This document shows positions 1 to 64,000 of a DNA stretch of 64,000 nucleotides, one piece after another. Source of the DNA: Mesorhizobium loti (GTDB taxonomy: Bacteria; Pseudomonadota; Alphaproteobacteria; Rhizobiales; Rhizobiaceae); the NCBI RefSeq assembly GCF_013170705.1, contig NZ_CP033334.1, positions 5,247,501 to 5,311,500 on the forward strand, given 5' to 3'. Position 1 is the stretch's first letter; every line of letters starts with the position of its first letter. The translations under genes and the position numbers were made by a program. The notes below the pieces were generated by a model. That model did no database searches and had not been told where the DNA came from. It saw nothing but the letters and a program-made list of their open reading frames with translations.

Positions 1-481
1 GCTGTCGCCCGGAACCTATTGCGACAAGACGTTGTCGGGAAACATCACGCTCAATCCGGGCGTCTACATCATGCGTGGCGTCACCATAAAACCGGGCGGC
101 AACGGCAGCCTGACCGGTCAGGGCGTGACCATATTTCTCATGGAAGGCTCACAGATCTACATAAATGCCAATGAACAGGTGAATCTATCCCCACCCACCA
201 GCGGTCCCTACGCCGGCATCACCATTTTCGAGAACCGCGGCAACACATCGGCCTTGACGCTGAATGGCGGCGCAAATTCCGTGATCAGCGGGTTCGTCTA
301 TGCGCCTGACGCCGCCATTTCCTTTGCCGGCAACTCAGACATGAGCGGTCAGGGGGACTGTCTGAGGATTGTTGGCTTGACCGTGCAGATGACCGGAAAC
401 TCATCCATCAAAACCGACTGCACGGCCGTGTTTGGAAATCGCGAGATGTATGCCAGCCGGATGATCACTCTCGTGAAATGA
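1..481 (+). CDS. TadG-like pilus-associated protein, C-terminal part (cut by window edge)
   Basis: The frame is open from base 2 to the TGA at 479-481, so the gene begins before the window. The visible ~159 residues are rich in Gly, Asn, Thr and Ser, with a GVYIM strand, a TGQGVTIFL strand, an ISGFVYAPDA segment and a Cys-bracketed end (DCLRIVG...KTDC). This matches the C-terminal beta-rich part of the TadG-like protein encoded at 21010-23082 (there ISGAFYFPYG...CLQMIG). Proteins of this type carry one N-terminal membrane helix and an extracytoplasmic domain and sit with Tad/Flp pilus genes. The role here is inferred from that similarity only. Confidence 0.7.
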   Translation, partial: LSPGTYCDKTLSGNITLNPGVYIMRGVTIKPGGNGSLTGQGVTIFLMEGSQIYINANEQVNLSPPTSGPYAGITIFENRGNTSALTLNGGANSVISGFVYAPDAAISFAGNSDMSGQGDCLRIVGLTVQMTGNSSIKTDCTAVFGNREMYASRMITLVK

Positions 482-843
482 GAGACGTCCCCCAACGCTT
501 AACCCGACGTCTCGGCGGCACCTGCGGTAGTGAGGGCGTCGGGCCGCTCACTCGTCTCGATCGATAGGTCGGCTGTGAAAACTGAGGCGCATCAGTCTTG
601 AGGATTTCAACGCTGTCGGCGACATATTCGTTGGGGAGACGCGCGGCAAGCAGAGCAAAATGGACGCAGCCAACTCGATGAGCGTTTTGACCCTGCGGGT
701 CAATCCGACGACGCTGAAAGAGAGACCGGCGGCGATCAAAAAATAGCGGAACGCGGTGACCGCCGCCTGCATCAGCCCTGTGGGAATGTGTTAAAGACCT
801 GCTTGGCCTTGCTAGTCCATTCCTAGCGGGAGGGGATCATTCG
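482..843. other. intergenic region, no convincing gene
   Basis: This 362-base stretch separates the TadG-like fragment from the NRAMP gene. A 74-codon reverse-strand frame (548-772) begins with a hydrophobic stretch (AVTAFRYFLIAAGLSFSVVGL) but has no clear ribosome-binding site and no family I recognise. I treat the region as non-coding, with a small chance that the frame is a real membrane peptide. A promoter for the NRAMP gene should lie near 780-830, but I could not identify a clear -35/-10 pair. Confidence 0.4.
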
Positions 844-2127
844 ATGGAATTACCGGAGTCAGCGCCGGGCACGTCAACGCTTCGCAAACGTTTTAACTTT
901 TTGGGAACCTTGGGCCCAGGCCTGATCACCGGCGCTGCCGACGATGACCCAAGCGGTATCGCCACCTATAGTCAGGTGGGGGCACAATTCGGTTACTCGC
1001 TCGCCTGGATCATGCTGTTCAGCTATCCGCTCATGGCCGTAACCCAAGGGATCAGTGCCGGGATCGGTGCGGTGACAGGCCAAGGTATCGCGCGCAACCT
1101 GCGTCGGCATTATTCGCCTTGGCTGTTGCGTTTTGCGGTGCTGCTGCTCCTCGTCGCCAACGTTATCAACATAGGCGCCGACCTCGGGGCTATGGGAGCG
1201 GCGCTCGAATTGCTGGTCGGGGGGCCGCATCACCTCTATGCGATCCTTTTCGCTCTGATCTGCATCCTGTTGCAAGTCTTCGTGAGCTACCGCCGCTATG
1301 TCACGGTGCTCAAATGGCTGACTCTGTCCCTGCTTGCCTATGTCGCGGTAGTTCTGTCGGTGCATGTGCCCTGGGGAACAGCGCTCTATGGTGCGCTGGT
1401 TCCGCAAATCGTCTTCGACGGCGATCATGCTATGGCGCTGGTAGCGGTTCTCGGCACGACGATCAGCCCCTATCTGTTTTTCTGGCAGGCCGGCGAGGAA
1501 GTCGAGGAGCAGCATCGACGGCATAGGCTACGGCTCGGCGCTCACTCCCGCAGCGCCGCGCACCAGCTTGCGCGCATCAAGAGCGACACCTTGTTCGGAA
1601 TGGGATTCTCCAACCTTGTCGCCGTCTTTATCATCATAGCCACGGCGGCGACCCTGCATGCCAACGGTGTCACCCAGATTCAAACCTCGTCCCAAGCGGC
1701 AGAGGCACTCCGACCTGTTGCCGGTGACTTTGCATTCGTGGTCTTTGCGGTCGGCATCATCGGCACAGGTATGCTTGCTGTGCCCGTCCTGGCCGGCTCC
1801 GCCGCGTATGCCATCGCGGAGATGTTTCAGTGGCCGGAGGGACTGGACCAACGCCCGCAGGACGCCAAGGCCTTCTACGGCACGATCGCGGTGGCGACGC
1901 TGGGCGGGGTGACCCTGACTTTCGTCGGACTGGACCCCATCAGGGCACTCTATTGGAGCGCTGTCGTCAATGGAATACTGGCTGCCCCGCTGATGGCAAT
2001 CATGATGATGATCGCGATGAACCCACGGATCATGGGCCGGCTTACGCTGCCGCGCTGGATGACTTTCGGCGGAGTGCTTGCCACGGCGGTGATGGCTCTG
2101 GCCTCGATTGCCTTTTTCGTACTGTGA
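844..2127 (+). CDS. NRAMP-family divalent metal transporter, divergent subgroup
   Basis: This 427-residue polytopic inner-membrane protein has about 11 hydrophobic segments. It starts with the NRAMP TM1 signature GPGLITGAADDDPSGIATYS. In canonical Mn/Fe transporters (MntH) TM1 carries DPGN and TM6 carries MPH, giving the Asp, Asn and Met that bind the ion. Here TM1 reads DPSG and TM6 reads TTISPYLFFWQAGEEVEE, so the Asp is kept while Asn and Met are replaced. The acidic GEEVEE run after TM6 is typical of a widespread proteobacterial subgroup without a defined substrate. Uptake of a divalent cation is inferred; Mn2+ specificity should not be assumed. Confidence 0.88.
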   Translation: MELPESAPGTSTLRKRFNFLGTLGPGLITGAADDDPSGIATYSQVGAQFGYSLAWIMLFSYPLMAVTQGISAGIGAVTGQGIARNLRRHYSPWLLRFAVLLLLVANVINIGADLGAMGAALELLVGGPHHLYAILFALICILLQVFVSYRRYVTVLKWLTLSLLAYVAVVLSVHVPWGTALYGALVPQIVFDGDHAMALVAVLGTTISPYLFFWQAGEEVEEQHRRHRLRLGAHSRSAAHQLARIKSDTLFGMGFSNLVAVFIIIATAATLHANGVTQIQTSSQAAEALRPVAGDFAFVVFAVGIIGTGMLAVPVLAGSAAYAIAEMFQWPEGLDQRPQDAKAFYGTIAVATLGGVTLTFVGLDPIRALYWSAVVNGILAAPLMAIMMMIAMNPRIMGRLTLPRWMTFGGVLATAVMALASIAFFVL

Positions 2128-2351
2128 CCGACAGTCAGGCCCGAGCCAAATTCACATCATGGCTGACTTTCGGCGCGGTCTGGCTTCTTCTGCATTTGGC
2201 CGTTGGGGCGCTCCGCTTGATGCAACTGCTCAGCCGCTGGAAATTGATCAGCGCACGGCAATCTGCATTGTTTTTCACAGCGGCCAAGTATTTGGAACGA
2301 CATGCAGATTGGCTCCTCGCGCATGCGCAGGTAGCCCAACTATCCCTTTAG
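2124..2351 (+). CDS. possible small membrane protein overlapping the NRAMP stop
   Basis: A GTG codon at 2124 overlaps the NRAMP TGA (GTGA) and opens 75 codons, a layout typical of translational coupling. The product has one hydrophobic stretch (WLTFGAVWLLLHLAVGALRL) followed by a basic, Ala/Leu-rich tail ending AQVAQLSL. I do not recognise a family. The case rests only on the overlap geometry and the hydrophobic segment; it could be chance readthrough of a random frame. Confidence 0.28.
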   Translation: MTDSQARAKFTSWLTFGAVWLLLHLAVGALRLMQLLSRWKLISARQSALFFTAAKYLERHADWLLAHAQVAQLSL

Positions 2352-2558
2352 TCCATGACAATCGACCGCGCGTGTTCAACAAATAGTTCGAGCCATCTGC
2401 TCATGTATGATGGTCCTCCGGCTCGGTCATACTGAAGGTAGTTCCTCCACCGAGCCCGCCCGAACCTGGATGGCGGCATCGACGGTCTTCTGCCCGTATC
2501 GCGTGATTTTGTCAGCCCTGCCCGGCAAAAGCCATGATCGCGGCTATGTCAGACGGGC

Positions 2559-3071
2559 ATGACAGCTGAAAAAGTCGAAATCCGTCAAAAAGGCCTGAAC
2601 AGGCGCACATGGCTCAAGGCAGCCGGCCTCGCGGCCTTGGTCGGGCCCGCCGCCTGCGGCACCGTCTCGCTGCCGACCGGGCAAGGCGCCGGGGTTTCCT
2701 CCTCCGCGACCGGCACGCTGGCGAGCCTGCGCGCCACGGCGGGACTGGGGCCGCTCGTTCCCGACACCCAGCTCGAACAGGCGGCGCTTCAGCAGGCCGG
2801 CTACATGGCATCGCGGGAGCGCATGAGCCACACCACGGGCTGGGGCAAGGATTTTGCCTCGCGCGTCAAGGACAATGGCATTGCCGGTGCCGCCGCCGAA
2901 AACATCGCCGAGGGCCGCTTCGACCAGGAGAAGCTGTTCGACATCTGGGCGCACTCGCCCGGCCATCGCCGTAACATGCTTGACCCGCGCTTCACCCGCT
3001 TCGGCCTCGCCTATGTGCGCGACGGCCGCGACTCCAGCCTGCGGTACTGGGCTCTCGTGCTCGGAAAATAG
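2559..3071 (+). CDS. CAP-domain (SCP/PR-1-like) exported protein
   Basis: This 170-residue protein begins with NRRTWLKAAGLAALVGPAACG, a Tat- or lipoprotein-like signal with a Cys at the end of the hydrophobic core, so it is probably exported and perhaps lipid-anchored. The rest is a compact CAP/SCP domain: Leu-rich helix around residues 50-75, SHTTGWGKDF, AAENIAEG, and the signature HSPGHRRNMLDPRFTRFGLAYV. CAP proteins are small extracytoplasmic proteins of mostly unknown biochemical role. It converges with the oxygenase gene 7 bases downstream. Confidence 0.88.
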   Translation: MTAEKVEIRQKGLNRRTWLKAAGLAALVGPAACGTVSLPTGQGAGVSSSATGTLASLRATAGLGPLVPDTQLEQAALQQAGYMASRERMSHTTGWGKDFASRVKDNGIAGAAAENIAEGRFDQEKLFDIWAHSPGHRRNMLDPRFTRFGLAYVRDGRDSSLRYWALVLGK

Positions 3072-3077
3072 AACGGC

Positions 3078-4061
3078 CTATTTGGTCGTCGCCTTGAATT
3101 TTCCCATCAGATAGGGGCCGGAGCGCACAGGCTCGTATTTCGGCGCTTCGCCGTCGGCGAGGCAGGCGTGCAGCACGTTGATCTCCGCGTCCCAGTTCGG
3201 CTGGTGGAAGAAGGCCATGGACTGGCGCCGGTCCTTGCCACCCTGTTGCGCCGGCGGATTGACCACACGATGCACGGTGGAGACCCAGCGGTCGTTGGTC
3301 CAGCGCGCCATCAGGTCGCCGATATTGATGACGAAGGCCCCCGGGATCGGCGGCACCTCGGTCCATTCTCCATCCGGCGTGATGATCTGAAGGCCGCGTG
3401 ATCCGGCCTGCGGCAGAAGGATGGTCAGGCTGCCGTAGTCGGTGTGAGCGCCGGCGCGGATCTGGCCGGGTTTCGGCGCGACATGCTGTTCGGGATAGTT
3501 GAGCGCCCGAAGCGCGCTGATCGGCGCATCGAGATAGCTGTCGAAATGATTTTCGGGCAGACCAAGCGCGGTGGCGAAGACACGCATGATGCGCAACGCC
3601 AGATCCTCGAGCGCAGCATAATAGGCTTTCCAGGCGGCGACGAACCCCTCAGGTTCCGCGGGCCAGATCGTTTCGGCATAGCAGAAGGCGAGCGCCTCGG
3701 GATCGGACATGCCTTGCGGCACGCCGAGGGGGCCGCCGTTGAAACTCTCCTTGAGGTCGGGCGGCGTGTCGACGTTGCGTGATTTGGCCAATGCTTCGAG
3801 TTCAGGGCCAAGATAACCATAGGGATAGCCCTTGTAGGGCGCCTTCGAGCGCTGCTTTTGCTCCGGCGCCAGATCGAAAAAGGCCCGCGCCTTCAACCAT
3901 GCCGCGTCGATCACCGCCTGTGGTATGCCGTGGTTGGTCACGGCCAAGAACCCGGTGTCGCGGCAGATGCGGTCGACCTCGGCCCCGAGGGCCTGCTTCT
4001 CCTCGGCGCCGGCGTTTTCGAACCGCCCGAGATCGAATACCGGAAATGTCTGGTGCTGCAT
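3078..4061 (-). CDS. 2-oxoglutarate/Fe(II) oxygenase, isopenicillin N synthase-like family
   Basis: The 327-residue cytoplasmic protein has the plant/bacterial IPNS-like layout: an N-terminal DIOX_N part (FPVFDLGRFEN, FLAVTNHGIP) and a C-terminal jelly roll. The iron ligands are visible as HTDYGS (His and Asp, about residue 206) and the distal His in VHRVVNPP (about 263). The 2-oxoglutarate anchor is Arg in RRQSMAFF. It therefore should couple 2-oxoglutarate decarboxylation to oxidation of an unknown small molecule. It is a single gene between a CAP protein and an efflux operon, so the context does not reveal the substrate. Confidence 0.9.
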   Translation of the reverse strand: MQHQTFPVFDLGRFENAGAEEKQALGAEVDRICRDTGFLAVTNHGIPQAVIDAAWLKARAFFDLAPEQKQRSKAPYKGYPYGYLGPELEALAKSRNVDTPPDLKESFNGGPLGVPQGMSDPEALAFCYAETIWPAEPEGFVAAWKAYYAALEDLALRIMRVFATALGLPENHFDSYLDAPISALRALNYPEQHVAPKPGQIRAGAHTDYGSLTILLPQAGSRGLQIITPDGEWTEVPPIPGAFVINIGDLMARWTNDRWVSTVHRVVNPPAQQGGKDRRQSMAFFHQPNWDAEINVLHACLADGEAPKYEPVRSGPYLMGKFKATTK

Positions 4062-4195
4062 CGTTCTTGCGTCCCGCTGGGGTCAACGGCCAAACGATGC
4101 AGGCCGCTTGCGCAATGAGCTAGCACCAACCGACGCGGCAATCCTAGTCCATATCGGTGGCAGGCATGTGCCTGCCACTTTGCCTGCCGCGGGGC

Positions 4196-5731
4196 CTAGT
4201 CCATATGCGCGGCGGGCGCGCCGCCACCAGCCGGGCCGGCTTTCGGCTTGCGCAGCAGGAAGACGAACGGGATGGCGAGCAGCGTCATCATCATCAGTAT
4301 TTTGAAGTCGTTGACGTAGGAGATCATCATCGCCTGGATATTGACCATGCGATCGACCTCCGACAGCGCTGTCGGATCGCCGCCGGCGGCCGCAGGCGAG
4401 ACCGCCCAGAGATTGGGATTGAACGGGTTGATGAAGGCAGAAAGCTCGGCGTGGTTGATCTGCGTGTTGCGCACCAGCAGCACCGTCACGACAGACACGC
4501 CGATCGACGAGCCAAGATTGCGCACCAGGCTGAACAACGCGGTCGCGTCGGTGCGGTAGCGTACGTCGAGCGTGGCGAATGTAACCGTCGACAGCGGCAC
4601 GAACACCATTCCCATGCCCAGGCCCTGGATCACCCCGGAGGTGATGATCAACCAGTTGTCCATCTGTGGCGTGAAACTGGCCATGGTGTAGAGCGACTGC
4701 GCGGTCAGGAGAAAACCGATGACGACGAGAATTCTGGCATCGATCTTTCCCATGATGCGCCCCACGACGAGCATCGAGATCATCGTGCCGACACCGCGCG
4801 GACCGATGACGATGCCGATGGTGATGGTCGGATAGCCAAAGATGGTCGACAGCATCGGCGGCAGCAGCGCCATCGAGGCGAGGATAAGCACACCCATGAC
4901 GAAGATGAACGCCAGGCCGGTCACGAAATTGCGGTCGAGGAAGATCTTGGGGTCGATAAAGGGATGTTCCGCCGTCATGGTGTGGATGATGAACACCCAG
5001 AAGCCCGTGATGGCCAGGCCGAGTTCGATCCATATCTCGACCGAGGAAAACCAGTCGACCTCACCGCCGCGATCGAGCATCAGCTGCAGCGCGCCGACGC
5101 CGAGCGATATCATGGCAAAGCCGAAGAAATCGAAGCTGCGCACCCGCCGGGCAACGGCTGGCAGATAGACGGCCATGCCAAGGAAGGCGACGATGCCGAC
5201 CGGCAGGTTGATGAAGAACACCCAGCGCCAGTTGAAATTCTCGGTCAGCCAGCCGCCCAGCGTCGGGCCCAGAATCGGCCCCAGCATGATGCCGGCGCCC
5301 CAGATGGCCATGGCCTGGCCGTGGCGCTCCCTGGGGTTAATGTCGAGCAGGAAGGTCTGCGACAGCGGCACGATGGCGGCGCCGAAGACGCCTTGCATCA
5401 GCCGGAACAGCACGATGGTTTCAAGGCTCCATGCCAGGCCGCACAGCATGGAGAAGATGGTGAAGCCGACCACGGCCGTCAGGAACAGCTCCTTGCGGCC
5501 GAAGCGGTCGGAGAGCCAGCCGGTGACCGGCGTCATGATGGCGGCGGCCACGATGTAGGAGGTCAGCACCCAGTTGATGTTGTCCGGAGAGGCGCCGAGG
5601 TCGCCGGTCATGGTCGGCAGCGCGACGTTGGCAATCGTGGTGTCGAGTGCCTGCATGATCGTCGCCAGCATGAGCGCGACCGTGATCAGGCCGCGATGCG
5701 GCACTTCTTTGAAGGATTCGGGCGTGCTCAT
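4196..5731 (-). CDS. emrB: DHA2-family MFS multidrug efflux pump (EmrB-like)
   Basis: This 511-residue protein has 14 predicted membrane segments, the DHA2 length. The loop 2-3 motif A is GWLSDRFGRKELFL, and motif C-like Gly/Pro-rich text follows (GAGIMLGPILGPTLGGWLTE). EmrB-type pumps exchange drugs for protons and, with a periplasmic adaptor and an outer-membrane channel, export them from the cell. The adaptor (6038-7219) and a MarR repressor (7216-7695) lie upstream on the same strand, giving emrRAB order. The gap to the adaptor gene is unusually long (306 bases) and holds a hairpin. No TolC-like gene is in the window. Confidence 0.93.
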   Translation of the reverse strand: MSTPESFKEVPHRGLITVALMLATIMQALDTTIANVALPTMTGDLGASPDNINWVLTSYIVAAAIMTPVTGWLSDRFGRKELFLTAVVGFTIFSMLCGLAWSLETIVLFRLMQGVFGAAIVPLSQTFLLDINPRERHGQAMAIWGAGIMLGPILGPTLGGWLTENFNWRWVFFINLPVGIVAFLGMAVYLPAVARRVRSFDFFGFAMISLGVGALQLMLDRGGEVDWFSSVEIWIELGLAITGFWVFIIHTMTAEHPFIDPKIFLDRNFVTGLAFIFVMGVLILASMALLPPMLSTIFGYPTITIGIVIGPRGVGTMISMLVVGRIMGKIDARILVVIGFLLTAQSLYTMASFTPQMDNWLIITSGVIQGLGMGMVFVPLSTVTFATLDVRYRTDATALFSLVRNLGSSIGVSVVTVLLVRNTQINHAELSAFINPFNPNLWAVSPAAAGGDPTALSEVDRMVNIQAMMISYVNDFKILMMMTLLAIPFVFLLRKPKAGPAGGGAPAAHMD

Positions 5732-6037
5732 CCGCGGAACTTCCAGCCGGTAACAAAAACGTGTACATGGGGTTTCCGGGCGGCAAAGCCTTCCGTTGAG
5801 AGAGCCTCATCGCGGTGGGACGCGATTGTCGATGTGGGGGTTACATCGACCGAGAATCTCTGATGAGCGGATGCCTGCCGCCCGGAAACATGAGGACCGA
5901 CGGGTCCGTGTCGAAGATTTCAGTTTCGGCCAAGCCGCAACGCGGCTCGAACCAGGCGCTGACGCTTCCCACTCCTCCCATCAGACCAATCCTGTTATCC
6001 ACGTCCGCCCGCCTCGTCCTGGCGGGCTTCCGCTCAT
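5732..6037. other. 306-base gap between emrA-like and emrB-like genes
   Basis: I found no gene in this gap. It holds one clear inverted repeat (5828-5850) described separately. The gap splits what is usually a tightly packed two-gene unit. Confidence 0.6.
5828..5850 (-). repeat. perfect inverted repeat between emrA-like and emrB-like genes
   Basis: The arms are GTCGATGT and ACATCGAC (8 bp, perfect) around a 7-base loop. No T-run follows in the direction of transcription, so it is not a standard intrinsic terminator. It may stabilise or segment the adaptor-pump mRNA, or bind a regulator. Confidence 0.45.
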
Positions 6038-7219
6038 TTATTGCGCGGCCTCGCCAGCCTTGGCGTGACCGAATATGGCGGGGAAACCGCGGGCTACGCC
6101 GGTATCGACGGTGACAGAGGCGCTCATGCCCGTCCGCAGCATCATCTTGGCGTCGGGATCGGTAAGCTCCAGGCGCACCGGGATGCGCTGCGTGACCTTG
6201 ACCCAGTTGCCGGTGGCGTTCTGCGCGGGCAGCAGCGAGAATTCAGCACCCGTTCCCGCACCGATCGCCTTGACCGTCGCCTCGAAGGTCTTGCCCGGAT
6301 AGGTATCGATCACGATCTCGGCCTTCTGGCCCGGCTTCATGTTGGTGAGCTGGGTTTCCTTGAAATTGGCATCGATCCAGGAGTCGCCGGTTTCGACCAG
6401 CGAAAACAGCGGCGTGCCGGAGCCGACAAACTGGCCGACCTTGAACGACGAGGCCTGCGAGATGACGCCATCGGCGGGCGCCTTGACCGTGGTCTGGGCC
6501 AGGTCGTAGGCGGCCTTGTCACGCGCGGCGAGAGCCGACATCACGGTTGGATGCTTGTCGGTTTCGATATCGGGATTGCCGCCAAGTGCGGCCTTGGCGC
6601 TGACGATGCCTTGCTGGGCGACGGCGACCTGCTGCTTTGCCTTGTCGAGGTCGTTGCGGGCCTGGTCCAGCGACGACTTGGCGTTGATGCCCTTCTGCGC
6701 GAGATCGGCGGCGCGATCATATTGCGACTGGGCGTAGTCGACCTCGCTGCTGGCGGACTTCTCCTGCGCCATCGACTGGCTGTAGGCGGCGCGCAGTTGC
6801 TCGACATTGAGGCGTGCCGCGGCAACCGCGGCGTCGGCCTGGGCGAGCGCGATCCGGTAAGGCTCGGGGTCGATGGCGAACAGGAGATCCCCCCGCTTGA
6901 CCATCTGATGGTCCGATATGGCGACCTGCACGATGCGGCCGGCCGTGTCCGAGGCAATCGACACCTTGGCCTGCTGCAGATTGGCGTTCTCCGTCTCCTG
7001 ATAGCGCCCACCCGTCACCCAGACATAGCCGCCGCCGATGATCAGCGCGGCCGGCAGGGCGAACATCAGGAGAAAGCGGCCCATGCGGCGCTTCTTCTTC
7101 GGTGCCGCCGGGACCGGCGCTACAGGCGGGGCGACCGCCACAGGGGCGGCAACCGGCTGGGCCGGAGCTTCCATCTCAACCTTGGGGGCGTTTTCGTCGA
7201 CCTTGGCTACCGCATTCAT
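6038..7219 (-). CDS. emrA: HlyD/EmrA-family periplasmic adaptor subunit
   Basis: The 393-residue protein has a Pro/Ala-rich cytoplasmic N-terminus, a single membrane helix (FLLMFALPAALIIGGGYVWV, about residues 46-66), a biotinyl-lipoyl-like half motif, a long Ala/Gln-rich coiled-coil hairpin (about 130-220), and a beta-barrel domain ending LRTGMSASVTVDTG. It should bridge the inner-membrane DHA2 pump to an outer-membrane channel. Its ATG overlaps the stop of the upstream marR-type gene (ATGA at 7216-7219), so regulator and adaptor are translated as one unit. Confidence 0.93.
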   Translation of the reverse strand: MNAVAKVDENAPKVEMEAPAQPVAAPVAVAPPVAPVPAAPKKKRRMGRFLLMFALPAALIIGGGYVWVTGGRYQETENANLQQAKVSIASDTAGRIVQVAISDHQMVKRGDLLFAIDPEPYRIALAQADAAVAAARLNVEQLRAAYSQSMAQEKSASSEVDYAQSQYDRAADLAQKGINAKSSLDQARNDLDKAKQQVAVAQQGIVSAKAALGGNPDIETDKHPTVMSALAARDKAAYDLAQTTVKAPADGVISQASSFKVGQFVGSGTPLFSLVETGDSWIDANFKETQLTNMKPGQKAEIVIDTYPGKTFEATVKAIGAGTGAEFSLLPAQNATGNWVKVTQRIPVRLELTDPDAKMMLRTGMSASVTVDTGVARGFPAIFGHAKAGEAAQ

Positions 7220-7695
7220 GCTGCTGCGCCTTCCGCACTCTTGATCTTTTCAAGCGACGAAGCCTCGCCGTCCGCCAGATTCTGCACGATTACATCGAGC
7301 GCCCTGATCAGGACGCGGCGGTCCTCGGGCGAAACGCCGACAAGCGATTCCTCATAGACTTTGCCGGCGAGACTCTTGACCTCGGCATAGGCAGCGCTCG
7401 CCTTGGCTGTCGGGAAAATCATGCGCACGCGGCGGTCGGCGGCGTCGGCGCGGCGTTCGATCCAGCCGCCCTCCTCCATCCGGTCGACGAGGCGCGAGAC
7501 GCTGATCGGCTCGATTTCGAGCAGTTCCGCGAGCCGCGCCTGGGTAACGCCTGCCTCCTTGGCGACACGCACCATGAGGCGCCATTGCGCCGACGAAAGG
7601 CCAAGCCCGCTGGCGCGCGTCTCGAAGCGCTTGCGCAGCAGACGTTGCACGTCGTGGATCAAAAAGCCCAGTCTGTCTATGCCATCAGAAACCAT
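7216..7695 (-). CDS. MarR-family transcriptional regulator of the efflux operon
   Basis: This 159-residue protein has the MarR winged-helix core: SSAQWRLMVRVAKEAGVTQARLAELLEIEPISVSRLVDRMEEGGWIERRADAADRRVRMI. The recognition helix is ARLAELLEIEPISVSRLVDRM and the wing contains the DRR motif. It heads the operon with the HlyD adaptor (4-base overlap) and the DHA2 pump. A palindrome at 7707-7726, just ahead of its start codon, is the likely operator, so the operon is probably autorepressed and released by pump substrates, as in EmrR. Ligands are unknown. Confidence 0.92.
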   Translation of the reverse strand: MVSDGIDRLGFLIHDVQRLLRKRFETRASGLGLSSAQWRLMVRVAKEAGVTQARLAELLEIEPISVSRLVDRMEEGGWIERRADAADRRVRMIFPTAKASAAYAEVKSLAGKVYEESLVGVSPEDRRVLIRALDVIVQNLADGEASSLEKIKSAEGAAA

Positions 7696-7706
7696 GAGCG
7701 ATAGAT

Positions 7707-7726
7707 ATAATAAGCGTGCTTACTAT
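7707..7726 (-). promoter_or_regulatory. probable MarR operator ahead of the efflux operon
   Basis: The arms are ATAATAAGC and GCTTACTAT around a 2-base centre, with one mismatch. The site lies 12 bases upstream of the marR-type ATG and would overlap the promoter or leader. Size and position fit a MarR dimer site; binding is inferred. Confidence 0.6.
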
Positions 7727-7843
7727 TCAAGATGTCACGTGATGGTGAAAGCCGGCAAATATGCGTGGCGGTCTTGCAACGCGACCGTGGATGGCAATCC
7801 GTGAACCGCTGGAGACAGCCGGTCAGGCGGGAATCGGCCTTCT

Positions 7844-8893
7844 TCACAGGCGGTTTCGGACGACCAGCGTGACGACGAAGAAGGCACCGAGCGAACTGGT
7901 TATGATGCCGATCGGCAGTTCCTGCGGCGGCAGCAGCGTCCGTGCCAGAAGATCGCTTGCCAGCAAGAGCACCGCCCCGAACAATGCACAGCTGGCGATC
8001 AGGCGCAGATGCAAGGGACCGGCCAGCGGCCGCGAAAGATGCGGGATCATCAATCCGACAAAGCCGATGACGCCGGCGACCGAGACGAGAATTGCGGTCG
8101 AGAAGGCCGCGACGAGAAACGTCGCCCTGCGCATGCGCGCCACCGGCACGCCGAGGCTTTCGGCGGCACTTTCACCGGCCAGGAAGGCATCCAGCCTGCG
8201 GTGGTTCCACAGCCCGTAGGCCGCGATCGTGCCGGCTCCCAAGGCGCCCAGCCAGACATTGTCCCAGCGCGCCAGCCCCAGCCCGCCCATCGTCCAGAAC
8301 AGCACCGAATGGGCCGCGCGCTGGTCTCCGGCAAAGACCAGATAATTGGTCAATGCCGTGAACAGGAAGGAGACGGCAAGGCCGGCGAGGATCAGCCGCT
8401 CCGGCCCCTGTCCCCTTACCCGTGCGACCAGCAGCAGGACGATGCAGGCGGCCAGTATGCCGCCGGTGAAGGCCGCGATGGGCAAGGTCCAGATGCCAAA
8501 ACTGTCGCCGAAGACGGTGATGACGGAAACAGCGCCGGCGGCGGCTCCCGACGACAGGCCGAACAGGAACGGGTCGGCGAGATCGTTGCGGGTCACCGTC
8601 TGCAGCAACGCACCTGTCATGCCGAGGCCGGCACCGACACAGATCGCCAGGATCGTGCGCGGCAGCCTGAGATCGACGACGATCTTGCCGACCGGGCCCG
8701 ACACCTGGTGTTCATGCAGCCCGACAGCATGGCCAAGCGAGCCGATGACGTCGCTCAGCGGGATCAGCGTCGAACCATAGGCGATCGACAGCAGCACGAG
8801 GGCGACGACCGCCACCATGCCCGCCACCATCGCCAACGCGAATCCCTTGTGCCCGGAAAGCGCGCCGGATTTATGCCCGGGGGCAAGAAGCAT
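7844..8893 (-). CDS. FecCD/BtuC-type ABC transporter permease (probable corrinoid uptake)
   Basis: This 349-residue integral membrane protein has about ten hydrophobic segments and the FecCD hallmark GLGMTGALLQTVTRNDLADPF, followed by LFGLSSGAAAGAV; the C-terminal half has GFVGLMIPHLSR. The family moves iron-siderophores, haem or vitamin B12 across the inner membrane. Its start codon overlaps the stop of the binding-protein gene (TGATG). It is the last gene of a four-gene unit led by a cobalamin riboswitch, which argues for corrinoid rather than iron transport. That substrate is inferred from regulation, not from the permease sequence. Confidence 0.9.
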   Translation of the reverse strand: MLLAPGHKSGALSGHKGFALAMVAGMVAVVALVLLSIAYGSTLIPLSDVIGSLGHAVGLHEHQVSGPVGKIVVDLRLPRTILAICVGAGLGMTGALLQTVTRNDLADPFLFGLSSGAAAGAVSVITVFGDSFGIWTLPIAAFTGGILAACIVLLLVARVRGQGPERLILAGLAVSFLFTALTNYLVFAGDQRAAHSVLFWTMGGLGLARWDNVWLGALGAGTIAAYGLWNHRRLDAFLAGESAAESLGVPVARMRRATFLVAAFSTAILVSVAGVIGFVGLMIPHLSRPLAGPLHLRLIASCALFGAVLLLASDLLARTLLPPQELPIGIITSSLGAFFVVTLVVRNRL

Positions 8894-9840
8894 CAGAACG
8901 CTTCCGGATGCATCGCCTTGGCGATCTTGGCGATCGCCTCGATGTTTGCAGGTCCGGGCGTCAGTTCGGCATAGCGCAGCGCCACGAAACGCTCGTTCTT
9001 GACCGCGTCCGTCTCCCTCATTGCCGGATGGGCCTTCAAGAAATCGAGCAGTTTCCTGTAGCCGCCGCCATCCTGGTAATCGAGCAGGATGAGGAATTGC
9101 GGGTTGCGCGAGGCCACCGTTTCCCAGTCCGTATTGCCCCAGCTGGTGTCCATGTCGGCCATGATGTTGTCGCCGCCGGCGGCCGTGATCATGGCGCTGG
9201 GAATAGCGAATTTTCCGGCGGTGAACGGCTTGTCATCGCCGGAATCATAGAGGAACACGCGGGTTCCCTTGGCGCTGCCGACCTTCGCGGTGATGTCGGC
9301 GAGTTGCGCCTTCCAGCCGGCAACAAGCTTCTGCGCCTCTGTCTCCTTGCCAAAGATCTTGCCCAGCTTTTCAACATCGCCATAGAGCAGGTTCATGGAA
9401 GCCGCCGGGCGGTTCTTGTCGAGATGGACGCAGCTTTCGGTCAGCACCAGTGTCTTGATGCCGTGCGGGGCGAGCGTGTCGGGCGTCACGTCGCCACCCG
9501 GCTTCATGCCATAGTACCAGCCGGCGAAGAAGAAATCGGGCTCGACGGCGACCAGGTTTTCGAGCGTCGGGTATTTGGGCGCGAGTTCCGGGATGGAGCC
9601 CTGCTCGGCCTTGAATTCGGGGCCGACCTTGTACCATCCGGTGATGCCGGTCAGGCCGACGATCGACGGCTGCAGCTTCAGCGCGAAGGCCATCTCGGCC
9701 ATGTTGAGGTCGTGGATGACGGCGCGCTTGGGCGGCGCGTCGAAGGTCAACGGCTTGCCGCAACTGTCGACGGTGACGGGGAAAGCGAAGGCGGTAGAGG
9801 CCAGCAAAGAAAAGACGAGCGACAAAGCGAGACGTTTCAC
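8893..9840 (-). CDS. periplasmic substrate-binding protein of the riboswitch-controlled ABC importer
   Basis: The 315-residue protein starts at a GTG with a good AAGGAG upstream and has a signal peptide (LALSLVFSLLASTAFA). The mature part is a class III binding protein: a first lobe (FDAPPKRAVIHDLNMAEMAFAL), a linker helix around residues 155-180, and a second lobe. It should deliver the ligand to the FecCD permease encoded directly downstream. Annotation by similarity alone would say iron-complex binding. The upstream cobalamin riboswitch makes a BtuF-like corrinoid role more likely. Confidence 0.88.
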   Translation of the reverse strand: MKRLALSLVFSLLASTAFAFPVTVDSCGKPLTFDAPPKRAVIHDLNMAEMAFALKLQPSIVGLTGITGWYKVGPEFKAEQGSIPELAPKYPTLENLVAVEPDFFFAGWYYGMKPGGDVTPDTLAPHGIKTLVLTESCVHLDKNRPAASMNLLYGDVEKLGKIFGKETEAQKLVAGWKAQLADITAKVGSAKGTRVFLYDSGDDKPFTAGKFAIPSAMITAAGGDNIMADMDTSWGNTDWETVASRNPQFLILLDYQDGGGYRKLLDFLKAHPAMRETDAVKNERFVALRYAELTPGPANIEAIAKIAKAMHPEAF

Positions 9841-9885
9841 GGATTTTGCTCCTTGGTTGAACAGTGCCGATGGGGATGGGTTCGT

Positions 9886-10674
9886 TCAGGATGGCGGCGC
9901 GGCGCGGTTCGGAACATCGAACACGGTCAGTTCGCGGTCCTCGGTGGGATGGCGCAGGCGAAACACGTCGACACCGAAAATCTCGCGGATCAGCTGTTGC
10001 GTCAGCGCTTCGCGCGGTGCGGCCAACGCGTGCAGCCGGGCTTCGTTCATCACCGCGACCCTGGTGGCGAAAGGCGCCACCAGGGCCAGGTCGTGAAGCA
10101 CCGCGATCACCGTCATGCCGAAGCCGGCGACGAGTTCGAGAAGCTCGCCGCGAGCACGCGGGTCGAGATGGTTGGTCGGCTCGTCGAGGAACAACACCTT
10201 CGGTTCCTGCGCGATGGCGCGCGCCAGCTGGGCGCGTTGGCGCTCCCCGCCGGACAGCGAGCCGATCGTGCGGTGAAGCAGAGGCAACAAGCCGGTCCGG
10301 CGCAAGGCATCAACGACGATGTCGCGCTCCTCGCTCCCGCGCCTCAGGCCGGCATGCGGAACGCGGCCGAGTTCGACATAGTCGATCACCGCCAGCCGCG
10401 GATCCGGCTGGTCGGTCTGGCCGACGACGGCCATGTGCAGGGCCCGCTCGGCTGTCGAGATTCTGTCCAGGCGTCGCCCGCCAAGCTTCACCTCGCCCGA
10501 ACTTGGCCTGAGCATGCCCGACAGCATGCGCAGCAGCGTCGTCTTGCCGGCGCCATTGGGGCCGATGATGGCGAGACGATCGCCGGTGGCGATGGAGAGG
10601 CTGACCGCATGGACCAGATTCCGGCCATTCGCCACGGCAACCAGGTCGCGCGCTTCAAGAAGTGGCATTGTCAT
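9886..10674 (-). CDS. ABC importer ATPase (FecE/BtuD-like)
   Basis: This 262-residue nucleotide-binding subunit shows Walker A GPNGAGKTT (about residue 39), the signature LSGGERQRAQLARAI, Walker B KVLFLDEPTNHLD, and the switch His in VLHDLALV. It powers the FecCD permease from the cytoplasmic face. The ATG overlaps the stop of the DUF1636 gene (ATGA). The C-terminal tail after the core (residues ~215-262) is ordinary for this class. Confidence 0.92.
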   Translation of the reverse strand: MTMPLLEARDLVAVANGRNLVHAVSLSIATGDRLAIIGPNGAGKTTLLRMLSGMLRPSSGEVKLGGRRLDRISTAERALHMAVVGQTDQPDPRLAVIDYVELGRVPHAGLRRGSEERDIVVDALRRTGLLPLLHRTIGSLSGGERQRAQLARAIAQEPKVLFLDEPTNHLDPRARGELLELVAGFGMTVIAVLHDLALVAPFATRVAVMNEARLHALAAPREALTQQLIREIFGVDVFRLRHPTEDRELTVFDVPNRAAPPS

Positions 10675-11069
10675 TGACTATCCCCCGCCAGCTTGCCCGG
10701 CGCCGGGATGCGAGCCAGCGTCTTGCCGGCCAGTCGCGGCGGACGTTGTCCGGAATTGCACCAGCCGTCGGCGAGCGAGGCGTAAAGCCTGGCAAATCGC
10801 ACGAGATCGCCAACATCGGCCTCGGCATCGACGGAGCCGAAAAGATAGGTGGCCTTGCCCGGAGCCTGGAAGGCTACCGTCAACGGCCGTGCGCAGCCCG
10901 CCATGCATTCGACGCCTTCGATCGTGAAGCCATGCGCCACGGCGGGTTCATCGTGGGCCGAGAGCCGGGAGCGCAAATCGGCGCATAGGCTTTCGCCCGA
11001 CCTGATGCCGGTCGGAACATCACGGCAAAGCGTGCACACGATGATGCGGTGATCGATGGCGCCGTCCAA
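10671..11069 (-). CDS. DUF1636 protein, Cys-rich, first gene after the cobalamin riboswitch
   Basis: This 132-residue cytoplasmic protein has an N-terminal IIVCTLCRD motif and a second Cys pair in VECMAGCARPLTVAF, the four-Cys spacing seen in thioredoxin-like [2Fe-2S] proteins. It matches the DUF1636 family, which I recall as often lying near cobalamin genes. Start choice is uncertain: a TGA lies directly upstream of the TTG at 11069, so translation begins at this TTG or at the GTG a few codons later. It is the first gene behind the B12 riboswitch and overlaps the ABC ATPase gene. A metal or Fe-S role in corrinoid handling is inference. Confidence 0.8.
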   Translation of the reverse strand: MDGAIDHRIIVCTLCRDVPTGIRSGESLCADLRSRLSAHDEPAVAHGFTIEGVECMAGCARPLTVAFQAPGKATYLFGSVDAEADVGDLVRFARLYASLADGWCNSGQRPPRLAGKTLARIPAPGKLAGDSQ

Positions 11070-11164
11070 CTTCCGTCACTTTCCAAAACTGGCGACGGAA
11101 GGATGTTGGCGAGCCGGCCGACAAGACCGACGTCCACGTTTCCTCCCGGCACACCCCGTCCGGT

Positions 11165-11385
11165 CAACTTGGTGATGGCAGGTCTCCTGGCTCGCGGCTC
11201 CTTGCGCAATCCTGCCTTCCCAGCCTTGCCGGCCAGTGGCATTTCGGATCTTGCTAACCGCTTACAGTTGCGGGGGCAGCCACGGCTTCGACCTCTTGGG
11301 TCTCACCGTGTTCCCTTTTCACCCCTCGCCTTTCGACTCGGGGACCATCACCACTCGATCGTAGTTTTCCCCCAATTGCTTCGCA
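11165..11385 (-). promoter_or_regulatory. cobalamin (AdoCbl) riboswitch
   Basis: Read on the reverse strand, the region shows the class hallmarks in order: GGGAACACGGTG, then GAAGCCGTGGCTGCCC, CCCGCAACTGTAAGCGG, a GCCACTGG segment, GCTGGGAAGGC, and the B12 box AGCCAGGAGACCTGCC (11177-11192). It lies about 100 bases ahead of the DUF1636 gene and in the same orientation as the ABC genes. Bound cobalamin should shut off the operon by blocking transcription or translation. The outer limits are estimated. Confidence 0.95.
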
Positions 11386-11603
11386 ACGGATTTCTCGGTG
11401 CATTGTCGATCCCGCCGCGGCGCTCGAATTTTATATGTTATGTAATTACATTACGTCTTAGACGATAGCGCGCGGCGGCGTCAAGTGAGAGCTTGCTGCC
11501 GGAAGAAGCCAGCGAGCCAGATGCTGTTGGCTGCGGAGCGTTGCCGCCCGGATTGCGCGGCGAGCGCAATTCCGATCAAACTGCCGCGCGCGAAGGTGGC
11601 AAG

Positions 11604-12461
11604 ATGATCCCCTCAATGCGAGGAGCCATGAACCCGACCGAGAAAGCGCTATGGTTCGTCGAGAGCCATCTGCCGGAGGCGATCTCGCTCGACGATGTCG
11701 CCCAAAGCAGCGGCGTGTCGCGCTTTCATGTGACGCGCGCCTTCGGCGCCGCCACCGGCCGCTCGGTCATGGGCTACATGCGCGCGCGCAGGCTGACCGA
11801 GGCGGCGCGCCGGCTGGCCGGCGGAGCGCCCGACATCCTATCGGTGGCGCTCGATGCCGGCTACAGCTCGCATGAGGCTTTCACCCGCGCCTTCCGCGAC
11901 CAGTTCGGCACCACGCCGGAGATGGTGCGCGCGCAAGGCTCGACCAACACCCTCGACCTCGTGGAGCCGATCCTGATGGACCAATCCTTTCTTTCCGCCC
12001 TCGAACCACCGCGCTTCGAGACCAGCCGGCCGTTGCTGATCGCTGGGCTCGGCGAACGCTACAACTGTGAAACCAGCGCCGCCATTCCGATGCAGTGGCA
12101 ACGCTTCGGCCCCTATATCGGCAACATTCCTGGCGAGACCGGCGACGTCGCCTATGGTGTCTGCGCCAACGGCGACGATGCCGGCAATTTCGACTACGTC
12201 GCCGGTGTCGAGGTCTCCGATTTTTCCGACCTTCCAAGGGAACTCAGCCGCGTGCGCATACCCGCCCAGAAATACGCGGTGTTTTCGCATCGCGAACACA
12301 TCTCGACTATCCGCCGGACCGTCAACACGATCTGGAACAAATGGCTGCCGGCCTCCGGGCACGAGATAGCGGACGCCCCCGAATTCGAACGCTATGGCCC
12401 GGAGTTCGATCCGCGCAGCGGCAATGGCGGACTGGAGATCTGGATACCCGTCAAGGCTTAG
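11604..12461 (+). CDS. AraC-family regulator with C-terminal GyrI-like effector domain
   Basis: The protein has an N-terminal AraC DNA-binding domain (ISLDDVAQSSGVSRFHVTRAFG, then ILSVALDAGYSSHEAFTRAFRDQFGTTP) and a C-terminal GyrI-like small-molecule-binding domain (about residues 130-285), the Rob/SoxS-like effector layout. I chose ATG 11604 because GAAGGTGG lies at a proper distance. ATG 11628 is an alternative with AGGAG very close, and the frame stays open up to 11493. It is divergent from the riboswitch operon, but nothing shows that it controls it. An effector such as a drug or detergent-like molecule is typical of the family. Confidence 0.88.
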   Translation: MIPSMRGAMNPTEKALWFVESHLPEAISLDDVAQSSGVSRFHVTRAFGAATGRSVMGYMRARRLTEAARRLAGGAPDILSVALDAGYSSHEAFTRAFRDQFGTTPEMVRAQGSTNTLDLVEPILMDQSFLSALEPPRFETSRPLLIAGLGERYNCETSAAIPMQWQRFGPYIGNIPGETGDVAYGVCANGDDAGNFDYVAGVEVSDFSDLPRELSRVRIPAQKYAVFSHREHISTIRRTVNTIWNKWLPASGHEIADAPEFERYGPEFDPRSGNGGLEIWIPVKA

Positions 12462-12467
12462 CAGAGA

Positions 12468-13403
12468 TCACAATTCCAAGTCCCAGGTCTGGCCGACCAG
12501 ATCCTTGCCGAAGGAGTGGTGCGGTTCTTCCTCGGTCAGTTTGAAGCCGACCGCCTGGTAGATGTGCCGGGCGGCGATCAGGATATCGTTGGTCCACAAG
12601 GTCAGCGTCTTGTAGCCCTTCGCACGAGCAAAGCCGATGCATTCCTCGACCAGCCGCCTGCCGATGCCGAGACCACGGGCCGAAGGTTCGACATAGAGCA
12701 GGCGCAGCTTCGCCACCTGATCCGATTTGCGCACGACGAAGACCGAGCCGACCACCTCGCCATCGCGCTCGGCGATCCAGCTTCGTTCCCATTTCGGGTC
12801 GAAGGATTTGACAAATGCCGCGAGGATTTCGGCAACCAGCGCCTCATAGGTTTCGTCCCAGCCATAGTCCTGTGCGTAGAGCATGCCTTGCCGGCGGGTG
12901 ATCCAGCCGATGTCGCCGACCTGCAGCGGGCGCAACAGATAAGGGATCCTTGGCTCTGCGCTTTCACCCAGCAGAGCCTGGACCGTCCGCATGGACTTCA
13001 CCAGCCGGTCCTGCTCCGACGCGGGCAGCCGATCGAGCAGCGCCGCGACCTGGTCGTGCGAATCCTTGTTCAGCGGCGCGAAGGCATTCCTGCCCGCCGC
13101 GGTCAGCGCAATCGACGATTGCCTGGCGTCCGAAACCACCGTCGACCTGGAGATGAGGTGAAGGCGCTCGAACTTCTTCAGCAGACGGCTGACATAGCCG
13201 GCATCGAGACCGAGGTCGCGCCCGAGGTCGGTCGCGGTCAGGCCGTCGCGGTGCGCCAGTTCGTAGAGCACACGCGCCTCGGTCAGGGAGAAGGCGCTTT
13301 TCAGCAGCCCTTCGTCGAGCAGGCCGATCTGGCGGGTGTAGAAGCGGTTGAAAGCCCGCACCGCGTCGATCAGGTGCTTGTTGGGGAGGTTGTGGACGGT
13401 CAT
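12468..13403 (-). CDS. MarR-type regulator fused to a GNAT acetyltransferase
   Basis: This 311-residue protein has two domains. Residues ~1-145 form a MarR winged helix (TEARVLYELAHRDGLTATDLGRDLGLDAGYVSRLLKKFE, wing SDARQS). Residues ~155-311 form a GNAT fold with the acetyl-CoA loop VEPSARGLGIGRRLVEE and the late strand helix LTLWTNDILIAARHIYQAVGF. Such fusions are known in many bacteria, usually without a defined substrate. It is a single gene with a short palindrome upstream (13443-13455), so autoregulation is likely. The acetyl acceptor is unknown. Confidence 0.92.
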   Translation of the reverse strand: MTVHNLPNKHLIDAVRAFNRFYTRQIGLLDEGLLKSAFSLTEARVLYELAHRDGLTATDLGRDLGLDAGYVSRLLKKFERLHLISRSTVVSDARQSSIALTAAGRNAFAPLNKDSHDQVAALLDRLPASEQDRLVKSMRTVQALLGESAEPRIPYLLRPLQVGDIGWITRRQGMLYAQDYGWDETYEALVAEILAAFVKSFDPKWERSWIAERDGEVVGSVFVVRKSDQVAKLRLLYVEPSARGLGIGRRLVEECIGFARAKGYKTLTLWTNDILIAARHIYQAVGFKLTEEEPHHSFGKDLVGQTWDLEL

Positions 13404-13442
13404 GGGATGGTTCTCCTGTCATGGAAAGGATCGACCAATTAG

Positions 13443-13455
13443 TTGACTTAGTCAA
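13443..13455 (-). promoter_or_regulatory. palindrome ahead of the MarR-GNAT gene, possible operator
   Basis: TTGACT and AGTCAA flank a single central base, a perfect 13-bp palindrome 40 bases before the start codon. A TTGAC within it could also be a -35 element, so repressor binding there would block the polymerase. Functional assignment is inferred. Confidence 0.5.
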
Positions 13456-13591
13456 TAAAATGATTGAAGCAATACAACCTCACAACTTCGTCATTCTAGG
13501 GTCTGCGCGCGTCGCTTCGCTCCTTGGTCCGCCCTAGAATGAGGACATCGCGGGGGGGCCGGAGCGCCAATCATGACCGCAGTGGCGCCCC

Positions 13592-14737
13592 TCACATCAT
13601 CGGCAACACCGGCCAGCGATCAACGATCCTGCCGCCGGAAAGCACGGCGATCGGCCCGAATTGCTGCAGCACGGCCTCGCTTTGCGTCGGCCGCAGGAAC
13701 GCATGGTCGCCGGGCATCACAGCAGCGTCGGCCGGCAGGCCCATGAATTGCTGGTTGGAGGACAGGCCGAGCAAACCGTTCGTCTTCATGCCTTCGGGAA
13801 ATACCGGCTCGGCCATCCACTTGCCGCCATAGAGATAGCAGCCCTTGCGCGGAAACCGGCCAAGCGCCTGCAAGAGGCGGGAGACGGCGGGCGGGCCTGG
13901 CAGCATTGGTTCGACCACTTTCAGGATCGGCGTCGCGATGAAAGCCGCCGGTTGGAAACCTTCGAGACCGGGCGTGTCGAAATCGCCGGGCAGCACGAAG
14001 GCCGAGCCCATCGACACCTCATTGGCAATGCCGCGGTGATGAAGCAGCGCGGTCTTGCTGCCGCCAATGTTGAGGATGCTTCGCTGGTCGGCGCCCAGGC
14101 GCGCCAAAAAATCGGCGGCCTGCTCCGAGGCCCGCGCCAACGCCCTGCCCGGCCCGCCGAACAGGCCGGGAATGTGCGGTGCGTGCGCCTCATAGGCCAT
14201 GACGCCTTCGCAGCGCAGCCCTTTGTGGGCCGGCAGCATCTTCAATGCCCGCGACAAGGCCTCCGATGTGGCAAACCCGCCGCGATGCAGGCCGACATCG
14301 ATCTCGAAGGCGATACGCAGTTCGATAGCGAGCTCGGCGGTCAGCGCGCCATATTCCGCCAGTCTTTCGTCGCTGTCGATCAGCCAGCAGACACGCGACC
14401 AGTCGGCGTCGCCCTTCACCAGCGCCGCTCTCGCCGCGCTGACCGGCATCGGCTTGCCGTACAGCAGATCCGCATGCGGGAACGCGCTCAGCACCGCCGC
14501 GCTGATCGGCGGATGGAAGGTCATGAAGCGATCGGTTCCAAGCGTCTTGCCGATATGCGAAAGCAGCGGCAGGCAAGCGAGCGACTTGTCGACCAGCCGC
14601 ACGGCAAGGCCGGGATCAAGCCTGGCCTTCACCAGGGCGATGTTGCCGTCCAGCCGGTCGCGATCCAGCACCAGACAGGGCTGGAAAATACCGGCCTGCT
14701 CCAGCGCCTGCGAAAGATTGGCGAAATAGGCGCTCAT
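13592..14737 (-). CDS. DSD1/D-threonine-aldolase-like PLP-dependent enzyme
   Basis: The 381-residue protein has the alanine-racemase-type TIM barrel at the N-terminus (CLVLDRDRLDGNIALVKARL, then VRLVDKSLACLPLL, whose Lys is the likely PLP anchor) and a C-terminal beta domain ending with a PGDHAFLRPTQSE stretch. The late His and acidic region around PGDHAF fits the metal site of D-threonine aldolase and D-serine dehydratase relatives. It would act on a D-amino acid or beta-hydroxy amino acid. The ATG overlaps the stop of the lactone oxidase gene (ATGA), so both are co-translated behind an MFS carrier. Confidence 0.85.
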   Translation of the reverse strand: MSAYFANLSQALEQAGIFQPCLVLDRDRLDGNIALVKARLDPGLAVRLVDKSLACLPLLSHIGKTLGTDRFMTFHPPISAAVLSAFPHADLLYGKPMPVSAARAALVKGDADWSRVCWLIDSDERLAEYGALTAELAIELRIAFEIDVGLHRGGFATSEALSRALKMLPAHKGLRCEGVMAYEAHAPHIPGLFGGPGRALARASEQAADFLARLGADQRSILNIGGSKTALLHHRGIANEVSMGSAFVLPGDFDTPGLEGFQPAAFIATPILKVVEPMLPGPPAVSRLLQALGRFPRKGCYLYGGKWMAEPVFPEGMKTNGLLGLSSNQQFMGLPADAAVMPGDHAFLRPTQSEAVLQQFGPIAVLSGGRIVDRWPVLPMM

Positions 14738-16011
14738 GGTTCGATGCCGAACAAGCCGGCCATGTAGGGCGAGACGAAACGGTTTTGCGGATCGATGTCG
14801 CGGCGCACCGCCATGGCATCGTCCCAGCGCGGATAGAGCTTCCTGAAGTCCGCCGCCTTCAGGCTGTGCATCTTGCCCCAGTGCGGCCTGCCGCCATATC
14901 TGCGCAAGACCGGCTCGGCCGCCTGCATGAACGGCAACGGATCGTTCGCCGCGTCATGGTGGATGGCGATCGAGCAGGTCGGCCTGTCGTAGAAGGGCGA
15001 GAGCCAGAACTGATCAGCCGCGACGCTGCGCACCTCCATCGGGAAATAGACCTCGGGAAAGCGCTTCTCGGTCAACTCGATGATTTCGGCCAGCGCCTTC
15101 GGTCCTTCCTCGAACGGAAGGTGATATTCCATCTCGTTGAATTTGGTCTGCCGGTCGCTGGCATAGACATTGAGCCAGTCCTGCACATAGTCCTCGGCCC
15201 GCACCTTGGCGACGGCACCCTGGATCAGCCGGCGGCGCAGCGACGGCAGCCTGGCGAGCCCGGTGCGCAGCCGGCGCAGTGTCCTCAGTCCGGCCTCGTC
15301 ATCCTCGGTCGGGCGCGCGCTGGTCGCCGCGTCGCTCAAGTCGCTGGCGATGAACTGCGCATAGCCGGAGAACGGGATGTAGTAGAATTCGGCCGACCGA
15401 TGCGCGGTCATCATCGTTTCGAAATCGCGCAGCATGTCGGCGACCGGCAGCACCCATTTGCGGCGGCGCAGCCGGTAGGTCGCAATGTTGTTCAGCGTCA
15501 CTTCGCTCATGATCCCGAAGGCACCGAGCGAGACGCCGATGGCGTGGATCGTGTCTTGATCCCCTGCCCTGGTGAATTCACGAACATTGCCAAGGCCGTC
15601 GACGATCTGCACCGTCTCCAATTGCGTGTGATAGGCGCCGAGCGTCGGTCCCGAACCATGGGTAGCGGTCCCGAGCGCCCCGCCTATCGCCTGTCGGTCG
15701 ATGTCGCCCATATTGGGCAGGCCCTGGCCGATATCCTGCAGGATGTGCATGAGCGAACCAAGCCGTGTCCCCGCCCGCACACGCGCCTGATGCTTTTCAG
15801 CGTCGTGCGAGACCAACCCCTCCAGTTTCTCCAGGGACAGGATGGTGCCTAGCGATTTCACCAGCGGGGTAAAGGAGTGACCGGCACCGACGACGCGGAT
15901 CGGGCCGGGTGCGGTGCGAATGAGATCACCAACTTCACCGGCTTCGGCGGGGCTGGCGATCAGCCGCGGTTCGGCGGTGACATAGCCCGACCAGTTGCTC
16001 CAGCTGGACAT
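14734..16011 (-). CDS. FAD-linked sugar-1,4-lactone oxidase (D-arabinono-lactone oxidase family)
   Basis: This 425-residue protein has an N-terminal FAD-binding PCMH domain with RVVGAGHSFTPL, where the His of GHSF is the usual covalent FAD site, and the GTATHGSG motif. The C-terminal ALO domain carries the PHWGKMHSL signature. The family oxidises sugar lactones or sugar alcohols such as gulono- or arabinono-lactone and xylitol, reducing O2 or another acceptor. I start at ATG 16011; the open frame extends further, but that part lies inside the MFS gene in another frame. It sits between an MFS carrier and a PLP enzyme. Confidence 0.9.
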   Translation of the reverse strand: MSSWSNWSGYVTAEPRLIASPAEAGEVGDLIRTAPGPIRVVGAGHSFTPLVKSLGTILSLEKLEGLVSHDAEKHQARVRAGTRLGSLMHILQDIGQGLPNMGDIDRQAIGGALGTATHGSGPTLGAYHTQLETVQIVDGLGNVREFTRAGDQDTIHAIGVSLGAFGIMSEVTLNNIATYRLRRRKWVLPVADMLRDFETMMTAHRSAEFYYIPFSGYAQFIASDLSDAATSARPTEDDEAGLRTLRRLRTGLARLPSLRRRLIQGAVAKVRAEDYVQDWLNVYASDRQTKFNEMEYHLPFEEGPKALAEIIELTEKRFPEVYFPMEVRSVAADQFWLSPFYDRPTCSIAIHHDAANDPLPFMQAAEPVLRRYGGRPHWGKMHSLKAADFRKLYPRWDDAMAVRRDIDPQNRFVSPYMAGLFGIEP

Positions 16012-16022
16012 ATTACCCCCGA

Positions 16023-17207
16023 TCAGGCAACCGCGCGGCGGCGCCGCGAGACAAGGACGAACAGGCCAAGCAGCAGCACGCTGGCCAGGGCACTGCCGAC
16101 AGCGAATTCCGGAACCGGGCGAAAATCCTTGCCGTCGATGAGCAGCGACGCCGCGACCGGCCCGATCGCCAGACCGAGGAGCTGCGCGGCCGGCACCAAG
16201 AGCACGGCCGTGCGTGTCTCGTCCGCCGTGATCGTCAGCCTGATCTGATAGGGCACGATGAACAGGAGAATAAAACCCATGACCAGGGCGGCGCCCCAGA
16301 AGATCGGGAGACCAGGTCCGCTGGCGAGGATGAGCGAGGCGACAAGTGCGACGGTGCCAATCGCCGCTATGGCAAGGCGATAGTCGATGCGGGCCTCGAA
16401 CACGGTCGCGGTCATCGCGCCCAGGACCTGCATCGCCAGGCTGGCCGAGACGATCAGGCCAACGGTGCGGCCGTCGATGCCGAATTGGGCGCCAAGCGGC
16501 TCCAGAAAGGCCCATATCGAGCCGAAGAACATGAAGTAGCAGAAGATGCACAACAACGCCGTGATCGAAGGAACCGTCAGCACATTGGCCAGATCCTCGT
16601 CCTTGGGCAGGTCGGCATAGTCGGAGGGAACCGTGAAGGCGACCACCAGCGACAGGATGCAGACGACCGCCAGAGCGAGGAAGCCGCCGACCGACCCGGC
16701 CGCTGGAATGACATAGAGCGCCAGCAGCAGGGCAAGAGGGCATTGCGCCAGCGTCTGCATGGTGACGAAATAGCCGCCGATGCGCTCGGCCCGGCGCGAG
16801 CGGGCGATCAGTTCGGTGGCGACCGCGACAAGGCCGCCTTCGGCAAGGCCGGCCACGGCGCGGGCCGCCATCAACATGTTGGCGCCGGCGGCATAGGCGG
16901 TCCAGACATTCGCCAGCGCCAGCAGGAGCAGAAGCGCCGCACTTTTCCAGCGCATGTTGCGGGCCGAGAGCAGCGTCGCAACGATCGCCGAACCGATCGC
17001 GATGGCGATCAGCTCGGCGGTGGCGACCAGTGCCAGTTCATCGCCGCTGACATGGCCCTCTGTGTAGAGGGCGCCGAGCAAAACCGGCTGCATACCGAGA
17101 ATGAGCAGACCGACCGATCCGATCCACAGGGCAGAGGCAAGCTGCCTGCCGGTCGGGTTGCCGACCAGCCAGTCGCCGCTTCCGGTATGCAGGTCACCAG
17201 ATGTCAA
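16023..17207 (-). CDS. MFS transporter, first gene of a TetR-controlled operon
   Basis: The protein is ~394 residues with 12 hydrophobic segments (GSVGLLILGMQPVLLGALY, ALWI..., LLLLALANVWTAYAAGANM and others), typical of sugar or drug MFS carriers. I chose the TTG at 17207 because GGGAGG lies five bases upstream; a GTG at 17234 is an alternative. The lactone oxidase begins 11 bases after the stop. A TetR gene is divergent and a perfect palindrome lies between the two, so the three-gene operon is probably induced by the carried or metabolised compound. Import or export cannot be told from sequence. Confidence 0.88.
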   Translation of the reverse strand: MTSGDLHTGSGDWLVGNPTGRQLASALWIGSVGLLILGMQPVLLGALYTEGHVSGDELALVATAELIAIAIGSAIVATLLSARNMRWKSAALLLLLALANVWTAYAAGANMLMAARAVAGLAEGGLVAVATELIARSRRAERIGGYFVTMQTLAQCPLALLLALYVIPAAGSVGGFLALAVVCILSLVVAFTVPSDYADLPKDEDLANVLTVPSITALLCIFCYFMFFGSIWAFLEPLGAQFGIDGRTVGLIVSASLAMQVLGAMTATVFEARIDYRLAIAAIGTVALVASLILASGPGLPIFWGAALVMGFILLFIVPYQIRLTITADETRTAVLLVPAAQLLGLAIGPVAASLLIDGKDFRPVPEFAVGSALASVLLLGLFVLVSRRRRAVA

Positions 17208-17243
17208 AGGCGCCTCCCAACGTCCTTGCCGCACGGCAAAAAA

Positions 17244-17260
17244 GCTGACACTCTGTCAGC
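17244..17260. promoter_or_regulatory. probable TetR operator between the MFS operon and its regulator
   Basis: GCTGACA and TGTCAGC form a perfect 7-bp inverted repeat around a 3-base centre. It lies 37 bases before the MFS start and 73 bases before the TetR start, where one bound dimer could control both genes. Confidence 0.6.
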
Positions 17261-17332
17261 ATTTTCAAGACCTGATACTTGATCATATTTCTTGTCAACC
17301 AGAATTTGGCAGTTCGAGCGAAAGACCGGTGC

Positions 17333-17959
17333 ATGACACAAGCAAGGCGAACAGCGACCGAACCGAGGCGCCAGCCGAAGCAGGAGCGCAGCCGCGAGCG
17401 CATCGACGCCATCCTGTCGACGACCATGAAGCTGATCGGCGAGAAGGGCATCGATGCCGTCACCATGAAGGAGGTCGGCATGCTGGCGGGCGGGCCGATC
17501 GCCACCGTCTACCACTATTTCCCCAACAAGTCGGCGATCCTGGCGATGCTCTATGAGCGGTTTTCGGAGATCAGCCGCGCGCGACTGGCTGATATCATCG
17601 CCGATGTCCGCGAAGCCAAGGACGTCATCGTCGCGGCCGACCGCCTGCTTGACGATTATCTGAGCCGCGTCGCCGGCGACCCAGCCATCCAGGATCTGCA
17701 GAACGCCATCCAGGCCGACAAGGCGCTCAAGAATCTCGACATCGCCGAAACTCGGCGCCAGGCCAGGATGTTCTGCGACCATGTCATCGGCTTGATCGAG
17801 CCGCCGAAGCACGAGCAGTTCGAACGCATCGTTCTGTTGATCTTCCAGCTCGCCGGCGGCGTGGTGCGCCTGGCACTTGCGGAGGGCGAAGCGGAAAGCC
17901 GCCGCACCATCGAGGATTACCGGTCGATCATCCACACCCAGTTGCGGCTGTTTCTTTAG
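17333..17959 (+). CDS. TetR-family regulator divergent from the MFS/lactone-oxidase operon
   Basis: The protein is ~208 residues from ATG 17333 (MTQARRT...). The basic N-terminal arm RRQPKQERSRERI leads into the TetR helix-turn-helix, with VTMKEVGMLAGGPIATVYHYFPNKSAILAMLYERF. The C-terminal ligand domain (about 75-208) is not one I can assign. Upstream in-frame starts exist back to 17279, but the arm sequence favours 17333. It probably represses the divergent operon and itself through the palindrome at 17244-17260. Confidence 0.9.
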   Translation: MTQARRTATEPRRQPKQERSRERIDAILSTTMKLIGEKGIDAVTMKEVGMLAGGPIATVYHYFPNKSAILAMLYERFSEISRARLADIIADVREAKDVIVAADRLLDDYLSRVAGDPAIQDLQNAIQADKALKNLDIAETRRQARMFCDHVIGLIEPPKHEQFERIVLLIFQLAGGVVRLALAEGEAESRRTIEDYRSIIHTQLRLFL

Positions 17960-18036
17960 CGGAGCGGCGACCGGGATTTTTCGGCACCGCCGGTCAGCGC
18001 CAGAAAAAATTCCCGTGATTGCCCCTTCCCGTGCGC

Positions 18037-18067
18037 CTTGACTCTCGCAGGCCGTCAGCCTATTTCA
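18037..18067 (+). promoter_or_regulatory. RpoH-type heat-shock promoter of groESL
   Basis: CTTGAC starts at 18037 and CCTATTTC follows with the classic 17-base spacing, matching the alphaproteobacterial sigma-32 consensus (CTTGAC, then CYTATNT). It lies directly ahead of the CIRCE element. The hexamers TTGACT and TATTTC could also serve the housekeeping sigma factor. Confidence 0.75.
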
Positions 18068-18075
18068 GCGCCACG

Positions 18076-18102
18076 TTAGCACTCGCCATTGGTGAGTGCT
18101 AA
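18076..18102 (+). promoter_or_regulatory. CIRCE element (HrcA operator) of groESL
   Basis: TTAGCACTC and GAGTGCTAA flank a 9-base spacer, a perfect match to the CIRCE consensus. HrcA bound here represses groESL until heat shock. The site lies 65 bases upstream of groES. Confidence 0.97.
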
Positions 18103-18166
18103 CCGTATGTCCGGCTTCGCCGGACGGAGGAACTGTTTCTCACCGTTCTCATTCGAGGAAGAAAAA

Positions 18167-18463
18167 ATGGCAAAGTCGAAGTTCCGCCCGCTTCATGACC
18201 GCGTGGTCGTTCGCCGGGTCGAATCCGAATCCAAGACCGCCGGCGGGATCATCATCCCGGATACGGCGAAGGAAAAGCCGCAGGAAGGCGAGATCATCGC
18301 CGTCGGCTCCGGCGCCCGCGACGAAAGCGGCAAGCTGGTGCCCCTGGACGTCAAGGCCGGCGACCGCATCCTGTTCGGCAAGTGGTCGGGCACCGAAGTC
18401 AAGCTCAATGGCGAAGACCTTCTGATCATGAAGGAATCCGACATCATGGGCATCATCGGCTGA
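18167..18463 (+). CDS. groES: co-chaperonin GroES
   Basis: This 98-residue protein starts with [20 protein letters not shown] and carries the mobile loop ([19 protein letters not shown]) that docks on GroEL, ending [12 protein letters not shown]. GroES caps the GroEL cavity as a seven-subunit ring during ATP-driven folding. GAGGAAG precedes the ATG. The frame is open further upstream, but that part overlaps the CIRCE region and is not coding. groEL follows after 62 bases in the same transcript. Confidence 0.98.
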
Positions 18464-18486
18464 TTATCGGCCTCACCGTCAACTGA

Positions 18487-20335
<1,849 letters not shown>

Positions 20336-20362
20336 TCCAGCCTACCTGGCGTATGTATGCGG

Positions 20363-20391
20363 AAAGGGGCGGCAGCGATGCCGCCCTTTTT
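20363..20391 (+). terminator. intrinsic terminator of groESL
   Basis: GGGCGGCA and TGCCGCCC pair around GCGA and are followed by TTTTT, a standard Rho-independent terminator. It lies 182 bases after the groEL stop because the tandem repeat separates the two. Confidence 0.9.
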
Positions 20392-20410
20392 GTTGTGCGG
20401 TTGGCCTGGC

Positions 20411-20700
20411 CGGCGCGATCGGGCAGCCAAGCGAAAACTCATCGTCCTCCAGCATCCGGGCCACGGACTGATAGATGTGGTGGACCGCGACTGCCGGATT
20501 ATTTTCCGGGGCCAGTTGAGCGCCCAAGCGCTCCGTCACCTCGGCCACGCTGGCGCGCGTCACCTCGACGACCAGTTGGTCCTTGCCGCCCGGGAAATGG
20601 AAATAGAGCGAGCCTCGGGTGCGGCGCTGGCGCTTAAAATGTCGTTCAGCGACGTGCCGTGATAGCCGCCGCCGCTTCGATCATCCGAGTGCGTGTATCA
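20411..20700 (-). pseudogene. decayed TetR-family regulator fragment
   Basis: Reading the reverse strand in three frames recovers pieces of one TetR protein: DTRTRMIEAAA, then YHGTSLNDIL, then SLYFHFPGGKDQLVVEVTRA and RMLEDDEFSLGCPIAP. The first joint lacks the codons that normally link these parts. The second needs one extra base near 20625 (A-P-E where A-P-R-G is expected). The protein stops matching after CPIAP at 20411, just beside the groESL terminator, and the C-terminal half of a normal ~190-residue protein is absent. It is of the LmrA/YxaF-like type. Confidence 0.8.
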
Positions 20701-21009
20701 GGAACCGGGCCACGACAAATACGTGGAAGCCGATCGGCGAAGCCGCGCTGCTCGCCGCATCAGGGGTGCGACACGACAATCCGCGGCATGGCGTGATGGC
20801 GAAGATGCGCCGCCTTGCGCGGCCACACCTGCCATCAATGAGAACGGTTGACTATTTATCTGTCTTTTTCATCAATAAAATCAGTCACTTCCATCAAATT
20901 TCCGTGGTCCGGCAAAAACTGTCGGACAATATTTTTTAACACATTCGCGATTACCAAAGGGCAAGCGCAAGGCGAAGTCGCTCGAGCGTGTGGTGTCGGG
21001 TAACCAGCG
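20701..21009. other. intergenic region before the TadG-like operon
   Basis: I recognise no gene. The right part (about 20850-20945) is AT-rich for this genome (CTATTTATC, TCAATAAAATC, ATATTTTTTAAC) and probably holds the promoter of the TadG/TadE-like operon. The left part next to the TetR remnant may be further decayed sequence. Confidence 0.45.
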
Positions 21010-23082
21010 ATGCATTTTTTCCGGCGATTTTTGTGGAACCGCGACGGCAACATCCTGATCATTTCGGCACTGGTGATGCCGGTCTTGATCGGCATGGCGG
21101 CGCTGGTGACCGAATATGGCGCCGCGCTGGTCCAGCAGGCCGACAATCAGCGCGTTGCCGACCTCTCGGCCTATGCGGGCGCGCTCGCCTACAATGCCAA
21201 CAAGTCCACCGACCAGATGACTGCCACAGCTGTCGGCGTCGCGGTGCTTAACGGCGTCGACGCCGCCAATGTCCAGGTCAGCCTGGTTGCCTCCCCCAGG
21301 ACAACCGGCGTCAACGCCGTTTCGGTGTCGATCAACACTTACAGGACCCTGTTCCTGGCACGCGTCCTGAACGATCGCCAGCAGTTGCAGATCTACGCCA
21401 ATTCGGTGGCCGAGGTCGGCGCTCAACCACAGACACCCGGATGCATGCTCGCGCTTGACGGCACGCAGACCGGCGTGACGCTGAGCGGCGGCACCTCGAT
21501 CTCGGCGCCGAAATGCACCGTCTCCTCCAACAACACCGTGACCGTCCCTTGCGGCACCAGCATTTCGGCAATCGGCGTCAACTACAATTCCGCCGCGGCT
21601 CCAAGCCAGCCCTGCAATGGCATCACCGGCCCAAACGGGGCGGCCGCGGTGATCACCAAGAAATCGACTCCCGACCCGCTGGCCGGCAATGCCGCGGTCA
21701 CGGCCGCCGTGGCCCGCTTTTCAACCGTGGCCGCACTGTCGGCGACGACCGCCCCTTCCGCTCCGACCAATACGACCGGCACCAACATCGACTTCGCGTG
21801 GGACCAGACCGCGACGATGAACGCTGCTGCTGCCGCTGGCTGTACCGCGTCCTGGTCGCAGCCGACCTGGACGTTCAGTTGTGGCAGCAAAACGACCATC
21901 AATCTGGGGACCGTCACTATTGGCGGCGGCATCAACCTGAACTTCGCCCTGAACGGTGCGGCAACGACCACCTATAATTTCGCCGGCGATTTCACCACCA
22001 GCGCCACGACGAATTTCGGTCCCGGAATCTACAATTTCACCAAGACCCTGACGACGGCGGGAACGACCACTTTCAAGACCGGCACTTACAATTTCGGCAA
22101 GCAGGTGACCACCGGTGGAACAACGACCTTTGGTGCCGGCACTTTCAACTTCACCAAGGGGTTGACCACCGGCGGCGGTGCCACCACAACCTTTGGCGCC
22201 GGCACTTTCAAGATTGGCCGCAGCGACACCGCCTGCAGCGGCTCCGGGCAGGTCAGCATCTGCAATACCTCCACCTTGACCTTTGGCGGACCGAGCGTTT
22301 TCGAACTGCCCGGCGGCTATACCAACACCGGCGGCTCGACACTCGTCTTCGGCTCGGGTACGACCAATTCCTACAAGATCGGCCCCGGCAGCAACGGCGA
22401 TGCCATCACGATCGGCGGCGGGTCCACCACGATCATGGCCGATGCGACCGGCGCGAGCAGCGTCTTCCAGGTCGTCGGCAATGTGAATGGCGGTGGCGGC
22501 GGCAGCTGCTTTGTCGTCAGCGCCGCGGCACAACACGACATCTCAGGCAACTTCATCGGCTCGGGCGCCATCCTGCTTGGCGCCGGCGTCTATACCGTGG
22601 ACGGCTATTTCGCGCTTGGCGGCAATGGCGGCGGCAGCGCCAACTGCAACGGCAGCACCATCAGCGTCAGCGGCGCCAGTGTGACGCTTGTGCTGTCGGG
22701 CAAGGCAAAGTCCAGTTCGGGAAGTTGCAACGGCTATGTCTTCTGCGTCGCCGCCGGCTACAGCAACATCGTGCTCACCGCACCGCAGTCGGGAGCAACG
22801 GCGAAGCTGGCGGTTATCGGTCCGACGGCGACCACAAACACCGGCGGCGCGACATTCGCCGAAGGCGGCTCCAACGCCCAGATATCAGGTGCATTCTATT
22901 TTCCCTATGGCCCGATCGTCATGAATGGCGGCTCGAGCGTGCTGGGATCGAAGACCGACTCGAGCAAGTGCCTGCAGATGATCGGCTCGCGCATCACGCT
23001 ATCAGGCGGCACCGCGGCCGCTTCGGAATGCATCGCCGCCCCGAGCACCAGTGCCAGCAGCAAGGTGAGCCTCGTGCAATGA
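21010..23082 (+). CDS. TadG-like protein with Gly/Thr-rich repeat domain
   Basis: This 690-residue protein has a TadG-type N-terminus: DGNILIISALVMPVLIGMAALVTEYGAALVQQADNQRVADLSAYAGA, one membrane helix and an extracytoplasmic remainder. Residues ~321-405 hold four imperfect repeats of about 18-20 residues of the form (Y/F)NFxKxLTTxGTTTFxxGT, which suggests a beta-solenoid. Further Gly/Ser/Thr-rich strands and paired Cys follow. The C-terminus resembles the protein truncated at the window start. Two TadE-like genes follow with ATGA overlaps, so the three are one operon. A role in pilus or cell-surface assembly is inferred. Confidence 0.82.
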   Translation: MHFFRRFLWNRDGNILIISALVMPVLIGMAALVTEYGAALVQQADNQRVADLSAYAGALAYNANKSTDQMTATAVGVAVLNGVDAANVQVSLVASPRTTGVNAVSVSINTYRTLFLARVLNDRQQLQIYANSVAEVGAQPQTPGCMLALDGTQTGVTLSGGTSISAPKCTVSSNNTVTVPCGTSISAIGVNYNSAAAPSQPCNGITGPNGAAAVITKKSTPDPLAGNAAVTAAVARFSTVAALSATTAPSAPTNTTGTNIDFAWDQTATMNAAAAAGCTASWSQPTWTFSCGSKTTINLGTVTIGGGINLNFALNGAATTTYNFAGDFTTSATTNFGPGIYNFTKTLTTAGTTTFKTGTYNFGKQVTTGGTTTFGAGTFNFTKGLTTGGGATTTFGAGTFKIGRSDTACSGSGQVSICNTSTLTFGGPSVFELPGGYTNTGGSTLVFGSGTTNSYKIGPGSNGDAITIGGGSTTIMADATGASSVFQVVGNVNGGGGGSCFVVSAAAQHDISGNFIGSGAILLGAGVYTVDGYFALGGNGGGSANCNGSTISVSGASVTLVLSGKAKSSSGSCNGYVFCVAAGYSNIVLTAPQSGATAKLAVIGPTATTNTGGATFAEGGSNAQISGAFYFPYGPIVMNGGSSVLGSKTDSSKCLQMIGSRITLSGGTAAASECIAAPSTSASSKVSLVQ

Positions 23083-23684
23083 GAAATCCGTCACGCCTTG
23101 GCCTCAGCCTGCTCGCCGGCATCGCTCATTCATTCACGGACTTCCTTCGGCGTCAGAAAGCAGGCGTATCGGCGGTCGAGTTCGCGCTCGTCACTCCGGT
23201 GCTGCTCGTGATCCTGGCGGGAACCGTCGACATAGGCGGCTCACTGAAGGCCAAGTTCGAACTGAGCTCGGCGGTCTCGGCCGGTTCGAACTATGCGCTG
23301 CTCAATGGCGACAAGGTCAACTCCTCCGGCGGCAGCGCGCTGGCCGGCAACATCGCCACGGTGGTAACGAGCGGCCTGAGCGGCAATGCCGGCAACATTC
23401 AGGTCGTCATCAACAACGGCCCGACGATCGCGTATGACGCCAGCACGTCCAAGGCGACCCAGAGCGGCACGGCCGCGAATGCGGATCTCTGCTACTGCCC
23501 GGGCAATTCCGGGACTGTCGCCTGGAGCGCTCCGGTCGCATGCGCCAGCATCTGCAGTGCCGGCGGGATCGCCGGAAAATTCGTGACGATCGCGGCCAGC
23601 AAGCCCTACACGCCGCTTTTTGGCGGCTTCGGCATCGTCACCAACGGCAATATCACCGTCAACTCGGTGGTGCAGCCGCAATGA
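23079..23684 (+). CDS. TadE-like pseudopilin-type protein
   Basis: The 201-residue protein starts at the ATG that overlaps the preceding stop. After a short basic segment it has the TadE motif GVSAVEFALVTPVLLVILAGTVDIGG, where the Glu of the VEFAL core follows the likely prepilin-peptidase cleavage point. The rest is a Ser/Gly/Ala-rich extracytoplasmic domain with Cys in CYCPGN and CASIC. TadE-type minor pseudopilins support Flp pilus assembly. It is flanked by a TadG-like and a second TadE-like gene. Confidence 0.85.
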   Translation: MRNPSRLGLSLLAGIAHSFTDFLRRQKAGVSAVEFALVTPVLLVILAGTVDIGGSLKAKFELSSAVSAGSNYALLNGDKVNSSGGSALAGNIATVVTSGLSGNAGNIQVVINNGPTIAYDASTSKATQSGTAANADLCYCPGNSGTVAWSAPVACASICSAGGIAGKFVTIAASKPYTPLFGGFGIVTNGNITVNSVVQPQ

Positions 23685-24121
23685 GCCGTTCTCGGTCATT
23701 CCTGCGCGACAGATCCGGCGCCAACGCCGTCGAGTTCGCGCTGCTGTCGGTGCCGTTGCTGATGGTGTTGATGGGCACGTTCGAGTTCGGTCGCATGTAC
23801 TGGGCGCAGCACGTGCTGAATGAGATCGCCGCCGCGGGGGCGCGTTGCGTCGGCGTGCTGCAGAGCGGATGCACGCAGAACGGCGCTTACAACGCCGCCA
23901 GCGCCATCAGCTATATCAGCGACAGGGCGGCAGCCGACGGCATTGTCCTGAGCACGGCCAACATCACCGTCAGCAACAACACCACCTGCTCGGGTCTGTC
24001 CGGCTTTTCGAGCGTCCAGGTCTCCTACACGTTCGCGACCGTGCTGCCGGCCTTCCTCACCTCGCTGGCGAATGGCCCCGACCTCAGCGCCAAGGCTTGC
24101 TTCCCAAATCAGGGCGCCTGA
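23681..24121 (+). CDS. TadE-family minor pseudopilin
   Basis: The 146-residue protein begins at the ATG overlapping the previous stop. It shows the clearest TadE signature of the three, RDRSGANAVEFALLSVPLLMVLMGTFEFGRMYW. The C-terminal ~95 residues contain several Cys (RCVGVLQSGC, TTCSGL, KACFPNQGA) that may form disulfides outside the membrane. No prepilin peptidase, TadA ATPase or secretin gene is in the window, so this operon is separated from any core tad cluster here. Confidence 0.88.
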   Translation: MSRSRSFLRDRSGANAVEFALLSVPLLMVLMGTFEFGRMYWAQHVLNEIAAAGARCVGVLQSGCTQNGAYNAASAISYISDRAAADGIVLSTANITVSNNTTCSGLSGFSSVQVSYTFATVLPAFLTSLANGPDLSAKACFPNQGA

Positions 24122-24186
24122 TGCAGTGCGCCTATAAGCGATCTCGGTTTTGAGAGGGCGGCACGCATGGGAACAAGGGCCTGGAG

Positions 24187-24798
24187 CTAGCGATCGGCAA
24201 GGGCCAGCTTGGCGCCGAGCATGACAAAGGCGCCCGCGAACGTCCTGCGCATCCAGGTCAGCACCATCGGCCGCGACACGACATGGCTGCGGATCGAGGC
24301 GGCGAAGATGCCGTAGCCGACGAAAACCACGAAGGTCAGAAGCATGAAGACGGCGCTGAGTTCCAGCATCCTCGACAGCGCGTTGGGCTCGGTGGTGCTG
24401 ACGAATTGCGGCAGGAAGGCGAAGAAGAAGATCGACAGCTTCGGATTGAGCACGTTGACCAGGATGCCGGTGGCGATCACCTTGCCGGCCGAGCGCGGCG
24501 CGACATTATCCTCGACGCTCAAGCCGCCCTTCTCCTTCAGCGTGTTCCAAGCCATGTAGATGAGATAGGCGACGCCTAGATATTTCAGCGTTTCGAAAGC
24601 AACCGCGCTGGTGTGCAGCAACGCCGCAAGCCCGGTGATGGCGGCCGCCATGTGCGGGATGATGCCGAGCGTGCAGCCGAAGGCCGCAATGATCGAGGCC
24701 CGCGCACCGCGCGAAAGTCCGGCGCTCAGCGTGTAGAGAACGCCGGTGCCGGGCGAAGCCACGACGATCAGCGACGTCAACAGGAATTCGATGCTCAC
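24187..24798 (-). CDS. LysE/RhtB-family amino-acid exporter
   Basis: The 203-residue membrane protein has about six hydrophobic segments and the LysE N-terminal signature ASPGTGVLYTLSAGLSRGARASIIAAFGCTLG. Members export amino acids or derivatives such as homoserine lactone from the cytoplasm. I chose the GTG at 24798, which has GAGGAA at the right distance; the frame is open further upstream without a better start. It is a single gene, so its substrate cannot be named. Confidence 0.9.
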   Translation of the reverse strand: MSIEFLLTSLIVVASPGTGVLYTLSAGLSRGARASIIAAFGCTLGIIPHMAAAITGLAALLHTSAVAFETLKYLGVAYLIYMAWNTLKEKGGLSVEDNVAPRSAGKVIATGILVNVLNPKLSIFFFAFLPQFVSTTEPNALSRMLELSAVFMLLTFVVFVGYGIFAASIRSHVVSRPMVLTWMRRTFAGAFVMLGAKLALADR

Positions 24799-24900
24799 GA
24801 TGGTTCCTCCACGGCCCTGCCCGGCCGGGAACGTACCGGGCCAACGGGCGCCGCACAAGCGGAGGCGATTTGCGCAATCCCCGTTTGGGTAGATCGGTAG

Positions 24901-25281
24901 CTACACCGGCAATCCGATCGCCCGGCGCGCCATCAGGCATTCCGCGTCGCCAGGCATGCAGGCGCGACAGACATCCGGACGCAATTCGTAGATGCCGCAT
25001 GCGGTCGACTTGCCGATTTCGCCCGACAAGGCCGAACAGCGCACGCCCTCGCAGCGCATGCCCGACAGGTCGGCCGCTACATATTGCTCAGGGATGCGGT
25101 CGAGCTGCGCGTCATCCTCGGTCGAAAAGCGCGGCCATTCGGCTGAATATGAACAGCACGCGCCACAGCTCTGACAATCGAAGACAGAAGCGGTTTCGCG
25201 TCGCGACGACGAAAGTCTCGCGGCAGCGACCAGGGCGAACAGCCCTGGCGTGGCAGAATTGCGATCGGCGTCCTGCGGCAA
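24901..25281 (-). CDS. YkgJ-family cysteine-cluster protein
   Basis: The core is the YkgJ Cys cluster: FDCQSCGACCSYSAEWP, then RCSALSGEIGKSTACGIYELRPDVCRACMPGDAECL. These Cys are thought to bind zinc or an iron-sulfur cluster. I place the start at TTG 25281, four bases after the stop of the tiny upstream gene, giving 126 residues. Codons before the Cys core are less convincing, so a later start is possible. It ends a four-gene operon of small proteins (26083 to 24901). Confidence 0.82.
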   Translation of the reverse strand: MPQDADRNSATPGLFALVAAARLSSSRRETASVFDCQSCGACCSYSAEWPRFSTEDDAQLDRIPEQYVAADLSGMRCEGVRCSALSGEIGKSTACGIYELRPDVCRACMPGDAECLMARRAIGLPV

Positions 25282-25285
25282 GGCG

Positions 25286-25450
25286 CTATTTCTTCTTACC
25301 TGTCTTGCGCGCCGGCGCTTCAGCGGGCGACTTGAACAGATCGGTCGCGGCTTCGCCAGCTTCGCTGGCTTTCGCGGCAACCGGCTTGGCCGGCTTTGCA
25401 GCGGGAGCCGGCGTTGCCGGCTGATCCTTGGCGGAAAATTTAATGGCCAT
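25286..25450 (-). CDS. tiny Lys/Ala/Pro-rich basic protein
   Basis: This 54-residue frame starts ATG-GCC-ATT-AAA and ends in a KTGKKK tail. The sequence alternates Pro, Ala and Lys (PAPAAKPAKPVAAKASEAGE), like the tails of histone H1-like bacterial DNA-binding proteins. It lies between two genes of a compact operon with one base from the upstream stop region and four bases to the YkgJ start, which supports expression. A nucleic-acid-binding role is only a guess from composition. Confidence 0.7.
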   Translation of the reverse strand: MAIKFSAKDQPATPAPAAKPAKPVAAKASEAGEAATDLFKSPAEAPARKTGKKK

Positions 25451-25451
25451 G

Positions 25452-25859
25452 TCAGTCCTCGTCGGCGAAACGCGATGATGGTGCGCGCGGATTGCGCAAG
25501 CGGCCGATCAGCGCCGAAACCGCCGTGATGTTCATTTCCTCGGGCGACCAGTTCCTGGCTTCCGCTATGTGATGCGGCGCCAGTTCACGATGCGTGCTGC
25601 CGCTGTAGGCGGCATCCTGGTAGGTCACCCGCTCCTGGGTCTTTTTGTCCTCGCGGACATATTCGATCAGGTAGTTCGGGGCTTCGGCACGGCCGCGCAC
25701 GCCAACGCGTACCTGGGCGTCGCCATGGGCGCGCTTGCAGCGTTCGAGTTTTTCCAGCACGCGCCGGACGTATTCGACCGGCTTGTCCAGGGTTTCGACC
25801 ATGTCGGCAATGGTCGCATCGGCCGCGATCGGCGTCGGCGGTACGCGCTTGGTGGCCAT
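25452..25859 (-). CDS. conserved hypothetical protein, small-operon member
   Basis: The 135-residue, charged, soluble protein has a helical middle (ATIADMVETLDKPVEYVRRVLEKLERCKRAHG) and a C-terminal NWSPEEMNITAVSALIGRLRNP stretch. I do not recognise a named family. Its ATG overlaps the stop of the upstream gene by one base (TGATG), and the tiny basic protein starts two bases after its stop, so it is certainly part of the same translation unit. Confidence 0.7.
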   Translation of the reverse strand: MATKRVPPTPIAADATIADMVETLDKPVEYVRRVLEKLERCKRAHGDAQVRVGVRGRAEAPNYLIEYVREDKKTQERVTYQDAAYSGSTHRELAPHHIAEARNWSPEEMNITAVSALIGRLRNPRAPSSRFADED

Positions 25860-26083
25860 CAGCGTTTTCCGGCTCGTTTCGGCTGCACCGCGAGTGCTGC
25901 CGCCGCCGCCATCTCGTCGGCTTCCTTTTCGAGGCGCAGCTCGCGCAAACGGGCGGTCTTGGCTTCCCGCGCCTCGCTTACGGCATCGCGTTCGGACATG
26001 ATGCGGTTGAGCGACATTGACTGGGTTTGCGTCCTGCTGAACAGCGACACCGCCGGATCGGCGGTCTTCGAATGGGCGGTCAA
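25859..26083 (-). CDS. small charged helical protein, first gene of the operon
   Basis: From TTG 26083, with AGGAG seven bases upstream, the product is 74 residues. It has a Ser/Thr-rich start and a highly charged helix (SERDAVSEAREAKTARLRELRLEKEADEMAAAAALAVQ) that should form a long alpha-helix or coiled coil. I recognise no family. The TGA/ATG overlap with the next gene shows coupling. Confidence 0.62.
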   Translation of the reverse strand: MTAHSKTADPAVSLFSRTQTQSMSLNRIMSERDAVSEAREAKTARLRELRLEKEADEMAAAAALAVQPKRAGKR

Positions 26084-26260
26084 GATCTTTCTCCTGTCAG
26101 GAGCCTGATGCCGATAGGACGAGACCGGCTCTTCGGTCAGGGCCACGCACGAAGCAACACGGCATTGGGGCAATAGGGCAGCGGATTCAAATTGCTGAGG
26201 CGTTCCATAGCACGTTCAGCCCGACGCGCAGCGCATTTTCGGCGGCAACAGGCGTAAAAT

Positions 26261-26285
26261 GAAAAAGGCCAGGCACCGCCTGACC
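26261..26285 (-). terminator. intrinsic terminator downstream of cspA
   Basis: On the reverse strand GGTCAGGC pairs with GCCTGGCC (one G-U pair) around a 3-base loop, followed by TTTTT. It lies 157 bases past the cspA stop and upstream of the next same-strand operon, separating the two. Confidence 0.75.
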
Positions 26286-26347
26286 TCCCCAGGAGTACCG
26301 CACATCCAGATGGATGCACAGGAACACTCCTTCATGCGCATGATCTG

Positions 26348-26371
26348 CCTTGGAATCTCAGGTTTCCAAGG
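26348..26371. repeat. inverted repeat in the cspA 3' region
   Basis: CCTTGGAA and TTCCAAGG (8 bp, perfect) flank an 8-base loop. There is no T-run, so it is not a terminator by itself. It may stabilise the 3' end of the cspA mRNA. The rest of the 26084-26441 gap holds the terminator at 26261-26285 and no gene. Confidence 0.5.
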
Positions 26372-26441
26372 CCATGCGCCTAAATTCGCCCATCACCGGT
26401 GCCAGTACATCCGTGGTCACCGGGAGGGCTGAATTCTTTCT

Positions 26442-26651
26442 TCAGGCCGCCTTCAACTGGTCGGCGGACATCTTGCCCGACTTGTTGTCGCGGACCATCT
26501 CGTAGCCGAGCTTCTGGCCCTCGACGATGTCGCGCATGCCGGCACGCTCTACGGCCGAGATGTGGACAAAAACGTCGGCCGAGCCGTCGTCAGGCTGAAT
26601 AAAACCAAAACCTTTGGTGGCGTTGAACCATTTAACTGTGCCGGTGCTCAT
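26442..26651 (-). CDS. cspA: cold-shock-domain protein
   Basis: The 69-residue protein is one cold-shock domain. RNP1 reads KGFGFIQPD and RNP2 reads DVFVHISAV; it starts [15 protein letters not shown]. It binds single-stranded RNA or DNA and melts mRNA structure. The start at 26651 follows AAGGG. The frame is open upstream to 26768, but that part is the leader. Rhizobia carry several such genes and not all are cold-induced. Confidence 0.97.
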
Positions 26652-27105
26652 AAACGAACCCTTTCCATGGCAAATATTCGTTAATCGCGGTGCGAATGCA
26701 CAACGATTTTTGTCTCGATTTTTGATGGGGAAGTTCGTCAAAAGCGCGCATGCATGCGCGGATAACAAAAGTCAGTCAAACAAATATCGACATATTTCTT
26801 ATAGGCTTCTTTTGGCGCCGAGTCAATTTCTGGTTTTCCCTTGGCCTGAATTCAACCTGCGATTGCCAAGACTTGGAGCCTCAACTGGCGAAATGGCCTA
26901 AAAGACAAGGTCCCCTCCAAAAAAACGCACCACACCCGGAACCAATTTCACGCCGACGCATTTCAACCGTGTCAGCAACTTTAGAGAGCAATCTCGGGAA
27001 AGCTGACAAAAGGACGCCTCCCGCGCGATAACAGGTGCGAGGGGCGTTCTTGTATGTGCCAGTTCTTGTATGTGCCAAGAAGCCGAAGCCGGGCCGCGAG
27101 CCTGG
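26652..27105. other. intergenic region upstream of cspA, no gene seen
   Basis: This 454-base region is the leader and promoter zone of the reverse-strand cspA and the downstream zone of the yciI-like gene. The part next to cspA is AT-rich (CAACGATTTTTGTCTCGATTTTTGATGG), as expected for a cold-shock leader. Near the other end lies a 16-bp tandem repeat (27046-27077). I see no convincing coding sequence. Confidence 0.5.
27046..27077 (+). repeat. perfect 16-bp direct tandem repeat
   Basis: GTTCTTGTATGTGCCA occurs twice in a row (27046-27061 and 27062-27077) with no mismatch. It sits 29 bases beyond the stop of the reverse-strand yciI-like gene. It looks like recent replication slippage. Confidence 0.9.
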
Positions 27106-27429
27106 CTATATAATGGCACTGATCAGCGGCAGGATCTCGTAGTGGAAGCCGCGGCCAGAGCGCGACACCGGATCACCATCGATCACGGCTCTCGCCTCGG
27201 CTTCGCTCCCGACACGCAGGATCAACAGGCCCCAGGGGCCGGCCGGGTCGGCGACCGGGCCAGCCACGACCATGGTACCCTCGCGAAGCTTGCCGCGCAG
27301 GTAGTCGGCATGCCGGCCCATCAGCTCCCTTTCTTCCTCGGTCATGGTGATGGCGAAATCCGGTCGAGGCGGGATCAGCCGGCAGTGAAAGATCAATGGC
27401 ACCGTGAGCTGTCCGTCGTTGCTGGCCAT
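27106..27429 (-). CDS. YciI-like (YCII domain) protein
   Basis: The 107-residue protein shows the YCII ferredoxin-like fold pattern: IFHCRLIPPRPDFAITMTEEERELMGRHADYLRGKLREGTMVVAGPV, then GPWGLLILRVGSEAEARAVIDGDPV. The conserved His of the M-x-x-HADYL helix and the Asp of DGDP form the presumed active site of the family, whose activity is poorly defined. GGAGTACC precedes the ATG. It follows the GST gene by 54 bases and may be cotranscribed with it. Confidence 0.87.
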   Translation of the reverse strand: MASNDGQLTVPLIFHCRLIPPRPDFAITMTEEERELMGRHADYLRGKLREGTMVVAGPVADPAGPWGLLILRVGSEAEARAVIDGDPVSRSGRGFHYEILPLISAII

Positions 27430-27483
27430 CGGTACTCCTCCAAAACCCCGTCAATCGACCGTTGGTGTTCCGCCTCGATTGAC

Positions 27484-28152
27484 CTATTCGTCCGGCCCCG
27501 GTTCCGGCCAGGGTTCCTTCGCCGCTTCCGCGTACCAGTGCCGCATCGCCGGCATGGCCAGCACGGCGTCGACATAGGCCCTGGTGTCGGGCGCGAGTTC
27601 GCCGCCATAGGTGTCGAAGCGGGTGACGACCGGCGCGTACATGGCATCGGCCGCGGTGAAATGGCCGAACAGGAAGGGGCCGCCCTTGCCGTATTTTTCG
27701 CGACACGTGCGCCAGATGGCCTCGATGCGGGCGCGCTGCACTTCCCCTTCGGCGTCGAGCGTCTTATGGCCCTTGGGCCGGCGCAGATTCATCGGCCAGC
27801 CATAACGGACCTCGCGAAAGCCGGAATGCATCTCGGTGGCCACCGAGCGGGCCAAGGCCCGGGCGCCGATATCGTCGGGCCAGATCCCTCTGTCCGAAAA
27901 CAGGTCGGCAAGATATTCAAGAATGGCAAGGGTTTCCCAGACGACCCTGTCCCCGCCCTGCGACGGCTTGTGTTCCAAGACGGGGACCTGTCCGGTCGGC
28001 GAAACCTTGGCAAGATTGGCAAAGGTCTCGGGCGTCCGCAGGCGCACGAAGCTCTCCTCGAACGGGATCTCCAGATGCTTCATCGCCACCCATGGCCTGA
28101 GCGACCAGGAGGAGAAGCATTTGTTGCCGATGTAGAGCGTGAATTCAGCCAA
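27484..28152 (-). CDS. glutathione S-transferase family protein
   Basis: The protein is ~222 residues from TTG 28152, which has GGGGGA upstream; a TTG five codons earlier is also possible. The N-terminal thioredoxin-like domain has LYIGNKCFSSWSLRPWVAM, with the catalytic Ser in the SSWS loop, and VSPTGQVPVLEH with the cis-Pro; WETLAILEYLAD binds the gamma-glutamyl end. The C-terminal domain is all helical. It should conjugate or reduce electrophiles with glutathione. The exact class and substrate are unknown. Confidence 0.9.
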   Translation of the reverse strand: MAEFTLYIGNKCFSSWSLRPWVAMKHLEIPFEESFVRLRTPETFANLAKVSPTGQVPVLEHKPSQGGDRVVWETLAILEYLADLFSDRGIWPDDIGARALARSVATEMHSGFREVRYGWPMNLRRPKGHKTLDAEGEVQRARIEAIWRTCREKYGKGGPFLFGHFTAADAMYAPVVTRFDTYGGELAPDTRAYVDAVLAMPAMRHWYAEAAKEPWPEPGPDE

Positions 28153-28179
28153 GGCGATTTCCCCCAATTTTCATCACTC

Positions 28180-28306
28180 TAGAGCAATTCCAGGAAAGGT
28201 GTGTAACGGTTTTCCCGGGAAAAGCGCATAGCGCTTTCCCTTGGGAATTGCGTCCAAACAAAGAGTTAGAGCAGTTCGGCGTTTCCGTGAAACGATGAAC
28301 TGCTCC
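28180..28306. repeat. palindromic intergenic element of rhizobial type
   Basis: Two nested palindromes lie side by side. The first has outer arms GCAATTCC (28184-28191) and GGAATTGC (28244-28251) with an inner stem of GGGAAAAGCGC and GCGCTTTCCC. The second has GAGCAGTTC (28269-28277) and GAACTGCTC (28297-28305) with GTTTC/GAAAC inside. The text TAGAGCAATTCCAGGAAA is familiar to me from repeated intergenic elements of Mesorhizobium and Rhizobium. It separates the GST gene from the patatin gene. Only one copy is in the window. Confidence 0.75.
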
Positions 28307-28369
28307 AGCACGGAGTGCACTGGCAGCAAAGCGTGTCGGCAGCCTTGCGGCCTTCACCCGGTGATGAAC

Positions 28370-29815
28370 TCAGTTTGCCTGTGCAGCCAATTGCGCCCCA
28401 GGCGAAACACCGGCGCGGGCGCGGATCGCGGCGACGGCGCTGGCAATATCGGCATTGACGCGCAGCGCCTCACGTCCGGCTTCTATAGTGAGATCGACCT
28501 CTTCGACCGGCAGCTTCAGCCTTGTCGGTATTGCGTTGAGCCTGATTTGCGCCGCCGGATCGAGGTCGGCGAAAGACAGGTGCTGCACCACAAGCCGGAC
28601 GTCGCGGCAATTCCAGCCGCCCGTCGAGCCTCGATAGGCGGCCACCGTCGAGGCCGGCAAGGCGCAGCGGTAGCGCACCAACTCCTCCTTCCACTGCGAG
28701 ACGGCCAGGGTCAGGGCATCGAATTCGTCGCGCACCGAGGAAGAAAGCGTGGTGCTGGTCACGGCGTCGAGCAGTTCCGAGGCCTTTGGTCCATGGAGTG
28801 ATTTCGCCCAACTCACATCCCTGTTGCTGCCCGCATCGGCGACGATGAAGATCAGCGTCGTCAGGCGGACAGCTGCCGAAGGCGACAGCGGCCCATAGGG
28901 CGTGCCGGCGGCCGAGCGCTCGAGCGAAAAGCCGGTGACGCCGATATTGTCGGTCAAGCCGCCGTCGAGCAGCTTCACATAGTCGAGCGGATCGGCGTTC
29001 TGGTAGGAATCGAGCGCGCTGGCGTAGGCCTTAAGCCTGAGCGAGGCATTGCGGTCGGCAAGCGCCCGGCTCAGCCACAACGGCTTGCGGTAGCCGCAAT
29101 CGGGCTTGGTGGCGGCGACCACGATCGGGGCGAAGACGATGGGCACGGCGGCGGAGGCGGCAACCGCATCGGCCAGCCGCACCTTGTCGAGGTCGCTGCA
29201 CAGCGCCGCGAAGGTGTCGTAGGTGAACATGAACGGCGTACGGTTGTAGATATCGGACGCGTTGACCCAGACGATCGGCCGGTCCGGCTTGCGGAATGCC
29301 TCGAAGGTCGCGCCATCGAAAAGATGGTCGTTCAGCCATTTGGCGAAGCCGCTGCGGTCATTGACGCCGCCATAATAGGCGCGCACGAGATTGACCGGCG
29401 ACACCGATGTCCTGAGATCGGCTTCCGCGTCCTGGATCAGGAAGCGCTGGCGAAAATCCTGGTAGCCGTCCTTGCCCTTGTAGCCGAAATAGGCCGCCGC
29501 GATGGCGCCGCCGGACGCTCCGGAAATCATCCTGATGTCGTCTACCAGCGTACGGCGATATGGCCGCTCGTCGATGACGATGTCGTCCAGGGCCCGCAGC
29601 ACGCCATAGGAGAAGGCAGCCGCCCTGGTGCCCCCGCCGGAAAAGGCGAGGCCGACCACGGTCGAACCATCGTCGGCCGGATCAGGGATGAAGGTCGGTG
29701 AAGGGTGGCCTGCTTCAGATGTCAGGAGGTTGATCGGTCCGACATCGTCGGCAATGCAACCTGCCACCAGCAGGGAGACAGCGACCGCCAAGGCAAGGCG
29801 AAACAGAAAACGCAT
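28370..29815 (-). CDS. patatin-like phospholipase, lipoprotein
   Basis: From ATG 29815 (GGGGGAG upstream) the product has 481 residues with a lipoprotein signal RLALAVAVSLLVAGC. The patatin domain is complete: oxyanion loop GLAFSGGGTRAAAFSYGVLRAL, nucleophile elbow SGASGG (Ser), and catalytic Asp in DGGLTDNIG. The Ser-Asp dyad should hydrolyse phospholipid or other acyl esters at the cell envelope. The C-terminal ~150 residues after the dyad have a QWKEELVRYRCAL stretch and no assigned domain. It is transcribed toward the palindromic element and is a single gene. Confidence 0.92.
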   Translation of the reverse strand: MRFLFRLALAVAVSLLVAGCIADDVGPINLLTSEAGHPSPTFIPDPADDGSTVVGLAFSGGGTRAAAFSYGVLRALDDIVIDERPYRRTLVDDIRMISGASGGAIAAAYFGYKGKDGYQDFRQRFLIQDAEADLRTSVSPVNLVRAYYGGVNDRSGFAKWLNDHLFDGATFEAFRKPDRPIVWVNASDIYNRTPFMFTYDTFAALCSDLDKVRLADAVAASAAVPIVFAPIVVAATKPDCGYRKPLWLSRALADRNASLRLKAYASALDSYQNADPLDYVKLLDGGLTDNIGVTGFSLERSAAGTPYGPLSPSAAVRLTTLIFIVADAGSNRDVSWAKSLHGPKASELLDAVTSTTLSSSVRDEFDALTLAVSQWKEELVRYRCALPASTVAAYRGSTGGWNCRDVRLVVQHLSFADLDPAAQIRLNAIPTRLKLPVEEVDLTIEAGREALRVNADIASAVAAIRARAGVSPGAQLAAQAN

Positions 29816-29977
29816 AGAACTCCCCCGGCGGCCCGTAGGCTGGTCCCGCGCAGACGGTAGCCGCATTGCCTCGCCAGAGGCAACCAGTTGTCTGCCCCCG
29901 CGGGCCTGCGGAACCTAAGCAGGGCTGGCTCGTTTGCCTTTCGCGAGTGAAAATCCCGAAATCCCAGGAGATGCGAA

Positions 29978-30157
29978 ATGGTGAACAGGGATCAGGTCGC
30001 CGGCATGGCCAGGCAGGTCAAGGGCTCGATCAAGCAAGCAGCCGGCAAGGCCACCGGCAACTGGCAGGCCCAGGCCGAAGGCATGGCCGACAAGGTCACG
30101 GGCAAGGTGCAGAAGGCCTATGGCGACGTGAAGGACAAGGTCAGGAAGGCGTTTTGA
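29978..30157 (+). CDS. CsbD-family small stress protein
   Basis: This 59-residue frame starts MVNRDQVAGMARQVKGSIKQ and ends DVKDKVRKAF. The pattern KGxxKQAAGKATGNWQAQAEGMADKVTGKVQKAYGDVKD is the CsbD fold, a small four-helix stress protein of unknown biochemistry, induced in many bacteria by general stress. AGGAG lies at 29965-29969. A terminator follows 20 bases after the stop. Confidence 0.9.
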   Translation: MVNRDQVAGMARQVKGSIKQAAGKATGNWQAQAEGMADKVTGKVQKAYGDVKDKVRKAF

Positions 30158-30177
30158 TTCCGCATCGGGAAGGTCGG

Positions 30178-30206
30178 AAAAGGCGGCGGCCCGGGGCCGC
30201 CTTTTT
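30178..30206. terminator. bidirectional intrinsic terminator
   Basis: AAAAGGCGGC and GCCGCCTTTTT pair around an 8-base loop, with A and T runs on the two sides. It can terminate the CsbD gene on the plus strand and the phosphoesterase gene on the minus strand, whose stop codon touches it. Confidence 0.85.
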
Positions 30207-31339
30207 CATGTGCTCCAGCCCTTGCTGAAAGCGTTGGTGAAAGCGATCTCGCCGTGGTCGTCGGTCGCCTCGCCCAGCACCACGTCCATGCCATCGCTGG
30301 TCACCCTGGCCAGAGCGAAACCTCCCATATAGGCAGCCTTTGGCTTGAACAGGTTGAGCCCGTCACGACGGTAGATCAGCGAGGTCTCGTGCTGATGGCC
30401 GTGGAAGATGGCAATGACATTGTACCCCTTCAGCACTGCCACCAGCGCCTGTCTGTCGGCCTCGCCCCACCAGTGCGGCGCACCGGCGCCGTCATCGTCA
30501 TAGGTCCGCTTGGCGGGATCCCACCGCTCCGTCGAAAATGTGTCCCAGCCATAGTGCTGGAACAGGATGACGGGACGGCCATCCGCCGCGTAGGTCGCCA
30601 GATCCTGCTTGAGCCATGGCAGGCTGCTATCGGCACCATGGCCGGTATCGCCGGCGAAACGATGCGTCTGGACGAGATGCAGGCCACCCCAATCCCACGA
30701 ATAGCAGTCAGTCTCGACATCGTAGTCGGTGGCCGGCACGGGCGGCTTGAAGAACACGCCGGCGCGATGGTTGACTTCGACATAGTCACGCAGTTCGCGC
30801 CGGTACCAGTCGACATGATGCGGCGGACCGTTCTGGTCGAGATCGTGGTTGCCGAGCCCGATATAGACCGGCATGTGAACGCGATCCGGGCCGACCCCTT
30901 GGCTGTAGCGCTGGCTGAATTGAAGCAGCTGCGTACCCTCGCTCGGCTGGGTGATCTGGCCGCCGCCGTCGTCGGTGATGTCACCGCCGATGACAAGGCC
31001 GAACGGCATGCCGATCCGGCGGCCCGCTGAACGCAAGCGGGTGGCGACGCCATCGATCTCGTCCGGCCAGTCCTTGTCGCCAATGGCATTCAGTGCCGCG
31101 ACATTGCGCAACAGCGCGGCGTCGGTCTTGCCTTCCTGCAGGCAGTTGGGGCTCAGGCCGCTTGCCATGCGGCAGGCATGGACATCGGCGATGAACAGGA
31201 AGGTGGCGTCGATGGGCTGGATGCGCTGCCCGGTCTGGCTGAGCGCCGGGCGTGAAAGCGCGCCGGCCGCGGCAAGACCCGCGGCCTGCACCAGAAAGCC
31301 GCGTCGTGAAAGCAATACAGGGGAATGGCGAGTCATCAT
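30206..31339 (-). CDS. Tat-exported metallophosphoesterase
   Basis: The 377-residue protein begins with a Tat signal (SRRGFLVQAAGLAAAGALSRPALS). The calcineurin-like core shows DATFLFIADVHACRM, VIGGDITDDGG, GLGNHDLDQNG, and near the end IFHGHQHET; the Asp, His and Asn ligands of a two-metal centre are all present. It should hydrolyse phosphate esters in the periplasm. The GGHxH-type end is replaced here by GHQHE, which still fits. No neighbour suggests a substrate. Confidence 0.9.
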   Translation of the reverse strand: MMTRHSPVLLSRRGFLVQAAGLAAAGALSRPALSQTGQRIQPIDATFLFIADVHACRMASGLSPNCLQEGKTDAALLRNVAALNAIGDKDWPDEIDGVATRLRSAGRRIGMPFGLVIGGDITDDGGGQITQPSEGTQLLQFSQRYSQGVGPDRVHMPVYIGLGNHDLDQNGPPHHVDWYRRELRDYVEVNHRAGVFFKPPVPATDYDVETDCYSWDWGGLHLVQTHRFAGDTGHGADSSLPWLKQDLATYAADGRPVILFQHYGWDTFSTERWDPAKRTYDDDGAGAPHWWGEADRQALVAVLKGYNVIAIFHGHQHETSLIYRRDGLNLFKPKAAYMGGFALARVTSDGMDVVLGEATDDHGEIAFTNAFSKGWST

Positions 31340-31561
31340 GCCGGAATTTCAGCACAAGCGGCGTCCGTCCGTCCAGTTTCGGCAGTATCGCCACTTGCCT
31401 TGAGCATCGACATCGCAATGAACGTCTGCCACTTCTACCTGCGCTTGCATCCTCAAGAAACTGGTGGCGTGAAGAACGCGCTTGCCGGCATGGCATTGGC
31501 GGTTCTGCTGTCTGCAAGTGTTGCGCTTGCCAGTCCATCGCCGCGAAGCGGTGCACCCGCC

Positions 31562-32251
31562 TTAGATGGTGCCATGCCGCCGCAGCACCCTGCTACGTCG
31601 CCTCCCGCCCGGCGACGGTGCGACCTGGGAGGCGCCGCGCTCCAAAGCCGCAAGGCAGTCGCGCAACGGGCCGGCGTCCTGCGCCGTCTTGGCCATCGAC
31701 ATGGCGCCGGAATAGGTGGCGATGGCAAGTGCGGCAAAATGCTGGGGATCGGTGCCCTGCTCCCTGCCCTCCCGCTGGTCGGCGCTGACCTTGTCGGCGA
31801 TCGCCTGACGCCATGCCGCAAAAATGCCGGCAAGGGCAGCGCGCAGATCGGGATCGGCAAGCGACAGTTCGTGCGCCAGATTGTTGAGCGGACAGCCCCG
31901 CACGAAACCCTGCTGGTCCAGTTCCGCCGCCACGGCCTCAAACACGGCCCGCACCCCGTCGCGCGCCGAAGCCGCCGCCTTGACCGGCGCGATCCATGTC
32001 TGCTCGACCGCCGCCGCCACGCGCTCCTCGATCACTGCCAGGGCAAGCGCCTTCTTGGTCGGGAAATGGTGATGCAACGCGCCGCCGCTGACCCCTGCCG
32101 TCGCCATCAGGTCACCCAGGCTGGAAGCATGATAGCCGCGTGCCTGAAACACGACCTCGGCCACATCGAGGACTTTTCTGCGCATGCCCTCCGGGTCGTT
32201 GACGCGCTTTCCAGGCCGGGGGCCTGATCGGGTGATTATCTCTTCTGACAT
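31562..32251 (-). CDS. TetR-family regulator divergent from a NIPSNAP gene
   Basis: The protein is 229 residues from ATG 32251. The helix-turn-helix contains SSLGDLMATAGVSGGALHHHFPTKKALALAVIEERV, and the C-terminal part (GCPLNNLAHELSLADPDLRAALAGIFAAWR) is the TetR_C type found with HHHFPTK regulators. The last ~20 residues (SPGGRRRSRVLRRHGTI) are Arg-rich and look unrelated to the domain. It faces the NIPSNAP gene across a strong palindrome at 32291-32322 and probably represses both. Confidence 0.9.
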   Translation of the reverse strand: MSEEIITRSGPRPGKRVNDPEGMRRKVLDVAEVVFQARGYHASSLGDLMATAGVSGGALHHHFPTKKALALAVIEERVAAAVEQTWIAPVKAAASARDGVRAVFEAVAAELDQQGFVRGCPLNNLAHELSLADPDLRAALAGIFAAWRQAIADKVSADQREGREQGTDPQHFAALAIATYSGAMSMAKTAQDAGPLRDCLAALERGASQVAPSPGGRRRSRVLRRHGTI

Positions 32252-32290
32252 TGCCGGACCATAGCATGTTGACAAAACAGGACAACCGGT

Positions 32291-32322
32291 CTGTTTATAA
32301 ACAGGATGATCATCCTGTTTAT
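32291..32322. promoter_or_regulatory. TetR operator: 26-bp perfect palindrome with an overlapping dyad
   Basis: Bases 32297-32322 are a perfect 26-bp palindrome whose half-site is ATAAACAGGATGAT. An overlapping 14-bp dyad CTGTTTATAAACAG lies at 32291-32304, and another AAACAGGA lies at 32275-32282. A TTGACA at 32269 could be the -35 element of the NIPSNAP gene. The site is ideally placed for a divergent repressor. Confidence 0.82.
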
Positions 32323-32333
32323 GGAGACTGCCG

Positions 32334-33116
32334 ATGAATCCGCGCCTCGACCTTCCCGTGAAAGTGCTCGCCTCGCCCATCGTCGAGTTGAGGCAATACA
32401 CATTGAAGCCAGGGCAGCGTGAAACGCTGATTGCTCTTTTCGACCGGGAGTTCGTCGAGAGCCAGGAGGCGACTGGCATGACCATCATCGGCCAGTTTCG
32501 CGACCTGGACCGTCCCGACATGTTCGTCTGGCTGCGCGGCTTCGAAAGCATGGACACCCGCAAGGAGGCCCTGGCCACCTTTTACGGCGGGTCGGTCTGG
32601 GCGGCACATCGTGACGTGGCCAATGCGACGATGATCGATTCCGACGACGTGTTGCTGCTGAAGCCGGCGTGGCCGGGCGCCGCCTTCGACCTTTCGGGCA
32701 CGCAGCGCGCCGCCTCGACAACGGGCGAAAAGCCGATTCAAAACAAGCCCCTGGCTGGCATTGTTGCCATCCGGATTCATCATCTGCGACCAGGGGCGGA
32801 GACCGACTTCGCCAGCCGCTTCAAGGCCGAGGCGGTACCGATGATGAAGGCGCCAGGCGTCCGCCTCCTCGCCGCTTTTGTCACGGAGCATGCCGAAAAC
32901 AGCTTTCCGCGCCTGCCGGTGCGGACGAGCGAAAACGTTTTCATTTCCGTAACCGGCTTCCACGGCAGCGAGGCGCATGCCCGCCATGAAGCCGCCTTGG
33001 CCGCGTCGCCGAACTGGCGGGCCTTCTGGCAGGCGGCCGAGCTCGACCTGACCAAGCCAACGGAGACTTTGCGGCTGTCGCCTACTTCGCGGTCGTTGGT
33101 CGGGCCGAGCCTCTAG
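32334..33116 (+). CDS. NIPSNAP-family protein
   Basis: The 260-residue cytoplasmic protein has two dimeric alpha-beta barrel repeats. The first holds VELRQYTLKPGQRETLIALFDREFVESQEATGM and VWLRGFESMDTRKEALATFYGG; the second (from about residue 140) begins VAIRIHHLRPGAETDFASRF. NIPSNAP proteins have no agreed enzymatic role; related dimeric barrels bind haem or small aromatics. The start lies 12 bases after a TetR-type operator, so expression is likely induced by the ligand of the divergent TetR regulator. Its 3' end overlaps the hydrolase gene by 4 bases. Confidence 0.88.
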   Translation: MNPRLDLPVKVLASPIVELRQYTLKPGQRETLIALFDREFVESQEATGMTIIGQFRDLDRPDMFVWLRGFESMDTRKEALATFYGGSVWAAHRDVANATMIDSDDVLLLKPAWPGAAFDLSGTQRAASTTGEKPIQNKPLAGIVAIRIHHLRPGAETDFASRFKAEAVPMMKAPGVRLLAAFVTEHAENSFPRLPVRTSENVFISVTGFHGSEAHARHEAALAASPNWRAFWQAAELDLTKPTETLRLSPTSRSLVGPSL

Positions 33117-33943
33117 GCTCCCAATGCCTCGATGATGGCCCCGGCGACAAAGGCCGGATCCTCCCAATGCGGGTTGTGGCCACACGCTTCGGCACGCAGG
33201 AGTCTTGCCCCCGCCAGGCTGCGCAACAGCGCCTCCTGGTGCGCCTCGCCGAACAGCGGGTCGCACGCACCGGCGATGATCAGCGTTCGGGTCCGCACTG
33301 CCTGTGCCGCGCTGGTCAGGTCGGCCGGGCATATCTCTTCCAGAATGGCGCGCCAGCGCGCCGCGGGCATCGCCGATGCGTCTTTCGCCAGGCCGGCTAG
33401 GAACGGCTGGGGTACATCGGGCCGGCAGGCATGCCACCAGTCATAGAACGGATCGGCCGGCGATATCGGGTCACGCAGGGCCTGAACACCCGCGACAAGC
33501 GGATGATCGTGTGCGAAATCGGGCTTCAACGTGCCTGCCATGACCACCAGCCCCCCTGGGAGCTCGGCGTATCGCGCAGCCAGAGCGACGGCCACCATGG
33601 CGCCCAGCGAATGGCCGACCACAACGGGCCGATGGAGCCGCAAATGCCGGATCAGGCCCGCAATATCATCGGCGAAGTCGGTAATGCCGCAACCCTTGCC
33701 CGCTGGCGAAGCGCCATGGCCGCGCAGGTCGGGCATGATCAGCCGCCGGCCGGCCAGGTGCGGCGCCAGCAGCGAAAAGCTGCGGCTGGTGTCGGTGAAG
33801 CCATGCACCAGAACCAGCGCCGGCTCGGCGCCCGATATCTCGACGTAGGCGATCTCGAGGCCGCCGGGATTGACGAATTGCTTGCGACCGGCCCAGGAGT
33901 CCTGCTCCGCGGCCGGTGTCGCCTTCGGTTCGACCGCCGTCAC
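33113..33943 (-). CDS. alpha/beta hydrolase coupled to choX
   Basis: The 276-residue protein starts at a GTG that overlaps the choX stop (GTGA). It has the hydrolase-fold oxyanion HGFTDTSRSF, the nucleophile elbow VVGHSLGAMVAV (Ser), a late Asp in IAGACDPLFGE, and catalytic His in EACGHNPHWE. It should cleave an ester or similar bond. Its tight coupling to a choline-binding protein gene suggests a choline or quaternary-amine ester substrate, but that is inference. The tail meets the NIPSNAP gene in convergent overlap. Confidence 0.85.
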   Translation of the reverse strand: MTAVEPKATPAAEQDSWAGRKQFVNPGGLEIAYVEISGAEPALVLVHGFTDTSRSFSLLAPHLAGRRLIMPDLRGHGASPAGKGCGITDFADDIAGLIRHLRLHRPVVVGHSLGAMVAVALAARYAELPGGLVVMAGTLKPDFAHDHPLVAGVQALRDPISPADPFYDWWHACRPDVPQPFLAGLAKDASAMPAARWRAILEEICPADLTSAAQAVRTRTLIIAGACDPLFGEAHQEALLRSLAGARLLRAEACGHNPHWEDPAFVAGAIIEALGA

Positions 33944-34878
33944 AGGCCGAGCTTCTCCTTGACCGCGGCAAGGCCGGGCTTGCCGTCGAAGGTGGTGACG
34001 CCGGCGAGCCAGGCGTCGAGGCGGTCCTTGTTCAGCGTGATCGCCTTCAGTGCCCCGTCCTCCGGCTTCATGCCGTCATTGATCAGGTAGCCCATTCCGA
34101 CATTCTCGAAATCAATGTCGAAGACGAGATTCTTCAGGAACTGCGCGACATTGGGGCATTGCTGCAGATAGCCCTTGCGCACCTGCGTCGTCACCGTCGC
34201 GGCGCCGAAGTTCGGGCCAAAGAACTTGTCGCCACCGGTCAGATATTTGAAATCGTACATGGTGTTCATCGGATGCGGGGCCCAGCCCTGAAAGACGATG
34301 AACTGCTTCTCCTTGATCTCATAGCCGACCTCCGAGAGCATACCCGCTTCGCTCGACTCGACCACGTGCCAGCCGTCAAGGCCGAAGGCCGGATCGGCGA
34401 TGGCGTCCATCATCAATTGATTGGATCCGGGTTCGATGCCGTACATTTTCTTGCCGAACTTGTCGGCGAATTTGTGCAGGTCGGAAACGTCCTTGACCCC
34501 GGCCTCCCAGACATAAGTCGGTACGGCGAAGGTGTATTTGGCGCCGACAAGATTGACGCGGACATTCTCGATCGAGCCGTCCTTCTTGTAGGGCTCGTAA
34601 TAGGTGACCATCGCCGGATCCCAGTAACCCATGAACAGGTCGAGATCCCTGTTTTTCATGCCCTCGTAGATGACGTTGATGCCGAGCACTTCGCTCTGCG
34701 ACTGGTAACCCAGCGCATGCAGCAGGACGTTGGCCACTCCTGTGGTGAAGGCGAGATCGTTCCAGCCAGGCTCGGCCATGCGAACGGTCTTGCACTCTTC
34801 TGCCTCTGCCGCCCGGGCCGCTTGAGACGCCAGCACCAAAGCGGCAAGGCACACGCCATTTGCAAGGGCTCGCAACAT
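33940..34878 (-). CDS. choX: choline-binding periplasmic protein of ABC transporter (ChoX-like)
   Basis: The 312-residue protein has a signal peptide (GVCLAALVLASQAARAAEA) and matches ChoX of Sinorhizobium. The Trp box residues are visible in EPGWNDLAF, LFMGYWDPAM and FQGWAPHPMN, and Tyr in the PTYVWE region completes the aromatic cage that binds the trimethylammonium group. ChoX normally works with ChoW permease and ChoV ATPase, which are absent here. Instead an alpha/beta hydrolase gene follows with a 4-base overlap, and betI is divergent. AGGAGAACC precedes the ATG. Confidence 0.9.
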   Translation of the reverse strand: MLRALANGVCLAALVLASQAARAAEAEECKTVRMAEPGWNDLAFTTGVANVLLHALGYQSQSEVLGINVIYEGMKNRDLDLFMGYWDPAMVTYYEPYKKDGSIENVRVNLVGAKYTFAVPTYVWEAGVKDVSDLHKFADKFGKKMYGIEPGSNQLMMDAIADPAFGLDGWHVVESSEAGMLSEVGYEIKEKQFIVFQGWAPHPMNTMYDFKYLTGGDKFFGPNFGAATVTTQVRKGYLQQCPNVAQFLKNLVFDIDFENVGMGYLINDGMKPEDGALKAITLNKDRLDAWLAGVTTFDGKPGLAAVKEKLGL

Positions 34879-34900
34879 TTCGGTTCTCCTCTTGTCCTAA

Positions 34901-34938
34901 ATTGACCGGCTGGTCTTTTTATTGTCCCACTGGTCAAT
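34901..34938. promoter_or_regulatory. probable BetI operators between choX and betI
   Basis: Two related dyads lie 20 bases apart: ATTGACCggctGGTCttt at 34901-34918 and ATTGTCCcactGGTCAAT at 34921-34938. The outermost halves ATTGACC and GGTCAAT are also exact reverse complements. They lie 22-60 bases from both start codons, which suits choline-responsive BetI repression of both genes. Confidence 0.72.
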
Positions 34939-34959
34939 AGTTGATCTAGACGGACGAAG

Positions 34960-35598
34960 ATGTCAACGTGGATTCGCAATGCCTGGATCGAACCCGTGAA
35001 ACTCAAGCGTCTCGGTGACATACGCCGCAAGGAGTTGCGGCAAGCCGCTTTCGCGGTACTGGAGCGCGAAGGCATTGCCGGCGCGACTTTGGAAAAGGTT
35101 GCCGCCCATGCCGGCGCCTCCAAGGGCATCGTGCTGCATTATTTCCGCAACAAGCAGGAATTGTTCGAACATGCGATGCGGGAAGCAAACGCCGTGCTGC
35201 GCGACGCTGTGGTCGCCCGGCTTCGCCAGGCGCGCACGCCAAGGGAACGCCTTGATGCGGTGATCGATGGCAATTTCGAGGAGCATCTGTTCCAACCATC
35301 GCTTTGCCATGCCTGGCTTTCGCTCTGCGCCGAGGTGCCGCGCGACGAGAAGCTGGCGCGGATCCAGAAGGTGCTTCACGCGCGCATGCGCTCGAACCTG
35401 TTGTCCGGCCTGCACGGCCTCACCTCCCCCAAGGTTGCCGATGACATCGCGCTTGGCGTCACCTCACTGATCGACGGGCTTTGGCTGCGGCTCGGCCTGG
35501 AGCCGGGCAGCGTGTCGCGCGAACAGGCTATCCGCCAGGTCAAGGATTTCGTTGCCGCGCGGCTGGCCATGTACCAGCCTGCGACCGTCAACGCGTAG
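34960..35598 (+). CDS. betI: choline-responsive repressor BetI
   Basis: The 212-residue TetR-type protein shows the BetI sequence: IRRKELRQAAFAVLEREGIAGATLEKVAAHAGASKGIVLHYFRNKQELFEHAMREANAVL, then LSLCAEVPRDEKLARIQKVLHARMRSNLLSGL and TSLIDGLWLRLGLEPGSVS. BetI represses choline uptake and oxidation genes and releases DNA with choline. I keep ATG 34960; GTG 34996 is another option. betCBA genes, normally downstream, are missing; the next gene is on the other strand. Confidence 0.92.
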   Translation: MSTWIRNAWIEPVKLKRLGDIRRKELRQAAFAVLEREGIAGATLEKVAAHAGASKGIVLHYFRNKQELFEHAMREANAVLRDAVVARLRQARTPRERLDAVIDGNFEEHLFQPSLCHAWLSLCAEVPRDEKLARIQKVLHARMRSNLLSGLHGLTSPKVADDIALGVTSLIDGLWLRLGLEPGSVSREQAIRQVKDFVAARLAMYQPATVNA

Positions 35599-35652
35599 GC
35601 CGGCCCCGGCCTACGGCCAGGCCGAATTCCATGCCGAATGAACGGCCCGCCG

Positions 35653-36624
35653 TCAGGGCGGCCAGCCGGTCGCGCGCTTGCGCCGCTCAAGGCCGGATTT
35701 CAGATTGCCACCGGCGGCGGCGTGATCCTTCAGGAGCCTCGCCCAGGCCGCCACCGCTGCCGCCCGCGTCAGGCGGGTCCGGGCGAAATCCTGCGCCTCC
35801 GCGGCTATCTCGGCCTCCAGTTTCGGATTGGCGCGCAGCCACTCTATGCGTTCGGCCAGATCGGACAGGTCGCGCGCCACCGGGACATAGTGGCGAAACG
35901 GTTCGATATCGTCGAAGAACCACTCGCGCCACGGCCGATCCTGCAACAGCACGACCCGCTTGGTGTGGAGCAACATCTTGAAGCGGCCACTGTAGCCCGC
36001 GCCCTCGATATCGATCATGTACCTGTAGGTGGCGACCTGGTCTTCCATTGTCTTGAAAGTCGCGGAATACCGATTGATGTTGGTGTTGTAGTTCGGCTCG
36101 GTGTCGTAGGCCTCAAGCAGATCCGGCCGCGCCTTTGCAATCTCGACTATCGCCTGGCGAGCATGGTTCATGCAGCGCCCCGCCCAGAACAATCTGTCAT
36201 CGCGCGGCGGCTCTTCCGAGGCGGCAGCCATCGCCCGCGTCTTCCGGTCGTAATCGTCGAACTTCGCGTCCGGCCAGCCATCGAAAACGAAATCAGGCGC
36301 GGCCACCTCGCCATAGCCGTCGGCTTGAGAGAAGGCAAAGCGCGTGCGGAAATAGCGATGCCTTCTGCGCGACGGCGTGTCGCCGAGCAGCATATAGAAG
36401 GGCGGCAGGCTTTCGACATCCAGGGACGCCAATGCCTCGGCGATCAAGGTCAGGACCTGCACGTGCCGCTCAAGCCAGGCAGCGCGGGAGCGCACCTTGA
36501 GCGTCCCGCCTTCGAAACGGCAGTGGATCTCGCCGCGATTGAGCCCAGGCAGAAAGCGCCTGCCAACCTCGACGACATCGACAGCCATGGGAAGCGCTCT
36601 CGGTCCGTTCTTGAGTGGTGCCAT
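35653..36624 (-). CDS. GT90/CAP10-like glycosyltransferase
   Basis: The protein is ~323 residues from ATG 36624, the start I favour because the upstream open frame (to 36795) overlaps the promoter side of the SDR gene. It has PDFVFDGWPD, ATYRYMIDIEGAGYSGRFKMLLHTKRVVLLQDRPWREWFFDDIEPFRHYVPVARDLSDL, the hallmark of CAP10/LpsA-type GT90 transferases, in which the IDIEG.GYS loop binds the donor. Such proteins add sugars such as xylose or galacturonic acid to surface glycans or lipopolysaccharide. The acceptor is unknown. Confidence 0.82.
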   Translation of the reverse strand: MAPLKNGPRALPMAVDVVEVGRRFLPGLNRGEIHCRFEGGTLKVRSRAAWLERHVQVLTLIAEALASLDVESLPPFYMLLGDTPSRRRHRYFRTRFAFSQADGYGEVAAPDFVFDGWPDAKFDDYDRKTRAMAAASEEPPRDDRLFWAGRCMNHARQAIVEIAKARPDLLEAYDTEPNYNTNINRYSATFKTMEDQVATYRYMIDIEGAGYSGRFKMLLHTKRVVLLQDRPWREWFFDDIEPFRHYVPVARDLSDLAERIEWLRANPKLEAEIAAEAQDFARTRLTRAAAVAAWARLLKDHAAAGGNLKSGLERRKRATGWPP

Positions 36625-36811
36625 TTTCAAAAAGACGCTCGCCGCAGCCTGTTTTCGATCAACGCGGCTATCCCTTTGGCGCGGCGGATGCAAGGGCGGA
36701 CAATCCCGGCGTTGGCACCTGACGAAGTTCATACCGTGCGATAGGCCCGCGGCTTGACCTGGGCCGCGACCATGCGGTGCTCTGGCCTGACCCATGACTT
36801 CGGAGCGCCAG

Positions 36812-37585
36812 ATGAGGCTTCAAGACAAGCATGCGCTGGTGACCGGCGGCTCGGACGGCATCGGCCTGGCAATCGCCGAGGCGTTTCTGCGCGACGGCGC
36901 CGATGTCCTGATCGTCGGCCGCGACGCCGGCAAACTCGAAACCGCGCGCGACAAACTGGCGGCTGCCGGTCCAAGGAGAACCGTGGAGACGTTGTCGGCC
37001 GACCTTGCCACAAGCCGCGGCATCGCAGCGGTTGCCGAACACGTGAAAGCTTCCGGCCGGCCGCTCGACGTTCTCGTCAACAATGCCGGTGTCGCCTATC
37101 TCGTGCCATTCGAGACTGTCAGCGAGGCGCAGTTCCAGCACTCCTTCGCGCTCAATGTGACAGCCGCGTTCTTCCTTACCCAGGGACTGCTGCGGCATTT
37201 CGGTGCCGGCGCCTCCGTCATCAACATCTCCTCCTATTTCGCCAACAAGATGATCCCGAAGCGGCCGTCCAGCCTCTACTCCCTGTCCAAGGGCGCGTTG
37301 AACTCGCTGACCAGATCGCTTGCCTTCGAGCTCGGCCCGCGCGGCATCCGCGTCAACGCCATCGCGCCCGGCACGGTCGACACCGCCATGCGACGCAAGA
37401 CCGTCGACAACCTGCCAGCCGCGGCAAAGGCGGAGCTGACGGCCTATGTCGAACGTAGCTATCCGCTGGGTCGCATCGGCCGGCCCGGGGACCTTGCCGG
37501 GATGGCGGTCTATCTCGCCAGCGACGAGGCTGGGTGGACCAGCGGCGGGATCTTCCCGGTGGATGGGGGCTATACGGCGGGATGA
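36812..37585 (+). CDS. short-chain dehydrogenase/reductase
   Basis: The protein is 257 residues from ATG 36812 (GGAG six bases upstream). It has the classical SDR motifs: TGGSDGIG cofactor loop, NNAG, the catalytic Ser in INISSYF, and YSLSKGAL (Tyr and Lys). The C-terminus [17 protein letters not shown] is typical. It should oxidise or reduce an alcohol/ketone with NAD(P). It is a single gene before fumC and divergent from the GT90 gene. Confidence 0.92.
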
Positions 37586-37713
37586 GAGCGCGAGAAGAGG
37601 GGAAATGCACTCATCTTCAACCGATTTGCATCCGCGCCACCCGCAATCTCCGCTTGAAGGCCATTGTGCAACGCGATACGCCCTTGCCCAAATCGACAGA
37701 CCGGAGACTTGCC

Positions 37714-39111
37714 GTGAGCACGCCAAAGACCAGAACCGAAACCGATACGTTCGGCCCCATCGAGGTTGCAGCCGACCGCTATTGGGGCGCGCAGGCGCAG
37801 CGTTCCCTGGGCAATTTCAAGATCGGCTGGGAAAAGCAGCCGGCTTCGATCGTGCGCGCGCTCGGCATCGTCAAGCGCGCCGCGGCGGAAGCCAACATGG
37901 AGCTGAAGCGGCTCGATCCGGCGATCGGCAAGCCGATCATCGCGGCCGCGCAAGAGGTCATCGACGGCAAGCTCAACGACCATTTCCCGCTGGTGGTCTG
38001 GCAGACCGGCTCCGGCACCCAGTCCAACATGAACGCCAACGAGGTGATCTCCAACCGGGCGATCGAGATGCTCGGCGGCGTGATGGGATCGAAGAAGCCG
38101 GTGCATCCCAACGACCACGTCAATATGAGCCAGTCGTCGAACGACACCTATCCGACGGCCATGCACATTGCCTGCGCCGAGCGCATCGTGCACGATTTGC
38201 TGCCGGCGCTGAAGCACCTGCACAAGGCGCTGGACGCCAAGGCCAAGGCCTTCAATCACATCATCAAGATCGGCCGCACGCACACGCAGGATGCTACTCC
38301 CCTCACCCTCGGCCAGGAATTTTCCGGCTATGCGGCGCAGGTCGCCTCCTCGATCAAGCGCATCGAAATGACGCTGCCCGGCCTGCAGGAACTGGCGCAG
38401 GGCGGCACCGCCGTCGGCACCGGGCTCAATGCGCCTGTCGGCTTCGCCGAGCGGGTGGCTGATCGCATCGCCGCCATCACCGGCATCGCCTTCGTCACCG
38501 CGCCGAACAAGTTCGAGGCGCTTGCCGCCCACGATTCCATGGTGTTCTCGCACGGCGCCATCAACGCGGCCGCCGCCGCGCTGTTCAAGATCGCCAACGA
38601 CATCCGCTTCCTCGGCTCCGGCCCACGCTCTGGGCTTGGCGAATTGTCGCTGCCGGAGAACGAGCCCGGCTCCTCGATCATGCCCGGCAAGGTCAACCCG
38701 ACGCAGTGCGAAGCGATGACACAGGTCTGCGTGCAGGTGTTCGGCAACAACGCCGCGGTGACCTTCGCCGGCAGCCAGGGCCATTTCGAACTCAACGTCT
38801 ACAATCCGCTGATGGCCTACAACTTCCTGCAGTCGGTGCAGCTCCTCGCCGACGCGTCGGTTTCCTTCACCGACAATTGCGTCGTCGGCATCGAGGCCCG
38901 CGAGGACAACATCAAGGCGGCGCTCGACCGCTCACTGATGCTGGTGACGGCGCTGGCCCCGACCATCGGCTACGACAACGCCGCCAAGATCGCCAAGACG
39001 GCGCACAAGAAGGGCACCACGCTGCGCGAGGAAGCACTGGCCACCGGGCTGGTCAGCGAGGCTGACTACGACCGGCTGGTCCGGCCGGAGGACATGACGC
39101 ATCCGGGATAA
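37714..39111 (+). CDS. fumC: fumarate hydratase, class II
   Basis: The protein is 465 residues from GTG 37714 (GGAG seven bases upstream), the normal class II length. It shows [18 protein letters not shown], the [21 protein letters not shown] block, [15 protein letters not shown], and the fumarase/aspartase signature [15 protein letters not shown]. It interconverts fumarate and malate in the TCA cycle without an iron-sulfur cluster. The open frame upstream into the SDR gene is not coding. Confidence 0.98.
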
Positions 39112-39288
39112 GCTGTTTTCGGCGGGAGAATTTACTCCCGTCGCGGCACCGTTCGACACGAATTTCGCGCTTCTTGCCCGATCACGGAAATGTACAGGCT
39201 GTGAACAATGTGTCGCCACATAGGCGGCTTTGGTGAACAGTCTGCATCGTCTATCTCTTGGGTCATTCAACCCATTCGGAGAGCCACC

Positions 39289-39711
39289 ATGTCCATCAAC
39301 ACTTCCGCCGCCGGCGCCGGCACCGCATCCAACGCCTCTACCACGATCCTTGTCGGCCGCGTCCTTTTGTCGATCCTGTTCATCCTTTCCGGCTTTGCCA
39401 AGCTGACTGCGATTTCCGCCACCGCGCAGTGGTTCGGCAGCATTGGCCTGCCGTTGCCGACAGCTGCCGCCGTGGGTTCCGGCCTGCTCGAATTCTTTGG
39501 CGGCCTCGCCATCCTGGTCGGCTTCCAGACCCGCATCGTGGCGATCGCGCTCGCAATCTTCACGCTCGCCGCGACCGCCGTCGCGCATCTCAACTTCGGC
39601 GACCAGATGCAGTTGCTGATGCTGCAGAAGAACCTCGGCCTGACCGGCGGCTTCCTGCTTCTGGCAGTGCTCGGCGCTGGCGCCTATTCGATCGACGCCA
39701 AACGCGGCTGA
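39289..39711 (+). CDS. DoxX-family membrane protein (first of two)
   Basis: The 140-residue protein has four hydrophobic segments and the DoxX pattern VGRVLLSILFILSGFAKL, GLPLPTAAAVGSGLLEFFGGLAILVGFQTRIVAIALAIFTLAATAVAH, KNLGLTGGFLLLAVLGAG. DoxX proteins are small inner-membrane proteins linked to redox stress or quinone-related functions; the activity here is unknown. It starts with a Ser/Thr-rich stretch. A close paralogue follows at 39867. Confidence 0.92.
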   Translation: MSINTSAAGAGTASNASTTILVGRVLLSILFILSGFAKLTAISATAQWFGSIGLPLPTAAAVGSGLLEFFGGLAILVGFQTRIVAIALAIFTLAATAVAHLNFGDQMQLLMLQKNLGLTGGFLLLAVLGAGAYSIDAKRG

Positions 39712-39731
39712 AACCTCCCAAGGGCCTGGCC

Positions 39732-39764
39732 AAAAGCGGCGCGGAATTTTCCGTGCCGCTTTTT
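39732..39764 (+). terminator. intrinsic terminator between the two DoxX genes
   Basis: AAAGCGGC and GCCGCTTT pair, with a longer interrupted stem (GCGGAA/TTCCGT) inside, followed by TTTTT. It separates the two paralogues into different transcripts. Confidence 0.82.
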
Positions 39765-39866
39765 CGTTGTCTGGAATAGGCAGTTCGGTTTCGGCTCTGG
39801 CTTCGCAGGCGTAAACTGCGCCGCGACCAGTTTAAGCCCGACCGGGCGCCGGCAAGGGAGGTGGCC

Positions 39867-40271
39867 ATGACCCGCAACGCATTGCTTCTGGTTTCGCGAT
39901 TGCTGTTTGCCGTGCTGTTCGTACCGTCCGGCTTCCAGGCCCTCGCCAACATTGCCGGCACGACCAGTTATTTCGCCGGCCTCGGCCTGCCGCTGCCGGC
40001 GCTTGCCGCCTGGGGCACGGGCCTGTTCGAGCTGATCGCCGGATTGCTGATCCTCGTCGGCTTCCAGACCCGGATCGTGGCGCTGCTGCTGGCGGCCTTC
40101 TGCGTCGTTGCCGGCTTCATCGGCCATTACGGCCAGGGTGCCGACGATGCGACGCTCGCCTTCCTGCACCAGCAGATGCTGATGAAGGACATTGCGATCT
40201 CGGGCGGCTTCCTGGCGCTGGCCATGGCCGGCGCCGGAGCCTGGTCGGCCGATGGGCGCGCTGCGGTTTAA
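39867..40271 (+). CDS. DoxX-family membrane protein (second of two)
   Basis: The 134-residue protein starts at ATG 39867 with GGGAGG five bases upstream. It shares VSRLLFAVLFVPSGFQAL, GLPLPALAAWGTGLFELIAGLLILVGFQTRIVALLLAAF and DIAISGGFLALAMAGAGAWS with its neighbour, a tandem duplication with clear divergence. Both keep the GFQTRIVA loop. It is the last gene before a gap that separates it from ppx. Confidence 0.92.
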   Translation: MTRNALLLVSRLLFAVLFVPSGFQALANIAGTTSYFAGLGLPLPALAAWGTGLFELIAGLLILVGFQTRIVALLLAAFCVVAGFIGHYGQGADDATLAFLHQQMLMKDIAISGGFLALAMAGAGAWSADGRAAV

Positions 40272-40289
40272 CATCTTTGCTTAAACGCG

Positions 40290-40480
40290 CCCGAGCTGGT
40301 CGACCGCCACTTCCGTCGCGGCTTCGCCGAGCCACCTCTCCCCCGATCGACGGGGTAGAGGAAGGGCACGAGCCTATTGCCGCCAACGCTTCTCCAACGG
40401 GACTCCCTTCCTTTCCCTCCGGAGGGGGAAAGGTGGCGCTGCAAAGCAGCGACCGATTGGGGGAAGCCGATCCACAATCG
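40290..40480. repeat. palindrome-rich intergenic stretch between doxX2 and ppx
   Basis: No gene lies in 40272-40562. The stretch holds an interrupted palindrome CTTTCCCTCC/GGAGGGGGAAAG at 40421-40442 and GCGCTGCAAAGCAGCG (40437-40452). The wording TCCCCCGATCGACGGGG and GATTGGGGGAAG resembles short repeats found between genes in Mesorhizobium. A weak hairpin (ACACGG/CCGTGT) close to 40540-40560 may end the ppx transcript. Confidence 0.4.
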
Positions 40481-40562
40481 CGAGGCCCAAGACGACTGAT
40501 CACCACCGGCAGTCCAATACCCGCTTGAATCAGGTAAGACACGGTCTGCTATCAGGCCGTGT

Positions 40563-42098
40563 TCATTTCACCGAAACGCTTGGCCCGCCTTCCACCGCCA
40601 GCACCAGCCTGCGGTTGGTGATCCGCGCCAGCTGCGCCAGCCGGCCGGCCGGCCGCTCGCCGTAGAGGTCGGAGAGCGAGGCCGGCAACACCAGCGCCAG
40701 CACACCATTGGCGCGCTGCTCCCATTTCAGCCTGGGCATGATGCCGGGCATCGAGGCGGTCAGCAGATAGACGACACGCATCATCGCCGCCAGCACCCGG
40801 GCACGCTCGAGGTAGCGCGGCGTCGCCAGCGCCTTGATTTCCGGCGCGATGGATTCGTTGAAGATGCCGTCGTGACGATAGGCGTTGGCCAGCGCCAGGA
40901 AGGCACGGCCCGGATGGTCGACGCCGAAGAAAGAGGCATGGGCAATGATGTTGAGCGATTGCCTGCCGCGATACTCGGGATGCGCGCGCCAGCCGATGTC
41001 GGCCAGCAGTGCGGCGGCATGGCGGTAGCGCGCCTCGTCCTCGGTCTCGTCGATACCGAAGGCGGCGAAGGATTTGGCCGTCCAGTCGACCAGTTCATGC
41101 GCATGGGTGAAAGAGCGCGAACGCAACCGGGCAAGCTCCTCGGACGCCGAAATCAACGGATCCGCCCTCTGCTCCGCCTCGTCGAGCAACGAATAGAGGA
41201 AGCCTTCGCGCACACCGAGCGCCGAGACGATGATCTTCGACGGCTGCATCGCCGCCATGATCTCCTGCAGCACGATGGCGCCGTAGGGCAGCAGCGAACG
41301 GCGATTCTTCGAGACGCCTTCGATGCCCTTGACCTTCTCGATCTCGGCCTTGCCCACCTGCTTGAGAAAGTTCGCCGCACTGTCGGCCGATATCTCGTAG
41401 TGGTGCATGACGCCGAGCGGGTAGTTGGTCATCTCCATGTGCAGCCGGGCGAGGTTTCGCCAGGTGCCGCCGACGGCGTAGAAGGGCCTGCCCTGCCCGC
41501 CCTTCAACAGCTTGGCCCGCGCAAGCTCTTCGCGCGCGATCTTCTGCGCCTGGGTGAGCGAGTTCTTCGCCATGTCCTGCAGGCGCAGGCCACCGAGCGG
41601 CAGCGTTATGCCGTCACCGATCGCCTCGCCACTGACGTCGACCAGTTCGAGGCTGCCGCCGCCCAGATCGCCGGCGATGCCATTGGCCGGATGGAAGCCG
41701 GAAATAACGCCGAGCGCCGAATAGTAGGCTTCCTGGCGCCCGCTGATCACCCGGATCTCGGTCTTGAGTACGTCCTCGGCCCGATGGATGAAATCGGGAC
41801 CATTGATTGCCTCGCGCGCGGCGGCGGTGGCCAAGACATACATATGCTCGGCGCCGGCCTGATCGGACAGCGCGCGAAAGCGGCGAAACTCTTCCATCGA
41901 GCGCGTCACCGCCTCGGGGTCGAGTTTGCCGGTCGAAACGATGCCGCGGCCAAGACCGGCCAGCATCTTTTCGTTGAACAGCATGGTCGGCGAGCGCGCC
42001 AGCCCTTCATAGACAACGAGGCGGATCGAATTCGACCCGATGTCGATGATGGACAGCGGTCGGCGGTCCTGCAGCCGGCCCTGGGAATCAGACAGCAT
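40563..42098 (-). CDS. ppx: exopolyphosphatase Ppx/GppA
   Basis: The 511-residue protein has the acetate-kinase/Hsp70-like fold: phosphate-1 loop SIIDIGSNSIRLVVYEG, VLATAAAREAINGPDF, and phosphate-2 loop IAGDLGGGSLELVDV. An HD-like helical C-terminal half (LLADIGWRAHPEYRGRQS...HASFFGVDHPGR) follows, giving the full Ppx length. It degrades inorganic polyphosphate or pppGpp to ppGpp. Its ATG overlaps the ppk stop (TGATG), so synthesis and breakdown of polyphosphate are coupled genetically. Confidence 0.96.
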   Translation of the reverse strand: MLSDSQGRLQDRRPLSIIDIGSNSIRLVVYEGLARSPTMLFNEKMLAGLGRGIVSTGKLDPEAVTRSMEEFRRFRALSDQAGAEHMYVLATAAAREAINGPDFIHRAEDVLKTEIRVISGRQEAYYSALGVISGFHPANGIAGDLGGGSLELVDVSGEAIGDGITLPLGGLRLQDMAKNSLTQAQKIAREELARAKLLKGGQGRPFYAVGGTWRNLARLHMEMTNYPLGVMHHYEISADSAANFLKQVGKAEIEKVKGIEGVSKNRRSLLPYGAIVLQEIMAAMQPSKIIVSALGVREGFLYSLLDEAEQRADPLISASEELARLRSRSFTHAHELVDWTAKSFAAFGIDETEDEARYRHAAALLADIGWRAHPEYRGRQSLNIIAHASFFGVDHPGRAFLALANAYRHDGIFNESIAPEIKALATPRYLERARVLAAMMRVVYLLTASMPGIMPRLKWEQRANGVLALVLPASLSDLYGERPAGRLAQLARITNRRLVLAVEGGPSVSVK

Positions 42099-44299
42099 CA
42101 GGTGGACGCTGCGGCGTTCTTCTTGCGGCGCTTGAACTGCGCAATGCGTTTGGGCGCATGCGACTTCAGCGCGTCACCCCGTCCGGACAGGCTCGGATTG
42201 GTCATGAAATATTCCTGCGCGTTGAACGGTTCCTCGCCCTCCTCCAGCACCACGCGCCGGGAGGTTCCATCAGCCAATACGTCGAAACTTTGCTGATTGT
42301 CCATGATGTTGCCCAGCATGATCTGGCCGAGTACCTGTTCATGCACAGTTGGATTGGTGATCGGCACCATGGTCTCGACGCGACGGTCGAGGTTGCGCGG
42401 CATGAGGTCGGCCGAGGAGATGTAGACGATCGCCTCGTCCGACGGCAGGCCATGGCCGTTGCCGAAGCAATAGATACGGCTGTGCTCCAGGAAGCGGCCG
42501 ACGATCGATTTGACCCTGATGTTTTCGGACAGGCCAGGCACCTGCGGCCGCAGGCAGCAGATGCCGCGCACGACGAGGTCGATCTCGACACCGGCGCGGC
42601 TGGCATCATAGAGGGCGTCGATGATGATCGGGTCGACAAGGGCGTTCATCTTCATCCAGATGCGCGCCGGCCTTGCTTCCAGAGCATGGGCGACTTCGTC
42701 GGAAATGTGCTGCAGGATGCGGTTCCGCAGCGTGAACGGCGAGATCGCCAGCCGCATTTCGGCGGTCGGTTCGGCATAGCCGGTGATGAAATTGAACAGC
42801 TGCGCGACGTCGCGCGCAATCGTCGGGTCCGTGGTGAAAAAGGACAGGTCGGTGTAGATGCGCGCGGTGACCGGATGGTAGTTTCCGGTGCCAAGATGCA
42901 CGTAATTGCGCAGCTTGCCATCCTCGCGCCGAACCACCAGCGACATCTTGGCATGCGTCTTCAGCTCGAGGAAACCGAACACGACCTGCACGCCGGCGCG
43001 CTCCAAGTCGCGCGCCCAGCGGATGTTGGCTTCCTCGTCGAAGCGCGCCTTGAGCTCGACCAGTGCGGTCACCGACTTGCCGGCCTCCGCCGCGTCGACC
43101 AGCGCGCGCACGATCGGGCTGTCATTGGAGGTGCGGTAAAGCGTCTGCTTGATCGCCACCACTTCGGGATCGGCCATTGCCTGGCGCAGGAACTGCACCA
43201 CCACGTCGAAGGATTCGTAGGGGTGGTGGACGATGATGTCCTTCTCGCGGATGGCGGCAAAGCAATCGCCGCCATGCTCGCGGATGCGCTCGGGAAAGCG
43301 CGGATTGTAGGGCGTGAATTTGAGGTCGTCGCGTGGAACGGCGACGATCTCCGAGATCTGGCTGAGCGCCAGCGGCCCGGTCAGGACGCTGATGCGGCTC
43401 GATGAGACGCCGAGTTCGCTGGCCACGAAATCGCGCAATTCGCCAGGCATCAGCCTGTCGAACTCGATGCGGATCACCGACCCGCGACGACGGCGCTTCA
43501 GCGCCGTCTCGAACAGGCGCACCAGATCTTCCGATTCTTCCTCGACCTCGATATCGCTGTCGCGGATGATGCGGAACGTGCCTGAACCCTTGACCTCGTA
43601 GCCGGGGAACAGCTTGCCGATATAGAGGCCGACCGCCTCCTCCAGCGGGATGAAGCGGACATGGTGCTTGCGATCCGGAAGACGGATGAAGCGCTTCAGC
43701 GCCACTGGCAGGCGCAGGAGCGCGCTCATCTCCTCGCCGTTCTTGCGATGGCGGAGCTGCAGCGCCATCGAGAAGCCGAGATTGGGAATGAACGGGAACG
43801 GGTGCGCCGGGTCGATCGACAGCGGGGTGAGCACCGGAAACACCTGGTCTTGGAAATGCTCTTCCAACCAGACCTTCTCGTCCTTGGTCAGAGCGTCGCG
43901 GGTGATCGTCTCGATGCCTTCCTTGTTGAGCAGCACAGTCAGCGCCGAAAGGCTCTTCTGCTGGTCTTCCTGCAGCCGTTCGACCTCGCGCAGCAGCTGT
44001 TCGAGCTGCTGTTCGGGAGTGCGGCCATCAGGGCTCTTCAGCACGATGCCCTCGCGGACCTGGCCGGCGAGGCCGGCGACCCGCACCATGAAGAATTCGT
44101 CGAGATTGGCAGCCGAGATCGACAGGAAACGAACGCGCTCCAGTAGCGGATGATGGGTGTTCAGCGATTCCTCGAGCACGCGGCGATTGAACTGCAGCCA
44201 GGAAAACTCGCGATTGACGAAACGATCGGGATTGCCGCCTTCCGGGCTCGCCGCTTCGACATTGATGAATTCGCTCTGCACCGGCTTCAGTTCGTTCAT
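42098..44299 (-). CDS. ppk: polyphosphate kinase 1
   Basis: The protein is 733 residues from ATG 44299 (AGGA upstream). It has the PPK1 N-domain ([18 protein letters not shown]), the head domain, and the catalytic C-domains. The phosphorylated His lies in [10 protein letters not shown] (about residue 449) and the second essential His in [12 protein letters not shown] (about 606). It polymerises phosphate from ATP and links to Pho and stress responses. ppx follows with a one-base overlap. The GTG six codons upstream is less likely. Confidence 0.98.
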
Positions 44300-44442
44300 G
44301 GTTCCTGCTCTTTCCACCGCTCAGCCGGTTAACCGGCTTAACTTATCCTCTGACAGGCTTTTGCGACAGTTTCATTTCATCGATCTTGCAAAGAGACCTG
44401 TTATGATCCAGATGCATGCGAGACTGCGTTAAGGAGACGACG

Positions 44443-44688
44443 ATGGCAGGCGGTTCCATTCCCCATTTCCAGAACGATGCGGGCCATCCGGCGATCGACA
44501 TCGGCGTCAGGGAATTCATGTGCACGGGCGCCAACCCGCCTTTCGATCACCCGCATGTGTTTCTCGACATGGGCGACGACAATGAGAAGGTCTGCCCCTA
44601 TTGTTCGACGCTCTACCGCTATTCGCCGAAGCTGAAGGCGACGGAAACGCTGCCTGCCGGCTGCCTCTACATCGACCAGGCCGCCTGA
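44443..44688 (+). CDS. small zinc-finger (CHCC) protein, NDUFS6-like
   Basis: The 81-residue protein has the zf-CHCC motif: FMCTGANPPFDHPHVFLDMGDDNEKVCPYCSTLYRY, with Cys, His, Cys, Cys as metal ligands. The family includes the NDUFS6 accessory subunit of complex I in mitochondria and alphaproteobacteria. AAGGAGA precedes the ATG. It lies in front of an FAD monooxygenase gene with a 19-base gap. An additional complex I accessory-like gene lies at 61954-62259. Confidence 0.92.
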   Translation: MAGGSIPHFQNDAGHPAIDIGVREFMCTGANPPFDHPHVFLDMGDDNEKVCPYCSTLYRYSPKLKATETLPAGCLYIDQAA

Positions 44689-44707
44689 TTCCTTCGCGAC
44701 GGACCTG

Positions 44708-45946
44708 ATGGAGGACCCGCGCTCCCGGCAAATCGTCATCGCCGGAGCGGGCGTCGCCGGGCTGACCTCGGCCCTTGCTTTTGCCAGACGCGGCTACCTC
44801 GTGCGGGTGTTCGAGCAGGCGCCACGCCTGGAAGCCGTAGGCGCCGGCCTGCAGCTTTCCCCCAACGCGACAAGCATCCTGCGTGACCTCGGCGTACTCG
44901 ACCGGCTGTTGCCGGCGGCGGTGCGGCCGGAGGCCGTGGTGCTGAAGGATGCAAGGACGTTGCGCGCATTGGCGCATGTGCCGTTGGGGCAGTCGGGAGA
45001 AGACCATTGGGGCGCTCCCTATCTCGTCGCGCACCGGGCCGACCTGCAGAGCGCGCTGATGGCGCGTGTTGCCGAGATGCCTGATATCCATCTCACCCTC
45101 GGGGCGCGCGTCCAAGGAATTGCGACTGGCAGCCATGGTGTCACGGCGACCGTCGAAATCGGCGGCAAGACGGCGGAGGAACAGGGCTCCTTGCTGATCG
45201 GCGCCGATGGCGTCTGGTCGGCGGTGCGCGGGCTTGTCGATGCAAAAAGGATGGCATCGCCAGGAACCCGTTTTTCGGGAGAGTTGGCCTGGCGCACCAC
45301 CGTCGCGGCCGACAGCAGCGCCGGGCAGGCCTTCGCCGCGATCGGCGCAGCCGATTGCGTCACGACTTTCCTGCATCCGGGTTTCCACATGGTCGCCTAT
45401 CCGGTCAGCAAGGGCGACGCATTCAACCTCGTCGCCTTCACCAAGGGCGAGCGCATTGCCGAGGGCTGGTCCGGCCATGCCGATCTCGGCATCCTCGCCG
45501 CCGCCATGCGCGGCACCGCGCCAGGACTCGTGAAGCTGGTGGAAATGGCTGGCCCATGGCTGACCTGGCCGCTGCATACCGTCGAACGGAAACAGCCCTG
45601 GACAACGCCGGCCGGCATTGCGCTGATCGGCGATGCCGCGCATGCGATGACGCCATTCGCGGCACAGGGCGCGGCGATGGCGATCGAGGATGCCGCGACG
45701 CTTGCCACTCTGGTCGCCGACTTCCCCGCCGATCCGCGACAGGGCCTCAGCATCTGGGAGAATCTGCGGCGGCCGCGCGTGGAGAAGGTGCTTAGGCGCG
45801 GCGCCCTCAACCGGCTTGCCTGGCATGCCCGGGGCCCGGTGGCGCTGGCCCGCAACCTGGTGCTGGCGACGCGGCCGGCGGAGAAGCTCGCAACCGATCT
45901 CGACTGGCTTTATGGCTGGGAGGAACCGAAGGTCGTCAGGCGGTAG
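44708..45946 (+). CDS. FAD-dependent monooxygenase, salicylate-hydroxylase-like
   Basis: The 412-residue protein has the Rossmann GxGxxG (VIAGAGVAGLTSALAFARRGYLVRVFEQ), a DG motif (LIGADGVWSAVRG) and the GD motif (ALIGDAAHAMTPFAAQGAAMAIED). This is the aromatic-ring hydroxylase fold that uses NAD(P)H and O2. The substrate pocket is not informative. It follows the small zinc-finger gene; no catabolic neighbours are present to hint at the aromatic substrate. Confidence 0.9.
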   Translation: MEDPRSRQIVIAGAGVAGLTSALAFARRGYLVRVFEQAPRLEAVGAGLQLSPNATSILRDLGVLDRLLPAAVRPEAVVLKDARTLRALAHVPLGQSGEDHWGAPYLVAHRADLQSALMARVAEMPDIHLTLGARVQGIATGSHGVTATVEIGGKTAEEQGSLLIGADGVWSAVRGLVDAKRMASPGTRFSGELAWRTTVAADSSAGQAFAAIGAADCVTTFLHPGFHMVAYPVSKGDAFNLVAFTKGERIAEGWSGHADLGILAAAMRGTAPGLVKLVEMAGPWLTWPLHTVERKQPWTTPAGIALIGDAAHAMTPFAAQGAAMAIEDAATLATLVADFPADPRQGLSIWENLRRPRVEKVLRRGALNRLAWHARGPVALARNLVLATRPAEKLATDLDWLYGWEEPKVVRR

Positions 45947-46090
45947 GACGTCGAGACAAGTCGGCCCGATAGGTTGGCCCGATAGGTTGGCGGGGACCGC
46001 GGCCCTCTCTGTCCTGCCGGATTTCTCCTCCACCTGTGAGGAAATTGGCGGCTTTGGCGTCGGCGTCCATCTTGGAAACGTTGACGGATC

Positions 46091-46756
46091 TCAGTTATAC
46101 AACCGCATCGACCACCCCAGCGACACCGGCAACGGGTTCCACCAGCCGGTCCGCAGGCCGGCGGTACGCAGCGCCGCAGCGGTCCAGGTGTTGCAGCCGA
46201 CCAGCGCGTTGAAATGGCCGTTGGCTTCGAAAAAGCCGTCGAATCTTGAATAAGCGGCGTTCGGGACATGGATCGGACCGTTCGGTCCCTGCTGAAAACT
46301 GGCCTGGATGAAGTCGAGCAACGCCGCGAACCGCATCCCGTCAATGTCGAAGCCCGCGACATCCGGATGCGGTTCGGCGATGGCGCCGGCGACATCGACG
46401 TGCATCACCGAGGCATCGAGGGTCAGCGCCTTCATCACCGGACCGGCTTTGAGTTCGGACCAGGTCGGTGTTTCCAGATAGAAGGCGCGGCCACCCCAGC
46501 CGAAAACGATGTAGCGCACCTCCGGACTATCGGCCGGGATGCCGGCTTCGACCAGAAAATGAAAGCGCTGGCGCACGGCATCGTCCACCGGGATGGCAAT
46601 GTCGGTATGGATCGGGTTCTTCAGCACCAATATGTGCCGCATGCCCTCGCCCGCGGACGCCGCCGGCCAGAGCGGACGCGGCACCAGCGTGCCGAGGGCC
46701 GCTGCAAGCACGATCACGGCAAGCGACATGGAAAGGAAACGCAGGACGCTTCTCAT
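46091..46756 (-). CDS. DUF2459/TIGR02117-family exported protein
   Basis: The protein is ~221 residues from ATG 46756, which gives a clean signal or anchor helix RFLSMSLAVIVLAAALGTLV. The mature part has HILVLKNPIHTDIAIPV, FGWGGRAFYLETPTW, and GCNTWTAAALRTAGL, the DUF2459 pattern whose conserved Cys-Asn-Trp region suggests a papain-like or NlpC-type fold. The function is unknown. Earlier ATGs at 46789 and 46801 exist, but the second overlaps the aap terminator. Confidence 0.82.
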   Translation of the reverse strand: MRSVLRFLSMSLAVIVLAAALGTLVPRPLWPAASAGEGMRHILVLKNPIHTDIAIPVDDAVRQRFHFLVEAGIPADSPEVRYIVFGWGGRAFYLETPTWSELKAGPVMKALTLDASVMHVDVAGAIAEPHPDVAGFDIDGMRFAALLDFIQASFQQGPNGPIHVPNAAYSRFDGFFEANGHFNALVGCNTWTAAALRTAGLRTGWWNPLPVSLGWSMRLYN

Positions 46757-46806
46757 CGATGACGCCCGCCGGTTTGTCGCCACTCGCATCAGCCGATCCA
46801 TAAGAA

Positions 46807-46837
46807 AAGAGCCCGGCCGCAATGCGGCCGGGCTCTT
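46807..46837 (-). terminator. intrinsic terminator of the aap operon
   Basis: A perfect 15-bp stem (AAGAGCCCGGCCGCA and its complement) with a single central base is followed on the reverse strand by TTTTCTTA. It lies 20 bases after the aapP stop. Confidence 0.9.
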
Positions 46838-46856
46838 GCGCTCGGTTTGGGACCGG

Positions 46857-47660
46857 TCAGTGCAGGATCTGCGACAGGAACAGCTTCGTGCGCTCATGGC
46901 GCGGATGGTCGAAGAATTCGGCCGGCGTGTTCTGCTCGACGATCTGGCCCTGATCCATGAAGATCACCCGGTTGGCGACCTTGCGGGCAAAACCCATTTC
47001 GTGCGTGACACACAGCATGGTCATGCCTTCCTCGGCGAGCCCCACCATGGTCTCCAGAACCTCCTTGATCATTTCCGGGTCGAGCGCCGAGGTCGGCTCG
47101 TCGAACAGCATGATGCGCGGGTTCATGCACAGCGAGCGCGCGATCGCCACGCGCTGCTGCTGGCCGCCCGACAACTGGCCGGGGTATTTGTTGGCCTGCT
47201 CCGGAATTTTCACGCGCTTGAGGAAATGCATGGCGATTTCCTCGGCCTGCTTCTTGGGCGTCTTGCGCACCCAGATCGGCGCCAGCGTGCAGTTTTCCAG
47301 GATGGTCAGATGCGGGAACAGGTTGAAGTGCTGGAACACCATGCCGACCTCGCGACGCACCTCGTCGATCTTCTTCAGATCGTTGGTGAGCTCCTTGCCA
47401 TCGACGATGATCTTGCCCTTCTGGTGCTCCTCCAGCCGGTTGATGCAGCGGATCATGGTCGACTTGCCGGAGCCCGAGGGCCCGCAGATGACGATGCGCT
47501 CGCCGCGCATCACCTTCAAATTGATGTCCTTCAGCACATGGAATTCGCCATACCATTTGTGCATGGCGATGATGTCGATGGCGACATCGGTGGTTGAGAT
47601 GTGCATCTTGGCGGCGTTGACCTTGATCTCTTCCGCGCTGACGGCATTTTCGGTGGCCAT
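46857..47660 (-). CDS. aapP: amino-acid ABC transporter ATPase AapP
   Basis: The 267-residue protein starts at ATG 47660. It shows Walker [15 protein letters not shown], signature [15 protein letters not shown], Walker [15 protein letters not shown], and switch His in VTHEMGFAR. It is the ATPase of the general L-amino-acid transporter. An N-terminal extension of about 30 residues ([18 protein letters not shown]) precedes the core. Gene order on the transcript is aapJ, aapQ, aapM, aapP. Confidence 0.96.
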
Positions 47661-47685
47661 TGACAGGGTCCCCTTGGTCTTTCGT

Positions 47686-48843
47686 TTAGCGTTTGTGGCC
47701 GGTGTCGAGCCGGCGTTCGGTGTACATTGAATAGCGCGACATGCCGAAGCAGAACAGCCAGAAGACGAAGGCGGCGAACACCAGGCCGGACCGGGCCGTT
47801 TGCGGCGTCGCCCAGTTGGCGTCCGAGAAGTTCTGCTTGACGACACCGAGCAGGTCGAACATCGAGATGATCAGCACCAGGCTGGTGTCCTTGAACATGC
47901 CGATGAAGGTGTTGACTATGCCGGGAATGACCAGCTTCAGCGCCTGCGGCAGCACGATCAGCCCCATCTTCTGCCAATAGCCGAGTCCGAGGGAATCGGC
48001 GCCTTCATACTGGCCTTTGGGAATCGCCTGCAGGCCGCCACGCACGACTTCGGCCATATAGGCGGCGGCGAACAGCGACACGCCGATCAGCGCCCGGAGG
48101 AACTTGTCGAAGGTGACGCCAGCCGGCAGGAACAGCGGCAGCATGACGCTGACGAAGAACAGCACGGTGATCAGCGGAATGCCGCGCACCGTTTCGATGA
48201 AGATCACGCACAAAGTCTTGATGATCGGCATTTTCGAACGCCTGCCGAGCGCCAGCACCGTGCCCAGCGGCAGCGACACGGCAATGCCGACGAAGGACAG
48301 GCTGAGCGTGACCAGCAGGCCGCCCCACCGCGAGGTCTCGACATGCGGCAGGCCGAACACGCCGCCGATCAGCAGGAAAAAGGAGACGATCGGGAGCACC
48401 AGGAAAAGCAGGATGGCGTTCAGCCCCTTGCGGGGGACACGCGGGATCAGCATCGGCACCAGCAGCGCCACGAACAGGATGGCAACCAGGATCGGCCGCC
48501 AGCGCTCCTCGATCGGATAGGTGCCGAACATGAACTGGCCGAACTTGGCATTGACGAAAGCCCAGCAGGCGCCGGTCCAGCCATCCGGCTGAATGCCGCC
48601 TTGTGCAACGGTCGCACAGACAGTGCGGTCCGGCCCTGTCCACTGCGCGTTGAGGAACGCCCAGTTGATGACCTGCGGCAGGATCCAGGCGACGATGACG
48701 ATGCCAAGGATGGTGAGGATGGTGTCGCCAACCGTTCCGACCAGGTTCTTGCGCACCCAGGCTATCGGGCCGCGGACGCTTGTGGGCGCGGGCTGCGCCA
48801 GGGCCATTTCGGTGCGCACCCAGGACATATCGTGTTCCTGCAT
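47686..48843 (-). CDS. aapM: amino-acid ABC transporter permease AapM
   Basis: The 385-residue membrane protein has the BPD_transp_1 domain in its second half, with [20 protein letters not shown] and the EAA loop [39 protein letters not shown]. It forms the membrane channel with AapQ. The N-terminal half carries extra membrane segments and a periplasmic loop, the reason this permease is longer than most. A short gap of 25 bases leads to aapP. Confidence 0.95.
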
Positions 48844-48847
48844 GGCT

Positions 48848-50035
48848 CTACCTTTCCACCAGCGCCATTCTGGCGTTGACCACGTTCATCACGGCCGAGG
48901 TCACCAGGCTGAGGATGAGATAGGCGATCATCATGATCAGCACGCCTTCGACCGCCTGCCCGGTCTGGTTCAGAACCGTGCCGGCCGTCGCCGTCAGGTC
49001 CGGATAGCCGATGGCGATCGCCAGCGACGAGTTCTTGGTCAGGTTGAGATACTGGCTGGTCAGCGGCGGGATGACGATGCGCATGGCCTGCGGCACCACA
49101 ACCAGCCGCAGGATGGAGCCGGATCGTAGCCCCAGGGCCGCCGCCGCCTCGGTCTGGCCCTTGCTGACACCCCTGATGCCGGCGCGCACGATTTCGGCGA
49201 TGAAGGCCGCCGTGTAGCAGGACAGCGCCAGATAGAGCGAGAGGAACTCCGGCTTGACCTGGAAGCCGCCGGTCAGGTTGAAGGTGGATTGTTTCGGAAG
49301 ATCAAAGCTCAGCGGAAAACCGCTCAGAATGTAGGCGAGCAGCGGCAGGCCGACGATCAGCGCCACGGAAGTCCACAACACCGGAAATTGCTGGCCTGTC
49401 GCCATCTGCCGCTGACGCGCCCTGCGGGCGACGAACCACGCCATGGCTATGCCGACAAGCAGAGCGACGAAGATCAACCAGGAGCCCTCGCCCCACACCG
49501 CGCGGGGAAAATAGAAGCCACGCTGGTTGAGGAAGGAGCCGAAGGGCAGATGATAGCTGTCACGCGGCGCCGGCAGCACCGCCAGCACGCCGGAATACCA
49601 GAAGAAGATGACCAGCAGCGGCGGGATGTTGCGGAAGATCTCGACATAGACCGTGCAGATCTTCTGGATCAGCCAGTTCTGCGACAAGCGGCCGATGCCG
49701 ATGACGAAGCCGATGATCGTGGCGGTTATGATGCCCGCAACGGCGACGATGATGGTGTTGATCAGGCCGACGAGGATGGCGCGGCCGTAGGTCGAATCCG
49801 ACGTATAGGCGATCGGCGTATCCGAGATGTCGAACCCGGCGCGTCCCCTGAGGAAGCCGAAGCCGGAGGCGATGTGCAGACGCTGCAGATTGTCGATGAC
49901 GTTCTGCACGATCCACCAGACAGAGCCAAACAGGACGATGACGACCAACGTCTGGAAGAAGAGGCCGCGGACTTTCGGATCATTGATGAAGGAAGCCCGG
50001 CTGGGCTCTTCGCGAAGAACTTCCTGCGATGCCAT
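48848..50035 (-). CDS. aapQ: amino-acid ABC transporter permease AapQ
   Basis: The 395-residue membrane protein matches AapM in layout: [20 protein letters not shown], then [59 protein letters not shown] as the EAA loop. It starts with an N-terminal helix ([21 protein letters not shown]). The EAA loop contacts the ATPase AapP. Four bases separate its stop from aapM. Confidence 0.95.
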
Positions 50036-50098
50036 GTGACCGTCCCCTGGAAAGAGAAACCGGAAGGCAGAGTATCTGCCTTCCGGATCACATTTCGG

Positions 50099-51127
50099 TC
50101 AGCGGATCGGCGGAGCGTATTGCAGGCCGCCCTTGGTCCACAGCGCGTTGATGCCGCGCGCGATCTTGAGCGGGCTGCCCGAGCCGACATTGCGATCGAA
50201 CATTTCGCCGTAATTGCCAACGGCCTTGACGATGTTGACGACCCAGTCGTTGGAGACGCCGAGATCGGTGCCGATCTTGGTGTCGGCCTCCTGGCCGAGC
50301 ACGCGCTTGATCTCCGGGCTGGCCGAATTCTTCATCTCGTCGACATTGGCCTTGGTGATGCCGAGTTCCTCGGCGTCGAGCAGCGCGAAGTAGGTCCACT
50401 TGACGATATGATACCACTGGTCGTCACCCTGGCGCACGGCCGGGCCGAGCGGCTCCTTGGAGATGATCTCGGGCAGGACGACGTGATCGGCCGGCGAGCC
50501 GAGTGTCAGGCGGATGCCGTAAAGGCCCGACTGGTCGGTGGTGTAGACGTCGCAGCGGCCGGCGTCATAGGCGGCATTGACCTCTTCGAGCTTCTCGAAG
50601 ACGACCGGATTGTACTCCATCTTGTTCGCCTTGAAGTAGTCGGCGAGGTTGAGTTCGGTGGTGGTGCCGCTCTGCACGCAGACGGCGGCGCCCGAGAGCT
50701 GGAGAGCCGAATTGACGCCCGGCAGCTTCTTGGCGTTGATCATGAAGCCCTGGCCGTCATAGTAGGTGGTGCCGACGAAATTCAGGCCGAGCGCGGTGTC
50801 GCGGTTAATGGTCCAGGTGGTGTTGCGCGAAAGGATGTCGACCTCGCCGGACTGCAGCGCGGTGAAGCGTTCCTTGGCGCTGAGCGGCGTGAACTTGACC
50901 TTGGTGCCGTCACCGAAGACGGCCGCCGCGACAGCGCGGCAGAAATCCGCATCTATGCCCTGCCAGTCGCCCTTGTCATCCGGCGCCGAGAAGCCGGCCA
51001 GACCGGTCGAGACGCCGCACTGGATGAAGCCCTTCGCCTTGACGGTGTCGAGCGTCGTGGCCGACGCGGCCGACGCCATCAATCCAAGCGTAGCGGCGCC
51101 AAGAATGCCGATAGCAATATGTTTCAT
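50099..51127 (-). CDS. aapJ: general L-amino-acid-binding protein AapJ
   Basis: The 342-residue protein starts at ATG 51127 with a signal peptide (AIGILGAATLGLMASAASA). It has the class 3 binding-protein pattern: TLDTVKAKGFIQCGVSTGLAGFSAPDDKGDWQGIDADFCRAVAAA, RFTALQSGEVDILSRNTTWT, and VQSGTTTELNLADYF. The N-terminal Cys (IQCGV) is typical of AapJ. It delivers L-amino acids to AapQMP. In rhizobia this system takes up and exchanges a broad set of amino acids. Confidence 0.96.
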   Translation of the reverse strand: MKHIAIGILGAATLGLMASAASATTLDTVKAKGFIQCGVSTGLAGFSAPDDKGDWQGIDADFCRAVAAAVFGDGTKVKFTPLSAKERFTALQSGEVDILSRNTTWTINRDTALGLNFVGTTYYDGQGFMINAKKLPGVNSALQLSGAAVCVQSGTTTELNLADYFKANKMEYNPVVFEKLEEVNAAYDAGRCDVYTTDQSGLYGIRLTLGSPADHVVLPEIISKEPLGPAVRQGDDQWYHIVKWTYFALLDAEELGITKANVDEMKNSASPEIKRVLGQEADTKIGTDLGVSNDWVVNIVKAVGNYGEMFDRNVGSGSPLKIARGINALWTKGGLQYAPPIR

Positions 51128-51804
51128 GACCCACAGACCCTTTTCTCTGTTTTTCAGGCAAACCCTGATCTTTTTTCCCGTGTGAACGCAGCTCCCATCC
51201 CGGCCCATTCCCGGAACCCCGCATCGTAACCGACGCGCCGCCTCCCATTCACGAATGGCATCGAAGGCGATAATTCCTGTGAGGTCAAGGAAAATGACCG
51301 AATCCGAACCTGTTTGAAAATCGATTGCCTGAAATGCCCGAACCCCAGACAAACGCGGTCGAGATCCAGGCCGTGACCTCATAAATCCGCCAAGCGGACT
51401 GCATGCAAGATACTCTGTGACCCGATAGCCAACTTATTATTACTGCACAGCAGCGCATCAACGCTGCGCCAACAGCCGACATTTCTTGATCAGCCGGCGC
51501 TCAAGCGCACGATTTTGCCGATGGCATGGTGCATGCTCGACATGGTCCCGATCTCGTGAGCGATCCGGCCCGCAGCGGCTCGAATTCCAGAATCGGCGAG
51601 TACTCTCCCTATTGCCGCGCGCAGCGATGTCGTATCGGGGTTCGGCAGCGCGATGCTTGCGGCGGTCCGGCGGGCACATGACGGAAGACGGCCTCCGCGA
51701 AAGAAATTGGCATATCAGAAGTCGGTTTCCTGGCGAACGCCATGCTGTTGCACGGCCCATGCGGCCGCACTATGGCTAGCGGCTTACCAGAAGAGGCAGG
51801 ACGA
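51128..51804. other. intergenic region between aapJ and metC
   Basis: This 677-base region separates the divergent aap and metC transcripts. A sigma-54-like -24/-12 match reading toward metC is listed separately (51522-51537). Another 13-bp stretch near 51400-51430 is AT-rich. Several short frames are open, but none has a family match or good start. I see no gene. Confidence 0.5.
51522..51537 (+). promoter_or_regulatory. weak sigma-54-like promoter match upstream of metC
   Basis: TGGCATGGTGCATGCT matches the -24/-12 consensus (TGGCAYG, four bases, TTGCW) except for one base in the -12 box. It lies 268 bases before the metC ATG and could arise by chance. aap expression is nitrogen-controlled in rhizobia, which makes the region plausible, but the strand points toward metC. 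Confidence 0.22.
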
Positions 51805-52986
51805 ATGGCAAGAGACGGCAACGAGCAGGGTTCCGGCACGGTAGGGATCAACACGCGGCTTGCCCATTCGGGCAACAACCCGCACGACTATTTCGGTTTC
51901 GTCAATCCGCCGGTCGTGCATGCCTCGACTGTGCTGTTTCGCAATGCCGCCGCGATGGCGAGCCGCAGCCAGAAATACACTTACGGCACGCGCGGCACGC
52001 CGACGACGGACGCACTTGCCCAGGCCATCGACGCGCTGGAGGGATCCGCCGGCACGATCGTGGTGCCGTCGGGCCTTGCGGCGGTGACCATTCCGCTGCT
52101 CGCCTTCGTATCGGCCGGCGATCATCTGCTGATCGTCGACAGCGTCTACCATCCGACCCGCAATTTCGCCGACACCATGCTGAAGCGGCTCGGCGTTGAG
52201 GTGGAGTATTATGATTCGCGTATCGGCGCCGGCATCGCCGCCTTGATCAAGCCCAACACCAGGGTGGTGTTCACGGAATCGCCGGCGTCCAACACATTCG
52301 AGGTGCAGGACATCCCGGCGATCGCCAAGGCGGCGCATGCGGCCGGCGCCATCGTGATGATGGACAACACCTGGGCGACGCCGCTCTATTTCCGGCCGCT
52401 CGACCATGGCGTCGACATCTCCATTCATGCCGCGACCAAGTATCCGGCCGGCCATTCCGACGTGCTGCTCGGCACGGTGTCGGCCAATGAAAGCCACTGG
52501 AAACAGCTCTATGAGAGCTTCTGCACGCTTGGCTGCTGCGCAGGCCCCGACGATGTCTACCAAGTGCTGCGCGGCCTGCGTACCATGGGCGTGCGCCTGG
52601 AGCATCATCAACGCAGCGCACTCGCCATCGCGTCGTGGCTCGAAGGCCAGAAGGGCGTGGCGCGCGTACTTCACCCTGCCCTTCCCAGCCACCCGGACCA
52701 CGATTTGTGGAAGCGTGACTTTTGCGGTTCGAGCGGCATCTTTTCCATCGTGCTTGCCGGAGGCGGCCAGAAGGAGCAGCACGCTTTCCTCGACGCGCTG
52801 CGGATCTTCGGGCTCGGCTATTCCTGGGGCGGCTACGAGAGCCTTGCGGTGCCGGTCTGGCTTGGCGACCGCGTCGTTGTACAAGCTCCTTATGAAGGCC
52901 CGTTGATCCGCCTGCAGATCGGCCTCGAGGATGTCGACGACCTGAAAGCCGACATTTTGCGTGGCCTAGCCGCAGCCGCGGGCTGA
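51805..52986 (+). CDS. metC: cystathionine beta-lyase
   Basis: The 393-residue protein starts at ATG 51805 behind AGGACGA. It has the Cys/Met-metabolism PLP fold: TYGTRGTPTTDALAQAIDALEG, the PLP-binding segment MMDNTWATPLYFRP, and the Schiff-base Lys in SIHAATKYPAGHSDVLLG. Cystathionine beta-lyase cuts cystathionine to homocysteine, pyruvate and ammonia in methionine synthesis. Divergent aap genes are a known neighbour of metC in rhizobia. The GRRTMASG codons upstream are not used. Confidence 0.93.
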   Translation: MARDGNEQGSGTVGINTRLAHSGNNPHDYFGFVNPPVVHASTVLFRNAAAMASRSQKYTYGTRGTPTTDALAQAIDALEGSAGTIVVPSGLAAVTIPLLAFVSAGDHLLIVDSVYHPTRNFADTMLKRLGVEVEYYDSRIGAGIAALIKPNTRVVFTESPASNTFEVQDIPAIAKAAHAAGAIVMMDNTWATPLYFRPLDHGVDISIHAATKYPAGHSDVLLGTVSANESHWKQLYESFCTLGCCAGPDDVYQVLRGLRTMGVRLEHHQRSALAIASWLEGQKGVARVLHPALPSHPDHDLWKRDFCGSSGIFSIVLAGGGQKEQHAFLDALRIFGLGYSWGGYESLAVPVWLGDRVVVQAPYEGPLIRLQIGLEDVDDLKADILRGLAAAAG

Positions 52987-53212
52987 CCGGTGCGCGCGAG
53001 CTGACCGCCGCACAGAGTCAGCAAACGGCCGCAAGGCCTTGGCGCTGATGACAAAGCGCGAGCCGCTCGCGGCATCCCATTGCCGCGCGGCGCGCAATAT
53101 TATTCTCCCGGGCCGCGATTTTCCGGATTTGTTTGACTTTCAAATCCGCGGATTCGGCCGCATTGCGTGCTGCACGGCATCGCCGACCATTCCATTTGTC
53201 ACAAAGCTTGCC

Positions 53213-54292
53213 ATGGCCTTTCGTCTTTTTGTCCCCATCCTTGCCGGCGCGACGCTGCGCGAACGCATCCTGGCGTGTATCGGCGCCACGATCGGCATTG
53301 CGCTGACCGGCGTGATCAGCGGGCTGGCGATGGGTGGCGGCCCGCACGTGGCCCTGCTGGTGGCGCCTATGGGCGCCTCCGCCGTGCTTCTCTTCGCCGT
53401 GCCCGCGAGCCCGTTGGCGCAGCCCTGGTCGATCATCGGCGGCAATTCCATATCGGCGCTGGTGGGTGTGACCGTGGCGCATTTCGTCCATGATCCGGTC
53501 ATTGCCTCGGGCCTCGCCGTGGCTTTCGCCATCGCGGCGATGTCGTTCACGCGCTGCCTGCACCCGCCAGGCGGCGCGGCGGCGCTGACCGCCGTCCTCG
53601 GCGGGCCTGCCGTTGTCAGCGCGGGCTTCCTGTTCCCTTTCGTGCCGGTGGCCTTGAATTCGATCATCCTGGTCACGCTCGGCTTCCTCTTCCACAGGCT
53701 GGCGCGGCGCAACTATCCGCATGTCGCCGCACCCGCTGCCAACAGCCATGGGACAGCCGATCCGCCGGCGCGGCAGCGCGTCGGCTTCCGGCCCGAGGAT
53801 ATCGACGCGGCGCTGACCACGCTCGACGAGACCTTCGACATCGACCGCAACGACCTCGAACGGCTCTTGAGGCAAGTCGAGCTGCAGGCCATGGTGCGCT
53901 CGCACAGGACGTTGCTGTGCGAGGACATCATGTCCCGCGACGTGGTGTCAGTGCCTGAGCAAGCCACCATCGAGGAGGCACGCCAGCAACTGCTCGATCA
54001 CAATATCCGAACCCTGCCGGTGGTCGACGCGGACGCCCGTCTGGTGGGCGCGGTTGGCTTGCGTGAACTGACGAGGGCCAGCGACATGGTGAAGGGCGTC
54101 ATGTCGAAGGCCGGCACCGCCTCGCCCGACACGCCGGCGATGGGCCTGCTGCCGGTGCTGACCGACGGGCGCAGCCACGCCGTGGTCATCGTCGACCGCG
54201 AACGGCGCATTCTCGGCCTTATCACCCAGACCGATCTTCTGGCGGCGGCCGCGCGCGTTCAGGCCGCAGACAAGGGATTGGCGGCGGCTTAG
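53213..54292 (+). CDS. HPP-family membrane protein with two CBS domains
   Basis: The 359-residue protein has an N-terminal four-to-five-helix HPP domain (residues ~1-165) with MGGGPHVALLVAPMGASAVLLFAVPASPLAQPWSIIGGN and the family motif RCLHPPGGAAALTAV. Two CBS domains follow (about 230-345; ...EDIMSRDVVSVPEQATIEEARQQLLDHNIRTLPVVDAD). The HPP domain is linked to nitrite transport in cyanobacteria and plants; CBS domains bind adenine nucleotides and regulate. No strong ribosome site precedes ATG 53213, so an earlier start is possible. Confidence 0.88.
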   Translation: MAFRLFVPILAGATLRERILACIGATIGIALTGVISGLAMGGGPHVALLVAPMGASAVLLFAVPASPLAQPWSIIGGNSISALVGVTVAHFVHDPVIASGLAVAFAIAAMSFTRCLHPPGGAAALTAVLGGPAVVSAGFLFPFVPVALNSIILVTLGFLFHRLARRNYPHVAAPAANSHGTADPPARQRVGFRPEDIDAALTTLDETFDIDRNDLERLLRQVELQAMVRSHRTLLCEDIMSRDVVSVPEQATIEEARQQLLDHNIRTLPVVDADARLVGAVGLRELTRASDMVKGVMSKAGTASPDTPAMGLLPVLTDGRSHAVVIVDRERRILGLITQTDLLAAAARVQAADKGLAAA

Positions 54293-54319
54293 AATAGCAA
54301 AGACAGGTTGCCGAAATTC

Positions 54320-54348
54320 GGGAACCTTTTTCCGGCGGGCGCATCCAA
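54320..54348 (+). promoter_or_regulatory. ECF-type promoter ahead of the sigma-factor gene
   Basis: GGGAACC at 54320-54326 and CATCCAA at 54342-54348 form a typical ECF -35/-10 pair, with 15 bases between GGAACC and CATCCAA. The same elements and spacing recur at 55091-55119, so this is probably the autoregulated promoter of the sigma gene. Confidence 0.75.
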
Positions 54349-54386
54349 CGTGCAGTCATGCGTCTGTTCGGGGAGATCCGGTCGCG

Positions 54387-55073
54387 ATGAGCAAGCTCAC
54401 AATGCCCGCCAAAATGCCGGAGGCGGCTGAAGGCCCTTCCGGCGACGTGCTGCTCGTGCAGCGCGCGCTCGCACGCGAAGCTGGCGCTTTTCGCGCTATC
54501 ATCAAGAAACATAACCAGTTGCTCTATCGGATCGCTCGCGGCGTGGTTCGCAACGACGCGGAGGCCGAGGACATCGTGCAGGAGGCCTATATGCGCGCCT
54601 TCGCCAGCCTCGGCTCCTTTCGCGGCGACTCCTCGCTCGCCACCTGGCTGTCGCGCATCGTCATCAACGAAGCGCTCGGCCGGCTGCGCAAGAGGCGGCA
54701 CACCGTGGCGATGCCCGAGAACCCGGAAGCCCAGATCATCCGCTTTCCCCTCAATCCCAGCGACGATCCGGAGCGGACCATGGCGCAGCGGCAGATTCTC
54801 GCACTTGTCGAACGGGCGACCGACAGCCTGCCCGACATCTACCGTATGGTCTTCGTGGCCCGTGTCATAGAGGGCCTGAGCATGGAGGAAACCGCCGATC
54901 TGCTTGGTGTGCGGCCAGAGACCGTCAAGACAAGGTTGCACCGTGCGCGCGCCCTGTTGCGCAAGGCGCTGGACGACGAGATCGGCCCGGTGCTGCTCGA
55001 CGCCTTCCCCTTCGCCGGCCGCCGCTGCGAGCGGCTGACCCAGTCGGTGATGAGACGCCTGGGCTTCGAATGA
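54387..55073 (+). CDS. ECF-family RNA polymerase sigma factor
   Basis: The 228-residue protein has region 2 (GVVRNDAEAEDIVQEAYMRAFASLGSFRGDSSLATWLSRIVINEALGRLRKRR) and region 4 (DIYRMVFVARVIEGLSMEETADLLGVRPETVKTRLHRARALLRKAL). After region 4 comes a short tail (VLLDAFPFAGRRCERLTQSVMRRLGFE) with one Cys. No anti-sigma gene lies next to it; DUF4142 and cupredoxin genes follow. Promoters of matching sequence precede both units, so the sigma factor probably activates itself and the two downstream genes. Confidence 0.93.
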   Translation: MSKLTMPAKMPEAAEGPSGDVLLVQRALAREAGAFRAIIKKHNQLLYRIARGVVRNDAEAEDIVQEAYMRAFASLGSFRGDSSLATWLSRIVINEALGRLRKRRHTVAMPENPEAQIIRFPLNPSDDPERTMAQRQILALVERATDSLPDIYRMVFVARVIEGLSMEETADLLGVRPETVKTRLHRARALLRKALDDEIGPVLLDAFPFAGRRCERLTQSVMRRLGFE

Positions 55074-55090
55074 TCCTGCTCTGATCTTGC

Positions 55091-55119
55091 GGGAACGTTT
55101 CTGCCGGCCGCGCATCCAA
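55091..55119 (+). promoter_or_regulatory. ECF-type promoter ahead of the DUF4142/cupredoxin pair
   Basis: GGGAACG at 55091-55097 and CATCCAA at 55113-55119 repeat the elements found at 54320-54348 with the same 15-base spacing, including GCGCATCCAA. It lies 62 bases ahead of the DUF4142 gene. Confidence 0.75.
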
Positions 55120-55180
55120 TCAGCGTCAACTGAAAAAATCGAGCCCGGCGCCTCCGCGCGGCCGGGCGAAGGAGAATGCC

Positions 55181-55705
55181 ATGCTCACCAGATATACCGC
55201 GGCCCTTGCCGCCCTGCTTCTCGTCAGCGCTGCCCCGTTCGCGCAAGCCGCCGACAAGCCGACCGACCCGCAGATCGCCCACATCGCCTATACAGCCGGC
55301 GTCCTCGACATCGAGGCGGCCAAGCAGGCGATCAAGACATCGAAGAACAAGGAGGTCGTCGCCTTCGCCAAGGATATGGAGCGCGACCACGAGGCGGTGA
55401 ACAAGCAGGCGCTCGACCTGGTCAAGAAGCTCAAGGTGAAGCCCGAGGACAACGCCACCAGCCAGGCGCTGAGCAAGGCGGCGGAGGCCGAACGCGCCAA
55501 GCTCGCCAAGCTGACGGGCGCAGAATTCGACAAGGCCTATATCGAGAATGAGGTGGCCTATCACAAGCAGGTCAACGGCGCGCTCGAAACCCTTCTCATA
55601 CCCTCGGCCAGCAATGCCGAGCTGAAGAGCCTGCTCGAGACCGGCCTCAAGATCTTCCAGGGGCATGAGCAGCACGCCGAACATGTCGCCGGCATGCTGA
55701 AATGA
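55181..55705 (+). CDS. DUF4142-domain exported protein
   Basis: The 174-residue protein has a signal peptide (LAALLLVSAAPFAQA) and a mostly helical ferritin-like DUF4142 domain: DPQIAHIAYTAGVLDIEAAKQAIKTSKNKEVVAFAKDMERDHEAVNKQAL, then EFDKAYIENEVAYHKQVNGAL and LKIFQGHEQHAEHVAGML. His and Glu on these helices could bind metal. Periplasmic DUF4142 proteins have no defined activity. AAGGAG precedes the ATG; the cupredoxin gene overlaps its stop. Confidence 0.92.
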   Translation: MLTRYTAALAALLLVSAAPFAQAADKPTDPQIAHIAYTAGVLDIEAAKQAIKTSKNKEVVAFAKDMERDHEAVNKQALDLVKKLKVKPEDNATSQALSKAAEAERAKLAKLTGAEFDKAYIENEVAYHKQVNGALETLLIPSASNAELKSLLETGLKIFQGHEQHAEHVAGMLK

Positions 55706-56031
55706 AAGCGGGCGCATTGATCCATCCGTCGTGGCTGGCCGCCGCCGCCCTGGCTCTGGTGCTTACAGCAGCGCCGGCGGCGGCCGCGACCATAGAGATC
55801 ACCATCGACAAACTCGTCTTCACGCCAGCGACCATCGAGGCGAAGGTCGGCGACACGATCGAGTGGGTGAACAAGGACGTGATTGCCCATACGGCCACCG
55901 TGAAGGGCGGCTGGGAGGTGATGATCCCGCCGAAGAAGTCGGCGAGCCTGACGTTGAAGGCGGCGGGCGCGGCCGACTATTTCTGCCGCTTCCACCCCAA
56001 CATGAGGGGTCATCTGAACGTGGCGCCCTGA
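55702..56031 (+). CDS. exported cupredoxin (plastocyanin/amicyanin-like)
   Basis: The 109-residue protein has a signal peptide (LAAAALALVLTAAPAAAA) and a single blue-copper domain. The copper ligands are visible as His in DVIAHTATV, and Cys, His and Met in YFCRFHPNMRGHL. It should carry electrons in the periplasm or buffer copper. The ATG overlaps the DUF4142 stop (ATGA), so the two are co-produced. Its 3' end overlaps the convergent enoyl-CoA hydratase gene by 22 bases. Confidence 0.92.
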   Translation: MKAGALIHPSWLAAAALALVLTAAPAAAATIEITIDKLVFTPATIEAKVGDTIEWVNKDVIAHTATVKGGWEVMIPPKKSASLTLKAAGAADYFCRFHPNMRGHLNVAP

Positions 56032-56885
56032 TCAACGGCCCTGTCGAGTTGCAGCGAGGCGCGTCTGGCCTCGTCAGGCCGGGCAACATGCGTCCACGAG
56101 CCATCGCGGCTTGCCTTACGCCGCTCGATCCAGGCATCGAGCGCTTGGCGCAAATCAACGGTCGGAGCCATGCGGGCGAACTGCTCGGCTTCGACCAATA
56201 GGCCCTCGGCGATGCTTTGGTTGAGCCCGCGCGCCACGGCTGTGAGAATGCTCGCGACCGCAAGTCCTGAGTGCCGAAGGATACGCCCGGCCAAATCAAA
56301 AGCTGCCGGCATCAGGTCGCCATGCGGCACGACTTGATTGACGAGACCAAGTTCGAGCGCCCGCGGCGGCGGAAACCAGTCGCCCGTCAACAGCAATTCG
56401 AGCGCCCGCTTGCGCCCGGCGAGCCTCGGCAGGCGCTGCGTACCGCCGAAGGTCGGCGGCATTGCGAGGTTGATTTCCGGCTTGGCGAACAGGGCGCGGT
56501 CGCTGGCGATCGCCAGCGGCACGGCCTCCGTGATCTCGCAGCCGCCGCCGAAGGCAATGCCGTTGACGGCGGCGATGATGGGCTTGCGGAAGGCTTCGAG
56601 CCGTGCCGTCAGCCGCTGGCCGCGCATGACGAAGTCGCGCATGGCTGTGTCGGTACCATCGGCCACGCTGCCCGAGAACTCCTGGATGTCGCCGCCGGCC
56701 GAGAAGGCCCGATCTCCCGCGCCGGTCAGAATGATCGCGCGAATGCCGTCGTCGACTTCAACGTCATCGAGGATAGCAAGCAGGCGATCAATCAGGGCAT
56801 AGTTCAGCGCATTGAGCTTTTCGGGGCGGTTGAGGGTAAGGACGGTGACCCCGTCGTGGGTCTCGTTCAGGACTAGATCGGCCAT
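56010..56885 (-). CDS. enoyl-CoA hydratase/isomerase family protein
   Basis: The protein is 291 residues from ATG 56885. It has the crotonase core: VLTLNRPEKLNAL, oxyanion loops AFSAGGDIQEF and GIAFGGGCEI, first catalytic Glu in KPEINLAMPP, GGTQRLPRL, and the second Glu in ALELLLTGD. It should hydrate or isomerise enoyl-CoA. A TetR gene is divergent with an interrupted palindrome between them, so expression is likely ligand-controlled, as often found for acyl-CoA-metabolism genes. Confidence 0.92.
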   Translation of the reverse strand: MADLVLNETHDGVTVLTLNRPEKLNALNYALIDRLLAILDDVEVDDGIRAIILTGAGDRAFSAGGDIQEFSGSVADGTDTAMRDFVMRGQRLTARLEAFRKPIIAAVNGIAFGGGCEITEAVPLAIASDRALFAKPEINLAMPPTFGGTQRLPRLAGRKRALELLLTGDWFPPPRALELGLVNQVVPHGDLMPAAFDLAGRILRHSGLAVASILTAVARGLNQSIAEGLLVEAEQFARMAPTVDLRQALDAWIERRKASRDGSWTHVARPDEARRASLQLDRAVDQGATFR

Positions 56886-56934
56886 TGTTCTTCCTTTCCA
56901 GATACAGCGGAAAGGGATCATGCTTTTGATTGCG

Positions 56935-56958
56935 TGTATATTCACTAGTCGGTATACA
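56935..56958. promoter_or_regulatory. probable TetR operator between the hydratase and TetR genes
   Basis: TGTATA (56935-56940) and TATACA (56953-56958) are symmetric around a central ACTAGT (56944-56949), a 24-base interrupted palindrome. It lies between the two divergent starts and seven bases before the TetR ATG. Confidence 0.6.
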
Positions 56959-56964
56959 TGCTTC

Positions 56965-57552
56965 ATGCCTGAAGCCGCCAGTCCGACCCGCAAACGCATC
57001 GTCGATGCCGCGACGAAGCTATTTTACGCCGAGGGAATCGGTCGCGTCAGCGTCGATGCCGTTGCCGAAAAGGCAGGCCTCACCAAGCGTACGCTTTACT
57101 ACCACTTCAAGAGCAAGGACGACCTGATCGCCGCCTATCTCGACGGTCGCGACCAGCCCAATCTGCGGCAGATGGCCAGCTGGTTCGATGCCGCGGAGGG
57201 CGGCGCGGACCGCAAGGTCGAAGCGATCTTCACCAACCTTGCGCGGGTCGCGCACCATCCAAAATGGAAAGGATGCGGCTTTCTGCGCACGGCCGCCGAA
57301 CTCGCCTCGATGCCCGGTCATCCGGCGGTCAAGGTCGGGTCGCGTCACAAGTCAAATTTTGAGACATGGCTCGCTGGCGCATTGTCCGACCATGGCATCG
57401 AGGACCCACAGGTCGTGGCGCGCGAGATCGTGCTTTTGATCGACGGCTCGTTTTCGATCATGCTGGTCCACCGCAATCCTGATTACATCGAGGCGGCAGG
57501 CCGGGCCGCGGCCACGCTGGCCAGGGCACGAATTCCGGGCAGCCCTGCCTAG
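56965..57552 (+). CDS. TetR-family regulator divergent from enoyl-CoA hydratase
   Basis: The protein is 195 residues from ATG 56965. The helix-turn-helix is RVSVDAVAEKAGLTKRTLYYHFKSKDDLIAAYLDGR, and the C-terminal domain has WKGCGFLRTAAELASMPGHPAVKVGSRHK, the pattern of a common TetR subgroup that senses organic molecules. An interrupted palindrome (56935-56958) lies at its promoter. It probably represses the divergent hydratase gene and itself. Confidence 0.9.
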   Translation: MPEAASPTRKRIVDAATKLFYAEGIGRVSVDAVAEKAGLTKRTLYYHFKSKDDLIAAYLDGRDQPNLRQMASWFDAAEGGADRKVEAIFTNLARVAHHPKWKGCGFLRTAAELASMPGHPAVKVGSRHKSNFETWLAGALSDHGIEDPQVVAREIVLLIDGSFSIMLVHRNPDYIEAAGRAAATLARARIPGSPA

Positions 57553-58775
57553 AATCCGAACGCCAGCCACGCCGTGCCGACCACGAGCGTGATCAGCGTC
57601 AGCGGCAAGCCGACCTTGAAGAAGGCGCCGAAAGACAAGGGTGAGCCGGCAGCCTTGGACTGCTCGGCGACGATTAGGTTGGCGACCGAGCCGAGCAGCG
57701 TGAAATTACCGGCCAGCGTCGAGCTCATCGCCACCACCAGCCAGGCGCGTTCGGGGTTTTCCAACCCAGGTATGAACGGCCGCAAAGCCAGAACGGCCGG
57801 CACATTGCTCATGATGTTGGACAGCACCGCGGTGAACCCGGACAAACGCCAGACATCATCCAGGCCGAGATTCTTGGCAGAGGCGATGAGATCAGGCGTC
57901 AGCAGCGTCCTTTCGGCGCCTGCGACCACCACGAACAGACCCGCGAACATGAACAGCAGCGGTCCGTCGATCTCGCGGTAAATACGCGCGGGCTTGATGG
58001 CGCGGGTGAGCAGGAGGATGGCGCCGCCGATCAATGCCGCCTTGGCGACAGGAACGCCGGCGAAGAAGGCGACGGCCAATCCGACGCAGACGATCACCGC
58101 CTTCAACACCTGCCCGCGATGCATGCGCCCGCGCGACACATGCGGCGTCAATTCAGCGGTGCGGGTGAATTCGGCCCGATAGACGATCCGCACGATGACG
58201 ATGACCGCGACCAGGCCGAACAGGGCGACCGGCGCGAGCGCCGCAGAAAAGGCAGGATAGGAAATGCCGGACAGCGCGCCAATGACCATATTCTGCGGAT
58301 TGCCGGTGATGGTGGCGACGCTGCCGCAGTTCGACGCGGTGGCGGTGGCGATCAGATATGGGATCGGGTTGCGGTTGATGACGCGGGTGACGTGGACGAC
58401 GATCGGCGCCATGACCAGGCAGATGGCATCATTGACCAGGAAGGCCGACAGCACGCCGGTCAGCAGCGTGACCATCACCAGCAACATGAAGGGGGCGTGC
58501 GCGTGTTCGATGGCGATGGCGCCGAGGCCGCGAAAGGCGCCGGAGACCTTCAGATGCGCGACCACGATCATCATGCCGAGCAGAAGCGTGATGGTGTCGA
58601 AATTGATCGCGCGGTAGGCATCCTCCATGCTGATCGCGCCGATGGCGATCATCGCGGCGCCGCCAAGCAGCGCAATCCCCGCCCGGTCGAGGCGCAATCC
58701 AGGTATGCGGCCGATAGCCACGCCGGCATAGGTCAGGACCAGGATCAGCAGTGCCGCCGCGCCCATCAACGTCAT
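57549..58775 (-). CDS. ArsB/NhaD/SLC13-type anion or cation transporter
   Basis: The 408-residue membrane protein has about 11 hydrophobic segments. It shows the CitM/ArsB/NhaD superfamily features: FLVNDAICLVMAPIVVHV (NDA motif), TASNCGSVATITGNPQNMVIGAL, and LSNIMSNVPAVLALRP, the repeat motif near the end. The substrate could be arsenite, Na+/H+ or a dicarboxylate; no neighbouring regulator of arsenic or sodium type tells which. It converges with the TetR gene by 4 bases. Confidence 0.88.
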   Translation of the reverse strand: MTLMGAAALLILVLTYAGVAIGRIPGLRLDRAGIALLGGAAMIAIGAISMEDAYRAINFDTITLLLGMMIVVAHLKVSGAFRGLGAIAIEHAHAPFMLLVMVTLLTGVLSAFLVNDAICLVMAPIVVHVTRVINRNPIPYLIATATASNCGSVATITGNPQNMVIGALSGISYPAFSAALAPVALFGLVAVIVIVRIVYRAEFTRTAELTPHVSRGRMHRGQVLKAVIVCVGLAVAFFAGVPVAKAALIGGAILLLTRAIKPARIYREIDGPLLFMFAGLFVVVAGAERTLLTPDLIASAKNLGLDDVWRLSGFTAVLSNIMSNVPAVLALRPFIPGLENPERAWLVVAMSSTLAGNFTLLGSVANLIVAEQSKAAGSPLSFGAFFKVGLPLTLITLVVGTAWLAFGF

Positions 58776-58896
58776 TGGTAAGAAGCCCCGCTCGATCTGG
58801 TGGCGCCGATGCGGTCCGCCCGGTGGTTCTTTTGCATGTCAACTTTGGTGATGTCGAGATTGATGACAAACGGAGTGGGCGTTGCGGGCGGTATCG

Positions 58897-59859
58897 CTAG
58901 CGCCGATAGAAATCCAGCCGCTGTTGCAGCGCCTGCGGCGAGAACAGCCGCTCGACGGTTTGCCGCGCTTTGTGGCCCACGTCGGCCCGCAGCGCCGGAT
59001 CGGCCTTGAGCTCGGCCAGGATTTGCGCCGCCTGTTGCGTCGTCTCAAAGAGAAAACCGTTCTCGCCATGGATGATATGGTCGGCATAGCCGCCATGCGA
59101 ATGGCAGACCACGGGCAAACCGCAAGCCATCGCCTCGAACACCACGCGGCCGAAGGTCTCCACATGCGAGCCGGTGCGGTAATAGAAGACATCGAGCGTC
59201 GGCAAAAACTGTTCGGCGGCAAACTGGCCTTGCGGCAGGAGTTCGAGTTGCGGATGTGGCGTGAGCTTGTCCTTGAGCGGCATCCCGCCCTGGATCCGCA
59301 CCGCAACGCCATCGGCCAGCAATGCCTCATAAAGCGCCGCATCGTCGGCATGATGCTTGTCCGCCGTATCGCGGCTCAGCCGGCCCACGGTGAACGGCCG
59401 ATCCGACCTTGCCGGCCATGGTGAGAAACGCCCGATATCGATCGGCGACGGATGCACGACGCCTTCGACCTGCAGCATGCGCTTCTGAAAATCGGAGATC
59501 AGCACCAGTTCGGCGTCGGGCCATCCCAGCAGGCGCGGCATGCCGGTCGTCAGCGCGATGATTTTTGGGTGAAAGGTGTTGAAGACATAGATCAGCCGGC
59601 GTGGCCGCCGGATCAGGTAAGGCCAGATCTTGTTGCGCCAATGCGCGCCGAGGAAGACGTAGGTGCCGCCGTCCGGCACGTCGCGCTTTGCCAGCGAGAC
59701 GCGGTGAATCGGAAATTGCCGCATCAGTTCGTCGGACACGCGCGAAGAGGTTGCCCAAAGACGCGCCTGCTGGTCGGCGCTCAACAGCCGGTACAGGTCG
59801 AGCGTTTCGCGCTCGCTGCCGCCAAACGGGTTTTGGAAACCGTTGAAGAGATGGATCAT
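58897..59859 (-). CDS. family-1 glycosyltransferase (GT4-like)
   Basis: The protein is 320 residues from ATG 59859. It has the GT-B fold: N-terminal FNGFQNPFGGSERETLDLYRLL, and the donor-binding C-terminal half with GSHVETFGRVVFEAMACGLPVVCHSHGGYADHIIHGENGFLF. The E(x7)E-type pair lies in ETFGRVVFE. It should transfer a sugar from a nucleotide donor, probably to a surface glycan. It is a single gene; no polysaccharide cluster surrounds it. Confidence 0.9.
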   Translation of the reverse strand: MIHLFNGFQNPFGGSERETLDLYRLLSADQQARLWATSSRVSDELMRQFPIHRVSLAKRDVPDGGTYVFLGAHWRNKIWPYLIRRPRRLIYVFNTFHPKIIALTTGMPRLLGWPDAELVLISDFQKRMLQVEGVVHPSPIDIGRFSPWPARSDRPFTVGRLSRDTADKHHADDAALYEALLADGVAVRIQGGMPLKDKLTPHPQLELLPQGQFAAEQFLPTLDVFYYRTGSHVETFGRVVFEAMACGLPVVCHSHGGYADHIIHGENGFLFETTQQAAQILAELKADPALRADVGHKARQTVERLFSPQALQQRLDFYRR

Positions 59860-60071
59860 GATCGCCGCGCTTGCCAGGCCTTGCCCGGGCCATCCCGCCA
59901 CTCGTTCGTCGGCACCGAAAGGTCGCGACCGCGCCAGCGGACCGGAAGACCGAGGAGATCAAGAAAGCAGAATGTCTCTGGCGATGCCCAATACATCACC
60001 TTAGGCGGAGGAAGCACACCGACAAGAAGGCGTCAAGGAAGCGGCCGCCTTCGCGCGCCGCAAGGCTGCCT

Positions 60072-60859
60072 TCAATGAACCGTGGCGGCGCTGGGCTGAG
60101 ACACCAGGGCGGCTTCCGCCGGGTCGAAACTGACCTGGTCGCGTCCATTCGACTTGGCGGTATAGAGACGTCGGTCGGCGGCGGAGAAGATCGCCTCGTA
60201 GGTGGTCGGCCCGCTGAAGCTGGTGCCGCCGATCGAGACGGAAAGCGGACAGGCGCGGCCGCCGGGCGAAAAGTCCATCTCGCGAATCCGCCGGCGGATG
60301 CCTTCGGCAACCAGCCGGGATTGCGAGGGGTCGACACCGGGAAGAAACACGCCAAACTCCTCGCCGCCGATGCGGCCGACGATATCGCTGCCGCGCAGTT
60401 GCCCCTTGATCGCCTGCGCGATCAGCTTGAGTGCCTGGTCGCCGCAGTCATGACCGAGGCGGTCGTTGATCGACTTGAAGTGATCGGCATCGATGATCAG
60501 CAGCGCGCCGGAACGGATGTGCTCCTGCTTGCGGGTCTCCTCGAGATAGGCCTCGACCAGCATCGAGAAGGCGCCGCGGTTCAGCACCGCCGTAAGACTG
60601 TCGGTCGCGGCAATGACGCTGAGCTCGCGTTGGGCTATGGCCAGTTGGCGGATCTTCCACATGAGAAGAAACAGAAACGAGCCGCCCAGCACCAGGGGAA
60701 GAAGCAGGTCCGTCAGTTGCGCGCGCCAGATCGCCTCGGATGAGAGATAGGGAAATTGAACGAATCAACAAAAAACGCCACGGCAATGAAGAATGCCGTA
60801 CCGGCCGCGGTGACAGCGATCACCCTGCCCCAGCTGGTCGGCGACAGGTCGAGCTTCAT
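60072..60859 (-). CDS. membrane diguanylate cyclase (GGDEF), apparently frameshifted
   Basis: From GTG 60692 down, the frame encodes a complete GGDEF domain: DSLTAVLNRGAF, IIDADHFKSINDRLGHDCGD, I-site RGSD five residues before GGEEF, and FLPGVDP. It should make c-di-GMP. A good ATG at 60859 (GGAGTGG upstream) opens a matching N-terminus with a membrane helix, but that frame meets a stop after about 49 codons. One extra base in the G/C run at 60750-60752 would join it to FPYLSSEAIWRAQLTDLLLPLVLGG and restore a two-helix membrane GGDEF protein of about 262 residues. Confidence 0.78.
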
Positions 60860-61036
60860 CCCATTCCACTCCGTTAGCCGCCTCTACCATGACGTGCCAA
60901 CGCAAACAAAATGATAAGACTTTCCCTTCAATTCGAGATCAGGGAGCCGGAGCACGCCCTCCCAATCGGTGGTCGTGCTCCGGCGGTGAAAGCGGTTCGG
61001 TCCTTAAATTTCTCGCGATGCGGGAATTCCCGAACG

Positions 61037-61258
61037 TCAACGGCCGGGCGCCGATCGACTCGCCTCCACAACGAAGGATGCGGCGATCAGGTCGTCGGCA
61101 TCCAGTCGTAGCGAGCCGTCGCCTGCTCCCATGATGGCGGCGACCTTGTGGAAGGTCTTCATCTCATAGTCGGAAATTTCGGCATCCCGCATTCTGGCCC
61201 TGAGTTCAGCGATACGCCGCCCCAAGGCAGGGGACGTTCCAATTTCTCGTTTCGACAT
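61037..61258 (-). CDS. small conserved hypothetical protein
   Basis: The 73-residue protein starts at ATG 61258 behind a strong GGAGGAG site. It has a charged helical N-terminus (LGRRIAELRARMRDAEISDYEMKTFHKVAAIM) and an acidic end (GSLRLDADDLIAASFVVEAS). I recognise no family. It is probably a genuine small soluble protein, given the ribosome site and even codon use. Confidence 0.62.
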   Translation of the reverse strand: MSKREIGTSPALGRRIAELRARMRDAEISDYEMKTFHKVAAIMGAGDGSLRLDADDLIAASFVVEASRSAPGR

Positions 61259-61430
61259 GGCCTGGCTTCTCCTCCCCCAACCCGCGCTTGCTTTGCCTCG
61301 CCCATTCGCTGGCCCGCACATTGCCTTTTATGAGGTTCCGCGAATACAAGGCCCCGAACGCCTCATGAGGCCTAAGGTTCCAACCTCGATGGATCACGAA
61401 ATAATTCCAGCTCGCCCGTCGAGCTTTGCC

Positions 61431-61727
61431 CTATTGCGCGGCCATCGGCACCATCGTGATACTGGAATTCCGCGCCTCGACCCGCTCCAGGCATCGGGCC
61501 GGAATATTCGGCCATGTCGCGGAGGCGCACTCCTTGTCAGTGACCGCAACGGGCTCGCCATGCTGCACGGACGCCGCTTGGGTCGCCGTGGATGCAAAAA
61601 GAACCGTCTGGGTTATCAGAGCCGAGAAAACGGCAACCTGGAACAGCACGGCGGCGAAGGCGATCTTCTTGAGCATGCGAGGCAACGCGCTGACAGGCAT
61701 CAGGTTCCCGCGGCCTGACACCGTCAT
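61431..61727 (-). CDS. small exported or membrane-anchored hypothetical protein
   Basis: The 98-residue frame has a hydrophobic segment (MLKKIAFAAVLFQVAVFSALITQTVLFA) with Lys before it, then a short mature part with two Cys (ECASATWPNIPARCLERVEARN) that could form a disulfide. I recognise no named family; the Cys-containing end looks familiar from short rhizobial proteins. The start is uncertain: ATG 61727, 61700 or 61676 would all keep the hydrophobic segment. Confidence 0.58.
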   Translation of the reverse strand: MTVSGRGNLMPVSALPRMLKKIAFAAVLFQVAVFSALITQTVLFASTATQAASVQHGEPVAVTDKECASATWPNIPARCLERVEARNSSITMVPMAAQ

Positions 61728-61827
61728 TCACCGCATGGAAAAGAACCCATGAGGAACGAAATCTGCAAAACGACCAATTTCGGTTGGTTTCAGACTCGCA
61801 ATACAATATCTAACTACTTGAAAAGAT

Positions 61828-61904
61828 TGGCGATCCCGACAGGATTCGAACCTGTGACCATCGGCTTAGAAGGCCGGTGCTCTATCCAGCTGAGCTACGG
61901 GACC
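61828..61904 (-). tRNA. tRNA-Arg (anticodon TCT)
   Basis: The reverse strand folds into a full cloverleaf: acceptor GGTCCCG/CGGGATC with one G-T pair, D arm GCTCAGCTGGATAGAGC, anticodon loop CTTCTAA (anticodon at 61868-61870), and T arm ACAGGTTCGAATCCTGT. The CCA end is encoded in the DNA. It reads AGA codons. Confidence 0.97.
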
Positions 61905-61953
61905 GCTGGGCCGGCCGAAAGGGACCGGCTAGATATCTGGCGCTGGTCGCCGT

Positions 61954-62259
61954 TCAATGCGTCCAGGGCGTCCTGCGGTCATAGCGGAAATTCTCCGCGT
62001 AGGAAATCTGGCGGCGTTTGGTCTCTTTCGGCTCCTCGACCCGGAAGGCAAGCCCTTCCTTTTCGGCGTAAGCCACGGCCTCTTCCCGCGTGTCGAAGGT
62101 GAGCCTGATCTGGCTTCTCATATCCCCAGAGGTCGTATAGCCCATCAGGGGATCGATCTTCTTGCGCATCTCGGGATCGAATTCCAGCACCCAGTGGCCG
62201 GTCTTTGCCTTACCGGACTGCATCGCGGTTTTGGCTGGGCTGAAAATGCGCGCGGACAT
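61954..62259 (-). CDS. NDUFS4-like complex I accessory subunit
   Basis: The 101-residue protein (ATG 62259, GAGGTGG upstream) has the ETC complex I NDUFS4 motif: ARIFSPAKTAMQSGKAKTGHWVLEFDPEMRKKIDPLMGYTTSGDMRSQIRLTFDTREEAVAYAEKEGLAFRV, ending YAENFRYDRRTPWTH. The subunit sits on the peripheral arm of NADH dehydrogenase in alphaproteobacteria and mitochondria. It lies alone, between two tRNA genes, far from a nuo cluster. Confidence 0.95.
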   Translation of the reverse strand: MSARIFSPAKTAMQSGKAKTGHWVLEFDPEMRKKIDPLMGYTTSGDMRSQIRLTFDTREEAVAYAEKEGLAFRVEEPKETKRRQISYAENFRYDRRTPWTH

Positions 62260-62383
62260 GGCCACCTCATTGTTGTGCAAGGCAGCATCGCCGCCCTTTG
62301 CCCGTCATTACTGCGCAATGCGCATGGCGGCAAGGTTTTTGCACTTGCCATGCAGCACCGAAATGAATAGGCAACAGACCGTT

Positions 62384-62460
<77 letters not shown>

Positions 62461-62946
62461 TCCCTTTCGAAAAGTGCGGTATCGATAGCCATTGGCGTCA
62501 TCGAATGGCTATCTTGGTCGCTTCCGGCCGTGGGCCTTGCTGCGACGGTTTCCGGTGCGAATCTGAAGACGGCAGCAACTGGAGCACTGCAAAAATGGCG
62601 GGAAACGACAGCCGTGGCGGCTCGGAATGGTCGCGGCCGCTGAACAGGAGACCGGTCGATGCATTTGAAGGTAAGCTCGCCGGGCGAGAACCCCAACAAC
62701 CTCATTCCCGGCGAGCCTACAACCTGATTTGGAACGCAATCAGGACCGGGGTCAGCCGGCAACCTCGCGCTGCAAGATGGATGCCAGCTGTTATTTCCCA
62801 AAATGGGACACGCTTCGCGTTCGCCGCCGTCTGAACACCGAGTCACCCCGAGCGCGTTGCGTCAAAACAGATCTATCCGGCCCGCTCAATGTCACTGTCT
62901 GTGCATGTCGTGTCCCAACACCAAGGGCAACCCTGGGCGACATGCG
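62461..62946. other. intergenic region between tRNA-Pro and the Hda-like gene
   Basis: I find no standard gene here. It contains an inverted repeat with 10-bp arms GCTCGCCGGG (62675-62684) and CCCGGCGAGC (62707-62716), and a short frame with a good ribosome site at 62659-62727 (listed separately). The part near 62820-62940 is the downstream zone of the reverse-strand Hda-like gene. Confidence 0.5.
62659..62727 (+). CDS. possible 22-residue peptide within an inverted repeat
   Basis: ATG 62659 has AGGAG eight bases upstream and opens 22 codons ending ACA-ACC-TGA. The peptide reads MHLKVSSPGENPNN then LIPGEPTT, with a near-repeat SPGENP/IPGEPT that matches the arms of the DNA inverted repeat. 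I do not recognise a family. It may be a leader-type peptide or chance. Confidence 0.3.
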   Translation: MHLKVSSPGENPNNLIPGEPTT

Positions 62947-63651
62947 TCAAATCTCGAACGCGCCCTGCCCTTCGTCCATGGCGCTGACCGCTTCCGCCGC
63001 CAGCGCCCGCGTGATCGGCGTCTTGCGCTCGAGCGCGGTGCGGTCCAGCCGCTCCACCACGCGCATTGCGGTCGCCAGCGAGCGCTCGATGCGCCGCACC
63101 AGATACTGCACGACATGCGGCTCGACCTCGACCTGACGGTCAGCGAACAGCTTGGTTATGACGCCGGCGAGGAGGAGATCATCCGGCTCGTGGATTTCGA
63201 CCGTCGCCGCCGCTTTCAGCCGCGAGGCAAGATCGGGCAGGGAAACACCCCAGGCCGACGGAAAACGGCGCGCCGTCAACAGCAGCGTCGAGCCGGCGCC
63301 ACGCACCGCATTGATCAGATGGAACAGGCCTTGCTCGTCGATCGCGCCGGTATCGACATCGTCGATCAGCACCGGCCGGGCGCCAAGGTTCGCGATGCCG
63401 TCGCCAATGCGCCCGGCATTCACGGCCAGCGCGTTGGCGCGCGCGCGCCAGATGGCAGCCAGATGCGTCTTGCCGGAGCCGGCGGGACCTGCCAGCACCA
63501 CCACCGGCGCGGGCCAGTCCGGCCAACGGTCGACCAGCGCCGCCGCCTGGTTGTTGGTGCCGGAGACGACAAGTTCGTCGCGCGAATAGCCGGTGCCATG
63601 GCCGAGATCGAGCGGCAGCTGGCGTGGCGGATCGGTTCGCTGAGCGGTCAC
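62947..63651 (-). CDS. hdaA: Hda-like DnaA regulatory inactivator
   Basis: The 234-residue protein starts at GTG 63651 and has DnaA-type AAA+ domain III: Walker A GPAGSGKTHLAAIWRARA and Walker B PVLIDDVD. It lacks the DnaA DNA-binding domain IV. The N-terminal QLPLDLGH is a beta-clamp-binding motif, as in Hda. Hda with the clamp stimulates DnaA-ATP hydrolysis and prevents over-initiation. The AI-2E-type permease gene ends one base upstream on the same strand. Confidence 0.9.
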   Translation of the reverse strand: MTAQRTDPPRQLPLDLGHGTGYSRDELVVSGTNNQAAALVDRWPDWPAPVVVLAGPAGSGKTHLAAIWRARANALAVNAGRIGDGIANLGARPVLIDDVDTGAIDEQGLFHLINAVRGAGSTLLLTARRFPSAWGVSLPDLASRLKAAATVEIHEPDDLLLAGVITKLFADRQVEVEPHVVQYLVRRIERSLATAMRVVERLDRTALERKTPITRALAAEAVSAMDEGQGAFEI

Positions 63652-63652
63652 T

Positions 63653-64000
63653 TCAGCGACGCGGCTGCGTGCGGTGGCCGCCGCCGCGATCGGCCGGCAG
63701 CGGCGGCAAGGTCTCGGTCGCGCGGCCCTTGTAGAGCGGCGATTCGAGATAGCGGGCAATGGCAAAGCGCACCAGAACCGCGACGGCAGCGGAAGCCGGA
63801 ACGGCAATCAGCAGGCCGACAAAGCCGAACAACGCGCCGAAGGCGAACAGCGCGAACATCAGCCATACCGGATGCAGGCCGACGCTTTTGCCGACCAGCC
63901 TGGGCTGCAGGATGTTGCCTTCGATGAACTGGCCGATGAAGAAGACCACAGCGACGGCAACGATCATCGTCCAATCCGGCCAGAACTGGACGAAGGCGAC
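63653..64000 (-). CDS. AI-2E-family permease, C-terminal part (cut by window edge)
   Basis: The reverse frame is open to the right edge of the window, so the start lies outside. The visible ~115 residues hold the C-terminal membrane part of the AI-2E/PerM family: DWTMIVAVAVVFFIGQFIEGNILQPRLVGKSVGLHPVWLMFALFAFGALFGFVGLLIAVPASAAVAVLVRFAI, where FIEGN.LQPRLVG is the signature. The function of most members is unknown. It sits one base upstream of the hdaA start, so the two are likely cotranscribed. Confidence 0.92.
   Translation of the reverse strand, partial: VAFVQFWPDWTMIVAVAVVFFIGQFIEGNILQPRLVGKSVGLHPVWLMFALFAFGALFGFVGLLIAVPASAAVAVLVRFAIARYLESPLYKGRATETLPPLPADRGGGHRTQPRR

Follow-up and report, generated by a model that had tools for sequence, protein, structure and literature searches.

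The stretch of Mesorhizobium loti DNA analysed here (the window, 64,000 nucleotides, genome bases 5247501-5311500) carries between positions 54,320 and 56,031, in this order, a predicted promoter (P1), an ECF sigma factor gene, a second predicted promoter (P2) and the genes for a DUF4142 protein and a cupredoxin. The sigma gene (54387..55073, forward strand) encodes a protein of 228 aa with the Pfam domains Sigma70_r2 and r4_2 (PF04542 and PF08281), which was assigned to group ECF29 (RpoE8-like), scored 305.9 bits against the NCBIfam model NF008888 (cut-off 204) and, as expected of an ECF29 member, consists of regions 2 and 4 only, followed by a C-terminal extension. Among the named relatives the corresponding sigma factor is at most 90% identical to that of the window. 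Downstream on the same strand follow the genes for an exported DUF4142 protein of 174 aa (55181..55705; PF13628, E 1.1e-36) and an exported cupredoxin, a blue-copper protein, of 109 aa (55702..56031; Cupredoxin_1 PF13473 and PF00127), the start of the latter overlapping the DUF4142 stop by 4 bases; the cupredoxin matched the amicyanin model weakly (41 bits, cut-off 110). A gene for an HPP-CBS protein precedes the locus, and beyond its downstream end lies an enoyl-CoA hydratase gene on the other strand. A Pfam analysis that covered the sigma factor, the two partner proteins and three genes flanking the locus revealed no adjoining anti-sigma gene, which agrees with the orphan sigma factor described in an earlier note on this DNA; the cupredoxin output proposed there is supported as well.

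The ECF29 promoter predicted for the sigma gene is P1 (54320..54348, forward strand); the one predicted for the DUF4142/cupredoxin pair is P2 (55091..55119, forward strand). Both read GGGAAC-N16-CATCCAA, with TTTT after the -35 element in P1 and TTT in P2, and their -35 elements start 67 bases before the ATG of the sigma gene and 90 bases before that of the DUF4142 gene, respectively. The near-identical twin promoters reported earlier are therefore present at 54320 and 55091, but the spacing is 16 bases and not 15, the latter value being valid only if the -10 element is read as GCATCCAA. Promoters of the form GGGAAC / GCATCCAA ahead of both the sigma gene and the next gene are a feature of ECF29 membership. 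Members of ECF15 (EcfG) have a GGAAC / CGTT promoter and NepR-PhyR neighbours; here, the -10 element is CATCCAA and no such neighbours were found among the scanned genes. The perfect pattern GGAACN16CATCCAA occurs in the window only twice, namely at P1 and P2, and seven matches to the same core were obtained when up to two mismatches were allowed, about as many as in shuffled sequences (mean 5.1).

Conservation was followed in 80 named loci out of 111 related loci found, a few genomes giving two loci. Among the four window neighbours sought in these 80 loci, the exported DUF4142 protein and the cupredoxin occur almost throughout (77 and 78 loci), while the HPP gene is found in 61 and the hydratase gene in 44. 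In 99 genomes of the genus, the sigma and DUF4142 genes occur together in 77, are both lacking in 20, and a diverged sigma gene alone is present in two. The core of P2 is perfect in 73 of the 80 loci; that upstream of the sigma gene (P1) is perfect in 46 and has one mismatch in 27, two in six and three in one. Both cores are perfect in 42 loci and neither in three. In a comparison of 79 loci (window included), P1 came out worse than P2 in 32 and better in three (p 4e-7, a value that ignores relatedness). Within P1 it is usually the second or the fifth base of CATCCAA that departs, and the -35 element and the TTTTGCCGGC spacer stay conserved. To judge from these sequences, the self-promoter P1 would usually be weaker than the output promoter P2. 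As a separate observation, the TTTTGCCGGC spacer of P1 is unusually conserved (0.82 vs 0.49 in the flanks), as if it were bound by a second regulator.

The C-terminal extension after region 4 contains the motif FPFAGRRC (residues 207-214; 55005..55028, forward strand) and reads FPFAGRRCERL, with Cys 214 being the sole cysteine of the whole protein. In an alignment of the window protein with 33 others, which are 36-90% identical to it, 27 columns are invariant in all, including P208, F209, R213 and C214, so that the tail motif PFxxxRC is kept down to 36% identity and the tail cysteine pointed out in the earlier note is a conserved one. Of 40 further sequences prepared, seven were left out of this alignment, namely six complete tails with the motif and L271, the contig of which ends before the tail; for L264 no start was obtained. 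FPFAGRRC is found in 79 of the 80 related loci (of 111 found), the exception being L095, which has lost the normal C-terminus, and the tail cysteine is the sole cysteine in 69 of the 80 stretches matched, not all of which include the first residues. A structure prediction (pTM 0.52) placed a helix at residues 212-225 (pLDDT block means of 83 and 91) behind a poorly predicted link. The comparison with known structures mainly covered residues 16-206 and is for this reason silent on the position of the tail.

Tail cysteines can sense metals, as known from CorE and OrbS, in both cases by means of several cysteines. CorE and CorE2 of Myxococcus xanthus (ECF238), like the window protein, are orphan ECF sigma factors with a C-terminal extension, and CorE has a role in copper homeostasis; however, their tails are cysteine-rich and have a CXC in the linker, whereas the window sigma factor has a single cysteine in all and neither of these features. 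OrbS of Burkholderia cenocepacia (ECF243) also has no anti-sigma factor and uses C-terminal cysteines as an on-board metal sensor, but it responds to Fe(II) through four of them, and no such cluster is found in the window protein, the motif of which is different. In Table 2 of PMC8999054, ECF29 stands among the groups that have a regulatory extension whose mechanism is unstudied. PFxxxRC provides a sharply defined tail motif and, if it acts as proposed below, would enlarge the small class of sigma factors carrying their own sensor by a member with a single cysteine.

The arrangement is of an already published kind and matches the ECF29 locus of S. meliloti, which comprises rpoE8, SMb20593 for a putative protein of the outer membrane, and amcY, a blue-copper gene (PMC6180224), the linkage to an exported and a blue-copper protein being the same in the window. 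In that report, GGGAAC...GCATCCAA lies upstream of rpoE8 at a start mapped by 5'-RACE, and the motif recurs in the interval from rpoE8 to SMb20593, in which no start was detected. A second start site of rpoE8 without the motif and enhanced expression in nodules were also described, and amcY was up 2.6- and 3.2-fold in nodules of strains without rpoE8-SMb20593. Overexpression of rpoE8 by 126-fold activated no target, SMb20593 included, and the authors state that no anti-sigma candidate is known for ECF29 and call the regulation of RpoE8 a mystery (PMC6180224). The S. meliloti system thus shares with the window the three-gene order, the blue-copper output, both promoter motifs and the lack of an anti-sigma candidate. 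The locus of S. medicae WSM419 has the three genes and the upstream site, and a second exact site was not found in it.

In order to search for sites beyond the locus, the M. loti genome (6.87 Mb, one contig) was scanned with GGAACN15-18CATCCAA, which gave six matches (reversed control: none). The extended form GGAACNTTTN12CATCCAA gave three perfect matches (none reversed) and ten with up to two mismatches (three reversed). Besides P1 and P2, the third perfect site (GGAACCTTTCGCGGGCGCACCCATCCAA, G000:C1:1893891) lies 3.4 Mb from the window locus and 82 bases ahead of a PCuAC gene. Genes for DUF1775 and CopC-CopD come after the PCuAC gene, and the end of a DUF2946 gene is found shortly before the site. 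The site shares with P1 and P2 the extended -35 element (nTTT), the spacing and the -10 element, but its -35 hexamer is CGGAAC instead of GGGAAC. The three other matches of the first scan, all within frames, one of which looks NodU-like on inspection, were regarded as chance hits. A one-mismatch site at G000:C1:703575 was rejected since it overlaps with the start of a gene judged by eye to be of the LacI type. A fourth family of recurrent motifs with a CTCTCGGTCAGCC-type spacer, seen among the matches listed, was set aside as coding, which is unproved: the sites lie inside an other-strand frame of 136-410 aa in all nine loci read (at least 316 aa in seven), and the one such frame scanned gave a sub-threshold Redoxin/AhpC match. 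The same genome also contains an ECF sigma paralogue, L008 (G000:C1:1524319-1524945), with one TGA inside the matched frame.

The PCuAC gene is present in all 99 genomes of the genus, and the site ahead of it was compared, over a region of 460 bases, between 79 genomes with and 19 without the sigma gene; G068 was dropped because its contig ends there, and G030 was scanned over most of the locus, the match being the PCuAC site (L284) anyway. By the first criterion (up to one mismatch, spacing 16), the site is present in 58 of 79 genomes with and nine of 19 without the sigma gene (p 0.052); this criterion was reached in one of 1960 base-shuffled upstream regions. A perfect core at spacing 15-17, a criterion picked after the first one, is found in 54 of 79 versus four of 19 genomes (Fisher p 2.3e-4), so that the strength of the association hinges on the cut-off. 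Four genomes without the sigma gene hence keep a perfect core and 25 of the 79 with it do not have one. Mismatch counts also differ between the two sets (Mann-Whitney p 5e-5). In pairs of nearest relatives, which are the sole correction for relatedness in this comparison, the site is worse in the genome without the sigma gene in ten cases, better in two and tied in seven (p 0.039). Conservation reaches 0.94 in the core, 0.78 in the spacer and 0.59 in the flanks for 74 genomes with the sigma gene and a recognisable site, and 0.88, 0.78 and 0.60 for 14 genomes without the gene, core values being inflated by the picking of best matches.

The comparison suggests that the sigma factor also controls a distant copper-handling operon, and the Mesorhizobium copper-operon site thereby offers a candidate target outside the locus together with a copper hypothesis. 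The earlier claim that only the two downstream genes are activated is not supported because of this conserved third site and the sites in relatives ahead of Rieske/FAD reductase, GTP cyclohydrolase I and globin genes. In this respect the window genome differs from S. meliloti, for which no RpoE8 target was reported; the passages of PMC6180224 consulted also make no mention of a PCuAC-type site. A search of mostly open-access literature found no link of ECF29 to PCuAC or copper, which is not proof of absence. DUF1775 and CopC-CopD proteins are also encoded by ycnKJI of B. subtilis, which is under the repressor YcnK, without control by a sigma factor.

Co-occurrence was assessed with the strict motif GGAACNTTTN12CATCCAA in two sets of 297 genomes each, the presence of the sigma gene in the order set being called at E 1e-40. 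In the order set the motif occurs in 15 genomes, all of them among the 30 with the sigma gene, and in none of the 267 without it. In the family set it occurs in 44 genomes, 40 of which are among the 59 with the sigma gene; in two exceptions (G417 and G567) a diverged sigma gene, its product 36-39% identical, lies beside the site, and the sites in G441 and G556, with no sigma gene within the stretch read, were taken as chance. The reversed motif was found in one genome of each set. This co-occurrence is in part due to linkage, because most strict sites lie at sigma loci. The converse association is weaker, the strict motif being missing from 15 of the 30 genomes with the sigma gene in the order set and from 19 of the 59 in the family set. 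At nine of the 29 sigma loci L250-L278 no convincing looser site was found within 1.5 kb; in eight of these nine the identity of the sigma factor to the window protein is about one half or lower, and one of the nine, L274, also showed no cupredoxin. Where diverged members do have a site, a single one heads the whole operon, ordered DUF4142-cupredoxin-sigma or TTHB210-like-cupredoxin-sigma. Among the out-of-genus loci read, none had a PCuAC gene beside a strict site.

The sites, the gene linkage, the co-occurrence, the poorer distant sites in genomes without the sigma gene and the conservation of the tail are direct readings of the genomes, and from them we infer promoter use, a copper role, gating by the tail and its signal (copper or redox sensing). 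It appears moderately probable that the locus is an autoregulated ECF29 module which includes the distant PCuAC operon and is gated after translation, most likely via the C-terminal tail. The sigma factor would recognise GGGAAC(n)TTT-N12-CATCCAA, use P1 for the transcription of its own gene and P2 for that of the DUF4142/cupredoxin pair and, within the genus, also transcribe the PCuAC-DUF1775-CopC/CopD operon; as this regulon would comprise the cupredoxin pair and the PCuAC operon, its job would be to adjust the periplasmic copper-protein and copper-handling capacity. The extension with PFxxxRC would hold the sigma factor inactive until a redox or metal signal acts on it. Gating after translation is considered most likely because no anti-sigma factor is known and overexpression in S. 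meliloti was inactive; by analogy, the 126-fold overexpression without a target counts against the view that the regulon is on whenever the sigma factor is present. The same null result and the rise of amcY without rpoE8-SMb20593 were, again by analogy, counted against the gated module itself. What is new compared with the published locus are the PCuAC site, the motif-sigma co-occurrence, the invariant PFxxxRC tail and the weaker self-promoter; the added value lies in the tail motif and in the prediction of a copper-operon target, which is backed by the genome comparisons. A bolder version, in which ECF29 factors are self-sensing copper or redox sigma factors with the invariant tail cysteine as an on-board anti-sigma, the regulon comprises cupredoxins as well as a copper-acquisition operon that Mesorhizobium captured by promoter gain, and a deliberately weak P1 stops the positive loop from locking on, is regarded as doubtful.

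Alternatively, the sigma factor may control its own locus only, with the PCuAC site being used by another ECF sigma factor of overlapping specificity or by none. The CGGAAC hexamer, the perfect PCuAC cores in four of 19 genomes without the sigma gene and 14 further ECF-like matches in the M. loti genome (25-37% identity) speak for this; since the PCuAC site has the same extended -35 element, spacing and -10 element as P1 and P2, is poorer where the sigma gene is missing (more weakly so by the first criterion), and the strict motif is absent from all 267 order genomes without the gene, it is rated as unlikely. Control may also be transcriptional, another regulator switching the sigma gene on through a second start or the TTTTGCCGGC spacer, and the protein, active once made, being merely stabilised by its tail. 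The second rpoE8 start without the motif and the nodule-enhanced expression in S. meliloti, together with the conserved P1 spacer, are in keeping with such control, which is nevertheless held to be rather improbable in view of the rpoE8 overexpression that activated no target.

The sigma factor might instead be held by an unlinked anti-sigma factor or adaptor encoded elsewhere in the genome. EcfG, which is held via a partner-switching adaptor, offers a precedent, and the neighbourhood cannot speak against a partner of this kind; however, no candidate is named for any ECF29 member (PMC6180224), and of the four neighbours sought only the exported protein and the cupredoxin are near-constant, which leaves this a quite unlikely explanation. 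The gated ECF29 module is the preferred reading.

Several related loci differ from the window in their gene content. In diverged ECF29 members (L267, L271, L275, L297, L301 and others), a TTHB210-like exported protein replaces DUF4142 ahead of the cupredoxin, the name being based on Pfam for L275 and on similarity or inspection by eye for the others. A GTP cyclohydrolase I paralogue is encoded near the sigma gene in L060, L061, L068, L096, L141, L316 and L317, and has an ECF29-like site of its own in the first five of these. Rieske/FAD oxidoreductase genes with an ECF29-like site at their head were seen in L142, L144, L308 and L325, where they either diverge from the sigma gene or are located at a distance. 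Relatives also have a site-headed gene for a probable cytochrome, identified by eye, and in L290 (G289:C1:1985195) a gene for an exported globin-like protein is preceded by a perfect site that is remote from the sigma gene.
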